From positions 1-42,649 of the forward strand of contig CACWOZ010000016.1 of assembly GCA_902762655.1 (NCBI GenBank): a stretch of DNA of 42,649 nucleotides. The letters run 5' to 3'. This DNA comes from an uncultured Bacteroidia bacterium (GTDB lineage Bacteria > Bacteroidota > Bacteroidia > Bacteroidales > UBA932). The stretch's first letter is position 1. Every line of letters begins with the position of its first letter. Below the pieces are notes generated by a model, which was not told the origin of the DNA, searched no databases, and worked only from the letters and a program-made list of their open reading frames with translations. The translations under genes and the position numbers were made by a program. This document shows positions 1 through 42,649 of the stretch, in pieces.

Positions 1-157
1 TTCTTTGTATATTCTATCTCTTAGCTTGATTCCGGCACTCTTTCAATCTCTTGAATTGACGCTCTCGATCTATTTTGTTCTCGGTACTTGCTTGTACTTG
101 TTCTTCCAGTATTTTCAAAGATCATAATCCGTTTAGAAAACCCTTTTTCCGAAACGG
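1..157 (-). ncRNA. probable rRNA operon leader (5' part, runs out of window)
   Basis: No protein gene is seen here. Read on the minus strand, the stretch follows a consensus promoter and contains the phrase GATCTTTGAAAATACTGG and AAGTACAAGCAAGTACCGAG, an A-rich, protein-free leader of the kind I recall just upstream of 16S rRNA genes in Bacteroidales. The 16S gene itself would begin to the left of position 1, so it cannot be confirmed. Identification rests on recall of that leader style plus the strong promoter; a different stable RNA operon is possible. Confidence 0.5.
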
Positions 158-161
158 GCTG

Positions 162-192
162 CAAAGATACGCACTTTTTTGAAACCACCAAA
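162..192 (-). promoter_or_regulatory. strong promoter, probably of an rRNA operon
   Basis: On the minus strand TTTG (192-189) is followed after exactly 19 nt by TATCTTTG (169-162). This matches the Bacteroidota sigma consensus TTTG-N19-TAnnTTTG without mismatch. It drives transcription leftwards, into the protein-free leader at the window edge, which fits an rRNA operon. Confidence 0.75.
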
Positions 193-214
193 CTTTTTTT
201 TCATTTTTTTTAAC

Positions 215-222
215 TATTTTCG
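215..222 (+). promoter_or_regulatory. -7 box for the chromate transporter genes
   Basis: TATTTTCG (a TAnnTTTG variant) lies only 6 nt before the ATG at 229. Transcription would start on or next to the start codon, which suggests a leaderless mRNA. No clear -33 box is seen in the T-rich stretch upstream. Confidence 0.4.
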
Positions 223-228
223 TGCTCT

Positions 229-786
229 ATGAAGAAAAACAGGGTATCACTCGGAAGCATCTTCGCCGTCTTCGCAAAGATAGGCGCATTCACTATCGGA
301 GGCGGCTATGCCATGATTCCCCTGATAGAAGCAGAAATGCGCAGACGGGAATGGATTTCGGAGGAGGATATGCCGGACATAATAGTCCTCGCTCAGAGCG
401 CACCGGGCATACTCGCCGTCAATATGGCCATCTATTCAGGGTACCGCCTTCGCGGCGTGAGAGGAGCTGTTGCCGCCAGCCTCGGGGCTGTCCTCCCATC
501 CTTCGCGATCATCCTCCTCATCGCCATGCTATTCACCGGCATCAAGGACAATCCTACTATAATCAGGATATTCCGCGGCATACGCCCGGTTGCTGTCGGG
601 CTCATCCTGGTACCAGCCTGCAATCTCGCGAAAAAGGGCTGCAGGAAATGGTGGGCATGGCTGATCCTGGCGGCGTCCCTCGCGGCCGTTGCCTTCCTCA
701 AGATTTCTCCCATATATATAATATTGGTCACTATCGCAGCCGCGACTGCGGTCAGCATGGCGAAGGAGGCGCGCACGAGGAAATGA
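229..786 (+). CDS. chrA: chromate transporter, short-chain subunit 1 (ChrA family)
   Basis: A 185-residue membrane protein with one CHR domain, half the length of classical two-domain ChrA. Residues 21-29 (FTIGGGYAM) and 55-65 (AQSAPG with ILAVN) are the conserved CHR motifs. Short-chain CHR proteins are known to be encoded as adjacent pairs that work together, and the next gene is the partner. The family exports chromate by an anion antiport or proton-coupled mechanism; the natural substrate in a gut-type anaerobe is not shown by the sequence. The stop codon overlaps the ATG of the next gene (ATGA at 783-786), so the two are translationally coupled. The C-terminus is basic. Confidence 0.9.
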   Translation: MKKNRVSLGSIFAVFAKIGAFTIGGGYAMIPLIEAEMRRREWISEEDMPDIIVLAQSAPGILAVNMAIYSGYRLRGVRGAVAASLGAVLPSFAIILLIAMLFTGIKDNPTIIRIFRGIRPVAVGLILVPACNLAKKGCRKWWAWLILAASLAAVAFLKISPIYIILVTIAAATAVSMAKEARTRK

Positions 787-1346
787 TCTACCTGCAACTC
801 TTCGCGACATTCTTCATCATCGGGCTCTTCACATTCGGGGGCGGGGCGGCCATGCTTTCGCTGATACAGACGCAGGTCGTTACCAAATTCGCATGGCTTA
901 CCGAGGGCCAGTTTACGGACATCGTGGCTATCTCACAATGCACCCCCGGCCCTATCGGGGTCAACTGCGCGACCTATACCGGCTACGAAGTGGCTGGTGT
1001 GGCCGGTTCCGCCGTAGCGACCTTCGCGCTGGTACTGCCATCTTTCATCATCTTTTACGGCATCATCGCCCTCTACAATAAATACCATCGCACCTCCCTG
1101 TTCGGCGACATCATGTCCTGTCTGCGGCCCGCAGTCGCGGGGCTGATCGGCGCTGCTGCCATTATCCTGATGTTCCGCATCTCGATGGACGGAGGACTAC
1201 CGCAGGTAGAAGTGATTGAGGAGAACTTCGGTGACTGGTGCTCCTGGGCCATCCTGGGGGCAGCCTTCATCGCATCATTTTATTTCAAAGCGAACCCTAT
1301 CCTGCTGATAGTGGCAGGAGGGATAGCAGGATTGATAATTTATTAG
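783..1346 (+). CDS. chrA: chromate transporter, short-chain subunit 2 (ChrA family)
   Basis: A 187-residue second CHR-domain protein, with FTFGGGAAM at 16-24 and SQCTPGPIGVN at 51-61. It is clearly homologous to, but not a copy of, the preceding protein; such pairs are thought to insert in opposite orientations and form one transporter. The start was placed at 783 because it sits in the ATGA overlap with the first gene; the longer in-frame open stretch back to 222 reads through the first gene in another frame and is not real. The GH20 gene follows after 2 nt, so the three genes may be co-transcribed. Confidence 0.9.
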   Translation: MIYLQLFATFFIIGLFTFGGGAAMLSLIQTQVVTKFAWLTEGQFTDIVAISQCTPGPIGVNCATYTGYEVAGVAGSAVATFALVLPSFIIFYGIIALYNKYHRTSLFGDIMSCLRPAVAGLIGAAAIILMFRISMDGGLPQVEVIEENFGDWCSWAILGAAFIASFYFKANPILLIVAGGIAGLIIY

Positions 1347-1348
1347 AT

Positions 1349-3013
1349 ATGAAAAAGATAATCATCGCAGCAATCTGCCTGATCCTGGGAACATCTCTGC
1401 AGGCAAAAAAGGCAGAGACAAGCCTCAACATCATCCCTGAACCGCAGAGCGTGAGCATGGCCAAAGGCAGTTTCAAAATCAAGGGAGCGAATTTCAACTA
1501 CGATTCCTTCCTGGATGCTGTAACAGTCGGAGCAATCGCTAAACTGGCGGACGACATCAATCTCGCCAGCGGCAAAGCGGCCAGCGTGGCGGTTGCCACA
1601 GGCGTGAACTGCGGCACTCCCATCGATGCCATGAAAGGCATTTATTTCCTGAAAGATGCGACCCTGGCTCCAGAGGAATACAAGATAGAAATCGTGAGCA
1701 AAGCGGCCAAGATCACAGCCTCCGACAAGAATGGTTTCCTCTATGCCATAAGCACCTTGAAACAGATGCTTCCAGTAGAAATATACAGCGAAAAGCCTGC
1801 AGCTGGCGCCAAGTGGAGCATCCCCTGTTGCACCATTCAGGATAAACCTCGATTCACATACAGGGGGATCCACCTCGACTGCGCACGGCATTTCTACAGC
1901 GTAGCGGCCGTCAAGCGTTTCCTGGACGTCGCAGCCATGTACAAGATCAACCGTTTCCACTGGCATCTCACCGAAGACCAGGGATGGAGGATAGAGATCA
2001 AGAAGTACCCCTTGCTCACCGAGGTCGGAGCCTTCCGCGCAGGTACGCAAACCACGAAGGACAAGAACAAGCATGACGGCAAGCGTTACGGCGGATATTA
2101 CACCCAGGACCAGATCCGTGAGGTGGTTGAATATGCCGGCAAGTTAGGCATCACCGTCATCCCCGAACTCGACCTTCCTGGCCACATGCTTGCCGCAATG
2201 GCATCCTACCCCTGGCTCGGCTGCACAGGAGGACCCTATCAGGTTTGGACCAGATGGGGCGTTTCCGACCAGGTTCTCTGCGTTGGAAAGGAGAGCACCT
2301 TTGAGTTTATCTTCAACGTCCTGGACGAGATATGCGAACTCTTCCCCTCCGAATACATCCATATAGGAGGAGATGAGTGCCCCAAGAAGGAATGGGAGAA
2401 GTGCCCTGCGTGCCAGGCGAAGATTGCCGAACTAGGCCTCAAGGACGGCGACGGCGCGACCAAGGAACAGCGGTTGCAGAACTATGTGACGGGGCGCGTG
2501 CAGGACTACCTTGCAGGCAAAGGCCGCAAGATTATCGGATGGGATGAGATTCTGGAGGGTGACTTGGAGGAAGGCGCCACAGTAATGTCCTGGAGAGGGA
2601 CTAAGGGCGGCATCCAGGCTTCCAAAATGGGATTCGATGTCATCATGAGTCCTACGACCTACTGCTACTTCGACTACAAGCAGGGGGCTACTGAAGAAGA
2701 TTTGAAGGTGGGTGCGGCTTATCCTCCCAAAAAGCCTTATGACGCCAGGAACCTTTATGGTTACGAGCCTTACGATGAGATTGATGCCGAGGCGACGAAG
2801 CACATTCTTGGCGTGCAGGGCAATGTGTGGACGGAGTGGATACGCAACGAATACGAACTCTACTACATGCTGATCCCACGCCTGCAAGCTTTGAGCGAAG
2901 TGCAATGGACCGAGCCAGGAAAGCGCAGTTACGAGAACTTCACCCGCAAGATGGAAGGACTCCACTTCAAGATTATGGACGCTCTCGGATACAACTACCG
3001 TCCAGGCCTGTAG
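1349..3013 (+). CDS. beta-N-acetylhexosaminidase, GH20
   Basis: A 554-residue secreted glycoside hydrolase that removes terminal GlcNAc or GalNAc from glycans. Residues 1-19 form a signal peptide (MKKIIIAAICLILGTSLQA). An N-terminal GH20b-like domain precedes the catalytic barrel, which shows HWHLTEDQGWR near 215 and HIGGDE at 338-343, where D342-E343 is the catalytic pair of substrate-assisted catalysis. The C-terminal WTE and barrel-closing strands are present, so the enzyme looks complete. Likely periplasmic; used for host mucin or dietary glycan breakdown, or for cell-wall turnover. Only 2 nt separate it from the second chrA gene; a functional link is not obvious. Confidence 0.93.
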   Translation: MKKIIIAAICLILGTSLQAKKAETSLNIIPEPQSVSMAKGSFKIKGANFNYDSFLDAVTVGAIAKLADDINLASGKAASVAVATGVNCGTPIDAMKGIYFLKDATLAPEEYKIEIVSKAAKITASDKNGFLYAISTLKQMLPVEIYSEKPAAGAKWSIPCCTIQDKPRFTYRGIHLDCARHFYSVAAVKRFLDVAAMYKINRFHWHLTEDQGWRIEIKKYPLLTEVGAFRAGTQTTKDKNKHDGKRYGGYYTQDQIREVVEYAGKLGITVIPELDLPGHMLAAMASYPWLGCTGGPYQVWTRWGVSDQVLCVGKESTFEFIFNVLDEICELFPSEYIHIGGDECPKKEWEKCPACQAKIAELGLKDGDGATKEQRLQNYVTGRVQDYLAGKGRKIIGWDEILEGDLEEGATVMSWRGTKGGIQASKMGFDVIMSPTTYCYFDYKQGATEEDLKVGAAYPPKKPYDARNLYGYEPYDEIDAEATKHILGVQGNVWTEWIRNEYELYYMLIPRLQALSEVQWTEPGKRSYENFTRKMEGLHFKIMDALGYNYRPGL

Positions 3014-3033
3014 GCCGGTTCCGGCAATAAAAC

Positions 3034-3068
3034 CGAACGCCTCTCGATATCTCATCGGGAGGCGTTCG
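3034..3068 (-). terminator. hairpin terminator, mainly for the cyclophilin gene
   Basis: Arms CGAACGCCTC...ATCG and the matching GAGGCGTTCG form a stem of about 14 bp with one mismatch around a short loop. On the minus strand it is followed by GGTTTTATT, a T-rich tail, so it terminates the leftward cyclophilin transcript. It may also stop the rightward GH20 transcript, though the plus-strand tail is not T-rich. Confidence 0.7.
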
Positions 3069-3092
3069 CAATTCTAACCTAAAATTTAACCT

Positions 3093-3113
3093 ATGAAAAA
3101 ACTATTCGATTGA
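3093..3113 (+). pseudogene. possible remnant of a gene start (MKKLFD, stop)
   Basis: ATGAAAAAACTATTCGATTGA follows an A/T-rich leader, like the beginning of many Bacteroidota genes for exported proteins, but stops after six codons. No continuation is seen. It may be a decayed gene start or chance. Confidence 0.2.
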
Positions 3114-3154
3114 TTTATTGCGAATATCGTGCCAATTGTGCTCGTGCACGAAAA

Positions 3155-3838
3155 TTATTCTGCTTTTATACTAACGATTTTTACCTGACTGACAGGACGG
3201 TCGCGGCGGTCGGTCTCAACAGAGGCAATTTTGTCTATGACATCAAGGCCCTCGATAGTCTCGCCGAATACAGTATACTGGCCATCCAACTGAGCGCAGG
3301 TCTGCTCATTCTGCACGATGTAGAACTGGGAGCCGGAGGATTCTTTCATGGGGTTGGCCGCATCGCCGCGGCGCGCTGCTGCCAGGGCGCCCTTTTTGTG
3401 GCGGTACTGGGGAAGGATCTCGGCGGGAATCGTATATCCGGGGCCGCCGGTGCCGAAATGATCGGCATTTGAAGGGTCCTTGGTAAGAGGGTCGCCGCCC
3501 TGGATCATAAAGCCGTTGATTACGCGATGGAAGAGCAGTCCGTCATAGAAGCCGGAAAGCGCCAGTTTCGCGAAATTGGCCTTGTGCAGAGGGGTATCCT
3601 TGTAGAGTTTGATCTTGATAACACCGTAATTGGTAACGATGTCGAAAATTGGCTCTTCGGCCAGGTCTGAAAGTTTCTTTTCCACTTTGATTGAATCTTG
3701 TTTTGCCTGTTCTACAGCAACTGCTTCCTGTTCAGCCTGTACCTGGGCTTCAGCAGCTGCCTTTCTCTTGTTTCCGCATGCGGATGCCACCAGTGCCAGT
3801 ACTGCGACGCCGATGGCGAGGATGAGATACTTTTTCAT
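3155..3838 (-). CDS. cyclophilin-type peptidyl-prolyl cis-trans isomerase lipoprotein
   Basis: A 227-residue exported prolyl isomerase that assists folding in the periplasm. Residues 1-20 form a signal peptide ending in a weak lipobox (VASAC, Cys21), followed by a charged Q/E/A/K-rich linker to about residue 60. The cyclophilin domain has FHRVI at 103-107, GFMIQGGDP, a GGPGY turn and GSQFYI, all standard for bacterial cyclophilins. The start was taken at 3838, which gives the signal peptide, not at 3853. It begins 4 nt after the stop of the upstream phosphatase gene on the same strand, so the two form an operon with a terminator at 3034-3068. Confidence 0.9.
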   Translation of the reverse strand: MKKYLILAIGVAVLALVASACGNKRKAAAEAQVQAEQEAVAVEQAKQDSIKVEKKLSDLAEEPIFDIVTNYGVIKIKLYKDTPLHKANFAKLALSGFYDGLLFHRVINGFMIQGGDPLTKDPSNADHFGTGGPGYTIPAEILPQYRHKKGALAAARRGDAANPMKESSGSQFYIVQNEQTCAQLDGQYTVFGETIEGLDVIDKIASVETDRRDRPVSQVKIVSIKAE

Positions 3839-3842
3839 AATA

Positions 3843-6320
3843 TCAATAAGCATTTATTGCCTTTGTAATACGTTGTTCTACATCAGGAAGTGCATACAGT
3901 CCGTCAGAATTCTCGGTGAGGCCGTTCAGGCGAACCTGGTATGCTAAAGGAGGATTGGTAAAAGACAGTACGCTTTCGTTGCGGAGCTGCTCTGCCGAAG
4001 CATATACCAGCCAGATATCCGCATATTCCTTTCCGTCTTTGCCGGTGAACTTTTCGATCACGACCTTCGAACCGATTGGAATATGCTTCTCTATCGTTCC
4101 TTCCAATTCGTAAGGTTCGGCCTCAAGGGATGCAAGAACGCTGCCGATATTCGAGTCGTGCCCGCAAAGAAAACTGAATACGCGATTTTCATTCCGAATT
4201 TCGGAAAGGATGGTTAGCAACAGGGGATGCGCCACATTTATAGCAACGGACGGCATGGTAAACAATGCATCTACATACCACTCCACGACAGAGGCAATAT
4301 CAGTCCAGTCATCGATAGTCAGCGTCTGGCCGAAAGCAGCCTTGCGCCCATCGGGCTCTTCGTAATACTGAAGCACCAGGGCGTCCGAGACGGAACAGGC
4401 CATCTTGAGCCCTCCCTTCATATAAGGTTCTGCATTAAGGAGGTATCCTACAGACGATGGGAACTGGGAAAAAGAGACCGTGTCGGGATAAGCGGGTGAG
4501 CCGCTGATGTTGATAACCTTTTCTATAAGGGCATACTGTTCTGCCACATGAGCGTTGATATCTCCCATTAAGCTATCCAACTCATTTTGAGCCCGTTGCT
4601 CGAATTCAGGGGAAATTTTCGTTATCTGCGGATGGAACACAGGGTCCATCGTATCGTACTGCACATTCATCTCCACATTAGGTTTCTTCCCGGGGAGAAG
4701 GGCGTCAGCAAAAAACCTCGCTGTTGCCTGGCAGCGCTGCTTGGCATTGGCGTAGAAACGGAAGGCATACGGGTCCTTTCCAAAGCCGGACAGCATACCA
4801 TTTTCGTCCATCCACTGCTTGAAGAAAGAGCCCATCAGGGTTTCCAGCCTCTCCCCCTTGGGAGTGAGGGTCGCGGTCTCGCCTTCCCATGCGAACCACT
4901 TATAATCTGAATCTGTAAGTCTTGTGAGGACAGACCCTTTGCCCACCAGCGGAGTGCGTATGTTATGCCTGCTGAGGATGACTATCTGGTCCATCTTATA
5001 TCTTTTTGAGAAGCCGTCTGGGCGAGAGAGCCATTCTTTACGCTGCGTAGAAGAATGCGTTCCGACCAGTATGCCAGTACGTGAATTCAGATATTCTTTG
5101 ACGGCAGACCATTCATAATAAGGGCCATCGACAGGTGTGAGCTTGCCAAGGCGGGATTCTTCACCGTTGAGAAGGACTTTTACCAGGCATCCGACACCTC
5201 TTTTACTTCTTCCCCGCTTTGGGGTATAGAAAATGAACTGAATATTTGCAGCTTTGGGCGAACGAAAAGATTGGAAATAGTTTTTCAGGTCATCGGCAGA
5301 TGTCGGGAAATAGCCAAAGTCATCAATATCCATTATCATCAGAAGGGTGAGCAGCACATGATCGTGCCCGAAGCGCAGATCTGCTCCCCTGCTATTTCCG
5401 GCAAGCCGGGCATCCGCCTTGGCGATGATATCGTCCACTATCGAACAGCATGAAGTCCGGTAAGGGAAATACTCATAGAAACGCCCATAATTGTCTGCTT
5501 CCCATAGCGCAGCAAACTCCTCGTCCGTCAGCAGGTCATCTACGTAAACCCTTTCTTCTTCGGAGACACTCTGCATGCCGGAAACAAACATATAATAGTA
5601 GAAAAGTGCCTCATAAGGTTTCGTATCCCCAAGCCCTGACACAGGATCCTTGAACAAACGGGAAAAGATTTGACTGCAGTCAGGAGCTTTCCGCATCCAG
5701 AATTCTTCCATACTCTCCGGGTAAGGAAAGGAGAATTCCGGGCCCTCGTATCTGAAGGGATTCCTGCCTTGATTGGGCCTTGTAGCCTGTATGTCCAGAA
5801 TGCCCTGATGTCCATATACTTTTGTTCCAGGCGCCTCGCGGGCTATGCTTGCACAACAGGAAGCCATACTTAAAATGGAGCGCACAGAAGCAGAAGAGCA
5901 GGCATCCACCTTGCTTCCTTTGACGAATACAGACGGGAAAGATTTTACCATATTGGCAGCTATCCACCTATGCTGCTCCCAACCGAGCGGTGTAAGATCT
6001 CCGACTTTGTATTGTGCCAGTTCCCAGAATTTTTCCAATTCGGAAAGAAGCCGAACTCCACGATCTGTAAGATTACCGGCAGCGGCACCTTTACGTAGCA
6101 TATCAAGAGGCACAGTATATGCCTTGGCCGTATAGGCATATCTGGAGCCATGACGGGCATATTGACTGATATATAATGGTTCAAAACCTTCAGGAGCAGG
6201 AGTTAGAGCCTTTGGTGACATATCATACAAGCAATCTTCTCCTTTGAATGATTGTGATAGGAGAGGCAAGATAGCCGACGTCAAGGCAATCAGTAGAAGA
6301 AGCAGCTTTTTATAATTCAT
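3843..6320 (-). CDS. tandem two-domain histidine acid phosphatase
   Basis: An 825-residue exported protein with a signal peptide at 1-22. It contains two complete histidine-phosphatase domains. Domain 1 has RHGSRY at 56-61 and HD at 319-320, like MINPP-type inositol polyphosphate phosphatases. Domain 2 has RHNIRTP at 451-457 and HD at 721-722, like the AppA/glucose-1-phosphatase branch. Both catalytic histidines and both HD proton donors are present, so both halves may be active. Substrates could be phytate or sugar phosphates; this is inferred. The start at 6320 gives a clean signal peptide; an alternative ATG at 6377 would add 19 residues and be nearly leaderless behind the promoter at 6385-6392. 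It forms an operon with the cyclophilin gene. Confidence 0.85.
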   Translation of the reverse strand: MNYKKLLLLLIALTSAILPLLSQSFKGEDCLYDMSPKALTPAPEGFEPLYISQYARHGSRYAYTAKAYTVPLDMLRKGAAAGNLTDRGVRLLSELEKFWELAQYKVGDLTPLGWEQHRWIAANMVKSFPSVFVKGSKVDACSSASVRSILSMASCCASIAREAPGTKVYGHQGILDIQATRPNQGRNPFRYEGPEFSFPYPESMEEFWMRKAPDCSQIFSRLFKDPVSGLGDTKPYEALFYYYMFVSGMQSVSEEERVYVDDLLTDEEFAALWEADNYGRFYEYFPYRTSCCSIVDDIIAKADARLAGNSRGADLRFGHDHVLLTLLMIMDIDDFGYFPTSADDLKNYFQSFRSPKAANIQFIFYTPKRGRSKRGVGCLVKVLLNGEESRLGKLTPVDGPYYEWSAVKEYLNSRTGILVGTHSSTQRKEWLSRPDGFSKRYKMDQIVILSRHNIRTPLVGKGSVLTRLTDSDYKWFAWEGETATLTPKGERLETLMGSFFKQWMDENGMLSGFGKDPYAFRFYANAKQRCQATARFFADALLPGKKPNVEMNVQYDTMDPVFHPQITKISPEFEQRAQNELDSLMGDINAHVAEQYALIEKVINISGSPAYPDTVSFSQFPSSVGYLLNAEPYMKGGLKMACSVSDALVLQYYEEPDGRKAAFGQTLTIDDWTDIASVVEWYVDALFTMPSVAINVAHPLLLTILSEIRNENRVFSFLCGHDSNIGSVLASLEAEPYELEGTIEKHIPIGSKVVIEKFTGKDGKEYADIWLVYASAEQLRNESVLSFTNPPLAYQVRLNGLTENSDGLYALPDVEQRITKAINAY

Positions 6321-6384
6321 CGGTACAAGATTTCTCAGACGTGGATAATACTGTTTGAAGAATGCTTCGACATTCATTATTTGA

Positions 6385-6392
6385 CAAATATA
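6385..6392 (-). promoter_or_regulatory. -7 box for the tandem phosphatase gene
   Basis: TATATTTG on the minus strand matches TAnnTTTG exactly. No good -33 box is seen. It lies back to back with the flippase promoter. Confidence 0.5.
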
Positions 6393-6394
6393 GT

Positions 6395-6402
6395 TATTTT
6401 TG
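6395..6402 (+). promoter_or_regulatory. -7 box for the flippase gene
   Basis: TATTTTTG matches TAnnTTTG. It gives a leader of about 50 nt to the ATG at 6459 and argues against the upstream in-frame TTG at 6381, which would lie before the transcription start. Confidence 0.5.
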
Positions 6403-6458
6403 CATATCCTAATACCCCTTCTTATGAGAAGAGCCGACATTATAACAGTTTTTGGCAA

Positions 6459-7916
6459 ATGAACCTCAAATCCCTCGCAAAAGATACGGCCATCTATGGC
6501 CTCAGCAGCATAGTGGGCAGATTCCTGAACTATCTGCTCGTGCCGGTCTATACCCGCGTGATCATGGCGGAGAGTGGCGGCTACGGGATAGTCACTAACC
6601 TGTATGCCTACACCGCCCTGCTGCTGGCCATCCTCACTTTCGGGATGGAGACCACCCTCTTCCGTTTCTGCAATAAGGATGGGGAGGACGAGAAACTTGT
6701 ATACAGCACCATACTGCGCATGGTGGGCGGAGTGAGCCTGCTGTTCTTTGCGCTGGTGATGCTTTTCCTGCAGCCTATTGCGGGTGCGATGGGATATGCC
6801 GACCACCCGGAATACATAGGCTGCATGGCCGCTATCGTTGCCATGGATGCCTTCCAGGCCATAATGTTCAGCCGTCTGCGCCAGCAGAAACGGCCGGTGA
6901 AATTTATGACGCTGAAGTTCGCATTCATCATCCCAAACATACTATTGAACCTCTTCATCTTCCTGGTGTTGCCAAAGATGGGTGCCGCTCATCCGGAGCT
7001 TCTGAAAGTCTTCGTCAAGTACAACTATGGAGTGGGGCTGATCTTCTTCGCAAATCTGCTCTGCACGGGCCTGGTGACCTTCGGTTTTGTCAAAGAGGTG
7101 AAGGGGATAAGCTATGGATTTGACGGAAAGCTGGCGAAACGCATGCTGGGTTATAGCTGGCCGCTGCTGATCCTGAGCCTGGTGGGCGTATTCAATCAGG
7201 TGGCGGACAAGATACTCTATCCCCTGGTAGATAAGACCCCTGAGGGAATGGTGCAGCTTGGAATCTATGGTGCCTGCGTGAAGATTGCGATGATAATGGC
7301 CCTGCTGACGCAGGCCTTCCGCTATGCCTACGAACCCATAGTATTCAGCGGCAGCCGGGACCGCAACAGCCCGGAAACCCTGGCGGACGGAATGAAGTAT
7401 TTTGTAATCTTCACCCTGCTGGCCTTCCTTGCCGTAGTGGTGTATCTGCCTCTTATCCAGTTGATTATAGGTGGTGACTACCGTGCCGGAATGGCCGTGG
7501 TGCCGATAGTGATGATGGCGGAGATATTCATGGGAATCTACTTCAACCTCTCCTTCTGGTATAAACTCAGCGACCAGACACTCTGGGGCGCGGTAATGAG
7601 CGCGATAGGCGCCCTGGTGATGGTTGCCGTGAACATCTTTGGCATCCCCCGCTGGGGATATATGGCCTGCGCCTGGGGAGGATTCGCCGGATACGGCACC
7701 GCAATGCTGCTGAGTTACTTGATCGGCCAGAAAAAATATCCTATTAAATATGACATGCGCGCGATACTGGGCTTCTTCGCCCTCGCGATAATCCTCTTTG
7801 CGGGATACACTGCTCTTGGGCGCACAGGGCTTGGCCAATGGCCGATGATGGCCATAGGCACCTGCCTTCTTCTTGTCTACTGCGCCGCAGTCTGGAAATT
7901 GGTCATCCGGCGCTGA
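6459..7916 (+). CDS. polysaccharide flippase, Wzx/MATE-like
   Basis: A 485-residue integral membrane protein with about 12-14 hydrophobic helices. The N-terminus (LAKDTAIYGLSSIVGRFLNYLLVP) is typical of Bacteroidota lipopolysaccharide or oligosaccharide flippases of the MOP superfamily. Such proteins move lipid-linked sugars across the inner membrane. No glycosyltransferase genes flank it, so the substrate cannot be told; a role in lipid II or O-antigen-like export is possible. The start at 6459 follows from the promoter position and family alignment. A good terminator follows at 7960-7993. Confidence 0.85.
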   Translation: MNLKSLAKDTAIYGLSSIVGRFLNYLLVPVYTRVIMAESGGYGIVTNLYAYTALLLAILTFGMETTLFRFCNKDGEDEKLVYSTILRMVGGVSLLFFALVMLFLQPIAGAMGYADHPEYIGCMAAIVAMDAFQAIMFSRLRQQKRPVKFMTLKFAFIIPNILLNLFIFLVLPKMGAAHPELLKVFVKYNYGVGLIFFANLLCTGLVTFGFVKEVKGISYGFDGKLAKRMLGYSWPLLILSLVGVFNQVADKILYPLVDKTPEGMVQLGIYGACVKIAMIMALLTQAFRYAYEPIVFSGSRDRNSPETLADGMKYFVIFTLLAFLAVVVYLPLIQLIIGGDYRAGMAVVPIVMMAEIFMGIYFNLSFWYKLSDQTLWGAVMSAIGALVMVAVNIFGIPRWGYMACAWGGFAGYGTAMLLSYLIGQKKYPIKYDMRAILGFFALAIILFAGYTALGRTGLGQWPMMAIGTCLLLVYCAAVWKLVIRR

Positions 7917-7959
7917 TCCTACCCGGGCACCCAAATAGTTGACTCTCAACAACTTCCCG

Positions 7960-7993
7960 AAAACAAATCGGCGTTTTTGGCCGATTTGTTTTT
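7960..7993 (+). terminator. intrinsic terminator after the flippase gene
   Basis: An 11-bp perfect stem (AACAAATCGGC with GCCGATTTGTT) around a 7-nt loop is followed by TTT. The A-run on its left makes it usable on the minus strand too. Confidence 0.8.
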
Positions 7994-8031
7994 AGGATAT
8001 AGCTATGAATCAGCGACTTAGCTGCCCGGCG

Positions 8032-8039
8032 CAAAAGTA
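8032..8039 (-). promoter_or_regulatory. possible minus-strand promoter with no gene behind it
   Basis: TACTTTTG on the minus strand matches TAnnTTTG. It would direct a short RNA of about 65 nt ending at the hairpin 7960-7993. No -33 box is seen, so it may be chance. Confidence 0.25.
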
Positions 8040-8044
8040 TGCAG

Positions 8045-8072
8045 CAAAAAAGCCGGCCCCGGAGGGTCGGCT
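8045..8072 (-). terminator. intrinsic terminator of the rpsB-tsf transcript
   Basis: A 9-bp stem (AGCCGGCCC with GGGTCGGCT, one G-U pair) has a 4-nt loop and is followed on the minus strand by TTTTTT. It lies about 50 nt after the tsf stop codon. Confidence 0.85.
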
Positions 8073-8120
8073 GATTTATTGGAACGGATTCCCGGACGGG
8101 CCGGGAAAAAACCACGCAAA

Positions 8121-9119
8121 TTAGTCGTTCAGATTGAACTTCTTGAAGACAACGACCTTTGCTTCCTTATCGACAGCGGCGATAGCTTCCTTGACAGTCT
8201 GCTTGCCGTCGCCCATCTGGTACTCCTGAGCCTCGAGGGTGTTCTCCTTGAAGAACTTGGCAAGACGCCCCTTGGCGATGTTCTCGATCATCTGTGCAGG
8301 AAGGTTTGCAGCCTTCTCAGCGCTGACGGTCTTGATGATCTCGCGAGCCTGTGCAGCCTGTTCGGGAGTAATCCATCCCTTGGCGGTATTGCTCTCGATG
8401 TGATCTTCGGAATCGACGTGTGCAGGGTTGATGCCAGCCTTCTTGAGGGCAGCGTCAACGGCCTTCTGCACCTGCTCTTCCTTGGTCTTCTCGACAGCGA
8501 CCTTGTACTCAGTGTCGACAACCTCCTTGGGGCAATCAGCCTCGGAAATTGCAACGGGGCTCATGGAAGCGACCTGCATGACGACGCCCTTTGCGAGCTC
8601 GGCGGGAACTTCCTTGTTGAAACCTACGATTGCACCGAGTTTGCCGGTGAGGGTGTGGATGTACTGGGCCACGAAGGGTGCCTCTACGGGAGCGTAATAA
8701 GCGATGACGGTCTTCTCGCCGGATTTGCCGGTCTGGACCTCGATGGCCTTCTGCACGGTGTTGCCGTCGGGCATCACACAAGCGAGGAGAGCCTCGGTGT
8801 CGGCAGGGAACTGGGCGATAGCCACATCTGCGATAGCATCGGCAAGAGCCTGGAAGTCGGCATTGCGGGAAACGAAGTCGGTTTCGCAACCAACGCATAC
8901 AAGGATACCCTTGCCGCCCTGGATGCGTGCCTTGACGGCACCTTCGGAGGTCTCGCGGTCTGCACGCTTGGCAGCAACGAGCTTGCCTTTTTCACGGATG
9001 ATGTCGGCGGCCTTCTGGAAATCGCCTTCAGCCTCTTCGAGGGCCTTCTTGCAATCCATCATGCCTGCGGAGGTCATCTTACGTAATTTCATTACGTCTG
9101 CTGCAGTAATGTTTGCCAT
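8121..9119 (-). CDS. tsf: translation elongation factor Ts
   Basis: A 332-residue guanine nucleotide exchange factor for EF-Tu. The N-terminal UBA-like domain has the hallmark TSAGMMDCKKAL at about 16-27, and the core starts with CETDFVSRN. The length is above that of E. coli (about 283) owing to insertions in the core, as is usual in Bacteroidota. It lies 12 nt after rpsB, the classical rpsB-tsf operon, ending at the terminator 8045-8072. Confidence 0.97.
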   Translation of the reverse strand: MANITAADVMKLRKMTSAGMMDCKKALEEAEGDFQKAADIIREKGKLVAAKRADRETSEGAVKARIQGGKGILVCVGCETDFVSRNADFQALADAIADVAIAQFPADTEALLACVMPDGNTVQKAIEVQTGKSGEKTVIAYYAPVEAPFVAQYIHTLTGKLGAIVGFNKEVPAELAKGVVMQVASMSPVAISEADCPKEVVDTEYKVAVEKTKEEQVQKAVDAALKKAGINPAHVDSEDHIESNTAKGWITPEQAAQAREIIKTVSAEKAANLPAQMIENIAKGRLAKFFKENTLEAQEYQMGDGKQTVKEAIAAVDKEAKVVVFKKFNLND

Positions 9120-9131
9120 AACTTCTGGGGT

Positions 9132-9989
9132 TTACTTGGATTCAACTTCGGGTTCTGCGGCGGGAGCCTCTTCTGCCTTGGGGGCCTCAGCCTCTGCGGG
9201 AGCGGCCTCTTCGGCCTTCTTTGCGCGGCGGCTGCGGAGAGTCTTCTCTGCCTTGGGAGCCTCTTCTGCGGGAGCAGCCTCAGCTTCCTTGTCCTTCTCG
9301 AGCTTGCGCTCTTCGAGGCCTTCCTGGATAGCGGTGCAAAGTGCGGTGAGAACGCATTCTACGCTCTTTGCGGCATCGTCATTTGCCGGAATCACATAAT
9401 CAACGGGAGTGGGATCGCAACAAGTATCAACCATTGCGAATACCGGGATATTCAGACGATTGGCTTCCTTGACGGCGTTGGCTTCTTTCTGGATGTCGAC
9501 CACGAACAAGGCTGCGGGAAGGCGGCTCATGTCGCGGATGGAGCCGAGGTTCTTCTCGAGCTTTGCGCGCTGGCGGTCGATCTGGAGACGCTCACGCTTG
9601 GCGAGTTTTTCGAATGTTCCATCCTCCTTCATCTTGTCGATGGTGCTCATCTTCTTGACGGCCTTGCGGATGGTGGGGAAGTTGGTGAGCATACCGCCTG
9701 CCCAACGCTCAGTCACTGAGGGCATGCCGACGGATGCGGCCTTTTCGGATACGATATCCTTGGCCTGTTTCTTGGTGGCGACGAAGAGGATCTTACGGCC
9801 GGATTTGGCAAGAATCTTCATCTCCTCTGCCGCCTCGTCTATCTTGACGACAGTCTTGTGCAGGTCGATGATGTGGATCCCGTTTTTCTGGTCGAAGATG
9901 TACGGAGCCATTTTAGGATTCCACTTGCGGGCGAGATGTCCGAAATGAACACCTGCATCAAGCAATTCTTGGAAATTTGTACGTGACAT
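9132..9989 (-). CDS. rpsB: 30S ribosomal protein S2
   Basis: A 285-residue ribosomal protein. The N-terminus (LLDAGVHFGHLARKWNPKM) and the core sequence (IIDLHKT, GGMLTNFPTIRKA) are diagnostic for S2. The last 55 residues form a low-complexity A/E/P/K tail with several EEAPKAE-like units, a lineage-specific extension predicted to be disordered. It is preceded by a structured leader at 9990-10118 and followed by tsf. Confidence 0.97.
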   Translation of the reverse strand: MSRTNFQELLDAGVHFGHLARKWNPKMAPYIFDQKNGIHIIDLHKTVVKIDEAAEEMKILAKSGRKILFVATKKQAKDIVSEKAASVGMPSVTERWAGGMLTNFPTIRKAVKKMSTIDKMKEDGTFEKLAKRERLQIDRQRAKLEKNLGSIRDMSRLPAALFVVDIQKEANAVKEANRLNIPVFAMVDTCCDPTPVDYVIPANDDAAKSVECVLTALCTAIQEGLEERKLEKDKEAEAAPAEEAPKAEKTLRSRRAKKAEEAAPAEAEAPKAEEAPAAEPEVESK

Positions 9990-10118
9990 TGTTTGTTTCT
10001 TGTTAATTGTTTTTCCCGCTGTGCGGGTCTCTTTTCTTCAAGGACAGGGTAGCGGCCTTGCCGGTCCCCGGCCTTTTCCGCAGTGCTGCAACTATCCTCA
10101 TGAGGGTTTAAACAGCAA
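9990..10118 (-). promoter_or_regulatory. structured 5' leader of rpsB
   Basis: The 130-nt leader folds into several hairpins when read on the minus strand: CCCTCATGAGG; a nested stem GCGG...CCGC enclosing GCCGG-GGA-CCGGC; and CCCGC-ACA-GCGGG about 25 nt before the ATG. Ribosomal protein operons are often controlled by a product binding such a leader, and S2 is known to repress rpsB-tsf in other bacteria. Control here is inferred only from the structure. Confidence 0.4.
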
Positions 10119-10123
10119 CTGTG

Positions 10124-10131
10124 CGAAAGTA
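10124..10131 (-). promoter_or_regulatory. possible -7 box for rpsB-tsf
   Basis: TACTTTCG, a one-mismatch TAnnTTTG, lies just after the rpsI stop on the minus strand. It would start the transcript at the head of the structured leader. No -33 box is clear. Confidence 0.35.
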
Positions 10132-10144
10132 AAACAGCGTGATA

Positions 10145-10534
10145 TTAACGCTTGCTGAACTGGAAGCGGCGACGTGCTCCGGGCTGACCGGGTTTCTTGC
10201 GCTCTACCTCGCGAGCATCGCGGGTGAGGAAACCTGCTGCCTTGAGAGCCGGACGATATGCTTCCTTGTCAACCTCGCAGAGGGCGCGTGCAATACCGAG
10301 ACGGATAGCTTCGGCCTGGCCTTTGGTGCCACCGCCGACGACGTTAACCTTAACGTCGAATTTGCCTTCGGTCTCAGTCACTGCAAACGGCTGGTTTACG
10401 ATGTAACGCAGGCTGTCCTGGGGGAAGAAGTCTTCCAGAGGACGGTCGTTGATGGTTACATTGCCTGCACCTGCTGCCAGATAAACGCGTGCAACTGCTG
10501 CTTTACGTCTTCCAAGGGCGTGTGTCTGTTCCAT
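10145..10534 (-). CDS. rpsI: 30S ribosomal protein S9
   Basis: A 129-residue small-subunit protein with the conserved [14 protein letters not shown] start, the [15 protein letters not shown] core and the basic tail ending in FQFSKR, whose last residues reach the P-site tRNA in the ribosome. It follows rplM after 9 nt, the conserved L13-S9 pair. Confidence 0.98.
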
Positions 10535-10543
10535 TTGCGACTT

Positions 10544-10999
10544 TTAGATTTCGTTCAACTTAATGGTTTTGGGGTTCTGTGCCTGGTGAGGATGCTCGGG
10601 ACCTGCATAAACGTGCAGGTTGTGGAGGATCTTTTCACCAAGACGTGTCTTGGGGAGCATACCCCTGACTGCTCTCTCTACAAGCCTTTCGGGATGACTG
10701 GATGCAAGGATCTCCTTGGGAGTGGAGAACCTCTGTCCGCCCGGATAACCCGTGTAGCGGGTATAAACGCGGTCGGTCATCTTCTTTCCAGAAAGAGCGA
10801 CTTTCTCGGCGTTGATTACGATGACATTGTCGCCGCAATCCACGTTGGGAGTGAAGCCGGCCTTGTTCTTGCCACGGAGGACAAGAGCTACTCTGGAGGC
10901 CAGACGACCAAGAGCGAGATCCGTCGCGTCAATGACAACCCACTGCTTGTCTACAGTTGCTTTGTTAAGCGAAACTGTCTTGTAACTAAGTGTGTCCAC
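10544..10999 (-). CDS. rplM: 50S ribosomal protein L13
   Basis: A 151-residue large-subunit assembly protein. It shows WVVIDATDLALGRLAS near the start, GDNVIVINAEKVALSGKK in the middle and the conserved HPERLVERAVRGMLP and HVYAGPEHPH. It is first in the rplM-rpsI transcript, with a near-perfect promoter at 11060-11090 and a small leader hairpin. Confidence 0.98.
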   Translation of the reverse strand: MDTLSYKTVSLNKATVDKQWVVIDATDLALGRLASRVALVLRGKNKAGFTPNVDCGDNVIVINAEKVALSGKKMTDRVYTRYTGYPGGQRFSTPKEILASSHPERLVERAVRGMLPKTRLGEKILHNLHVYAGPEHPHQAQNPKTIKLNEI

Positions 11000-11039
11000 T
11001 GTCTTGATCTTTAATAGTTATACTTAAAAAAATTGCGAT

Positions 11040-11055
11040 CCCTTAAAAATAAGGG
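11040..11055 (-). promoter_or_regulatory. leader hairpin of rplM
   Basis: CCCTTA and TAAGGG form a 6-bp stem immediately after the predicted transcription start. It is short and may serve RNA stability or L13 feedback; neither is shown. Confidence 0.35.
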
Positions 11056-11059
11056 GCCG

Positions 11060-11090
11060 CAAAGATAAAAAATTATTTGCAATAATCAAA
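11060..11090 (-). promoter_or_regulatory. consensus promoter of rplM-rpsI
   Basis: On the minus strand TTTG (11090-11087), 19 nt, then TATCTTTG (11067-11060): an exact match to the Bacteroidota consensus. It lies directly after the stop of the cytochrome b gene, so the ribosomal genes have their own start of transcription. Confidence 0.8.
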
Positions 11091-11098
11091 ATGAAGCG

Positions 11099-11791
11099 CT
11101 AGGCCATCAGGAAATTTGCCTGGATGAAAGCGTTCACTGCAACTGCTGCAAAAATAAGGAAAATCAGGGTTGCGACGATGATGCCGATAACTTTCAGGCG
11201 TTTCATCCATGTCTGCCCGCTCCATCCTATGGTCTGGAACATGCTCCAGAAACCGTGGCAGAGGTGGAACCAGATGGCAACGAACCAAAGGAGATACAAT
11301 GCCAGGATCCACCATTCCCCAAAGGTCGCAAGGAGGAGAGTGTAGGGATTCTCCGCTTCTTTACCCATGAATTCCTGAAGTTGCATGTGAGCCCAGAAAT
11401 CGGTAAGATGGAAGAAAAGGGCGCCGAGAATGATGATGCCGAGCACGAACATGTTGCGTGCGCTCCAACTGTCGGTAGCGGCCTTGCTCGAAACCTCATA
11501 ACGCTTGACGCCGCCACGGGCCTTCATGTTCTGCCATGTAAGCCAGCAACCATAACCGATATGCACGATAAAACCAAGTGCAAGTACCGGCACCATTATG
11601 GTCACGATAGGAAGAGCCATGAAGTCGCAACCCTTCTGGAAAAGGCCGTCGGGAGCTCCGAAACTGCCAGTGAACGTGTCGATTACCGAGAAGAAGTTGA
11701 TGGTTCCATGCAGAAGCAGGAAGATGATGAGGAAAGCGCCGCTTATGGACTGAATGAATTTCTTTCCGATGGACGAGTTGAAAATAAACAT
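11099..11791 (-). CDS. sdhC: succinate dehydrogenase/fumarate reductase cytochrome b subunit
   Basis: A 230-residue membrane anchor with five hydrophobic helices. It has the start FNSSIGKKFIQSISGAFL and several helix histidines (LLHG, VHIGYG, FHLTDFW, FHLCHGFWSM) that can bind the two hemes, typical of the B-type anchor of Bacteroidota SdhC/FrdC. It passes electrons between quinone and the FrdA/FrdB subunits, which are normally encoded directly downstream. Here neither follows: the next gene is rplM with its own promoter. The start at 11791 fits the family; the longer open stretch to 11836 crosses the promoter. Confidence 0.88.
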   Translation of the reverse strand: MFIFNSSIGKKFIQSISGAFLIIFLLLHGTINFFSVIDTFTGSFGAPDGLFQKGCDFMALPIVTIMVPVLALGFIVHIGYGCWLTWQNMKARGGVKRYEVSSKAATDSWSARNMFVLGIIILGALFFHLTDFWAHMQLQEFMGKEAENPYTLLLATFGEWWILALYLLWFVAIWFHLCHGFWSMFQTIGWSGQTWMKRLKVIGIIVATLIFLIFAAVAVNAFIQANFLMA

Positions 11792-11813
11792 CTCTTTTAG
11801 TACTTTTGGTCTG

Positions 11814-11821
11814 CAAATATA
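11814..11821 (-). promoter_or_regulatory. -7 box of the cytochrome b gene
   Basis: TATATTTG on the minus strand, with TTCG 20 nt upstream as a possible -33 element. It is divergent from, and close to, the pyrH promoter. Confidence 0.5.
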
Positions 11822-11830
11822 AGGCATTTC

Positions 11831-11861
11831 TTGCAAGTTTGCGAATTTTCCGATATTTTTG
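11831..11861 (+). promoter_or_regulatory. promoter of pyrH-frr
   Basis: TTG (11831-11833), 20 nt, TATTTTTG (11854-11861). The leader to the ATG at 11888 is about 20 nt. Confidence 0.6.
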
Positions 11862-11887
11862 TTCTCCGCAAACCAACATTAAGCACG

Positions 11888-12592
11888 ATGTATAAGAGAG
11901 TACTACTCAAACTCAGCGGCGAAAGCCTCGGCGGTCCCGCAGGCAAAGGCCTTGACGAAGAGAGCCTGCGCAAATTCGCCGGCGAAATCGCCAAGGCGGT
12001 AAAGGCCGGATATCAGATTGCCATTGTGAATGGCGGAGGGAACATCTTCCGCGGCATACAGGGAATTGGAAAGGGCTACGACCGTGTGACCGGCGACCGC
12101 ATGGGGATGCTTGCCACCGTCATCAATTCACTCGCCCTGTGCAGCGCTCTGCGTTCCGAGGGCATCAAGGCTGAAGTATTCACCGCAACGCAGATGGCAC
12201 CTCTCGCACAATTATACACCAGGGACAATGCCGTGGCCGTTCTGGAAGAAGGCGGAGTTGCACTGATTTCCGGGGGCACCGGTAATCCATACTTCTCCAC
12301 CGACTCCGGAGCCGCTCTCCGCGCCCTCGAAATCGGGGCAGGCGCACTGCTGAAAGGCACCCGCGTCGACGGAGTATACACCGCCGACCCAGAGAAGGAC
12401 CCTACTGCGAAGAAGTACGATGAACTCACTTTCCAGGAGGCCCTTGTGAAGCACCTGAAGGTGATGGACCAGACGGCTTTCGCCCTCTGCGAACAGGGCC
12501 CCGTGCCCATCGTGGTGTTCGACATAAACACTCCTGACGGCCTGCTAAAAGTGCTGCAGGGTGAAAAGATCGGCACCGTAGTTCACGCATAA
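11888..12592 (+). CDS. pyrH: UMP kinase
   Basis: A 234-residue amino-acid-kinase-fold enzyme that phosphorylates UMP to UDP in pyrimidine nucleotide synthesis. It shows the KLSGESLGG phosphate loop near the start, the GGGNIFRG loop, DRMGMLATVINSLAL, and the TDSGAALRALE segment typical of bacterial UMP kinases. It is followed after 14 nt by frr; pyrH-frr is a widely conserved pair. The start at 11888 fits both the family and the promoter. Confidence 0.97.
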   Translation: MYKRVLLKLSGESLGGPAGKGLDEESLRKFAGEIAKAVKAGYQIAIVNGGGNIFRGIQGIGKGYDRVTGDRMGMLATVINSLALCSALRSEGIKAEVFTATQMAPLAQLYTRDNAVAVLEEGGVALISGGTGNPYFSTDSGAALRALEIGAGALLKGTRVDGVYTADPEKDPTAKKYDELTFQEALVKHLKVMDQTAFALCEQGPVPIVVFDINTPDGLLKVLQGEKIGTVVHA

Positions 12593-12606
12593 TAATCATT
12601 TCATAT

Positions 12607-13176
12607 ATGTTAACCGATAGAGCAAAAGAAATTCTCAACGCCGCCGAGCAGAAAATGCAGGAGGCCGTGTCGTTCCTGGAGGAAGACCTCAAGACATACC
12701 GCGTCGGAAAGGCCAATCCCTCCATCTTCAACAATGTCATGGTGAACTACTATGGCAATCCTACCCCTATCCCCCAGGTATCTTCTGTCAGCAGCCCTGA
12801 CGCCAAGACTCTTGCCATCCAGCCTTGGGAGAGGAGCCTCATCCCGGCCATCGAAAAAGCCATTCTCGACGCAAATCTCGGGTTCACCCCCCAGAACAAC
12901 GGTGAAATCATCCGTTGCGTCGTACCGGCCCTGACCGAAGACCGCCGCAAGGAACTCGTTAAGAAGGCCAAGGCCGCCGGCGAGCAGGCAAAGGTCGTGG
13001 TTCGCAACTCCCGACGCGACGCAATGGACCTGCTCAAGAAAGCCCAGAAGAACGAAGGCATGAGCGAGGATACCGAAAAGGAAGGAGAAATCGAGGTTCA
13101 GAAGGTCACCGACAAGTTCGTGAAGAACGTCGATGAAATCGTAGCAGCCAAAGAAAAGGAAATCCTTACAGTCTAG
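12607..13176 (+). CDS. frr: ribosome recycling factor
   Basis: A 189-residue protein that, with EF-G, splits post-termination ribosomes. The RRF signature is present (YRVGKANPSIFNNVMVNYYG; LTEDRRKELVKKAKAAGEQAKV; RNSRRDAMDLLKK). Length and motifs are standard. Its last 11 nt overlap the end of lpxK on the other strand, with no terminator between them. Confidence 0.98.
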   Translation: MLTDRAKEILNAAEQKMQEAVSFLEEDLKTYRVGKANPSIFNNVMVNYYGNPTPIPQVSSVSSPDAKTLAIQPWERSLIPAIEKAILDANLGFTPQNNGEIIRCVVPALTEDRRKELVKKAKAAGEQAKVVVRNSRRDAMDLLKKAQKNEGMSEDTEKEGEIEVQKVTDKFVKNVDEIVAAKEKEILTV

Positions 13177-14161
13177 CCAGAATCTGCGCGAATGCTTCTG
13201 CTTCGCCTTCTCCAACGAAAGAGACCCTCACGGGCACAGCGAACAGGCGTTTCCGTATAGATTCATCCACTTTTTTACAGTCGAGGACGCGGACAGCGTC
13301 CTTTTCTGTTGTAAGGAGGGCTGCAGTGGGATGTTTGCGCACAGATGCTGCGATTGTGCGGATATCGGCTCTGGAAAATTTATGGTGGTCGGGAAACTTC
13401 AGCACATCCACTATCTTATATGTATCGCTCAGGTATGCGCGCAGGGGGGTGTCGTCGGCGATGCCGCTGAAAAGGACAACCGTCTTCGAGTAGTTGTAGC
13501 GCGGATCTGCCTCTTCCTGCCATACCGCCACGGCGGCGTCGTAATCGACAGTAGTGAAAAATATCTGCTGTTCTTCGCGCAGACCGAGTTTTTCCCTCCA
13601 CCCGGCCTTCTCTTCGGCATCCATCTCGTGCGGGCATTTGGTCACTATTACAACATCGGCATCGCCGATGCGCGAAGGCAGGTCCCGGAGCCGCCCGAAT
13701 GGCAGCAGGCTGTCTTCGAATATTGGCCGCCAGTAATTTACAAGCACAATGTTCAGGTCTGCATGAAGTTTTTTATACTGGAAGGCATCATCAAGCACTA
13801 TTACATCCGCGCCAGCCTCCACCAATTTTGCACACCCTTCTACCCTGTTCTTGTCCACAGCCACAGCCACATCGGGGAATTTACGTTTGATCTGCACGGG
13901 TTCGTCCCCTCCAAATGCAGCGCTGCTGTCAGCAGTCAGCATCTGGAACCCCTTGCTCTTGCGCTTGTAGCCGCGCGAAAGGACGGCCAGGCCCGCATCC
14001 GGCCTCTGAGCGCGTAAGATGCGGAGAATCATCTCTGTATGGGGAGTCTTTCCTGTCCCGCCCACGGTAATGTTTCCAACGCAGATGGTGGGCACTCCCG
14101 CTCCGGGAGCCTTCCGCCAGACCTTGGCGGCGCGATTAAGAATCAAACGTTGTATCAGCAT
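13166..14161 (-). CDS. lpxK: tetraacyldisaccharide 4'-kinase
   Basis: A 331-residue inner-membrane-associated kinase that adds the 4'-phosphate of lipid A. The Walker A loop (GNITVGGTGKTP) follows a short hydrophobic N-terminus; DDAFQ and the LFSGIA and TEKDAV segments are typical of LpxK. Two starts are possible: 14161 (MLIQRLIL) and 14206; I prefer 14161. Either way it overlaps the end of the dus gene on the same strand (14136), so the two are co-transcribed and likely translationally coupled. Its presence implies lipid A synthesis, as expected for a Gram-negative. Confidence 0.92.
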   Translation of the reverse strand: MLIQRLILNRAAKVWRKAPGAGVPTICVGNITVGGTGKTPHTEMILRILRAQRPDAGLAVLSRGYKRKSKGFQMLTADSSAAFGGDEPVQIKRKFPDVAVAVDKNRVEGCAKLVEAGADVIVLDDAFQYKKLHADLNIVLVNYWRPIFEDSLLPFGRLRDLPSRIGDADVVIVTKCPHEMDAEEKAGWREKLGLREEQQIFFTTVDYDAAVAVWQEEADPRYNYSKTVVLFSGIADDTPLRAYLSDTYKIVDVLKFPDHHKFSRADIRTIAASVRKHPTAALLTTEKDAVRVLDCKKVDESIRKRLFAVPVRVSFVGEGEAEAFAQILARL

Positions 14162-15149
14162 AGCGTTCTGCAATATTGTCGAGTATCGAATATAATTCTG
14201 CCGCATCGAGGGTGGTAACCATCTTCATGCGGGTATCCTTGAAGTCCGGCAGGCCCTTGAAGTAGCAGGAGAGATGCCGGCGCATCTCATATATTCCCCT
14301 GGGTTCGCCCTTGTACTCCAGAGAAAGGGCCAGCTGGCGCCTGGCCAGGGCCACTTTTTCCTGAATAGAGAGCGGCGGGAGCTCTTCGCCGGTGGCCAGG
14401 AAATGCTTGACCTCCCGGAAGAGCCAGGGATGCCCGAAGGTGGCGCGCCCTATCATTATCCCGTCTACTCCGTAGCGGTCGAAGGCGTCGCGGGCCTGCT
14501 GCGGGGTAGCGATGTCACCGTTGCCGATGATGGGAATATGCATTCGGGGATTGTTTTTCACTTCTCCTATGAGGGTCCAGTCCGCACAGCCTTTGTACAT
14601 CTGGCAGCGGGTGCGGCCGTGGATGGTAAGAGCTTGGATACCAACGTCCTGCAGGCGTTCGGCAAGTTCAACGATTATCTTGCTGTCGTTATCCCAGCCG
14701 AGCCGTGTCTTCACGGTAACGGGCTTGCCCACCGCCTCTACCACAGCCTTGGTGATAGCCACCATCTTGTCGGGATAACGCATCATTCCGGAACCGGCTC
14801 CACGGCCCGCGATCTTGGTGACGGGGCAGCCGAAATTGATATCTATTACATCCGCACCGTGGCCTCCGACCAGTTCTGCGGCATGATCCGCCATCTTCGC
14901 GGCCTCTACCATCGATTCCGGGATATGCCCATATATCTGGATGCCCACCGGAGCCTCTTCTTCGAGCGTTTTCATCTTGGCGAGGGCCTTCGAGGCATCG
15001 CGGATGAGGCCGTCGGAGGGTATGAATTCAGTATAAACCATATCCGCCCCCTGCTCCCTGCAGAGGATGCGGAAACTCACGTCAGTAACATCCTCCATCG
15101 GAGCCAACAGCACGGGCCTGGGGCCCAAATCCAGATTCCCTACTTTCAT
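14136..15149 (-). CDS. dusB: tRNA-dihydrouridine synthase (DusB-like)
   Basis: A 337-residue FMN enzyme that reduces uridine in the tRNA D-loop. It has the APMEDVTD start, DINFGCPV with the catalytic cysteine and AGRGAGSGMM, the VKTRLGW strand, the IHGRTRCQMYKG segment and the FMN-phosphate motifs GNGDI and IGRATFGHPW. The start at 15149 (ATG) is preferred to an in-frame TTG at 15158 that lies inside the promoter. The promoter puts transcription start next to this ATG. It overlaps lpxK downstream. Confidence 0.93.
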   Translation of the reverse strand: MKVGNLDLGPRPVLLAPMEDVTDVSFRILCREQGADMVYTEFIPSDGLIRDASKALAKMKTLEEEAPVGIQIYGHIPESMVEAAKMADHAAELVGGHGADVIDINFGCPVTKIAGRGAGSGMMRYPDKMVAITKAVVEAVGKPVTVKTRLGWDNDSKIIVELAERLQDVGIQALTIHGRTRCQMYKGCADWTLIGEVKNNPRMHIPIIGNGDIATPQQARDAFDRYGVDGIMIGRATFGHPWLFREVKHFLATGEELPPLSIQEKVALARRQLALSLEYKGEPRGIYEMRRHLSCYFKGLPDFKDTRMKMVTTLDAAELYSILDNIAERYADTTFDS

Positions 15150-15155
15150 AGAATG

Positions 15156-15163
15156 CAAATTTA
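15156..15163 (-). promoter_or_regulatory. -7 box for dusB-lpxK
   Basis: TAAATTTG on the minus strand ends 6 nt before the ATG at 15149, so the mRNA would be almost leaderless. A TTG lies 17 nt upstream. Confidence 0.45.
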
Positions 15164-15193
15164 ACTCTTTTTCTGGTAGTCAACGAAAATTAT

Positions 15194-15201
15194 TACATTT
15201 G
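15194..15201 (+). promoter_or_regulatory. -7 box for the M24B aminopeptidase
   Basis: TACATTTG ends 5 nt before the ATG at 15207, so transcription should begin on or beside the start codon. The GTG at 15201 is part of this box and is therefore not the start. Confidence 0.5.
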
Positions 15202-15206
15202 TGATT

Positions 15207-17000
15207 ATGGAAAACATCTATGCAGACAGGATAGCACGGCTCAGGGCGATGATGCGCAGCCGCGGATGGGATGCCGTAATCGTGACTGGGTCTGATCCGC
15301 ACGGAAGCGAGTATCCCGCCGAGCGCTGGAAGTGCATACAGTGGCTCACCGGATTCACCGGTGAAGCAGGCGACGTGGTAGTTACTCTGGACCACGCCGG
15401 ACTTTGGACCGATACCCGCTACTTCATCCAGGCTGTGCAGCAGCTTGAGGGGACCGGCGTGGAGCTGCACAAAATGCGCGTTCCGGAACAAGTCCCTATA
15501 GATCAGTGGCTTGCCGGGAAGTTTGCAGATGAGGACGAAGTATACTTCGCTGTGGACGGAATCTGCGTAGGCCAGGCTTTTATCTCCGGAATCAAGCAGG
15601 CTATGAACGCCAACGGCGCGGCCTGTCACATAGTTAGCATTCCCGATATGCTGGACGCTATCTGGCCGGACAGGCCGGGCATTCCCCAGACACCCATTTT
15701 CACAGTCGATCCTGGCGAAAGCCGTATAGAGCGTCTGGGTCGCCTGCGTGACTATCTCGATGCCCAGGGCGCTGACTACATCTTCCTTAACACCCTTGAC
15801 GACATCGCCTGGACACTGAACGTACGGGCATCTGACATAGAATACAATCCCCTCGTGATTTCATTCCTGCTCGTAGGACCGGAGACCGCCGAGTGGTTCG
15901 TGCAGAAGGAAATTGTGGAGGATCCCGTGACAGAGGCCACCTTCGCAGAACTTCAGGAGGATGGCATCTTTCTCCGTTATTACGAAGAGACGGAGATTGC
16001 GCTCAGCGAACTCGACGGGCGAGTGCTGGCGGATACGGATACTCTTAACTACCACCTCTGCTCTCTGATCGGCCAGGCAAGGCTCATACCCTGTCCTTCT
16101 CCCGTACAGGGGTGGAAGGCGGTAAAAAATGCCGTGGAGATCGAAGGATTCAGGAACTGCCACGTGCAGGACGGCCTCGCGATGGTGAGATTCCTCCACT
16201 GGCTGGACCGTTGCGTTCAGAACGAACGGGCCGTGAGTGAATGGGATGCGGCCGTCAGGCTAGGCCAGTTGCGGGCGGAAATCCCCGGTTACCAGGGCGA
16301 CAGTTTCGAAACTATCTCGGCCTACGGGCCATCCGCGGCCTTGCCGCACTATATTACTCCCCGGACGAGTGCGCCGGTGCTGGAGCCACACGGCCTGTAT
16401 CTCTGTGATTCGGGCGGGCAGTATCTTGACGGCACCACCGACATAACCCGTACCTTGGCTCTCGGGCCTTGCACTCCGTTGGAGATGGAGGATTACACCC
16501 TCGTGCTGCGCGCTCACATCGCCCTGGCTTCAGCGGTCTTCCCCTCAGGCACGCCCGGATGCCGCCTGGACGTGCTTTCACGAGAACCGTTGTGGGCATA
16601 CCAGAGGAACTTCGGGCATGGTACAGGACACGGTGTCGGCTGGTTCCTTGGTGTGCACGAAGGGCCGCAGGATATACGTCAGAACTTGAATTCCACCGGA
16701 TTCGAGGCAGGTATGGTGACATCCGACGAGCCGGGCATATACCGTGAAGGTATGCATGGTGTGCGTCATGAAAATCTGCTTCTGTGCGTCTCTGCCGGAT
16801 TGAACGATTTCGGGACCTGGCTCCGCTTCGAGCCGCTGACTCTCTGTCCCTTCGACACCGCGCCCCTCCTTGTGGAGATGCTCACCCCGGCAGAACGCGA
16901 ATGGCTGAACAACTACCACGCACAAGTCTATGCCACCCTCCGCCCTTATCTAGATGACTTCGACGGGCAGTGGCTACAGCAAAAGACGACGGCAATCTAA
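15207..17000 (+). CDS. pepP: Xaa-Pro aminopeptidase, M24B, three-domain type
   Basis: A 597-residue metallopeptidase that removes N-terminal residues before proline. Two creatinase-like N-terminal domains (GSDPHGSEYPAERWK; LWTDTRYFIQA) precede the pita-bread catalytic domain. The metal ligands are visible: DGTTDITRT (two Asp), GTGHGVGWF (His), SDEPGIYREG (Glu) and RHENLL (Glu). The length matches the eukaryote-like long form common in Bacteroidota. It is cytoplasmic, with no signal peptide. Its stop codon directly abuts the stop of the next gene on the other strand. Confidence 0.93.
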   Translation: MENIYADRIARLRAMMRSRGWDAVIVTGSDPHGSEYPAERWKCIQWLTGFTGEAGDVVVTLDHAGLWTDTRYFIQAVQQLEGTGVELHKMRVPEQVPIDQWLAGKFADEDEVYFAVDGICVGQAFISGIKQAMNANGAACHIVSIPDMLDAIWPDRPGIPQTPIFTVDPGESRIERLGRLRDYLDAQGADYIFLNTLDDIAWTLNVRASDIEYNPLVISFLLVGPETAEWFVQKEIVEDPVTEATFAELQEDGIFLRYYEETEIALSELDGRVLADTDTLNYHLCSLIGQARLIPCPSPVQGWKAVKNAVEIEGFRNCHVQDGLAMVRFLHWLDRCVQNERAVSEWDAAVRLGQLRAEIPGYQGDSFETISAYGPSAALPHYITPRTSAPVLEPHGLYLCDSGGQYLDGTTDITRTLALGPCTPLEMEDYTLVLRAHIALASAVFPSGTPGCRLDVLSREPLWAYQRNFGHGTGHGVGWFLGVHEGPQDIRQNLNSTGFEAGMVTSDEPGIYREGMHGVRHENLLLCVSAGLNDFGTWLRFEPLTLCPFDTAPLLVEMLTPAEREWLNNYHAQVYATLRPYLDDFDGQWLQQKTTAI

Positions 17001-17462
17001 TTATTCCTGGCGGAAGCGGGTTTCGAGGGCGCTGACTATGCGCACGAGATCCTTGACTGGGCCTTCGAGTTCAAAACCGGTAGCAGCTCGGGTGAATGTG
17101 ATGCGGTCTTCGAACATGCGGGTCAGCCGCATCACGGGAGACTGGATGCGGAATTTGAGATTCTCCCCGTTCTCGTCTTCAAGCACGTAACCGCGGTCAT
17201 GCATTACATCCACTACTCCCAGACGGATTTCATCATAGGCTCCTGGCACGAAAGCTTTGCGCCGGCCAAAACCAAGATTCGGATAGATGGCCGCGAATAT
17301 AGCAATGATGACTGCTATCTTCCAGAGCGAGTCAGCACCGTCCTTGAAAATATCATCGAGCGTAGAGCCTACCACGCCGAAAAGAGATAGAATTACAATA
17401 AAGATACACAGGATGATTGCAAGGTAGGCAAAATATTTGATAGAGCGTATAAGGTATTTCAT
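17001..17462 (-). CDS. conserved membrane protein of unknown function
   Basis: A 153-residue protein with two hydrophobic helices (about 10-32 and 47-62) and then a soluble C-terminal half of about 85 residues with mixed alpha/beta character (GVVDVMHDRGYVLE, LRFRIQSP-like strands). I do not recognise a named family; similar small proteins occur in Bacteroidota. A TAAATTCG box 4 nt before its ATG suggests a leaderless transcript. Its stop codon abuts the pepP stop, and it is divergent from the coiled-coil gene. Confidence 0.7.
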   Translation of the reverse strand: MKYLIRSIKYFAYLAIILCIFIVILSLFGVVGSTLDDIFKDGADSLWKIAVIIAIFAAIYPNLGFGRRKAFVPGAYDEIRLGVVDVMHDRGYVLEDENGENLKFRIQSPVMRLTRMFEDRITFTRAATGFELEGPVKDLVRIVSALETRFRQE

Positions 17463-17466
17463 ACTG

Positions 17467-17474
17467 CGAATTTA
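17467..17474 (-). promoter_or_regulatory. -7 box for the small membrane protein
   Basis: TAAATTCG, a one-mismatch TAnnTTTG, ends 4 nt before the ATG at 17462. Confidence 0.35.
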
Positions 17475-17486
17475 CTGAAAAATCAT

Positions 17487-17494
17487 TACTTTTG
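17487..17494 (+). promoter_or_regulatory. -7 box for the coiled-coil gene and hemW
   Basis: TACTTTTG matches TAnnTTTG. The leader of about 55 nt to the ATG at 17555 consists mostly of the palindrome at 17505-17536. Confidence 0.5.
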
Positions 17495-17504
17495 CACAAA
17501 ACAG

Positions 17505-17536
17505 ATCCTTTCGCCGGCAGCCAGCCGGCTCAGGAT
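17505..17536. repeat. palindromic element in a 5' leader
   Basis: ATCCT...GCCGGC-AGCCA-GCCGGC...AGGAT: an inner perfect 6-bp stem with a 5-nt loop and an outer 5-bp stem. Read on the other strand it has the form TGTCATCCTGAGC...GAAAGGATC, which resembles short palindromic intergenic repeats I recall from many bacterial genomes. It lies between promoter and start codon of the coiled-coil gene, so it is transcribed as a leader hairpin. Confidence 0.6.
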
Positions 17537-17554
17537 GACAAAAAAAGAAACAAA

Positions 17555-18472
17555 ATGGAAAAAGAAGATCCTTTGATGAGAATTGAGCGCGAAGAGCGCG
17601 AACGCAAAGAAAAAGGTTCGGCACTGAAGCCCATCATGTGGGTCCTGGCTGTTATAGCCATTGCTCTGGGCGCCGTCCTCGCATATGTCTGGTCCAGCAA
17701 GAATAGTCTTGTAAAGGACCTCGAGATTGACAAGCAGCAACTTACAGAACAAATCGTGAGTCTGCAGGACGACTATGAGTCACTCTCCACTGAATACGAT
17801 TCCGTGAATGCACAGCTCGACTCCTCCAAGGAGGAAGTCGCACAGTTGGTGGAGCGTATAAAGAAGACCGAGGCCACGAACCGTGCAAAGATGCGCCAGT
17901 ACGAGAAAGAACTCGGCACCCTGCGAAGCATCATGCGCAGTTATGTAAAGCAGATCGACTCTCTCAACACCCTCAACAAGAAACTCACCGTGCAGGCCGC
18001 GGACGCCCGCCGCGAAGCCGATGAGGCCAACACCCGCAACGCCGCCCTTACCGAGCAGGTCAATGCACTTACCGACAAGGTGGCAGTAGGATCCATCATC
18101 AAGGCCCGCAGCATTTCGCTTGTCGCCTATGGGGCATCCGGCAAGGTGATGGACCGCAGCAGCCGCGTAACCCAGATGGTTGTCAACCTCACTCTGGCGG
18201 AGAACGAACTTGCACCTACCGGTCCTGTCCGCATCTTTGTGCGTGTAAAAGATCCCGACGGAATCCTGCTTATGGACGGCACAGGAGCCAGTTTCACCAT
18301 TGAAGGGGAGGCCATGCCCGCAACCGCATCCCGCGAAATCGACTACAATGGCAAGGATGTGGACGTGAGCATATATGTCAACAACACAGGCGAGTTCACC
18401 AAGGGCATCTACACCGCAGAGGTGTACACCGCCCAGGGCCGTCTCGGCAAGGCTGAGACCATGTTGAGGTAA
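17555..18472 (+). CDS. single-pass membrane protein with long coiled coil, unknown function
   Basis: A 305-residue protein. A charged N-terminus is followed by one membrane helix at about 26-47, then a coiled coil to about 185 with regular heptads (DLEIDKQQLTEQIVSLQDDY; RREADEANTRNAALTEQ), then a C-terminal beta-rich domain of about 100 residues (VRIFVRVKDPDG, VDVSIYVNN). The topology places the coil and beta domain in the periplasm. I know no named family; such proteins are conserved in Bacteroidota. The ATG at 17555 was chosen because it follows the leader palindrome. Its stop overlaps the hemW start (TAATG). Confidence 0.7.
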   Translation: MEKEDPLMRIEREERERKEKGSALKPIMWVLAVIAIALGAVLAYVWSSKNSLVKDLEIDKQQLTEQIVSLQDDYESLSTEYDSVNAQLDSSKEEVAQLVERIKKTEATNRAKMRQYEKELGTLRSIMRSYVKQIDSLNTLNKKLTVQAADARREADEANTRNAALTEQVNALTDKVAVGSIIKARSISLVAYGASGKVMDRSSRVTQMVVNLTLAENELAPTGPVRIFVRVKDPDGILLMDGTGASFTIEGEAMPATASREIDYNGKDVDVSIYVNNTGEFTKGIYTAEVYTAQGRLGKAETMLR

Positions 18473-19557
18473 TGATTTATCTCCACGTCCCTTTTTGCAG
18501 GAGTTTCTGCACCTACTGTGATTTCTATTCAGAGATTGCGTGCAAGGGAAGGGATGAGGCGGCGGTGGCCCGCTGGGCCGATGAGGTCTGTGAGGAGATA
18601 GCCGCGCGCCGCGAGGAGATAGAATCGACCTTGGATCTGGATACTCTTTACATTGGAGGAGGTACGCCCAGCGTGCTTCCTCTTTCTGTTCTGCAGCGGA
18701 TTCTCGACCAACTCAATACCCTCCGCGACGGGCAAAGGGCCGGGCTGGCGCCCCAAGAAAATGGGGCGGTCAGTCCCGGCATTGTCCGTCCGCAAGGCCA
18801 TCGCTACAGCGAGTTTACCATTGAGGTAAATCCGGAGGATATAGTGGAGCGGGGGCCGGAATACGTCCAGGGCTTGTTGGATCTAGGGGTTACACGCATC
18901 AGTATGGGGGTGCAGTCGCTGGATGACGGCATCCTTAGATGGATGCATCGCCGCCATTCCGCCGACGGTGCACGGCAGGCTTTCCATCTGATTCATAGCG
19001 CGGCGCGCAAGGAGATACTCCCCTGCGCTGCCGTCAGCATCGACATGATCACCGGAGTACCGGGAATGACTATGGAGATTCTGGAAAGGACGCTGGAGGA
19101 GGTCATATCCTGGCGTCCGGAGCATTTCTCCGCATACCAACTAAGCATCGAAGAAGGCAGTGCCCTGGCGCAGATGATAGAAAAAGGAGAGGTGAAGGAA
19201 CTGGATGAGGAAGAATGCCGGGCGCAGTACGATTACCTGTGCCGGCGGCTGGCCGAAGCCGGGTATCATCATTATGAAATATCCAACTGGGCGCTACCTG
19301 GCCACGAGGCGGTGCATAATTCGGCCTACTGGACCCGTCATCCCTATGTAGGCCTGGGCCCGGGAGCGCATTCTCTGGTCAGAAACAGACGGAGTTGGAA
19401 CAGCCAGACCCTGAGCGGCTGGACATCAGAAGGCGAAGACCTGACCCCGGAACAGATTCACGAAGAGGAGGTTATGCTCCTTGCCCGCACAGACCGAGGC
19501 CCAATCCCTGAAAAGGACTGGTTCATCGCGGACGACATCATTTCTGGACTTATATAG
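18472..19557 (+). CDS. hemW: radical SAM heme chaperone HemW with palindrome-encoded insert
   Basis: A 361-residue radical SAM protein. The 4Fe-4S ligands C9, C13 and C16 and the GGGTPS motif at 62-67 are typical of HemW, formerly called coproporphyrinogen III oxidase-like; it delivers heme to respiratory enzymes. Residues 85-107 are an insertion between LDQLNT and the EFTIEVNPED strand, where relatives have a short loop; the DNA for it (18725-18792) is an imperfect palindrome. The reading frame is kept, so the protein is probably functional with an extra loop. It overlaps the upstream gene by 1 nt. Confidence 0.9.
   Translation: MIYLHVPFCRSFCTYCDFYSEIACKGRDEAAVARWADEVCEEIAARREEIESTLDLDTLYIGGGTPSVLPLSVLQRILDQLNTLRDGQRAGLAPQENGAVSPGIVRPQGHRYSEFTIEVNPEDIVERGPEYVQGLLDLGVTRISMGVQSLDDGILRWMHRRHSADGARQAFHLIHSAARKEILPCAAVSIDMITGVPGMTMEILERTLEEVISWRPEHFSAYQLSIEEGSALAQMIEKGEVKELDEEECRAQYDYLCRRLAEAGYHHYEISNWALPGHEAVHNSAYWTRHPYVGLGPGAHSLVRNRRSWNSQTLSGWTSEGEDLTPEQIHEEEVMLLARTDRGPIPEKDWFIADDIISGLI
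18725..18792. repeat. imperfect palindromic element inside hemW
   Basis: The left arm 18725-18754 and right arm 18763-18792 are near-complementary: GCCGGGCTG pairs with CAGTCCCGGC with one bulge, CGCCCC with GGGGCG, and GACGGGCAA with the TTGTCCGTC side with small mismatches. The loop is AAGAAAAT. It encodes hemW residues 85-107 in frame. Confidence 0.6.
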
Positions 19558-19577
19558 TGATTTCGGACAGGGGCTCG

Positions 19578-20153
19578 CTACCATAAATGCTGCGCGGCAG
19601 CATCGAGGGCCTCGTAGAATTCGTGGCCGAAGCGGCGGATGAGGGGCTCCCGCAGGAACTGGTACACGCGTATGCCTTCCCGTTTTCCACGCTCAAAAGC
19701 GCAGCGGCAGATATCCCAGCGATGCAGGTTCAAGGCCATTCCCCCACCTCTGAATTTCTTTATCCGGATGGGATAGAGAGCGCAGGAAATGGGTTTTACA
19801 AGACCGGCTTTCTCAATGGCACAGAGGCAGTTATCCCCTTCGAAGCAACAGTATGCGCACTCTTCGGTATCCGGGACCAGCGGGGTCACCAGATCGCCTT
19901 CACGGTCGACGGTAAAGTAGCCGGAAGCCTCGGCGGCGGCACGCCCCTTTTCCGGAACAAGATGCTTGAATGCCGGATAATCCCTCTCCAGTGCGGGGAT
20001 TTCATCCTCTTCGAGAGGCGCTCCGCTATCGCCCACTATGCAGCAGGCACCTTTGCAAACGGGGTAATCACAGGCAAAAAACTCGCAGATGACATCCTCG
20101 CTGACGAGCACGTCTCCTATCTCGACTATAGTTCCGAAATCTTCCCGCCTCAT
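19578..20153 (-). CDS. DUF3109 family cysteine-rich protein
   Basis: A 191-residue protein with the DUF3109 pattern: VLVSEDVICEFFACDYPVC with CKGACC, a GDSGAPLEEDE segment, and further cysteine clusters (CAYCCFEGDNCLC; CALYPIRI; DICRCAF). The cysteines suggest a bound Zn or Fe-S cluster as in the YkgJ/CxxCxxCC group. The function is unknown. Its ATG overlaps the stop of the upstream M16-like gene (ATGA), so the two are coupled. It converges on hemW with a 20-nt gap and no terminator. Confidence 0.82.
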   Translation of the reverse strand: MRREDFGTIVEIGDVLVSEDVICEFFACDYPVCKGACCIVGDSGAPLEEDEIPALERDYPAFKHLVPEKGRAAAEASGYFTVDREGDLVTPLVPDTEECAYCCFEGDNCLCAIEKAGLVKPISCALYPIRIKKFRGGGMALNLHRWDICRCAFERGKREGIRVYQFLREPLIRRFGHEFYEALDAAAQHLW

Positions 20154-22696
20154 TTGATAATATATTCGACCTTGCTACCCTTGTCGAGGGAGGAAATGAC
20201 ATTCATCACATCTTCGGCGCTCACCTTTGAAAGATAGGTGGAGTAATTTGAAAGGACGTCCTTGCCTTCGGAATATCGCAGGAGGAATGCGTCCATGACA
20301 TAGTCGGGGTCGGATGCTTCGCCAGCCATCTCCTTCGCAAGAGCCTCCTTCAGACCTTTCAAGGTGCTCGCCGAGAGCGAACCAGCCGAAATACGCGGCA
20401 GCGCATCACGCAACTTGCTTGCCACTTCCATGGGGTCTGCGGGTTCGACATCGGCAGGAAGGCCTGCGGACGGGCAGGAACTGCAGTTAACGAAAATCGC
20501 GATACGTTCTACGGGAAGCAACTGAAGTTGAGGATATATCTCGAAATACTGTCCCAACGGCGCCATATCCCTGATAAGTTCGCGACGCAGGTATTCTACC
20601 GCTATGCGGAAGGCGCACCAGTTTTGCATGGTGAAGGGTCTCTCGGCAGCCATCGCAAGATTCGCTCCCGATCCGGCCCCAATAAGGCGGTCCGTCTTCC
20701 CTACGGTATAAGTAGACCATCCTGAGCGCTGCTGGTATTTCACTTTAGGCCGCACCGAGAAGGTCCTGCTTGTGCGGAAGGCTCCCATGGACCTGACCAG
20801 TATCCTCTGCAGGTAGTACGGATTGAGATTGCCCTCTATGAATATGATGCCGTCCTGGCACTTGGAGAACTGGGCGGCGAAATACCTTTCCGCCTTTTCT
20901 GGGAGATTGTCACTGAGTTTCTCGACGGTCTTGGTGACAGGATAGTAGAAATCCGGGCACATGATGCTGTCGGTGACGGCGTTGATCCCGTCGGTCGATT
21001 GCCGGAAATCTTCCTGCCGGAGCGCCTCGCACTTCTTGTAGTATGCAAAGGCATCCTTGTTCAGGGAACGGCTCTTGTGAATGGACAGCAGCGAACGGCA
21101 GAGGAGGTTCGATTTGTCGGCGGGTGCTGAGCCACGGATGCACATATCCGCGATAGTAACCTCACAATTCATGGTTATACCATTGGCCTCCAGCATATTG
21201 CGGAATCGCATCGAACTCATGCCGCTCACATCGTAAAGGCCGAGCATATCTCCCACGAATGCACTTTCTCCCTCCCCGATGTCAGGGACTTCCGTGTAGC
21301 CACCGCGTATCATCATAGCGTAACGGACCTGATTGTCGGCCGTCTTCTTGAACACCACCTTCATCCCGTTGGCGAAAGTCCACATAGTTCCGTCCGTCTG
21401 GGGATCCACTGTCTCGGACTTTATCTTCATTTTCTTCTCTACAGGATAGTAGAGGGCAAGTGTATCGTTTGACTTGACATGGTAGGCAGTCGGTGTAGAA
21501 GTGGTTTTCCAGGCATTCTGGAAGGTCTGTAGCAGCGCTCCTGTGTCGAGGGAATCGGACGGGGTGCCGTAACTCAAGCCAAGGTTGCGGGCGGGATCTA
21601 TCAAGGCGGCGATGAAGCGGTTGAACATCGACAGGTCCTGCTCGATAGGGATTTTTCGCCCCGAGAAGAAGCTGATCACTTCTTTCGGAGAGACCATCCC
21701 TGCGCCGTAGACGTAGTTGGCGACGCAGGACGAAACGTATTCCCTGTTTGTCACCGGGGCATCCGCCATCCTTTCCGTCCAGGTCTGGAAGCGGGCCTTC
21801 GCATCGCGGAATTCCTCGGGAGAAACCCCATTCCTGTCGATATCGGCCAGAACTCCTGCAATCAGCCGGGTGGCCTCCTGCACGTCATTTTCCGCGACTC
21901 CGGCAATCAGAGTATAAGTTTCGTCAGAATCGGTGGAGGCGCTGTCGAGATATTTGAAGCGCACGTATGCAAGAGGGACTTTGCTTTCGGCGAAGAGTTC
22001 TTCGATGCGCTTGCGGAGGATATACCCCAACTGCCTGGCAAACATATTGGTAACCAGTGGCTGGGGGGTACTCATGTATTTCTGGGGAGTACGGGAAGAA
22101 GAGTAACTGATGCTGATCTCCGCCAGACTGTTACAGCCGTTGTTATAATGTATGAAACGTGGTTTCGCAGAAGGGTTCCATTCATACTCCCGGGCTTTGG
22201 CCGCCGGCGTGCGTTTTGATACCGTCAGGGACATGATGTAGAGACGGTCTTTCAGACGCGCGACATCTATATCCCCGCTGGCCACGATCGCCTGCTCACC
22301 CTGATGCTTGCCTATCAGATTGAAAAGCAGGACTATGGTTGAATCCAATGCAACGGATTGGAAGGTCGGAACATCTTCAAAATTGAAGATTGCAGAGCCT
22401 CCCGCATAGGAGACATATCCGTCCGGAGTATACCCTACTCCTTTGGAAGAAAGGAAATCGTAGCCTAATGCGGCCCTCACATCTTCCTGAGTGTCAGCGT
22501 CTTTTTGAACAAGTGCAAAATTGGCATAACCTTTGGAATATGTATTGGGGACGAGGTAGTAGGAGATGCCGTTGGGGAATGTTCCGGAAGTAATGCCGGA
22601 CCGGCGCCCGAGAGAAGGAAGGTCCTGCGCATACATCCCGGCGGACAGCGCCAGGAAAATTGAAATAAGATATATGTGTCTGAACGCTTTAAACAT
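20150..22696 (-). CDS. M16-like protein lacking the zinc motif
   Basis: An 848-residue exported protein with a signal peptide (MFKAFRHIYLISIFLALSAGMYA). It has the M16 layout of repeated alpha/beta lobes: NGISYYLVPN opens the first pair, ANGMKVVFKK the second, with EGNLNPYYL-like strands between. The HxxEH zinc motif expected after each opening strand is absent: the first reads ALGYDFLSS and the second GEGESAFVGDML. It is therefore probably not a peptidase; non-catalytic M16 subunits act as partners of active ones, but none is encoded nearby. The start at 22696 gives the signal peptide and lies 16 nt after a promoter box. Confidence 0.8.
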   Translation of the reverse strand: MFKAFRHIYLISIFLALSAGMYAQDLPSLGRRSGITSGTFPNGISYYLVPNTYSKGYANFALVQKDADTQEDVRAALGYDFLSSKGVGYTPDGYVSYAGGSAIFNFEDVPTFQSVALDSTIVLLFNLIGKHQGEQAIVASGDIDVARLKDRLYIMSLTVSKRTPAAKAREYEWNPSAKPRFIHYNNGCNSLAEISISYSSSRTPQKYMSTPQPLVTNMFARQLGYILRKRIEELFAESKVPLAYVRFKYLDSASTDSDETYTLIAGVAENDVQEATRLIAGVLADIDRNGVSPEEFRDAKARFQTWTERMADAPVTNREYVSSCVANYVYGAGMVSPKEVISFFSGRKIPIEQDLSMFNRFIAALIDPARNLGLSYGTPSDSLDTGALLQTFQNAWKTTSTPTAYHVKSNDTLALYYPVEKKMKIKSETVDPQTDGTMWTFANGMKVVFKKTADNQVRYAMMIRGGYTEVPDIGEGESAFVGDMLGLYDVSGMSSMRFRNMLEANGITMNCEVTIADMCIRGSAPADKSNLLCRSLLSIHKSRSLNKDAFAYYKKCEALRQEDFRQSTDGINAVTDSIMCPDFYYPVTKTVEKLSDNLPEKAERYFAAQFSKCQDGIIFIEGNLNPYYLQRILVRSMGAFRTSRTFSVRPKVKYQQRSGWSTYTVGKTDRLIGAGSGANLAMAAERPFTMQNWCAFRIAVEYLRRELIRDMAPLGQYFEIYPQLQLLPVERIAIFVNCSSCPSAGLPADVEPADPMEVASKLRDALPRISAGSLSASTLKGLKEALAKEMAGEASDPDYVMDAFLLRYSEGKDVLSNYSTYLSKVSAEDVMNVISSLDKGSKVEYIIK

Positions 22697-22712
22697 AATA
22701 AGGCATCTGGCA

Positions 22713-22720
22713 CAAAAATA
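22713..22720 (-). promoter_or_regulatory. -7 box for the M16-like gene
   Basis: TATTTTTG on the minus strand matches TAnnTTTG. It is divergent from the TPR gene promoter. Confidence 0.45.
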
Positions 22721-22733
22721 CAACAAAATTTAC

Positions 22734-22741
22734 TATTTTTG
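22734..22741 (+). promoter_or_regulatory. -7 box for the TPR gene and U32 gene
   Basis: TATTTTTG matches TAnnTTTG and gives a leader of about 38 nt. Confidence 0.45.
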
Positions 22742-22784
22742 CGATTCAGTAACAAGTATTGAACCAAACACAACTTATAAGAAA

Positions 22785-23729
22785 ATGAAAAAGCTTATCA
22801 TCATTGTAGCATCTCTGCTCTGCGGAAGCCTGGTTTATGCCCAGGATCTTGCAACGGTAACAGAAACCTACAACAACGGCATTACTGCAAATGAAGCAGG
22901 TAATGTAGAGATGGCCCTACAAAACTTCAAGGAGGCCCTTGTCATGGCGGAAGCCCTTGGCGAAGAAGGGGCCGAGATTGTCACAAACTGCAAGAATTCC
23001 ATTCCCGTTCTCATGTTCGCCCTTGCAAAGAAGGCCGTGAACGAGGCAGAATACGACAAGGCCGTAGCAGGCCTCAAGGAGACCATCGAAACAGCAAACA
23101 AATACGGTGTAGACAACATCGCCGACGATGCTACCGTGCTGATTCCGCAGGTTCTTATGCAGAAAGCCAACGGCTTCTTCAACGATAAGGACTATGCTGC
23201 CGCAGCAGCAGCTTACAAAGAAGTACTCGCCGAAGATGCAGCCAACGGAATGGCAAGCCTCCGTCTCGGTGCAGCCCTCAAGGCTACAGGTGACAAGGAA
23301 GGCGCAATAGCAGCATTCCAGGCCGCTATTGAGAACGGTCAGGACAAGGCTGCCAGCAAGCAGTTGATCAACCTCTATCAGCAGGATGCAGCCGCCAGCC
23401 TGAAGGCTAAGAAATATGACGATGCTATCGCCTCTGCTCTCGAGTCCAACAAATACGGCGAGAATGCAAAGGCATACCAGATAGCCGGTACCGCTGCATC
23501 CAATGGCGGAAAGACCAAGCAGGCCATTGAATTCTTCGAGAAGTACATCGAACTTGCCCCCACCGCAAAGAACAGCGGAGACATTCTCTTCAGCATCGCT
23601 GTTTCCTATCAGCAGCTTAAGGATAATGCCAAGGCGAAGGAATACTATCAGAAGGCTGTTGCCGATCCTTCCAAGATCAATCCCAACAACCTGAAGAACG
23701 CTCAGGCAATGATTGCTGCCATCAAGTAA
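22785..23729 (+). CDS. exported tetratricopeptide repeat protein
   Basis: A 314-residue protein with a signal peptide (MKKLIIIVASLLCGSLVYA) and about six TPR-like helical pairs, for example ANGFFNDKDYAAAAAAYKEVL, LGAALKATGDKEGAIAAFQAAI and AIEFFEKYIELAPTAKN. It is likely a periplasmic scaffold for protein contacts; the partner is unknown. The U32 gene follows after 2 nt. Confidence 0.85.
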   Translation: MKKLIIIVASLLCGSLVYAQDLATVTETYNNGITANEAGNVEMALQNFKEALVMAEALGEEGAEIVTNCKNSIPVLMFALAKKAVNEAEYDKAVAGLKETIETANKYGVDNIADDATVLIPQVLMQKANGFFNDKDYAAAAAAYKEVLAEDAANGMASLRLGAALKATGDKEGAIAAFQAAIENGQDKAASKQLINLYQQDAAASLKAKKYDDAIASALESNKYGENAKAYQIAGTAASNGGKTKQAIEFFEKYIELAPTAKNSGDILFSIAVSYQQLKDNAKAKEYYQKAVADPSKINPNNLKNAQAMIAAIK

Positions 23730-23731
23730 GG

Positions 23732-25543
23732 ATGAAAACCTTCCTGGAACTTCTGGCTCCGGCAAGAAATGCTGACATCGGCATCGCTGCGATTGACTGC
23801 GGTGCCGATGCCGTATATATCGCAGGGCCGCAGTTCGGGGCAAGGAAGGATGCGGGCAACCAAGTTGAAGATATAGCCCGCTTATGCGAGTATGCGCACA
23901 AGTTTGGCGCGCGAGTGTTCGTTACGGTAAATATCCTCCTCAGGGACGACGAGTTGGAAGAGGTCCACCGCCAGATGCTTGCTGAGCAGGCGGCTGGAGT
24001 GGACGCTTTCATCATCCGCGACATGCGCATCTGTTCCTGGGAAGATATCATAGTTCCACTGCACGCTTCGACGCAGTGCGCCATCCGCACCGCTGAAGAC
24101 GCAAAATCCTATGCCGCAGCAGGTTGCAGCAGGATAGTCCTGGAACGCGAACTCCCGCTTTCGACCGTCAGGGAGATCTGCGCCGCGGTAGAATGCGAAG
24201 TGGAGTTTTTCGTTCACGGAGCCCTTTGCGTATGTTACAGCGGGGAGTGCCGCTTGAGCGAATATCTGAACGGACGGAGCGCTGACAGGGGGGAATGTGT
24301 TCAGGCCTGCCGCTCGATGTACGATCTGGTCGACGGATCCGGCAAGGTTCTGGTCAAAGACAAGGCCCTCCTTTCTCTCAAGGACTTTAACCTGCACGAC
24401 AGGCTGCCGGAACTTACAGCCGCGGGAGTATGCTCGTTCAAAATCGAGGGCAGGCTGAAGAGCATCTCATATGTCCGCAATATAACCAGATACTACTCCG
24501 ACGCCCTTGACGGCCTGGTTGCGGCAGAACCGGAGAAATACGCCCGCGCATCCTTCGGAAAAGTGTCCGGCGGTGTTGCACCGGATCCGTGGAAGACTTT
24601 CAACAGAGGTTATACTGAGTTGTACTTCGACGGGAAGAGGGGACGCTGGTCTTCGATGGACGCTCCGAAATCGATGGGAGAATTCATTGGGACCATTACC
24701 AGCATCCGAAGGCGGGGGAAGGATATCGAGATAGGCCTGAAACCTGTCTCCAAGGGTCTGGAACTGCATAACGGGGATGGATTCGCCTTTGCCGGCAAAG
24801 GCGGAGTCATGGGCTTCCGCGGAGACCTATGTTCGTATAACACAATTGTTTGCAAACCTGTAGAGAGCCTTCGCGAAGGGCAGTCTATATATCGCAATAT
24901 CGACACCTCCTTCGAAAAAGAACTGGACAGAAATACGGCACGCAGAGAGATTGCGGTAGCTCTTTCAGTCCACGTCCACGGGAAATGGAACATTGATGTT
25001 ACCGTCCGCTCGGAGGACGGCAGGGAGTTCACAAGCCCGTTCAAGGCAGACCTGGAGAAGGCCGAAAACCGCGATAGGGCGGAAGCGATGCTCCGGGAGC
25101 AACTCGGAAAGAGGAGCCTGCACTACAATTTCCACGTAGAGAGCCTTGTTTCGGATGTCCCCGGAGGAGCGTTACCTCTGCTGAGCGCCTCTACGATCAA
25201 CAGTATACGCCGCCTCATTGCGTCAGACCTGGACATAATTCCTGTCGGAATGGTACCGATGTTGAACGCTCGCGGAGCAAATGGCTCAGCAGAAGTGACA
25301 TCCCCCGACAGAGCATTTTCCCGGAACGGGTCGCTTTGCGACGCGGAGACGGGGGATGTCACTTCTGCTGAGCCGCTGATGCGTTCGAAATACTGTATCA
25401 AATATGAATTGGGGATGTGCCCGGTTCACCAGGGCGCAAAAGCCTCCGGCCCCCTCTACCTCCTCAACAACGGCCGCCGGCTTGCACTGCAATTCGACTG
25501 CAAGGCCTGCGAGATGAGTGTCAGTCGCGTTCCCAATCTTTGA
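23732..25543 (+). CDS. U32 family protein (RlhA-like) with palindrome-encoded insert
   Basis: A 603-residue U32 peptidase-family protein. The N-terminal barrel has LELLAPARN, DAVYIAG, FVTVN and FVHGALCVCYSGECRLS, and the Cys cluster GECVQACR follows. The homologue RlhA hydroxylates C2501 of 23S rRNA; the C-terminal KYCIKYELGMCP...FDCKACEM supplies the other cysteines expected for a cluster. Residues 518-548 are encoded by a perfect palindrome inserted just before MRSKYCIKYEL and are not expected in relatives. The frame stays open, so the protein should still be made. Its last 23 nt overlap the toxin gene on the other strand. Confidence 0.88.
   Translation: MKTFLELLAPARNADIGIAAIDCGADAVYIAGPQFGARKDAGNQVEDIARLCEYAHKFGARVFVTVNILLRDDELEEVHRQMLAEQAAGVDAFIIRDMRICSWEDIIVPLHASTQCAIRTAEDAKSYAAAGCSRIVLERELPLSTVREICAAVECEVEFFVHGALCVCYSGECRLSEYLNGRSADRGECVQACRSMYDLVDGSGKVLVKDKALLSLKDFNLHDRLPELTAAGVCSFKIEGRLKSISYVRNITRYYSDALDGLVAAEPEKYARASFGKVSGGVAPDPWKTFNRGYTELYFDGKRGRWSSMDAPKSMGEFIGTITSIRRRGKDIEIGLKPVSKGLELHNGDGFAFAGKGGVMGFRGDLCSYNTIVCKPVESLREGQSIYRNIDTSFEKELDRNTARREIAVALSVHVHGKWNIDVTVRSEDGREFTSPFKADLEKAENRDRAEAMLREQLGKRSLHYNFHVESLVSDVPGGALPLLSASTINSIRRLIASDLDIIPVGMVPMLNARGANGSAEVTSPDRAFSRNGSLCDAETGDVTSAEPLMRSKYCIKYELGMCPVHQGAKASGPLYLLNNGRRLALQFDCKACEMSVSRVPNL
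25283..25374. repeat. perfect palindromic element inside the U32 gene
   Basis: Arms 25283-25307 and 25350-25374 are exact reverse complements over 25 nt. The 42-nt centre has its own hairpin, GTCGC-TTT-GCGAC (25330-25342). The whole 92-nt unit would fold into a long cruciform or RNA hairpin. It is read in frame and gives a near-symmetrical peptide, SAEVTSP...GDVTSAE. Confidence 0.9.
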
Positions 25544-25916
25544 GTTTAAGGCCCGGGACCTGCTCGAAATGACGGGTATTATGAGTGATCAGGGTTAGAT
25601 TATTCTTTATCGCCGTGGATGCTATAAGAAGGTCCAGACTGTCTAGTTTAAAGCCAGATTGTTCTAAATCTGCCCTTATTTTACCATAGGTATCAATGCT
25701 ATCACCAATAGGTAACAGTTTAAAAGTACTCTTTATAAAATCGATTTCTCCCGCATGACGCTCATATCCGCCTTTATACGCGCCATAAATGAGTTCAGCC
25801 AATGCAATTTCACTTACAGCGCAGGCGTCAAACCCGGCTTTTAAGATAGCCGTGCGGGCATTATGCAAGCCCTTTATCATTGATATCAGGACCGTAGTGT
25901 CCAAAAGGTATTTCAT
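25521..25916 (-). CDS. vapC: PIN-domain toxin, VapC family
   Basis: A 131-residue PIN nuclease. The acidic residues are in place: D6 (LLDTTVLI), E41 (AELIYGA), D95 (LDLLIAS) and the polar N113 in THNTRHF at the fourth position. VapC toxins cut RNA, often initiator tRNA or 23S rRNA. It follows the antitoxin with a 4-nt ATGA overlap. The A+T-rich base use differs from the neighbours, which fits acquisition. Its 3' end overlaps the U32 gene by 23 nt. Confidence 0.88.
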   Translation of the reverse strand: MKYLLDTTVLISMIKGLHNARTAILKAGFDACAVSEIALAELIYGAYKGGYERHAGEIDFIKSTFKLLPIGDSIDTYGKIRADLEQSGFKLDSLDLLIASTAIKNNLTLITHNTRHFEQVPGLKLKDWERD

Positions 25917-26179
25917 AATTCAATCTCCTCTCTTGAATCGACTCTTGAACTGCGCAATTCTTCAGCAATTACCCAAGAATCACGCGGATCATCGTACCAG
26001 CCACCGTGATCAAGTATTGCAAATGGATTATTTGCTACACCGACCGGCTCCATGATGAGCCGCGGGCCTCGAAGTTCAAGTTCGAGTTCATCACTTTCTT
26101 TAAGTGACAGTTGCTTCAGGATCTTATGAGGGATAATAATCCCAAGGCTGTTTCCGATCTTGATTATCTTTGCGCGCAT
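25913..26179 (-). CDS. vapB: AbrB/SpoVT-type antitoxin, VapB-like
   Basis: An 88-residue protein. The first 45 residues are an AbrB-fold DNA-binding domain (AKIIKIGNSLGIIIPHKIL), and the acidic C-terminus (about 55-88) would bind and block the toxin. The start was placed at 26179: the promoter at 26204-26234 starts transcription near 26199, so the upstream in-frame ATGs are excluded. Family members repress their own promoter; a 12-bp palindrome beside the -33 box is a candidate operator. Confidence 0.87.
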   Translation of the reverse strand: MRAKIIKIGNSLGIIIPHKILKQLSLKESDELELELRGPRLIMEPVGVANNPFAILDHGGWYDDPRDSWVIAEELRSSRVDSREEIEL

Positions 26180-26203
26180 ATCAAACGATTCTATGATGCG
26201 CAA

Positions 26204-26234
26204 CAAAGGTAATAATATTTCCATAATAATACAA
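26204..26234 (-). promoter_or_regulatory. promoter of the vapBC module
   Basis: On the minus strand TTG (26234-26232), 20 nt, TACCTTTG (26211-26204), an exact consensus match. The leader is about 20 nt. Confidence 0.65.
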
Positions 26235-26235
26235 T

Positions 26236-26247
26236 ATGTTATAACAT
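26236..26247. promoter_or_regulatory. 12-bp palindrome, candidate VapB operator
   Basis: ATGTTATAACAT is a perfect palindrome touching the -33 region of the vapBC promoter and the last codon of the lipoprotein gene. AbrB-type antitoxins bind such sites. Confidence 0.4.
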
Positions 26248-27419
26248 TATTCCAACGCAAATGTGAGTTTTACGTCACCGAAACGGCCTTCGATCGACTT
26301 TCCTTTAGTGAAATAAGTTGCCCCCAACTGGCCGCGCCATACCACATCGTCGGAAGTACGAAAAGGAATGTCTATGTCAAATCCGTAGGTCTTGGACTTG
26401 ATTTTCACCGATGCAGAGCATTTCCAATTGGTCCGCGTACCGCCGTCATCCTCCACGATCAGGAATGCAAGTTTATCCAACTGATCCGAAAAATCGGTCA
26501 CGAGAACGGCATTGAAACGCTTCTTCTCCCCAACTTCGCTACGCTTGACGACCACGACGAAATCGGTAATCGAAGGGCTGTAATTCTTGAGCTGTTCCTC
26601 CGTTGAAGCATAAAATCCATCCACCCCACCACACCAGATATGGAATTCCGAGGCACCTGCAAACCATGAGTCATATTGGCGGAGCATGGTAAAATCCTTT
26701 ATATGCAGATTATATTTTTCCGCATCGTCGTCTTCATCCTCGTCATCCCAAAATGATTTCGTAGATAACAGGGAACTAAGGGGAATACTGCCCGAATCGT
26801 CATTCTGATTTATAACCCATACAGGGCGTTCCCGCGCGATGGTTTCGTCCACGAAAATCGAATCCAGCACTTCGTATCCTCTTGCTCCCGAACCAATTAC
26901 ATAGGCATAGTTCGATTCTGCACCATTCCCTGGATCGAATGTTATAAGCGGGAGGGTTTCTCCGTCCCATTCTTCGGAGTACGGCCAGTATATCTGCATC
27001 CCGGAGTCCCGCAAGTCATCCAGATAACGTTGAACATCGGCCGCGCCGCTCTTGGTGGAAGCTGATGCCTTACCGGCGAGATAATCGGCAATAAGTGTCT
27101 TCATCGGGACAGAGTATGCGGAGGAGGCCTTTACTGCCTTGGTGCGGTCGTCACCAACTCCGGCCCCAGGTATAGTGAGCAGGTCCAGCATCATATATTC
27201 TTCATCGTAGCCGTTGGCCGAAGAGGAACTTACTGCGTCGTATACTTCGCCCATCTGCCCGCTTCCGATAGGAAGAGAAGACAACATGCGGGCAACTTCC
27301 CGTTTTGTCATGAGGGAGTTCTGATGGATATTGTCAACCGATTCGCCGCCACGGTTGCAGGCGTTTGCGGAAAGCAGCACCACTGCTGCCGCAATCATGA
27401 TTTCGGATAAAGATTTCAT
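26247..27419 (-). CDS. putative lipoprotein of unknown function
   Basis: A 390-residue protein with a lipoprotein signal peptide ending at a Cys (LLSANAC). The mature part is soluble and acidic, with a stretch of D/E residues (DDEDEDDDAEK) and many aromatic beta-type strands in the C-terminal half (WKCSASVKIKSKTYGFDIDIPF, VWRGQLGATYF). I do not recognise a family. The outer membrane or periplasm is its likely site. The start at 27419 gives the signal peptide. No co-transcribed gene upstream gives a hint. Confidence 0.7.
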   Translation of the reverse strand: MKSLSEIMIAAAVVLLSANACNRGGESVDNIHQNSLMTKREVARMLSSLPIGSGQMGEVYDAVSSSSANGYDEEYMMLDLLTIPGAGVGDDRTKAVKASSAYSVPMKTLIADYLAGKASASTKSGAADVQRYLDDLRDSGMQIYWPYSEEWDGETLPLITFDPGNGAESNYAYVIGSGARGYEVLDSIFVDETIARERPVWVINQNDDSGSIPLSSLLSTKSFWDDEDEDDDAEKYNLHIKDFTMLRQYDSWFAGASEFHIWCGGVDGFYASTEEQLKNYSPSITDFVVVVKRSEVGEKKRFNAVLVTDFSDQLDKLAFLIVEDDGGTRTNWKCSASVKIKSKTYGFDIDIPFRTSDDVVWRGQLGATYFTKGKSIEGRFGDVKLTFALE

Positions 27420-27551
27420 ACCCCACTTTCTTTTCTGCAAAGGGAGCGATATTTATCCGTTTAATTTGCGTTTTAATCGTTTATTTGACAGAAATGGCCT
27501 CCGGGAGGTATCTACCCGCGAAACCCATAGTCAACAATACATCAAAACAAT

Positions 27552-27584
27552 CCCCTGAAACATAAATTTTATATGTTTCAGGGG
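27552..27584 (-). terminator. hairpin terminator after ddl
   Basis: A 13-bp perfect stem (CCCCTGAAACATA with TATGTTTCAGGGG) with a 7-nt loop lies 32 nt beyond the ddl stop. On the minus strand a weak T-rich tail (ATTGTTTTG) follows. Confidence 0.6.
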
Positions 27585-27615
27585 GTATGACTGACATCTG
27601 TCAGCAAAAACAGCA

Positions 27616-28632
27616 TCAACCGTTTTCGATGATGTCGGTAAGGAAATCTGTGATATCGATTCCAGCCGCACGCACCATCTTGGGCACGAGCGATGCGCTG
27701 GTCATGCCGGGTATAGTATTGACCTCGAGGAAGTAAAGTCCGTCATCGGCCAGAATGTAATCCATACGCACAAGGCCAGAGCAGTCCAGATTCTCGTAGA
27801 TGCGTGAGGTAGTGCTCTGCACGAGGTTGACAATCTCTTCGGATGCCTCTGCGGGACAGATTTCGCGGCTGTGCCCATTGTACTTGGCATCGTAGTCGAA
27901 GTATTCGTTTTCGGTGATGATTTCAATGATTGGCAGCGTATGCACCACACCGGATGTACGGTAGGCGGCGCATGTGAATTCACGTCCGGATATACCCTGC
28001 TCCACAAGGACAGTTGGTCCCTCGGAGAAGGCATATCCCACTGCAGTGGCAATTTCGGATGGTTCTTTTACCCTCGTTACGCCGAAACTGGAGCCCCCTA
28101 TGGTAGGTTTAACGAAAACAGGGAACTTCAGCGAAGCGGCAACCTGCGCGGAGAATGCTTCAAGGTCGGCTCCTTTGTGGATGAAGGCATCCGGAGCGCA
28201 TTTCACCAATCCGAGATCACGGATATAACTCTTGCATGCATACTTGTCGAATGCTATGGCGCTGACAGCCGAAGAGCAGGTACTGAAAGGAATACCCAGC
28301 ATCTCCAGATATCCCTGCAGCTGTCCGCTCTCTCCTGGAGCTCCGTGCTGCATGATGTACACATAATCGAAGCGAATCTTTTCGCCCAGCACCGTGATGC
28401 TGAAGTCAGTCTTGTCTACCTCGGGACGTGCACCTTCCGGGAAAGTCACGCGCATGGCGTCCTTCTTCTTGCAGGCCACCAGCTGCCACTTTCCGAAGCG
28501 GGCGAAAATCTCATATACGTCAAAACGGTCCCCGTCGATACGGGATGCCGTGAACTCTCCGCTGCGGCAGGCCACCTCCCATTCGGAGGAATCACTCCCG
28601 TAGACTACGGCTATAGTTTGATACTTTGCCAT
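27616..28632 (-). CDS. ddl: D-alanine--D-alanine ligase
   Basis: A 338-residue ATP-grasp enzyme that makes the D-Ala-D-Ala dipeptide of peptidoglycan. Visible are the N-terminal VVYGSDSSEWEV, HGAPGESGQLQGYLEMLGIPF, the FVKPTIGGSSFGV ATP-binding strand and the metal-binding end RMDYILAD...FLEVNTIPGMT. The glycine-rich N-terminal loop has S-S-E-W for the more usual S-x-E. The start at 28632 (MAKYQTIAVVYG) is one base after the PBP1A stop, so the two cell-wall genes form one operon ending at 27552-27584. Confidence 0.95.
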   Translation of the reverse strand: MAKYQTIAVVYGSDSSEWEVACRSGEFTASRIDGDRFDVYEIFARFGKWQLVACKKKDAMRVTFPEGARPEVDKTDFSITVLGEKIRFDYVYIMQHGAPGESGQLQGYLEMLGIPFSTCSSAVSAIAFDKYACKSYIRDLGLVKCAPDAFIHKGADLEAFSAQVAASLKFPVFVKPTIGGSSFGVTRVKEPSEIATAVGYAFSEGPTVLVEQGISGREFTCAAYRTSGVVHTLPIIEIITENEYFDYDAKYNGHSREICPAEASEEIVNLVQSTTSRIYENLDCSGLVRMDYILADDGLYFLEVNTIPGMTSASLVPKMVRAAGIDITDFLTDIIENG

Positions 28633-28633
28633 A

Positions 28634-30976
28634 TTACTCGAAATAATAATCTTCTTCTGTCTTGTTTTCAACTTGTCCCTCATCGGTGGTCTCGATATCC
28701 CCGCCGGTGCAGTCGAGGTTGAAGGATGCCCCGGCCGGAGCCAGGAAGCGGTCTCCCTCGCTGAAAAGCCCGTCAGCCAGACACTTCTTCATCCATATGC
28801 CCCAGATAGGGAGGGCCATGTTGGAACCGCTTCCAAGAGCAAGGGAGTTGAAGTGGATCTGACGGTCTTCGCCTCCGACCCATACACCGCAGGTGATGGA
28901 AGGGGTATACCCTATGAACCAGCCGTCGGAGTTGTCATTGGTAGTTCCGGTCTTGCCCGCGATTTCGCCTTTGAGCCCGTAGGCAGAACGGAGTCGAGCA
29001 CCGGTTCCATGGTTGACGACTCCCTCCATCAGGTTCACCATGAGGTATGCGGTGTTTTCACCCACAGCCTCCCGCTTGCGGTTGGTGAATTCGGACAGGA
29101 CATTGCCCTGACTGTCCTCGATACGGGTGACATACATGGGGGTGATGTATACTCCCTTCGAAGGAAGGGCGTTGTAGGCTGCCACCATTTCCTGGATGGA
29201 GATATCGGCGGCACCCACACAGAGAGCATAAACTTCTTCCAGGTGGCTGTGTACGCCCATCTTGTGCATCATCTCGGCCATTGCATGAGGGCCGAACTGC
29301 TTCATCAGATAGGCGGAGATATTGTTGGAAGAATGGGTAAGACCCCACTTCAGGGTCACGGTCTTGCCTATCCACTCGTCCTTGTCCGTGGACCGGGGCG
29401 TCCAGTCGGTGCCGTCGCCGGCGATAAAGGACTGGGGCACATTGATAACCTTGTCGCAGGGAGACATTCCCTCCTGCATGGCGAGGGTATAGAGGAAAGG
29501 CTTGATGGTGGATCCCACCTGACGCTTGCCCTGGCCGACGTTATCGTATTTGAAATAGCGGTAGTTGGGCCCGCCGACATAAGCCTTGATATGGCCGGTG
29601 ACGGGCTCTATCGCCACCATTCCGCAACGCAGTACGCTCTTGTACCAGAGGATGGAGTCGTTTGGAGTCATCACAGTATCGATGTATCCCTTCTGATTCC
29701 ATGCGAAAACACGCATCTTGACAGGCTTGTCGAACTGGGCAAGAATCTCGGCCTCGCTCACCCCCGCCTTGTGCTGCAGGCGATAACGGTCGCTCCAACG
29801 GCGGGCGTTACTCATCAGGCGGTCGCGCGTGGCCTTGTCGACATCCCCGGCGAACGGGGCGTTCTTCTTCCACTTGTTCTCACGGTCGAAGGCCTTCTGG
29901 AGATTCTTACCGAGATGCTCGGCCACTGCCTGCTCGGCATTTTGCTGCATGCGGTAGTTGATAGTGGTATAGATGCGCAGGCCGTCCTTGTCGAGATTGT
30001 ATTTCTCTCCGCCCGGTTTCTTATTCTTGTTGAGCCATCCGAAGAGTTCATCATCGCGCCAGCGCAGGGAATCGGCAGTATAGTCTTCGGCATACTGGTA
30101 GTTGCTGCGCTTTGGTTTCTGCGCATTCATGTCGCGGCGGAGCATATCCCTGAAATAAGGCGCGAGGCCGGCGTTGTGGTCCCGCACCTGATACACCAGA
30201 TTGATAGGAGTCTGCTTGATGGAATCCGCATCTGCCTTGGAGATGTACTTGTTCTTGGCCATCCTCCCTATCACGAAGTTGCGGCGGTTAAGGGCGCGCT
30301 CGGGATTGATGACAGGATTGTAGCGGGTAGGCTTGTTCACCATGCCTACGAGGGTGGCGGCCTCCTCTACCGTAAGTTCGGAGGGGAGTTTGTCGAAAAA
30401 GGTCTCCGATGCTGCACGGATGCCGTATGCACTGCTGCCGAAAAAGACAGAGTTAAGGTACATCACCAGTATTTCGTCCTTGGTGTAATTGCGCTCGAGT
30501 TTGACGGCGGTTATCCATTCCTTGAGCTTGATCCACACCATGCCTATCTTGCCCACGCCCTCTTTTCGGGGATACAAAGTCTTGGCGAGCTGCTGGGTGA
30601 TGGTGGAGCCGCCTCCTTGGCTGCTGTCCCGCATGAGTATGGTCTTGACCGCCACGCGGACAAGGCCTTTGGTATCGATGCCTGAATGCTTGCGGAAGCG
30701 GGCGTCCTCAGTCGCGATAGTGGCAGCTACGAGGTTGGGAGAAAGTTCGTCGTAACTGACGAAGGTGCGGTTTTCTATATGGAAGGTGGTAAGGACCTCC
30801 CCGCCGTCCGCGATGATCTGGGTGGCCAGCTTGCTGTCCGGGTGCTCAAGTTCCTCGAAAGAGGGGATTTTTGCAAACATCCACACGAGCAGCAGCAGGA
30901 ACAGGATCAGGGCGAAAGGGGCGGTGACCAGTATCCAAAACCACTTTATTATTTTTTTCTTCGTTGCGTCTTCCAT
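28634..30976 (-). CDS. mrcA: penicillin-binding protein 1A, bifunctional glycosyltransferase/transpeptidase
   Basis: A 780-residue class A PBP. One membrane helix (about 11-33) is followed by the GT51 domain (ATEDARFRKHSG; GGSTITQQLAK; AATLVGMVNKP) and the transpeptidase with GSTIKPF (SxxK serine), HSSNN (SxN) and AGKTGTTND (KTG). All catalytic motifs are intact. It polymerises and crosslinks peptidoglycan in the periplasm. It is co-transcribed with ddl. The promoter box at 31000-31007 lies about 24 nt before the ATG. Confidence 0.96.
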   Translation of the reverse strand: MEDATKKKIIKWFWILVTAPFALILFLLLLVWMFAKIPSFEELEHPDSKLATQIIADGGEVLTTFHIENRTFVSYDELSPNLVAATIATEDARFRKHSGIDTKGLVRVAVKTILMRDSSQGGGSTITQQLAKTLYPRKEGVGKIGMVWIKLKEWITAVKLERNYTKDEILVMYLNSVFFGSSAYGIRAASETFFDKLPSELTVEEAATLVGMVNKPTRYNPVINPERALNRRNFVIGRMAKNKYISKADADSIKQTPINLVYQVRDHNAGLAPYFRDMLRRDMNAQKPKRSNYQYAEDYTADSLRWRDDELFGWLNKNKKPGGEKYNLDKDGLRIYTTINYRMQQNAEQAVAEHLGKNLQKAFDRENKWKKNAPFAGDVDKATRDRLMSNARRWSDRYRLQHKAGVSEAEILAQFDKPVKMRVFAWNQKGYIDTVMTPNDSILWYKSVLRCGMVAIEPVTGHIKAYVGGPNYRYFKYDNVGQGKRQVGSTIKPFLYTLAMQEGMSPCDKVINVPQSFIAGDGTDWTPRSTDKDEWIGKTVTLKWGLTHSSNNISAYLMKQFGPHAMAEMMHKMGVHSHLEEVYALCVGAADISIQEMVAAYNALPSKGVYITPMYVTRIEDSQGNVLSEFTNRKREAVGENTAYLMVNLMEGVVNHGTGARLRSAYGLKGEIAGKTGTTNDNSDGWFIGYTPSITCGVWVGGEDRQIHFNSLALGSGSNMALPIWGIWMKKCLADGLFSEGDRFLAPAGASFNLDCTGGDIETTDEGQVENKTEEDYYFE

Positions 30977-30999
30977 TTTTTAATCTACGATTAGAATTA

Positions 31000-31007
31000 C
31001 AAAGGTA
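31000..31007 (-). promoter_or_regulatory. -7 box for PBP1A-ddl
   Basis: TACCTTTG on the minus strand, exact TAnnTTTG. A TTTG lies 14 nt upstream, shorter than the usual spacing. Confidence 0.5.
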
Positions 31008-31026
31008 AATTTTTTTGGCGACAAAT

Positions 31027-31058
31027 TTTGAAAATTAGAGAGTTTGTGTTTTACTTTG
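31027..31058 (+). promoter_or_regulatory. promoter of topA
   Basis: TTTG (31027-31030), 20 nt, TTACTTTG (31051-31058), one mismatch to TAnnTTTG. The leader to the ATG at 31075 is about 10 nt. Confidence 0.55.
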
Positions 31059-31074
31059 CAGAAAATTGAATGTC

Positions 31075-33393
31075 ATGGAGGGAAATCTTGTCATAGTTGA
31101 ATCGCCCACCAAGGCCAGGACAATCCAACGCTTCCTGGGCTCGGGATTCACGGTAAAGGCCAGCGAAGGCCACATCAGGGATTTGCAGGAAAAGCAGCTA
31201 AGCATCGACATAAAAGGAGGATTCACGCCTGAATACGTCATTCCGGACAACAAGAAGAGGGTTGTTGCCGAGTTGAGCAAACTTGCGAAGGAGGCCGATA
31301 TAGTATGGCTGGCTTCCGATGAAGACCGCGAAGGAGAGGCCATTTCCTGGCATCTCATGGAGACCCTGGGACTCGATAAAAACCGCACCCGGCGCATAGC
31401 ATTCCATGAGATTACCAAGGATGCCATCCTCCGCGCCATCGGGAATCCCAGAGAAGTGGACATGAACCTCGTAAACGCGCAGCAGGCCCGCCGCGTACTC
31501 GACCGCCTGGTGGGTTTCGAGCTCTCTCCGATACTTTGGAAGAAGATCAACCGAGGGCTTTCGGCCGGACGCGTCCAGAGCGTTGCGCTCCGGCTTGTCG
31601 TGGACCGCGAAAGAGAGATAATGGCCTTCAAACCAGAGCCTTACTATAAGGTAGAAGGGCAGTTCACCTGTCTCGCAGGCTCCCAACTGAAAGGGGTACT
31701 GGAAACACGTTTTTCCAATGCGGAAGATGCGTCCGCATTCCTCCAGGAAAGCATAGGGGCGAAGTACACAGTCTCTTCTGTCGACAAGACGGAAGGCACG
31801 CGCTATCCCGCTCCTCCGTTCACTACTTCGACTCTTCAACAGGAAGCGTCCCGCAAACTCCATCTTCCTGTCAGCACCACCATGCGTCTGGCACAGGGCC
31901 TCTATGAGAAAGGTCTCATCACCTACATGAGAACCGATTCCACCAACCTGTCTTCCCTGGCACTCGGCACCGCAAAGAAATTCATCCTCGACAATTTCGG
32001 TGAGCAGTACAGCCACCCCCGCCAGTACAACACCCGCAGCAAGGGAGCCCAGGAGGCCCACGAAGCAATTCGCCCCACCTTTATCGAGCATACCGACATC
32101 AGCGGTTCAGCGCAGGAGAAGGCTCTCTATAACCTCATCTGGAAGCGCACGGTCGCTTCGCAGATGGCAGAGGCCAGGTTGCAGAACACCACTATAAAGA
32201 TAGCATCCGACAAACGCAGTGAGAAATACGCTGCAGAGGCCTCAGAAATCCTGTTCGACGGCTTCCTGAAAGTATATATGGAAAGTAATGACGACGACAG
32301 CGCCGAGGAAGGGCTCACCGTTGTGCCGGACATCCGCATGGGCGACACCCTCTTAGCAAAGGAGATAATCGCGGAATGCAAATTCACCCGCGCGCCCCAA
32401 CGCTATACCGAAGCATCGCTTGTGAAGAAGTTGGAGGAACTCGGTATCGGCCGTCCGTCTACATATGCGCCCACCATTACAACTCTCACCAAGACAAGAG
32501 GATACATTACTTCAGGCAATCGCGACGGAGAGAAGGTGGAGGTGGTAGACTTCACATTGAGAGGGGCCGAATTGAGTTCTTCCCGGAAAAAGGAAGTAGT
32601 CGGGGAAGACAAGGGAAAACTCCTGCCCCAGGATGTAGGCATGCTCGTGACCGATTATCTGGTTGAGAACTTTCCCCGCATCATGGACTACAACTACACT
32701 GCCGATGTTGAGAACAATCTGGACAGGATAGCCGAGGGAGAAGAAGACTGGAAGACCTACCTTGGACAGATATATCCCCCTTTCCATACGCTGGTAGAAA
32801 GCAAGATGCACGACGGCCAGTATACCCATGTGGAAAGAATGCTCGGCACAGACCCTTCCGACGGGCAGCAGATTATTGCCAAATATGGGCAATATGGGGC
32901 CTATGTGCAGAAGGGAGAAGGGGATACCAGGCGTTTCGCAAGTTTGGAGAAAGGCCAGTTGATAGAGACCGTCACCCTGGACGAAGCTATCAAACTGCTC
33001 TCACTTCCCAGAACCGTAGGAAACCTTGACGGCACCGATATCGTGGTCACCAAGGGCAAGTACGGGCCATACATAAAATACGGTGACCTCAACGTGACAC
33101 TCCCCCGGAAAACCGACCCTCTTACCGTCGGACTGGAAGAATGCATCGCGGCACTAAAGGCACAGCAACAGGCCGCTCCGGAGAACAATGTCATAAAGGA
33201 ATTCCCGCAGGAGGACATTTCCATCATCAACGGCCGCTATGGCCCCTACATCAAGCATGCAGGCAATAACTTCCGTATTCCGAAGGGCAGCGACGCTGCC
33301 TCCCTGACCCTGGATCAGTGCCGGACGTTCATTGCCGGAGGCCCAACCGAAACAAGCAGGAAAGCTTTCAGGAGATTTACCAAAAAGAAATAG
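31075..33393 (+). CDS. topA: DNA topoisomerase I
   Basis: A 772-residue type IA topoisomerase that relaxes negative supercoils. The Toprim start (LVIVESPTKARTI; DEDREGEAI) and the nicking tyrosine Y284 in TYMRTDSTNL are present. The C-terminus has no CxxC zinc ribbons as in E. coli; instead it ends in repeated units of the form KYGQYGAYVQ, KYGPYIKYG and RYGPYIKHA, the repeat type seen in many non-proteobacterial enzymes. The ATG at 31075 is preferred to the in-frame TTG at 31066. The Lrp gene follows after 3 nt. Confidence 0.96.
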   Translation: MEGNLVIVESPTKARTIQRFLGSGFTVKASEGHIRDLQEKQLSIDIKGGFTPEYVIPDNKKRVVAELSKLAKEADIVWLASDEDREGEAISWHLMETLGLDKNRTRRIAFHEITKDAILRAIGNPREVDMNLVNAQQARRVLDRLVGFELSPILWKKINRGLSAGRVQSVALRLVVDREREIMAFKPEPYYKVEGQFTCLAGSQLKGVLETRFSNAEDASAFLQESIGAKYTVSSVDKTEGTRYPAPPFTTSTLQQEASRKLHLPVSTTMRLAQGLYEKGLITYMRTDSTNLSSLALGTAKKFILDNFGEQYSHPRQYNTRSKGAQEAHEAIRPTFIEHTDISGSAQEKALYNLIWKRTVASQMAEARLQNTTIKIASDKRSEKYAAEASEILFDGFLKVYMESNDDDSAEEGLTVVPDIRMGDTLLAKEIIAECKFTRAPQRYTEASLVKKLEELGIGRPSTYAPTITTLTKTRGYITSGNRDGEKVEVVDFTLRGAELSSSRKKEVVGEDKGKLLPQDVGMLVTDYLVENFPRIMDYNYTADVENNLDRIAEGEEDWKTYLGQIYPPFHTLVESKMHDGQYTHVERMLGTDPSDGQQIIAKYGQYGAYVQKGEGDTRRFASLEKGQLIETVTLDEAIKLLSLPRTVGNLDGTDIVVTKGKYGPYIKYGDLNVTLPRKTDPLTVGLEECIAALKAQQQAAPENNVIKEFPQEDISIINGRYGPYIKHAGNNFRIPKGSDAASLTLDQCRTFIAGGPTETSRKAFRRFTKKK

Positions 33394-33396
33394 ACC

Positions 33397-33882
33397 ATGG
33401 GCAATTATCAGATTGACGAAATCGACAGGAAGATTCTTTCTTACCTGGTCAAGGATGCCAGGATGGCATACCTGGAAATCGCCCGCGAATGCGGCGTATC
33501 AGGTGCGGCCATCCACCAAAGGGTGCGCAAACTCGAAGCGAACGGTGTCATTGCAGGTTCGCGGCTGCTGGTGAAACCCAGCGCAATAGGCCTGAACGTA
33601 TGTGCTTTTGTGAGTATCTCAATCTCGGAAGCGAATAAATACAAGGAAGTTACCGAATCGCTGAAGCAGATTCCCGAGGTGGTGGAGTGCCACTTCGTGA
33701 CTGGCAGCACGGCCCTGCTTATAAAGTTGTATTGTTTCGACAACGACCACCTCATGAGCGTGCTGCTCAACACGATCCAGAACATCCCGTACGTGCAGTC
33801 CACCGATACGATGATCTCGCTCGACGAAGCTTTCGAGCGCCAGGTTTGGGTTAAAGATTTCAAGATTACAAGTTTCAGATAA
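33397..33882 (+). CDS. Lrp/AsnC family transcriptional regulator
   Basis: A 161-residue regulator. The N-terminal helix-turn-helix (IDRKILSYLVKDARMAYLEIAREC, AAIHQRVRKLEANGVI) is followed by the RAM ligand-binding domain (VVECHFVTGSTALLIKLYCFDNDHLMSVL). Family members sense amino acids and form octamers or larger. It is cotranscribed with topA; the targets are not evident. The last 8 nt overlap ispD on the other strand. Confidence 0.93.
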   Translation: MGNYQIDEIDRKILSYLVKDARMAYLEIARECGVSGAAIHQRVRKLEANGVIAGSRLLVKPSAIGLNVCAFVSISISEANKYKEVTESLKQIPEVVECHFVTGSTALLIKLYCFDNDHLMSVLLNTIQNIPYVQSTDTMISLDEAFERQVWVKDFKITSFR

Positions 33883-34564
33883 AGAATCTGGCTAATTCCA
33901 TATCTTCTGGAGTTGTCAGTTTGATATTGTTCCTCTCTCCCTCGATGTAGGAGAGGGGAATCCCGTATCTTGCGGCCACCGATGCGTCATCGGTATAGGA
34001 TGTGTCGTATGGAAGTTCATACGCTGCGCGCAGTTCCTCGGACAGGAACATCTGCGGAGTCTGAGCCCCGTACACCCTGCTCCGGTCGGGATCGGGCTCC
34101 CCTGTGGGAACGATTCTGCCGTCAGGGGTGCGCGTGAGACTCTTCAGGGTATCCGTAACCGGGAGCACCGGAATCAACGCACGGCATTCCAACATACGCG
34201 AGAACATCTCCTTGATCAGGGCGCCGCTCACAAGCGGCCGCACCCCATCATGTACCGCCACCATCACTCCGTCCGGCACCTTGGCCATGGCGTTCTTCAC
34301 ACTATGGAAACGGGTGATACCTCCCGCGACTATACGCTGCGGCACATCAAGGGGATAGCGCATGCAAAGGTCCTCCCAAAGGGAGATATGCTCTTTGGGA
34401 AGGACAGTGATGACTTTCACGTCAGGACAGGCATCCACAAAGGCAAGAATGCTTCTGTGCAGCACGGGAAGGCCGGCCAGGAGCATAAATTGCTTGGGCT
34501 CGGGGCTCTTCATCCGGGTACCGCTCCCGCCTGCGGTGAATATCACATACTTTTTTCTTTCCAT
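33875..34564 (-). CDS. ispD: 2-C-methyl-D-erythritol 4-phosphate cytidylyltransferase
   Basis: A 229-residue enzyme of the MEP isoprenoid pathway that joins CTP and methylerythritol phosphate. The nucleotide-binding AGGSGTRMKSPEPKQF, the VAVHDGVRPL strand, the TDDASVAARYG segment and the final NIKLTTPEDM are the family signatures. It is a single gene with its own promoter box at 34584-34591, facing away from mreB. It implies isoprenoid synthesis by the MEP route, needed for undecaprenyl phosphate used by the neighbouring wall genes. Confidence 0.96.
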   Translation of the reverse strand: MERKKYVIFTAGGSGTRMKSPEPKQFMLLAGLPVLHRSILAFVDACPDVKVITVLPKEHISLWEDLCMRYPLDVPQRIVAGGITRFHSVKNAMAKVPDGVMVAVHDGVRPLVSGALIKEMFSRMLECRALIPVLPVTDTLKSLTRTPDGRIVPTGEPDPDRSRVYGAQTPQMFLSEELRAAYELPYDTSYTDDASVAARYGIPLSYIEGERNNIKLTTPEDMELARFFI

Positions 34565-34583
34565 ATTGAGCAGAAACCAATGG

Positions 34584-34591
34584 CAAAATTA
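34584..34591 (-). promoter_or_regulatory. -7 box for ispD
   Basis: TAATTTTG on the minus strand, exact TAnnTTTG; no -33 box is clear. Confidence 0.45.
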
Positions 34592-34602
34592 ACTAAAATT
34601 CT

Positions 34603-34610
34603 TATATTTG
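34603..34610 (+). promoter_or_regulatory. -7 box for the mreB operon
   Basis: TATATTTG, exact TAnnTTTG, 26 nt before the mreB ATG. Confidence 0.5.
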
Positions 34611-34636
34611 TTTGACTAATTATTTGAGTATCTGAA

Positions 34637-35659
34637 ATGGCATTTTCTTTTTTGAATCAAGAACTGGCAATCGACCTCGGAACGGCCAATACCGTCATCT
34701 ACCAGAATGACGAAATCGTGCTGGACGAACCGAGTATCGTAGCCATTGACAACAATACCAACAAGTGCATCGCCATTGGGCAGAAGGCCAAACTGATGCA
34801 GGAGCGTACCAACCCCGGCATCAAGACCATACGTCCACTTCGCGACGGTGTGATCGCCGACTTCAACGCTGCGGAAATGATGATCCGCGGATTCATAAAA
34901 CAGGTGAACAGCAAGCGTCACAGCCTTTTCACTCCCAACCTCAAGGTCGTGGTCGGCATCCCTTCCGGTTCCACCGAAGTGGAAATCCGCGCCGTGCGCG
35001 ACTCTTCCGAACATGCGGGCGGCAGGGATGTATTCCTGATCCACGAGCCTATGGCCTCCGCTCTCGGAATCGGTCTCGAAGTGCTCGCTCCTAAAGGCAG
35101 CATGGTCGTAGACATAGGCGGCGGCACCACGGAAATCGCCGTCATTTCCCTCGGCGGCCTGGTAATCCAGGACAGCATCCGCACTGCGGGCGATGTTTTC
35201 ACATCCGACATCCAGTACTATCTCCGCCAGCAACACAATATCAAGGTGGGTGAAATCACCGCAGAGAAGATCAAGATCGCTGTCGGCGCCGTCATCCCGG
35301 ATCTCGATGAGGCTCCGGAGCCTTTTATCGTGCGCGGTCCTAACCTCATGACCGCACATCCGGTAGAGGCCACAATCACCCATGACGAGATCGCCCACTG
35401 CCTCGATAAATCCATCGCCAAGATAGAGACGTCCATCCTCCATGTGCTCGAACAGACTCCTCCGGAGTTGTACTCCGATATTGTGGAGAACGGTATCTTC
35501 CTTTCCGGCGGCGGCGCGTTGCTGCGCGGCCTCGACAAGCGCCTGACCGACAAGGTCAACATCCCATTCCATGTCGCCGAAGATCCGCTTCACGCTGTGG
35601 GGCGCGGCACATGCATGGCTCTTAAGAATACCGACAATTATCCTTTCCTGATGCGTTGA
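34637..35659 (+). CDS. mreB: rod shape-determining protein MreB
   Basis: A 340-residue bacterial actin. The ATP-binding motifs are clear: IDLGTANTVIY at the start, VVDIGGGTTEIAV in the middle and FLSGGGALLRGLD near the end. It forms membrane-bound filaments that guide wall synthesis. It is first of a five-gene operon mreB-mreC-mreD-mrdA-rodA, which makes the complete elongasome core. mreC follows after 3 nt. Confidence 0.98.
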   Translation: MAFSFLNQELAIDLGTANTVIYQNDEIVLDEPSIVAIDNNTNKCIAIGQKAKLMQERTNPGIKTIRPLRDGVIADFNAAEMMIRGFIKQVNSKRHSLFTPNLKVVVGIPSGSTEVEIRAVRDSSEHAGGRDVFLIHEPMASALGIGLEVLAPKGSMVVDIGGGTTEIAVISLGGLVIQDSIRTAGDVFTSDIQYYLRQQHNIKVGEITAEKIKIAVGAVIPDLDEAPEPFIVRGPNLMTAHPVEATITHDEIAHCLDKSIAKIETSILHVLEQTPPELYSDIVENGIFLSGGGALLRGLDKRLTDKVNIPFHVAEDPLHAVGRGTCMALKNTDNYPFLMR

Positions 35660-35662
35660 TCT

Positions 35663-36490
35663 ATGGCCGTCGAGAGGAAAAGGTTTGGTTCCGGCATCCT
35701 GAGCGCGGCAGTCTTCGTAGCATTGGAGATTGCCGCAATCATTATGCTGAACCATAGTTCTTCCCTGCAGAACATCTGGATAAACAGGGCGTCACACCGC
35801 GTACACGCCATTATCTGGAGCGCCGGGGAGAACATCCGTAATTATTTTACCCTCGACAAGCAGAACAAAGTGCTCGCGGCCGAGAATATCGAACTCTCCT
35901 CAATGGTGCGCGAGTTTGGGCAAAGAGACCTCTCATATCGTGAGAATCACTTTTATGACACGAAGTTGGGGCACTTCAAGATGATTCCGGCGACCATTGT
36001 GAAGGCCAGCCGCAATACACAGCACAACTACATCATCCTCAACAAGGGTTCCGAAGACGGTGTGAAGCCGCAGACGGGCATTGTCACCACCAGTGGAGTC
36101 ATAGGCGTGGTGAATTCCGTCGGCAAGCACTTTTCCTACGGCATAACCTTGATGAATCCCCGCATGAGCGTCAGCGCCAGGATCGGGTTCACAGGGATGG
36201 TGGCTCCTCTCGAATGGGACGGCTGCAATACGGACGGAGCGATTATGCGGGGGCTCCCCCTGCATCAGCAGATCAATCCCGGCGACACCGTCTGGACCAG
36301 CGGCTTCTCATCGGTGTTCCCCGCCGACATTCCCATCGGCGTCACCGGCCGCATCCGCCAGGTTGACGGCAGCACCAACGAGGTAAGCGTAAAATTGTTC
36401 CAGGACTTCTCCGCCCTGCGCTATGTGATAATCACTGAGAATCTTGACAGGGTAGAGATTTCTGAATTAGAAAAGGAGGCGGAGAAATGA
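35663..36490 (+). CDS. mreC: rod shape-determining protein MreC
   Basis: A 275-residue protein with one membrane helix (about 13-31), a short coiled coil (about 60-85) and the periplasmic beta-barrel pair characteristic of MreC (NYIILNKGSEDGVKP, GIVTTSGVIGVV, GDTVWTSGFSSVFPADIPIG). It activates PBP2-RodA. Its stop overlaps the mreD ATG (ATGA at 36487-36490). Confidence 0.95.
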   Translation: MAVERKRFGSGILSAAVFVALEIAAIIMLNHSSSLQNIWINRASHRVHAIIWSAGENIRNYFTLDKQNKVLAAENIELSSMVREFGQRDLSYRENHFYDTKLGHFKMIPATIVKASRNTQHNYIILNKGSEDGVKPQTGIVTTSGVIGVVNSVGKHFSYGITLMNPRMSVSARIGFTGMVAPLEWDGCNTDGAIMRGLPLHQQINPGDTVWTSGFSSVFPADIPIGVTGRIRQVDGSTNEVSVKLFQDFSALRYVIITENLDRVEISELEKEAEK

Positions 36491-37005
36491 GGCAGCGTTA
36501 TATCTTCACCTATCTGATTCTGCTGGCCATCCAGATTATTCTGGGCGACCTGCTCAATCTTTCGCAGTATGTGATTGTCTGCTTCCTGCCGGTAATGGTC
36601 CTGAGTCTTCCCATCACTTTAAGCACCCCGCGCCTGATGATAATCGCATTTGCAAGCGCCCTTGCTGTCGATTTCTTTACCAACGGGATGCTCGGGCTCA
36701 ACGTATGTGCCCTGCTGCCCGTCGCTCTTGCCCGAAACCGGCTCATCCGCCTGGTGTTCGGATCCGAACTTCTGTCCCGCCAGGAAGATATATCCATACA
36801 CAAGCAGGGAGGCGGAAAAGTGCTGCTCTCCATCCTGCTTGCCACAACTCTGTTTTTTGCAGTCTTTATCCCCGTGGACTGCGCAGGCACCCGCACCTTA
36901 TCCTTCATGGCTGTGCGTATGCTCGTTTCCGTCGCCGTGAGTTCTGCCGTGTCATACTATGTTGCCGGAGTGCTCGCTCCGAGGGAGGCAGACAGATGGA
37001 ACTGA
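36487..37005 (+). CDS. mreD: rod shape-determining protein MreD
   Basis: A 172-residue integral membrane protein with about five helices and the polar residues of MreD between them (LAVDFFTNGMLGLN). Sequence conservation in this family is low; position between mreC and mrdA makes the call firm. The last 10 nt overlap mrdA. Confidence 0.9.
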   Translation: MRQRYIFTYLILLAIQIILGDLLNLSQYVIVCFLPVMVLSLPITLSTPRLMIIAFASALAVDFFTNGMLGLNVCALLPVALARNRLIRLVFGSELLSRQEDISIHKQGGGKVLLSILLATTLFFAVFIPVDCAGTRTLSFMAVRMLVSVAVSSAVSYYVAGVLAPREADRWN

Positions 37006-38828
37006 AACGCAGCGACAAACTCATTTTCGGCCTATGGGCCGTCATCCTCATCCTTCTGGTGCGGCTTTTCGCAATCCAGATAGTTGATGATTCATACAAG
37101 CGGGACGCCAAGAACAATTCCATGGTCTACCACACCATCTATCCCCCTCGGGGCATAGTATACGACCGCAATGGTGAAGTGCTGGTAGGTAACCGCATCT
37201 GCTACGACATCCTGGTCACCCCGCGCGAGGTCAGCGCCTTCGACACCCTTGCACTCGCAGAGGCGCTTGACCTGGACACCCTCTGGGTGCGGGAACAGAT
37301 GGCTTATTACAAGAAGTACCGATCGCGCATCGGCTGGCAAACGCTCCAGTTCGCCAAGCAGGTCAGCATCGAGAAATACATGAAGTTCGCAGAACGTGCC
37401 TATGATTTCCCCGGATTCCGCGGACAGGTGCGTACCGTCCGGGAGTATCCCTTCAATGCCGGCGGGAATCTGCTCGGCTATGTTTCGGAGGTGAACGACA
37501 GGGAGATAGAAAAGGAACCGGATGTGTACAGGAGCGGTGACTACATAGGCAAGACGGGGCTGGAAGCGGCAAGGGAGAAAGACCTTCGCGGAGAAAAGGG
37601 ATATCACATCTACCTGAGGGATTCACGCAACAAGGTGCAGGCGTCATATAAGGGTGGAGAGTTTGACAAGGAAGCCGTGCCCGGCAAGAACATCGTCACT
37701 ACGATCGATGCCCGTCTGCAGCAGTACGGGCAGGAACTGATGCATGGAAAGAAAGGTAGCCTGATAGCTCTGGAACCGTCCACGGGAGAGATTCTGGCCA
37801 TGGTATCGAGCCCCTGTATCGACGTGGACGTACTCTCCAACATGGGAGCGAACTACGCCAGGCTCGCGAAGGACCCGGGCAGACCCATGTTCAACCGCAC
37901 CGTCCAGGCATCCTACCCTCCGGGATCCGTTTTCAAACTCGTGAACGGACTTATTGGCTTGCAGGAAGAAGTACTGGAGCCGTGGTACCAGTATCCGTGC
38001 AACAAGGGCTACTACTACACGAAGACTCGCAAACTAGGATGCCACGGGCACAGGAGCCCGCTGCGTCTCGAGGAAGCGGTGATGATGAGTTGCAACGCCT
38101 ACTTCTGTTATGTGCTCAAGAATCTGTTGGAGAACGACAAATATGAGTCTGTATCGGATGCATTCGACAAGTGGCGGGAGTATGTGCTGAGTTTCGGATT
38201 CGGGCAGAAACTGGGGAGCGACTTCCCCTCCGAACTGGGCGGGAACATCCCCACATCTAAATTGTACGACAAACGCTACGGGCGCAGGCGCTGGAAGACT
38301 TCCAATGTAATCTCGCTGTCCATCGGCCAGGGAGAGATCGGGGCCACGCCATTGCAAATCGCAAATCTCGCAGCCATAATGGCCAACCGCGGATACTACT
38401 ATATACCGCATATCGTAAAGGATTCGGAAGGGCTCGAGATTGATGAAAAGTACAAGGAAAGGCACTATACGATGGTGGACACCGCGCACTTCTCCAAGGT
38501 AATCCCGGGGATGTGGATGGCTGTCAACGGAGGGCCCGGCGCCGGCGGAACCGCGGGGATGGCGTGTGTGCCTGGACTGGACATATGCGGCAAGACCGGA
38601 ACGGCCCAGAACCCGCACGGAGCCGACAACTCGGTGTTCATCTGCTTCGCTCCGCGCGAGAATCCCAAGATTGCAGTGGTGGGATATATAGAGAATGCCG
38701 GATGGGGTGGCTCATGGGCCTGCCCGCTGGCATCGCTGCTGATAGAGAAATATCTCCTCGGGGAGACCACCCGTCCCGAACTGGAGAAACGAATGATGGA
38801 AACCGTATTCAATGTTGCAGGGAACTGA
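36996..38828 (+). CDS. mrdA: penicillin-binding protein 2
   Basis: A 610-residue class B PBP, the transpeptidase of lateral wall growth. A membrane helix (about 8-28) is followed by the pedestal (PPRGIVYDRNGEVL) and the transpeptidase with YPPGSVFKL (SxxK), MSCNAYF (SxN) and CGKTGTAQNP (KTG). The start at 36996 overlaps mreD by 10 nt; the longer open stretch to 36705 reads through mreD in another frame. It works as a pair with RodA, encoded next with a 17-nt overlap. Confidence 0.96.
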   Translation: MELKRSDKLIFGLWAVILILLVRLFAIQIVDDSYKRDAKNNSMVYHTIYPPRGIVYDRNGEVLVGNRICYDILVTPREVSAFDTLALAEALDLDTLWVREQMAYYKKYRSRIGWQTLQFAKQVSIEKYMKFAERAYDFPGFRGQVRTVREYPFNAGGNLLGYVSEVNDREIEKEPDVYRSGDYIGKTGLEAAREKDLRGEKGYHIYLRDSRNKVQASYKGGEFDKEAVPGKNIVTTIDARLQQYGQELMHGKKGSLIALEPSTGEILAMVSSPCIDVDVLSNMGANYARLAKDPGRPMFNRTVQASYPPGSVFKLVNGLIGLQEEVLEPWYQYPCNKGYYYTKTRKLGCHGHRSPLRLEEAVMMSCNAYFCYVLKNLLENDKYESVSDAFDKWREYVLSFGFGQKLGSDFPSELGGNIPTSKLYDKRYGRRRWKTSNVISLSIGQGEIGATPLQIANLAAIMANRGYYYIPHIVKDSEGLEIDEKYKERHYTMVDTAHFSKVIPGMWMAVNGGPGAGGTAGMACVPGLDICGKTGTAQNPHGADNSVFICFAPRENPKIAVVGYIENAGWGGSWACPLASLLIEKYLLGETTRPELEKRMMETVFNVAGN

Positions 38829-40104
38829 CAGAGGTTTGCGCAGTACGGTGGACTGGACCCTGGTCCTGATCTACCTGGTGCTGGTCTTGATAGGCTGGCT
38901 GAATGTGTATGCCTCCATCCACACTCCGGACATGGGCTCGCCACTGGACTTCTCGCTCCGCAGCGGCAAGCAGTTCGTGTGGATCCTGACGGCATTCGCC
39001 CTGGCGCTGACCATCTTGTTCGCAATCAATCCCCGACTGTGGGAGGTGCTGGCTACTCCGGGCTATCTGATAGTGCTGGTGCTGCTGGTGGCGGTCATCT
39101 TCCTCGGATCGGAGCATAAAGGTTCGCATTCCTGGTTCTCTGTCGGGCCCATCAGTTTCCAACCTGCAGAGATATCGAAGATAACGACTTCCCTGTTATT
39201 GGCTGGAGTAATGAGCCGGCAGGGCTTCTCGCTCGGGCGTTGGAAGGACTTCTGGCTGGTTGCTGCCGTAATCGGTCTGCCCATGCTCATCATTCTCGCC
39301 GAGAATGAAACCGGTTCGGCGCTGGTGTACGTTGGCATGCTCTTCGTGCTGTATCGCGAAGGACTGCCGGGCATCTTTATCGCCCTGCTGGGAATGGCTA
39401 TACTCATCTTCATTCTCACACTTAAAACTTCGGTATGGGTATCGCTGATTGTGCTAGGAGTGATTGCACTGATATATCTTTGGTATCTTCTACGGCAGAC
39501 CAGGCCACTGTCGCGAGAGAGGAGGTTCTCGCTGCGTATGCTGCTGCTTGGCTTCGTGGTGTTCGCCGGGCTGGTTTTCTCGACAGATTTCGCTTTCAAC
39601 AAGGTGCTGCAGGATCATCAGCGGCTTCGCATCGAGGTGCTCCTCGGCATGAAGGACGACCCTGCCGGAGTGGGTTACAATGTGCGGCAGTCAATGATCG
39701 CCATCGGTTCCGGAGGATTCTTCGGCAAGGGTTTCACCAATGGTACGCAGAATACCGGGGGGTTCGTGCCTGAGCAGAGCACAGACTTTATCTTCTGCAC
39801 CGTAGGCGAAGAATGGGGCTTCTTCGGATGTCTGATCGTGTTGGTGCTATATGGCCTGCTGATTACGCGTATCATACGCGATGCGGATCTGTCGCGAGAA
39901 CCGTTCACCCGTATTTATGGTTATTGCGTAGCGGCGTGCCTGTTCATGCACCTGTTCATCAATATCGGGATGACCATAGGACTCATGCCGGTGATAGGTA
40001 TACCGCTGCCATTTTTGAGTTACGGTGGGTCTTCTTTGTGGGCGTTCACGGTGCTTCTGTTTATCTTTATCGCCCTGAACCGGCAGGAGAAAAAATATTT
40101 TTAG
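38812..40104 (+). CDS. rodA: peptidoglycan glycosyltransferase RodA
   Basis: A 430-residue SEDS-family polymerase with about ten membrane helices. Typical segments are SWFSVGPISFQPAEISK, ENETGSALVYVG, GFVPEQSTDFIFCTVGEEWGF and IPLPFLSYGGSSL, the last being the SEDS signature. It polymerises lipid II together with PBP2. It is the last gene of the mre operon; no hairpin terminator is seen after it. Confidence 0.96.
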   Translation: MLQGTDRGLRSTVDWTLVLIYLVLVLIGWLNVYASIHTPDMGSPLDFSLRSGKQFVWILTAFALALTILFAINPRLWEVLATPGYLIVLVLLVAVIFLGSEHKGSHSWFSVGPISFQPAEISKITTSLLLAGVMSRQGFSLGRWKDFWLVAAVIGLPMLIILAENETGSALVYVGMLFVLYREGLPGIFIALLGMAILIFILTLKTSVWVSLIVLGVIALIYLWYLLRQTRPLSRERRFSLRMLLLGFVVFAGLVFSTDFAFNKVLQDHQRLRIEVLLGMKDDPAGVGYNVRQSMIAIGSGGFFGKGFTNGTQNTGGFVPEQSTDFIFCTVGEEWGFFGCLIVLVLYGLLITRIIRDADLSREPFTRIYGYCVAACLFMHLFINIGMTIGLMPVIGIPLPFLSYGGSSLWAFTVLLFIFIALNRQEKKYF

Positions 40105-40120
40105 TTCTTAAGGATTTTTA

Positions 40121-40128
40121 TTATTTTG
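40121..40128 (+). promoter_or_regulatory. possible -7 box for the nitroreductase gene
   Basis: TTATTTTG, one mismatch to TAnnTTTG, 26 nt before the ATG at 40155. No -33 box is clear. Confidence 0.3.
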
Positions 40129-40154
40129 CGGCTGGACTTTTAATTATTTGAATT

Positions 40155-40757
40155 ATGGCAAAGAAACTGATCCAGCGCCTTAGCGATATAAGCAATATTC
40201 ATCACCGCGCTGCCTTTACAGACGTTCTCAAGCACACAGCTCCGAAACCTTCACAGTTTCTTTCGCTTGCCAGAGAGCGCTATTCTTGCCGTTCTTTCGA
40301 CGGTCGTACGGTTCCGGATGAACTGATCGAATCCATTTTGGAGGCCGCAAGACTGGCTCCGACTGCCATGGATAAACAACCCGTGCATGTATGGGTCGTG
40401 CGCACCGAAGAAGCATTAGAAAAACTAGGTAAAGCAACGCAGTATCTTTACGATTCGAAACTGGTTTTCATGGTAGGCTGCAATCCTTCTGAAGCCTGGG
40501 TAAGAAAATACGACGGCAAGAACGGTGCGGAGGTGGACGCCGCGATAGTAGGCACACACATAATGATGGAAGCGGCCGACCTCGGACTAGGCAGTGTATG
40601 GGTAGGATCCTTCAATCCTGCAGTGATTGCTGCAGAATTCCCGGAATTGGCCGGATGGGAGGTTGTAGCCCTATTCCCTATTGGCTACCCTGCCGGCGGC
40701 CCCTCACCGCGCCACTCCGAGCGCAAGAACATCGAAGAATTAGCCAGTGAGTTGTAA
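40155..40757 (+). CDS. nitroreductase family flavoprotein
   Basis: A 200-residue FMN oxidoreductase. RYSCRSFDG and LAPTAMDKQPVHVWVV form the FMN site, and AAIVGTHIMMEAADLGLGSVWVGSF and the FPIGYPAGGPSPRHS end are typical of anaerobe nitroreductases. It reduces nitro compounds or flavin/quinone substrates with NAD(P)H; the true substrate is unknown. The first 37 residues before the RYSCR motif are longer than the few residues usual in relatives. Confidence 0.9.
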   Translation: MAKKLIQRLSDISNIHHRAAFTDVLKHTAPKPSQFLSLARERYSCRSFDGRTVPDELIESILEAARLAPTAMDKQPVHVWVVRTEEALEKLGKATQYLYDSKLVFMVGCNPSEAWVRKYDGKNGAEVDAAIVGTHIMMEAADLGLGSVWVGSFNPAVIAAEFPELAGWEVVALFPIGYPAGGPSPRHSERKNIEELASEL

Positions 40758-40764
40758 TTTTTAC

Positions 40765-40772
40765 TATCTTTG
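40765..40772 (+). promoter_or_regulatory. -7 box of the tRNA-Leu gene
   Basis: TATCTTTG, exact TAnnTTTG, 37 nt before the first base of the tRNA. A perfect 7-bp hairpin (GGGCCAG-CCAGC-CTGGCCC, 40783-40801) lies in the 5' leader and may guide processing. Confidence 0.5.
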
Positions 40773-40843
40773 CAACCGGTTTGGGCCAGCCAGCCTGGCC
40801 CCGGCCAAAGCCTTGGTGGTGGAATGGTAGACACGAGGGACTT

Positions 40844-41568
40844 AGACGAGCTCTTTGAAATAATTATTTGTAAGACTCGATGGTAAGTATTAACTTTGCC
40901 TCTGCTATGAAAGTGAGTTATTCAGAAAACGATATTCGAGTTGCGGTAAAAGACAGTAAATCTATTGCAGGTGTCCTACGTCATTTAGGGTTACGCCCTG
41001 TTGGTGGGAACTACAAAACAATTCATCATCTCATTAAAGAATATGAGTTGGACACTTCGCATTTTACTGGACAAGGATGGAATGTCGGACTAAAATTCAA
41101 ACCCAAAACCGGGCTTTTGGATTCCGATATTTTCAAGATAGATTCCGACTATCGTTGTTCCTGGAGACTTAGAGAGCGTTATAAGAAGATTACCGGTATC
41201 CAATATTGCGAGAATTGTAATCTTTCAGAATGGCAGGGACAACCAATTCCATTGGAAATACATCATCTCAATGGGAATAATACGGACAATCGCTTAGAAA
41301 ATTTGAAATTGCTTTGTCCAAACTGCCACGCGCTAACAGATAATTATCGAGGAAGAGCACATTTGAGTGCACTCTCTGAAAAGAGAGATGTAGAATGCCG
41401 TAAATTCAAGGAAACCTTAACAGATAGAGCTGAAGGCAATCTTGAGCCAAGCCTCTGAAAAGAGGAAGGTGCAGAGACTAGACACGGCACACCTAAAGAG
41501 TAATGATCCATGGTGAAGGAATAGTCCGGACCACAAACAGAAATGGTGGCGAAAGCCATAGTGGTAAG
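40844..41568 (+). ncRNA. group I intron (IC3-like) in tRNA-Leu(UAA)
   Basis: A 725-nt self-splicing-type intron. P1 pairs the exon end GGGACUU with the guide GAGCUC (40848-40853), giving the required U-G at the 5' splice site. P3 is TGCCGT (41396-41401) with ACGGCA (41484-41489). P4 uses TCAAG with CTTGA. P6 is CCTC-TGAAAA-GAGG. P7 is GACTA (41476-41480) with TAGTC (41522-41526). P8 closes with CACC and GGTG. P9 ends in a GAAA tetraloop (TGGC-GAAA-GCCA). The last intron base is G (41568). The phrases GGCAATCTTGAGCCAAGCC and GGTGCAGAGACTAGACACGGC match the conserved core of the cyanobacterial tRNA-Leu intron. Length is more than double because of the inserted gene. Confidence 0.9.
40880..41458 (+). 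CDS. HNH homing endonuclease encoded in the group I intron
   Basis: A 192-residue protein. Residues 12-65 form a helical DNA-binding part (VLRHLGLRPVGGNYKTI; LDTSHFTGQGW) of a type common in phage and intron HNH enzymes. The HNH nuclease has CENC at 110-113, EIHHLNGNN with catalytic histidines at 128-129, NRLENL and CPNCH at 146-150, with the four cysteines as a zinc site. It would cut intronless tRNA-Leu genes and start intron homing. Codons from about residue 172 to the stop are also P3-P6 of the ribozyme. The A+T-rich composition contrasts with its surroundings. A second ATG at 40907 is a possible start. Confidence 0.88.
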   Translation: MVSINFASAMKVSYSENDIRVAVKDSKSIAGVLRHLGLRPVGGNYKTIHHLIKEYELDTSHFTGQGWNVGLKFKPKTGLLDSDIFKIDSDYRCSWRLRERYKKITGIQYCENCNLSEWQGQPIPLEIHHLNGNNTDNRLENLKLLCPNCHALTDNYRGRAHLSALSEKRDVECRKFKETLTDRAEGNLEPSL

Positions 41569-41623
41569 AAAATCCCTTGGCCCGAAACGGCCGTGCGGGT
41601 TCGATTCCCGCCCGGGGCACGAG

Positions 41624-41660
41624 AATACGCTTTCTAGATATCTGGAAGGCGTATTTTTAT
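41624..41660 (+). terminator. intrinsic terminator of tRNA-Leu
   Basis: AATACGC (41624-41630) pairs with GCGTATT (41649-41655), extended inwards by TTTC/GAA, and is followed by TTTTTATTT. It lies 5 nt after the tRNA. Confidence 0.85.
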
Positions 41661-41664
41661 TTAC

Positions 41665-41686
41665 TTGGCAAACATTTGGCAAACAT
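41665..41686 (+). repeat. tandem 11-bp direct repeat next to tRNA-Leu
   Basis: TTGGCAAACAT occurs twice without a gap (41665-41675 and 41676-41686). Short tandem sites beside a tRNA 3' end can be integrase arm sites or remnants of an integrated element; no integrase gene is seen in the window. Confidence 0.5.
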
Positions 41687-41861
41687 CGTTCTGTTATTTG
41701 TTTGCATCTTGTTGTCCACAAAAGGATCGTGGCTACGGAGCAGACGTAGCCATTGGAACAAACAATAGGAGGGGCGCTTTGTGCCCAGGAGTACGTAACC
41801 AAAGCGAGTGAGCGCAGCTTTAGCGGAGCGAACTGGCTTTGACCGCTTCCCTTATCATCGG
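41687..41861. other. gene-free stretch with several inverted repeats
   Basis: I see no credible gene between the tRNA terminator and the last gene. The stretch holds a perfect 8-bp stem (TGGCTACG-GAGCAGA-CGTAGCCA, 41730-41752), a small GGGC/GCCC hairpin near 41775 and a CAAAGC...GCTTTG inverted repeat (about 41802-41840) flanking a GCGAGTGAGCGC-type sequence. It may be debris of a mobile element or an intergenic repeat. Confidence 0.4.
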
Positions 41862-41869
41862 CAAAGTTA

Positions 41870-41919
41870 AATCGGCAGAAATGTTTAACTTTGTAATCGG
41901 CAGAAATGTTTAACTTTGT
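41870..41919 (+). repeat. 25-bp tandem duplication carrying promoter boxes
   Basis: 41870-41894 and 41895-41919 are identical 25-nt units. Each contains TAACTTTG (41886-41893 and 41911-41918), an exact TAnnTTTG box pointing at the CPBP gene. A reversed copy of the box (41862-41869) stands before the first unit and forms a 10-bp inverted repeat with it. Confidence 0.85.
41911..41918 (+). promoter_or_regulatory. -7 box for the CPBP gene, downstream copy
   Basis: TAACTTTG, exact TAnnTTTG, 30 nt before the ATG at 41949. The upstream copy at 41886-41893 could act as a second start site. Confidence 0.5.
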
Positions 41920-41948
41920 ATTTGATAAATCGAAATGTGAACAAGCAA

Positions 41949-42649
41949 ATGAATACCAAGAAACTGATTGTATTTCTCCTATGGGCGTTTGTCCCTATGG
42001 TGATTGTGGGATTGGTGATGCATTCCGGCGCGGCTAATCTCGGAGGCCAGAGTGACGACGTGATAGATTCCGCCCCTACCGCGGCATTGCGAGGACTTGT
42101 TTTCAGCGCCGGGGCTATGCTAATTCCCTTGTTGGCGGTCATCTTCACGCAGCTCATTTTCAAAGAACCGGTCCTGAAGGGACTGGGTATTTCCTTCAAG
42201 CTGAACCGCTGGTGGTGGATTGGCTGGCTGCTGATGCCGGTCATCGCACTTGCCGTATTGGGTGTGACGCTGCTGATGCCGGGGGCCAAATGGACGCCGG
42301 ACAGTGTGATGATGCAGCAGGCCATGCAGTCGATGCCGGAAGGAGTCGGCGTGTGGGGCGTCATCTGCATTTCTCTGCTCAGTGGACTGCTTATGGGAGT
42401 TACTCTCAATGCCTTTTTCGCCTTTGGCGAGGAGATTGCCTGGCGCGGCTTCCTGATGAAGGAGTTCAAGGGAAAGAAGTTCCTAACCGTAGCCCTGTGG
42501 ATTGGTGTCATCTGGGGCCTCTGGCACGCTCCGATCATCCTGAACGGGCACAACTATCCGCAGCATCCTGTGGCGGGTGTCTTCATGATGGTGGCATTTT
42601 GTCTGCTGCTTACCCCGATGCTGATGTATTTCCGCCAGAAAAGCGGTTC
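41949..42649 (+). CDS. CPBP family intramembrane metalloprotease, partial (runs off the window)
   Basis: The first 233 residues of a membrane protein with about six helices so far. The CPBP (Abi) motifs are EEIAWRGFL (EExxxR) and GLWHAP, with a further NGHNYP segment; these hold the glutamates and histidines of the glutamic/metal active site. Relatives include type II CAAX prenyl proteases and bacteriocin self-immunity proteins; in Bacteroidota the role is mostly unknown. An in-frame GTG at 41937 would add four residues. Two tandem promoter boxes lie upstream. Confidence 0.85.
   Translation, partial: MNTKKLIVFLLWAFVPMVIVGLVMHSGAANLGGQSDDVIDSAPTAALRGLVFSAGAMLIPLLAVIFTQLIFKEPVLKGLGISFKLNRWWWIGWLLMPVIALAVLGVTLLMPGAKWTPDSVMMQQAMQSMPEGVGVWGVICISLLSGLLMGVTLNAFFAFGEEIAWRGFLMKEFKGKKFLTVALWIGVIWGLWHAPIILNGHNYPQHPVAGVFMMVAFCLLLTPMLMYFRQKSG

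Follow-up and report, generated by a model that had tools for sequence, protein, structure and literature searches.

The window, that is, the whole stretch of 42,649 nucleotides that was analysed, belongs to a gut Bacteroidales genome of 2.18 Mb in 36 contigs, which is 96% complete. Its plus strand carries a split tRNA-Leu(UAA) gene, composed of a 5' exon ending in U34 (40810..40843), an intron of 725 nt with a terminal G (40844..41568) and a 3' exon running from A35 to the discriminator base (41569..41619). Without its intron option, ARAGORN calls no tRNA at this locus. With the option -i, a tRNA-Leu(taa) is reported at 40810-41620 with an intron of 725 nt, and the joined exons form the complete 85-nt class II tRNA-Leu(UAA) fold that the original prediction had described. 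Common tRNA finders overlook intron-split genes of this kind unless the intron search is switched on.

Upstream of the gene, on the same strand, TATCTTTG at 40765..40772 has the form TAnnTTTG of a Bacteroides-type -7 box and is a candidate promoter of the pre-tRNA. When the spliced tRNA was used as a query against the whole genome, no uninterrupted trnL-UAA was found, the next-best match reading as tRNA-Leu(CAA). By textbook wobble rules, UUA codons need tRNA-Leu(UAA). Given such codons occur six times in four genes of the window, splicing of the intron is probably essential. The G+C content of the intron is 40.4%, compared with 53.0% for the window. Elsewhere in the window, ARAGORN -i predicts a tRNA-Arg(tct) split by a 75-nt intron on the minus strand (28721-28890), probably a false call, and a 26-base direct repeat, aatcggcagaaatgtttaactttgta, stands in two head-to-tail copies at 41870-41920, upstream of the gene at 41916-42647, with a TAACTTTG box in each copy.

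The intron was compared with Rfam covariance models, a check that the original prediction had proposed for its claim of a group I intron between U34 and A35. The scan of the window at gathering thresholds returned no match; with an E-value threshold instead, RF00028 hits 41351-41550 at 48.8 bits, just below the cut-off of 50, and E 3.2e-11. This is the sole match to the model at E <= 0.001 in the whole genome. The cut-off is passed by nine of twelve true relatives from a draw of same-family genomes, the three below it being the window's own intron and those of G175 and G182.

All the elements named by the original prediction (P1, P3, P4, P6, P7, P8, P9 and the terminal G) are present on the plus strand, and P2, P5 and P9.1 can be added. 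By inspection, the internal guide region (41362..41370) contains GAGU able to pair with exon ACUU, so that exon positions 40840-40843 and 41365-41368 form P1 with the exon U opposite a G of GAGU; the U.G pair at the 5' splice site and the terminal G are thus both found. A P2 hairpin follows at 41372..41387. The core from P3 to P9, including the P3/P7 pseudoknot, occupies 41396..41568 and comprises P3 (41396-41401/41484-41489), P4 (41405-41410/41441-41446), P6 with P6a (41447-41469), P7 (41476-41480/41522-41526), P8 (41490-41493/41512-41515), P9 (41530-41534/41561-41565) and P9.1 (41547-41558).

This core is supported by covariation in 61 cores, hand-picked out of 79 that represent 133 distinct cores: 44 from gut Bacteroidales, 16 viral and one from a Bradyrhizobium plasmid, with the window's core as one row. 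The structure evaluated (P3, P4, P5, P5a, P6, P6a, P7, P8, P9 and P9.1) was derived from one row. Standard pairs occupy 97.8% of its pair cells, versus 87.2% in shuffles, and changes on both sides are seen in 25 of 42 pairs, a number reached in none of 500 shuffles. In P3, all six pairs show such changes. When the structure is slid by 1-3 columns, only 26-43% of cells pair, a control that flatters the structure because it was derived from one row. The insert in trnL-UAA therefore has a P3-P9 core with a P3/P7 pseudoknot, at an Rfam score just below the cut-off. We read it as a group I intron, and self-splicing is predicted.

The endonuclease gene that had been noticed in the intron encodes an HNH protein. 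The gene lies on the plus strand at 40907..41458 (183 aa from the likelier start, 40907), in a frame open from 40880 (40880-41458, 192 aa), and the 192-aa product matches PF13392 (E 1.2e-5) and phrog_10822 (E 3.3e-45). Comparison with ORF-less relatives places it in the P1 loop, flanked by the exon strand on one side and the guide strand on the other. It stands 5' of the core and extends into it, its last ~30 aa being encoded by the P2-P6 sequence of the ribozyme. In a 39-row alignment, H120, N132, H141, C101, C104, C137 and C140 are among the invariant residues, the first three of which are taken as the HNH motif. The AlphaFold model (mean pLDDT 83.9, pTM 0.53) has high confidence in the N-terminal helices and in the nuclease part. 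No relative of solved structure was found by sequence at E 0.01 with a 40-row alignment, nor by a fold search with the model at E <= 0.001; weak fold matches include the HNH nucleases McrA, Cap5, PacI and I-HmuI.

Each of the 30 HNH-bearing introns identified in Bacteroidales has an open frame with the HNH motif, and in 28 of them, judged by a motif test, both ends of the protein are spanned (the exceptions are L023 and L084). The median dN/dS is 0.08, a value obtained from only seven unsaturated pairs, and pN/pS is 0.26 over 28 sequences. By these measures the gene is intact and under purifying selection.

A conserved noncoding block in the P1 loop (40852..40898, plus strand) precedes the likelier start of the gene. 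It consists of TCTTTGAAATAATTA (40852-40866), which resembles a boxA antitermination element, followed by TTTG-N20-TAACTTTG (40867-40898). In motif counts, TTTG-N17-22-TAnnTT[T/C] is present in the first 80 nt of 27 of the 30 HNH-bearing introns versus 1.0% of shuffles, and the strict Bacteroides form in 11 of 30 versus 0.07%. This suggests that the HNH gene has its own promoter inside the P1 loop.

How often such an intron has been reported in Bacteroidota had been left as a question by the original prediction, together with a search for intron-bearing and intronless alleles; both kinds of allele were found. Among 199 genomes of the same family, RF00028 has 14 matches. Twelve are trnL-UAA introns, and two (G005 and G179) were rejected, having no tRNA call and no P7 motif; L013 looks protein-coding by eye. 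Among the 199 genomes, 147 show the pattern of an uninterrupted trnL-UAA, none of the twelve carriers being one of them, so that intron and uninterrupted gene exclude each other. Forty genomes had neither an RF00028-type intron nor the intronless pattern, and eleven of these were inspected: four hold an intronless variant (G074, G096, G097 and G119), two hold a second intron (G107 and G177), one has a contig end just past an intron-like start in trnL (G027), and the other four received no assignment. The window's genus, with 19 genomes, divides into three with the window-type intron, two with the second intron and 14 without any. Exact empty sites are seen as well: over their 85 nt, the uninterrupted tRNAs of G051 and G113 do not differ at any position from the spliced exons of G175, an intron carrier of the same genus as these two. 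An intact, selected nuclease gene and an exact empty site are the sequence features of a homing intron, and both are found here.

When 84,980 species genomes were scanned for a P7 pattern, at least 119 stretches were retrieved. One of them, from Demequina (L090), lacks a tRNA exon motif at the site and was discarded as a chance match to the pattern. At least 118 contigs of Bacteroidales or Bacteroidia genomes thus carry a related intron at the same trnL-UAA site, and the intron is not rare. Their titles name Bacteroidales or its families and genera in 92 cases, Bacteroidia in 25 and only a bacterium in one. Ruminant stomach, horse or deer is named in 50 titles, 41 belong to the RUG series, presumably rumen genomes, and 27 are uninformative; by title, carriers are mostly herbivore-gut genomes.

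The scan and the twelve family genomes make up 130 rows, in which eight family loci duplicate scan contigs. Both junctions are present in 118 of the 130 rows (109 distinct introns), and the other 12 have one junction and are cut at the other. The 109 distinct introns comprise 66 of 211-249 nt, 30 of 705-752 nt with the HNH gene and 13 of intermediate length. Pieces of the HNH gene are clear in eight of the intermediate introns (L030, L047, L048, L053, L056, L078, L088 and L133), and the tail end of the gene is retained in three short ones (L021, L089 and L103). The length classes look like the result of repeated decay of the nuclease gene. That every intermediate intron is an HNH remnant was rejected, given that five of the 13 (L018, L058, L075, L095 and L127) have no clear HNH similarity. 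These five have P1-loop inserts of ~95-190 nt with a similar CTC[TA]TTGA block at the start.

A search for the HNH in 393 genomes of the order found the window's own intronic copy only, and in the window's genome the intron-encoded copy is the sole HNH of the family. In a draw from the whole phylum, RF00028 matches 30 of 395 Bacteroidota genomes at E <= 0.001, several of the matches being in tRNA genes; Bacteroidota are therefore not free of tRNA group I introns. In other Bacteroidota families, ARAGORN places such introns in tRNA-Arg(UCU) (L244, L247-L249, L252-L254, L259 and L268), tRNA-Gln(CUG) (L242 and L245) and tRNA-Leu(CAA) (L250, L257 and L263).

The second intron, found in two genomes of the window's genus (G107 and G177), occupies the same trnL-UAA site with a different core and carries an HNH gene of the same family, again in the first loop. 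Its core is not detected by Rfam and is 73-74% identical to that of the viral intron L157; the pattern of this core is present in two of the 199 family genomes and in one viral contig, that of L157. The HNH proteins of the second lineage form a pair of their own (support 99), outside the clade of the other Bacteroidales HNHs. The two introns (L283 in G107 and L284 in G177) lie at about 1484-2330 in tRNA orientation.

Searched as DNA against collections of phages and plasmids, the core has its best matches in phage records (best E 1e-16), and Bradyrhizobium plasmids matched at E 4e-10. One of the latter (L187, CP094621), typed as conjugative, has at 1898-2188 a trnL-UAA with a 204-nt ORF-less intron. 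Scanning viral contigs with only the HNH returned 34 loci, of which we count 24 as distinct. In five (L147, L148, L149, L150 and L157), a trnL-UAA gene is interrupted at the same site by an intron with the HNH gene in its first loop. Four of these genes stand amid other tRNA genes, and that of L147 is the sole tRNA gene of its 6.5 kb. The same layout is seen in L152, with its tRNA identity not assigned; L167, in which ARAGORN puts an intron in tRNA-Ser and the HNH frame is broken, was left aside. A pattern of group I core plus tRNA-Leu-like 3' exon, biased to tRNA-Leu by construction, retrieved 53 partly redundant viral stretches, 49 of which are trnL-UAA with an intron according to ARAGORN. 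The huge phage LR756501 has an ORF-less trnL-UAA intron, and in L182 (LR756511) and L218 an HNH of the same family is in the P6 loop of the trnL-UAA intron rather than the P1 loop. The phage status of the viral contigs rests on IMG/VR. PHROGs match five of ten neighbouring proteins tested, with none of two matched on L147, the nearest contig. The closest relatives found are inserted at the corresponding position of phage tRNA genes, an indication that phages carry the intron.

Outside introns, the HNH was found by the same scan in 15 distinct viral loci. The nearest tRNA is Leu, within 94 nt, in 14 of them (L178 is the exception), whereas random tRNAs drawn from these loci would give 6.5, and none of 20,000 simulations gave so high a count; among the non-flanking tRNAs of these loci, Leu accounts for 17 of 76. 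Two short HNH matches, L179 and L180, lie in stretches of 6 kb that contain no tRNA. Eight GenBank phages were also picked from the 40 best rows of 209 matching records. In six of these (Rhodococcus Francesca, Gordonia GodonK, Vibrio D69, Citrobacter Maleficent, Synechococcus S-CRM01 and LR745208) a tRNA-Leu is at most 105 nt from the HNH match and in four it is the nearest tRNA, while Enterococcus Bop and LR756504 have no tRNA-Leu near the match. Eight further viral loci, from the intron pattern search, have a free-standing HNH gene 1-47 nt from a trnL-UAA that contains an ORF-less intron (L196, L201, L208, L222, L226, L232, L234 and L240). Free-standing HNH genes adjoining tRNA-Leu were encountered in viral records only, and so was the arrangement expected of collaborative homing, in which a free-standing nuclease gene adjoins an intron-bearing gene.

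The core tree was obtained by a quick search over 181 columns, with 134 of 160 rows after near-identical Bacteroidales rows were dropped. In it, 79 Bacteroidales rows and four viral-contig rows make up one side of a branch with SH-aLRT 100, and ten more viral introns join this group with support 95. Within this group, the four viral introns are weakly nested among the Bacteroidales rows, and 64 of the 131 inner branches of the tree are open. In a core tree restricted to close outgroups, 105 Bacteroidales rows are split from 12 viral rows (97), and the four viral introns then lie outside the Bacteroidales. The only cyanobacterial row, an Anabaena core, is far from the Bacteroidales clade, and its placement is unsure because it falls among long branches. 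In the HNH tree of 68 rows, the 30 Bacteroidales proteins are one clade (100) among viral proteins. Nearest to it are L147 and L153 (join support 86), the former encoded inside a viral trnL-UAA intron and the latter free-standing, 26 nt from an intact trnL-UAA. Free-standing and intronic forms are mixed in this tree, with eight label changes, three of them forced by starred branches. The 30-34 changes of HNH state on the core tree were not counted as evidence, given that tree is weakly resolved.

Taken together, these results probably reflect a mobile trnL-UAA intron drawn from a phage pool, with splicing, HNH homing, phage-to-host transfer and ORF decay as its parts. The intron would most likely leave the pre-tRNA by guanosine-initiated self-splicing, and the HNH would probably be expressed from its own P1-loop promoter. 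Most likely, the nuclease cuts intronless trnL-UAA alleles near the anticodon, and repair then copies the intron in. The pool would be mainly in phages, where the HNH is seen beside tRNA-Leu, beside a tRNA-Leu with an ORF-less intron and inside trnL-UAA introns. Transfer from phage to host would seed Bacteroidales, where the HNH gene would decay and the intron persist in ORF-less form; this direction and the order of the stages are what we infer. In our best reading of the sequences, an HNH homing on tRNA-Leu shuttles between the tRNA arrays of phages and the chromosomes of their hosts, spreading trnL-UAA introns by homing, possibly collaborative. A nuclease directed at tRNA-Leu would explain the free-standing genes beside tRNA-Leu, the presence of one HNH family in two loops and with two cores at one site, and the introns placed exactly at U34/A35. 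Several observations weigh against this reading: the modest support (86) for the join of the Bacteroidales HNHs to L147 and L153, the many open branches of the core tree, the lack of PHROG matches next to the L147 intron, the five intermediate introns free of clear HNH similarity, the single HNH copy found in 393 genomes of the order, and the HNH genes with no tRNA-Leu close by. The horizontal spread or separate mobile lineage anticipated by the original prediction is supported.

Transfer may also have run the other way, the intron having arisen in Bacteroidota chromosomes and phages having acquired trnL genes with the intron in them. Phages do take up host tRNA genes, several other Bacteroidota families have group I introns in trnL-UAA or other tRNAs, and the four viral introns among Bacteroidales rows in one core tree, weakly supported as they are, would fit. 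This direction is nevertheless unlikely: a single branch separates the Bacteroidales cores from their nearest outgroups, the HNHs encoded by Bacteroidales make up one clade within a more varied set of viral HNHs, the G+C content of the intron is below that of the window, and free-standing HNHs by tRNA-Leu appear in viral records only. The specificity of the nuclease can be doubted in turn, since HNH genes occur generally in phage tRNA clusters (PMC6409571), and the family might merely hitchhike in tRNA-rich phage regions and introns. L178, L179, L180 and the two GenBank phages with no tRNA-Leu nearby agree with this, as do two of the six phages with tRNA-Leu in which another tRNA is closer. 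Hitchhiking is, however, quite improbable given the excess of Leu as nearest tRNA over its share of the non-flanking tRNAs, and given that one HNH family is found in two loops of trnL introns and with two cores at one site.

Two further origins would tie the intron to the cyanobacterial one. Descent from a common ancestor with cyanobacteria, followed by many losses, would account for the same site and the same general type of core, and patchiness could reflect loss; yet it is made very improbable by a genus in which the same tRNA allele occurs both interrupted and intronless, by the two distinct cores that share a site within a genus, by the selection on the HNH and by the nearest relatives found, which are on viral contigs. 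The carriers, being mostly herbivore-gut genomes by title, might instead have acquired the intron from plastid or cyanobacterial DNA in the diet, and plastids hold a trnL-UAA intron (PMC4476775). Against this, the cores group with viral introns, and the Anabaena core falls far off, unsure as its placement is. Plastid trnL introns are not known to contain an HNH gene, and an origin in the diet is hardly credible.

The match with the cyanobacterial and plastid intron claimed by the original prediction thus holds for the site, insertion after U34 being that of the cyanobacterial trnL-UAA intron, and finds no support for the lineage (subgroup IC3), the nearest relatives found for core and HNH being on viral contigs. 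The host gene and the general core layout are shared as well; what differs here is the HNH gene in the P1 loop, the presence and absence of the intron in one genus and the viral affinity. In this comparison, the cyanobacterial side of the tree is the one Anabaena sequence, and structure was judged by the general Rfam model only. The pattern scan of viral contigs gave no cyanobacterial comparators, the plasmid search with the Anabaena intron gave no match, and the cyanobacterial core string was absent from the paper text searched. The trnL-UAA intron is a textbook ancient intron. Its wide acceptance as old, though it is patchy in cyanobacteria, is stated in PMC4476775. At the same site, we find a form whose nuclease gene is under selection, both on viral contigs and in hosts that are distant from cyanobacteria. 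With more speculation, phage tRNA arrays might be a reservoir of trnL-UAA introns at large, in which the HNH and ORF-less introns cooperate and repeatedly seed bacterial chromosomes, the cyanobacterial and plastid intron being the fossil of one such event; we regard this extension as conceivable and rather doubtful.

Parallels exist among known systems. I-SspI is an endonuclease of a Synechocystis intron for the anticodon region of tRNA-fMet; a bacterial tRNA group I intron that encodes an endonuclease, with the anticodon region as target (a predicted one here), is common to both, and the tRNA is different (fMet versus Leu here). SegB of phage T4 is free-standing and works without an intron. 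As a homing endonuclease that spreads a phage tRNA region (PMC6409571), it shares with the present family the tie to such regions. In collaborative homing, a free-standing nuclease gene stands next to an intron-bearing gene, as described in PMC6083498, PMC10448857 and PMC3984707; the example is F-CphI, beside the intron-bearing psbA of cyanophage S-PM2 (PMC6083498). The viral loci share this arrangement of nuclease gene and intron-bearing gene. They differ from F-CphI, an enzyme with an Endo VII motif and demonstrated cleavage specificity (PMC6083498), in that the gene is tRNA-Leu, the nuclease is an HNH, cleavage is predicted, and the arrangements on viral contigs range from the flank to the interior of the intron.

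Homing group I introns are already known. In titles and beginnings of abstracts, with subscription papers and preprints outside the scope, no report was found of trnL introns from Bacteroidota or from the tRNA genes of phages, and the same search found no tRNA-Leu-associated HNH family spanning phages and Bacteroidales, nor a tRNA-Leu system shared by phage and host. According to a 2014 review (PMC3984707), phage introns had so far been found in protein genes despite the many phage tRNA genes; viral trnL introns would fill this gap. Given the nuclease is seen beside a tRNA, beside an intron-bearing tRNA, inside an intron, as a remnant and not at all, the proposed path to mobile introns becomes directly testable in one system.

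Some viral loci show related sequences in other settings. In L185 (Dulem virus 42), a tRNA-Leu-like gene is split near U34 by an HNH gene of the same family at about 2360-3020; the insert leaves no room for a ribozyme and its ends are near-inverted repeats, and ARAGORN calls the locus a tRNA-Met with an intron. Promoter density in the viral loci, considered as a hint of Bacteroidota hosts, was dropped, the counts being too small. Two further phages, crAss-like cr111_1 (L183) and Kolpuevirus frurule (L184), share 53-60 nt with the P8-P9 end of the intron, and in both the matching stretch lies between a GIY-YIG gene and a helicase gene.
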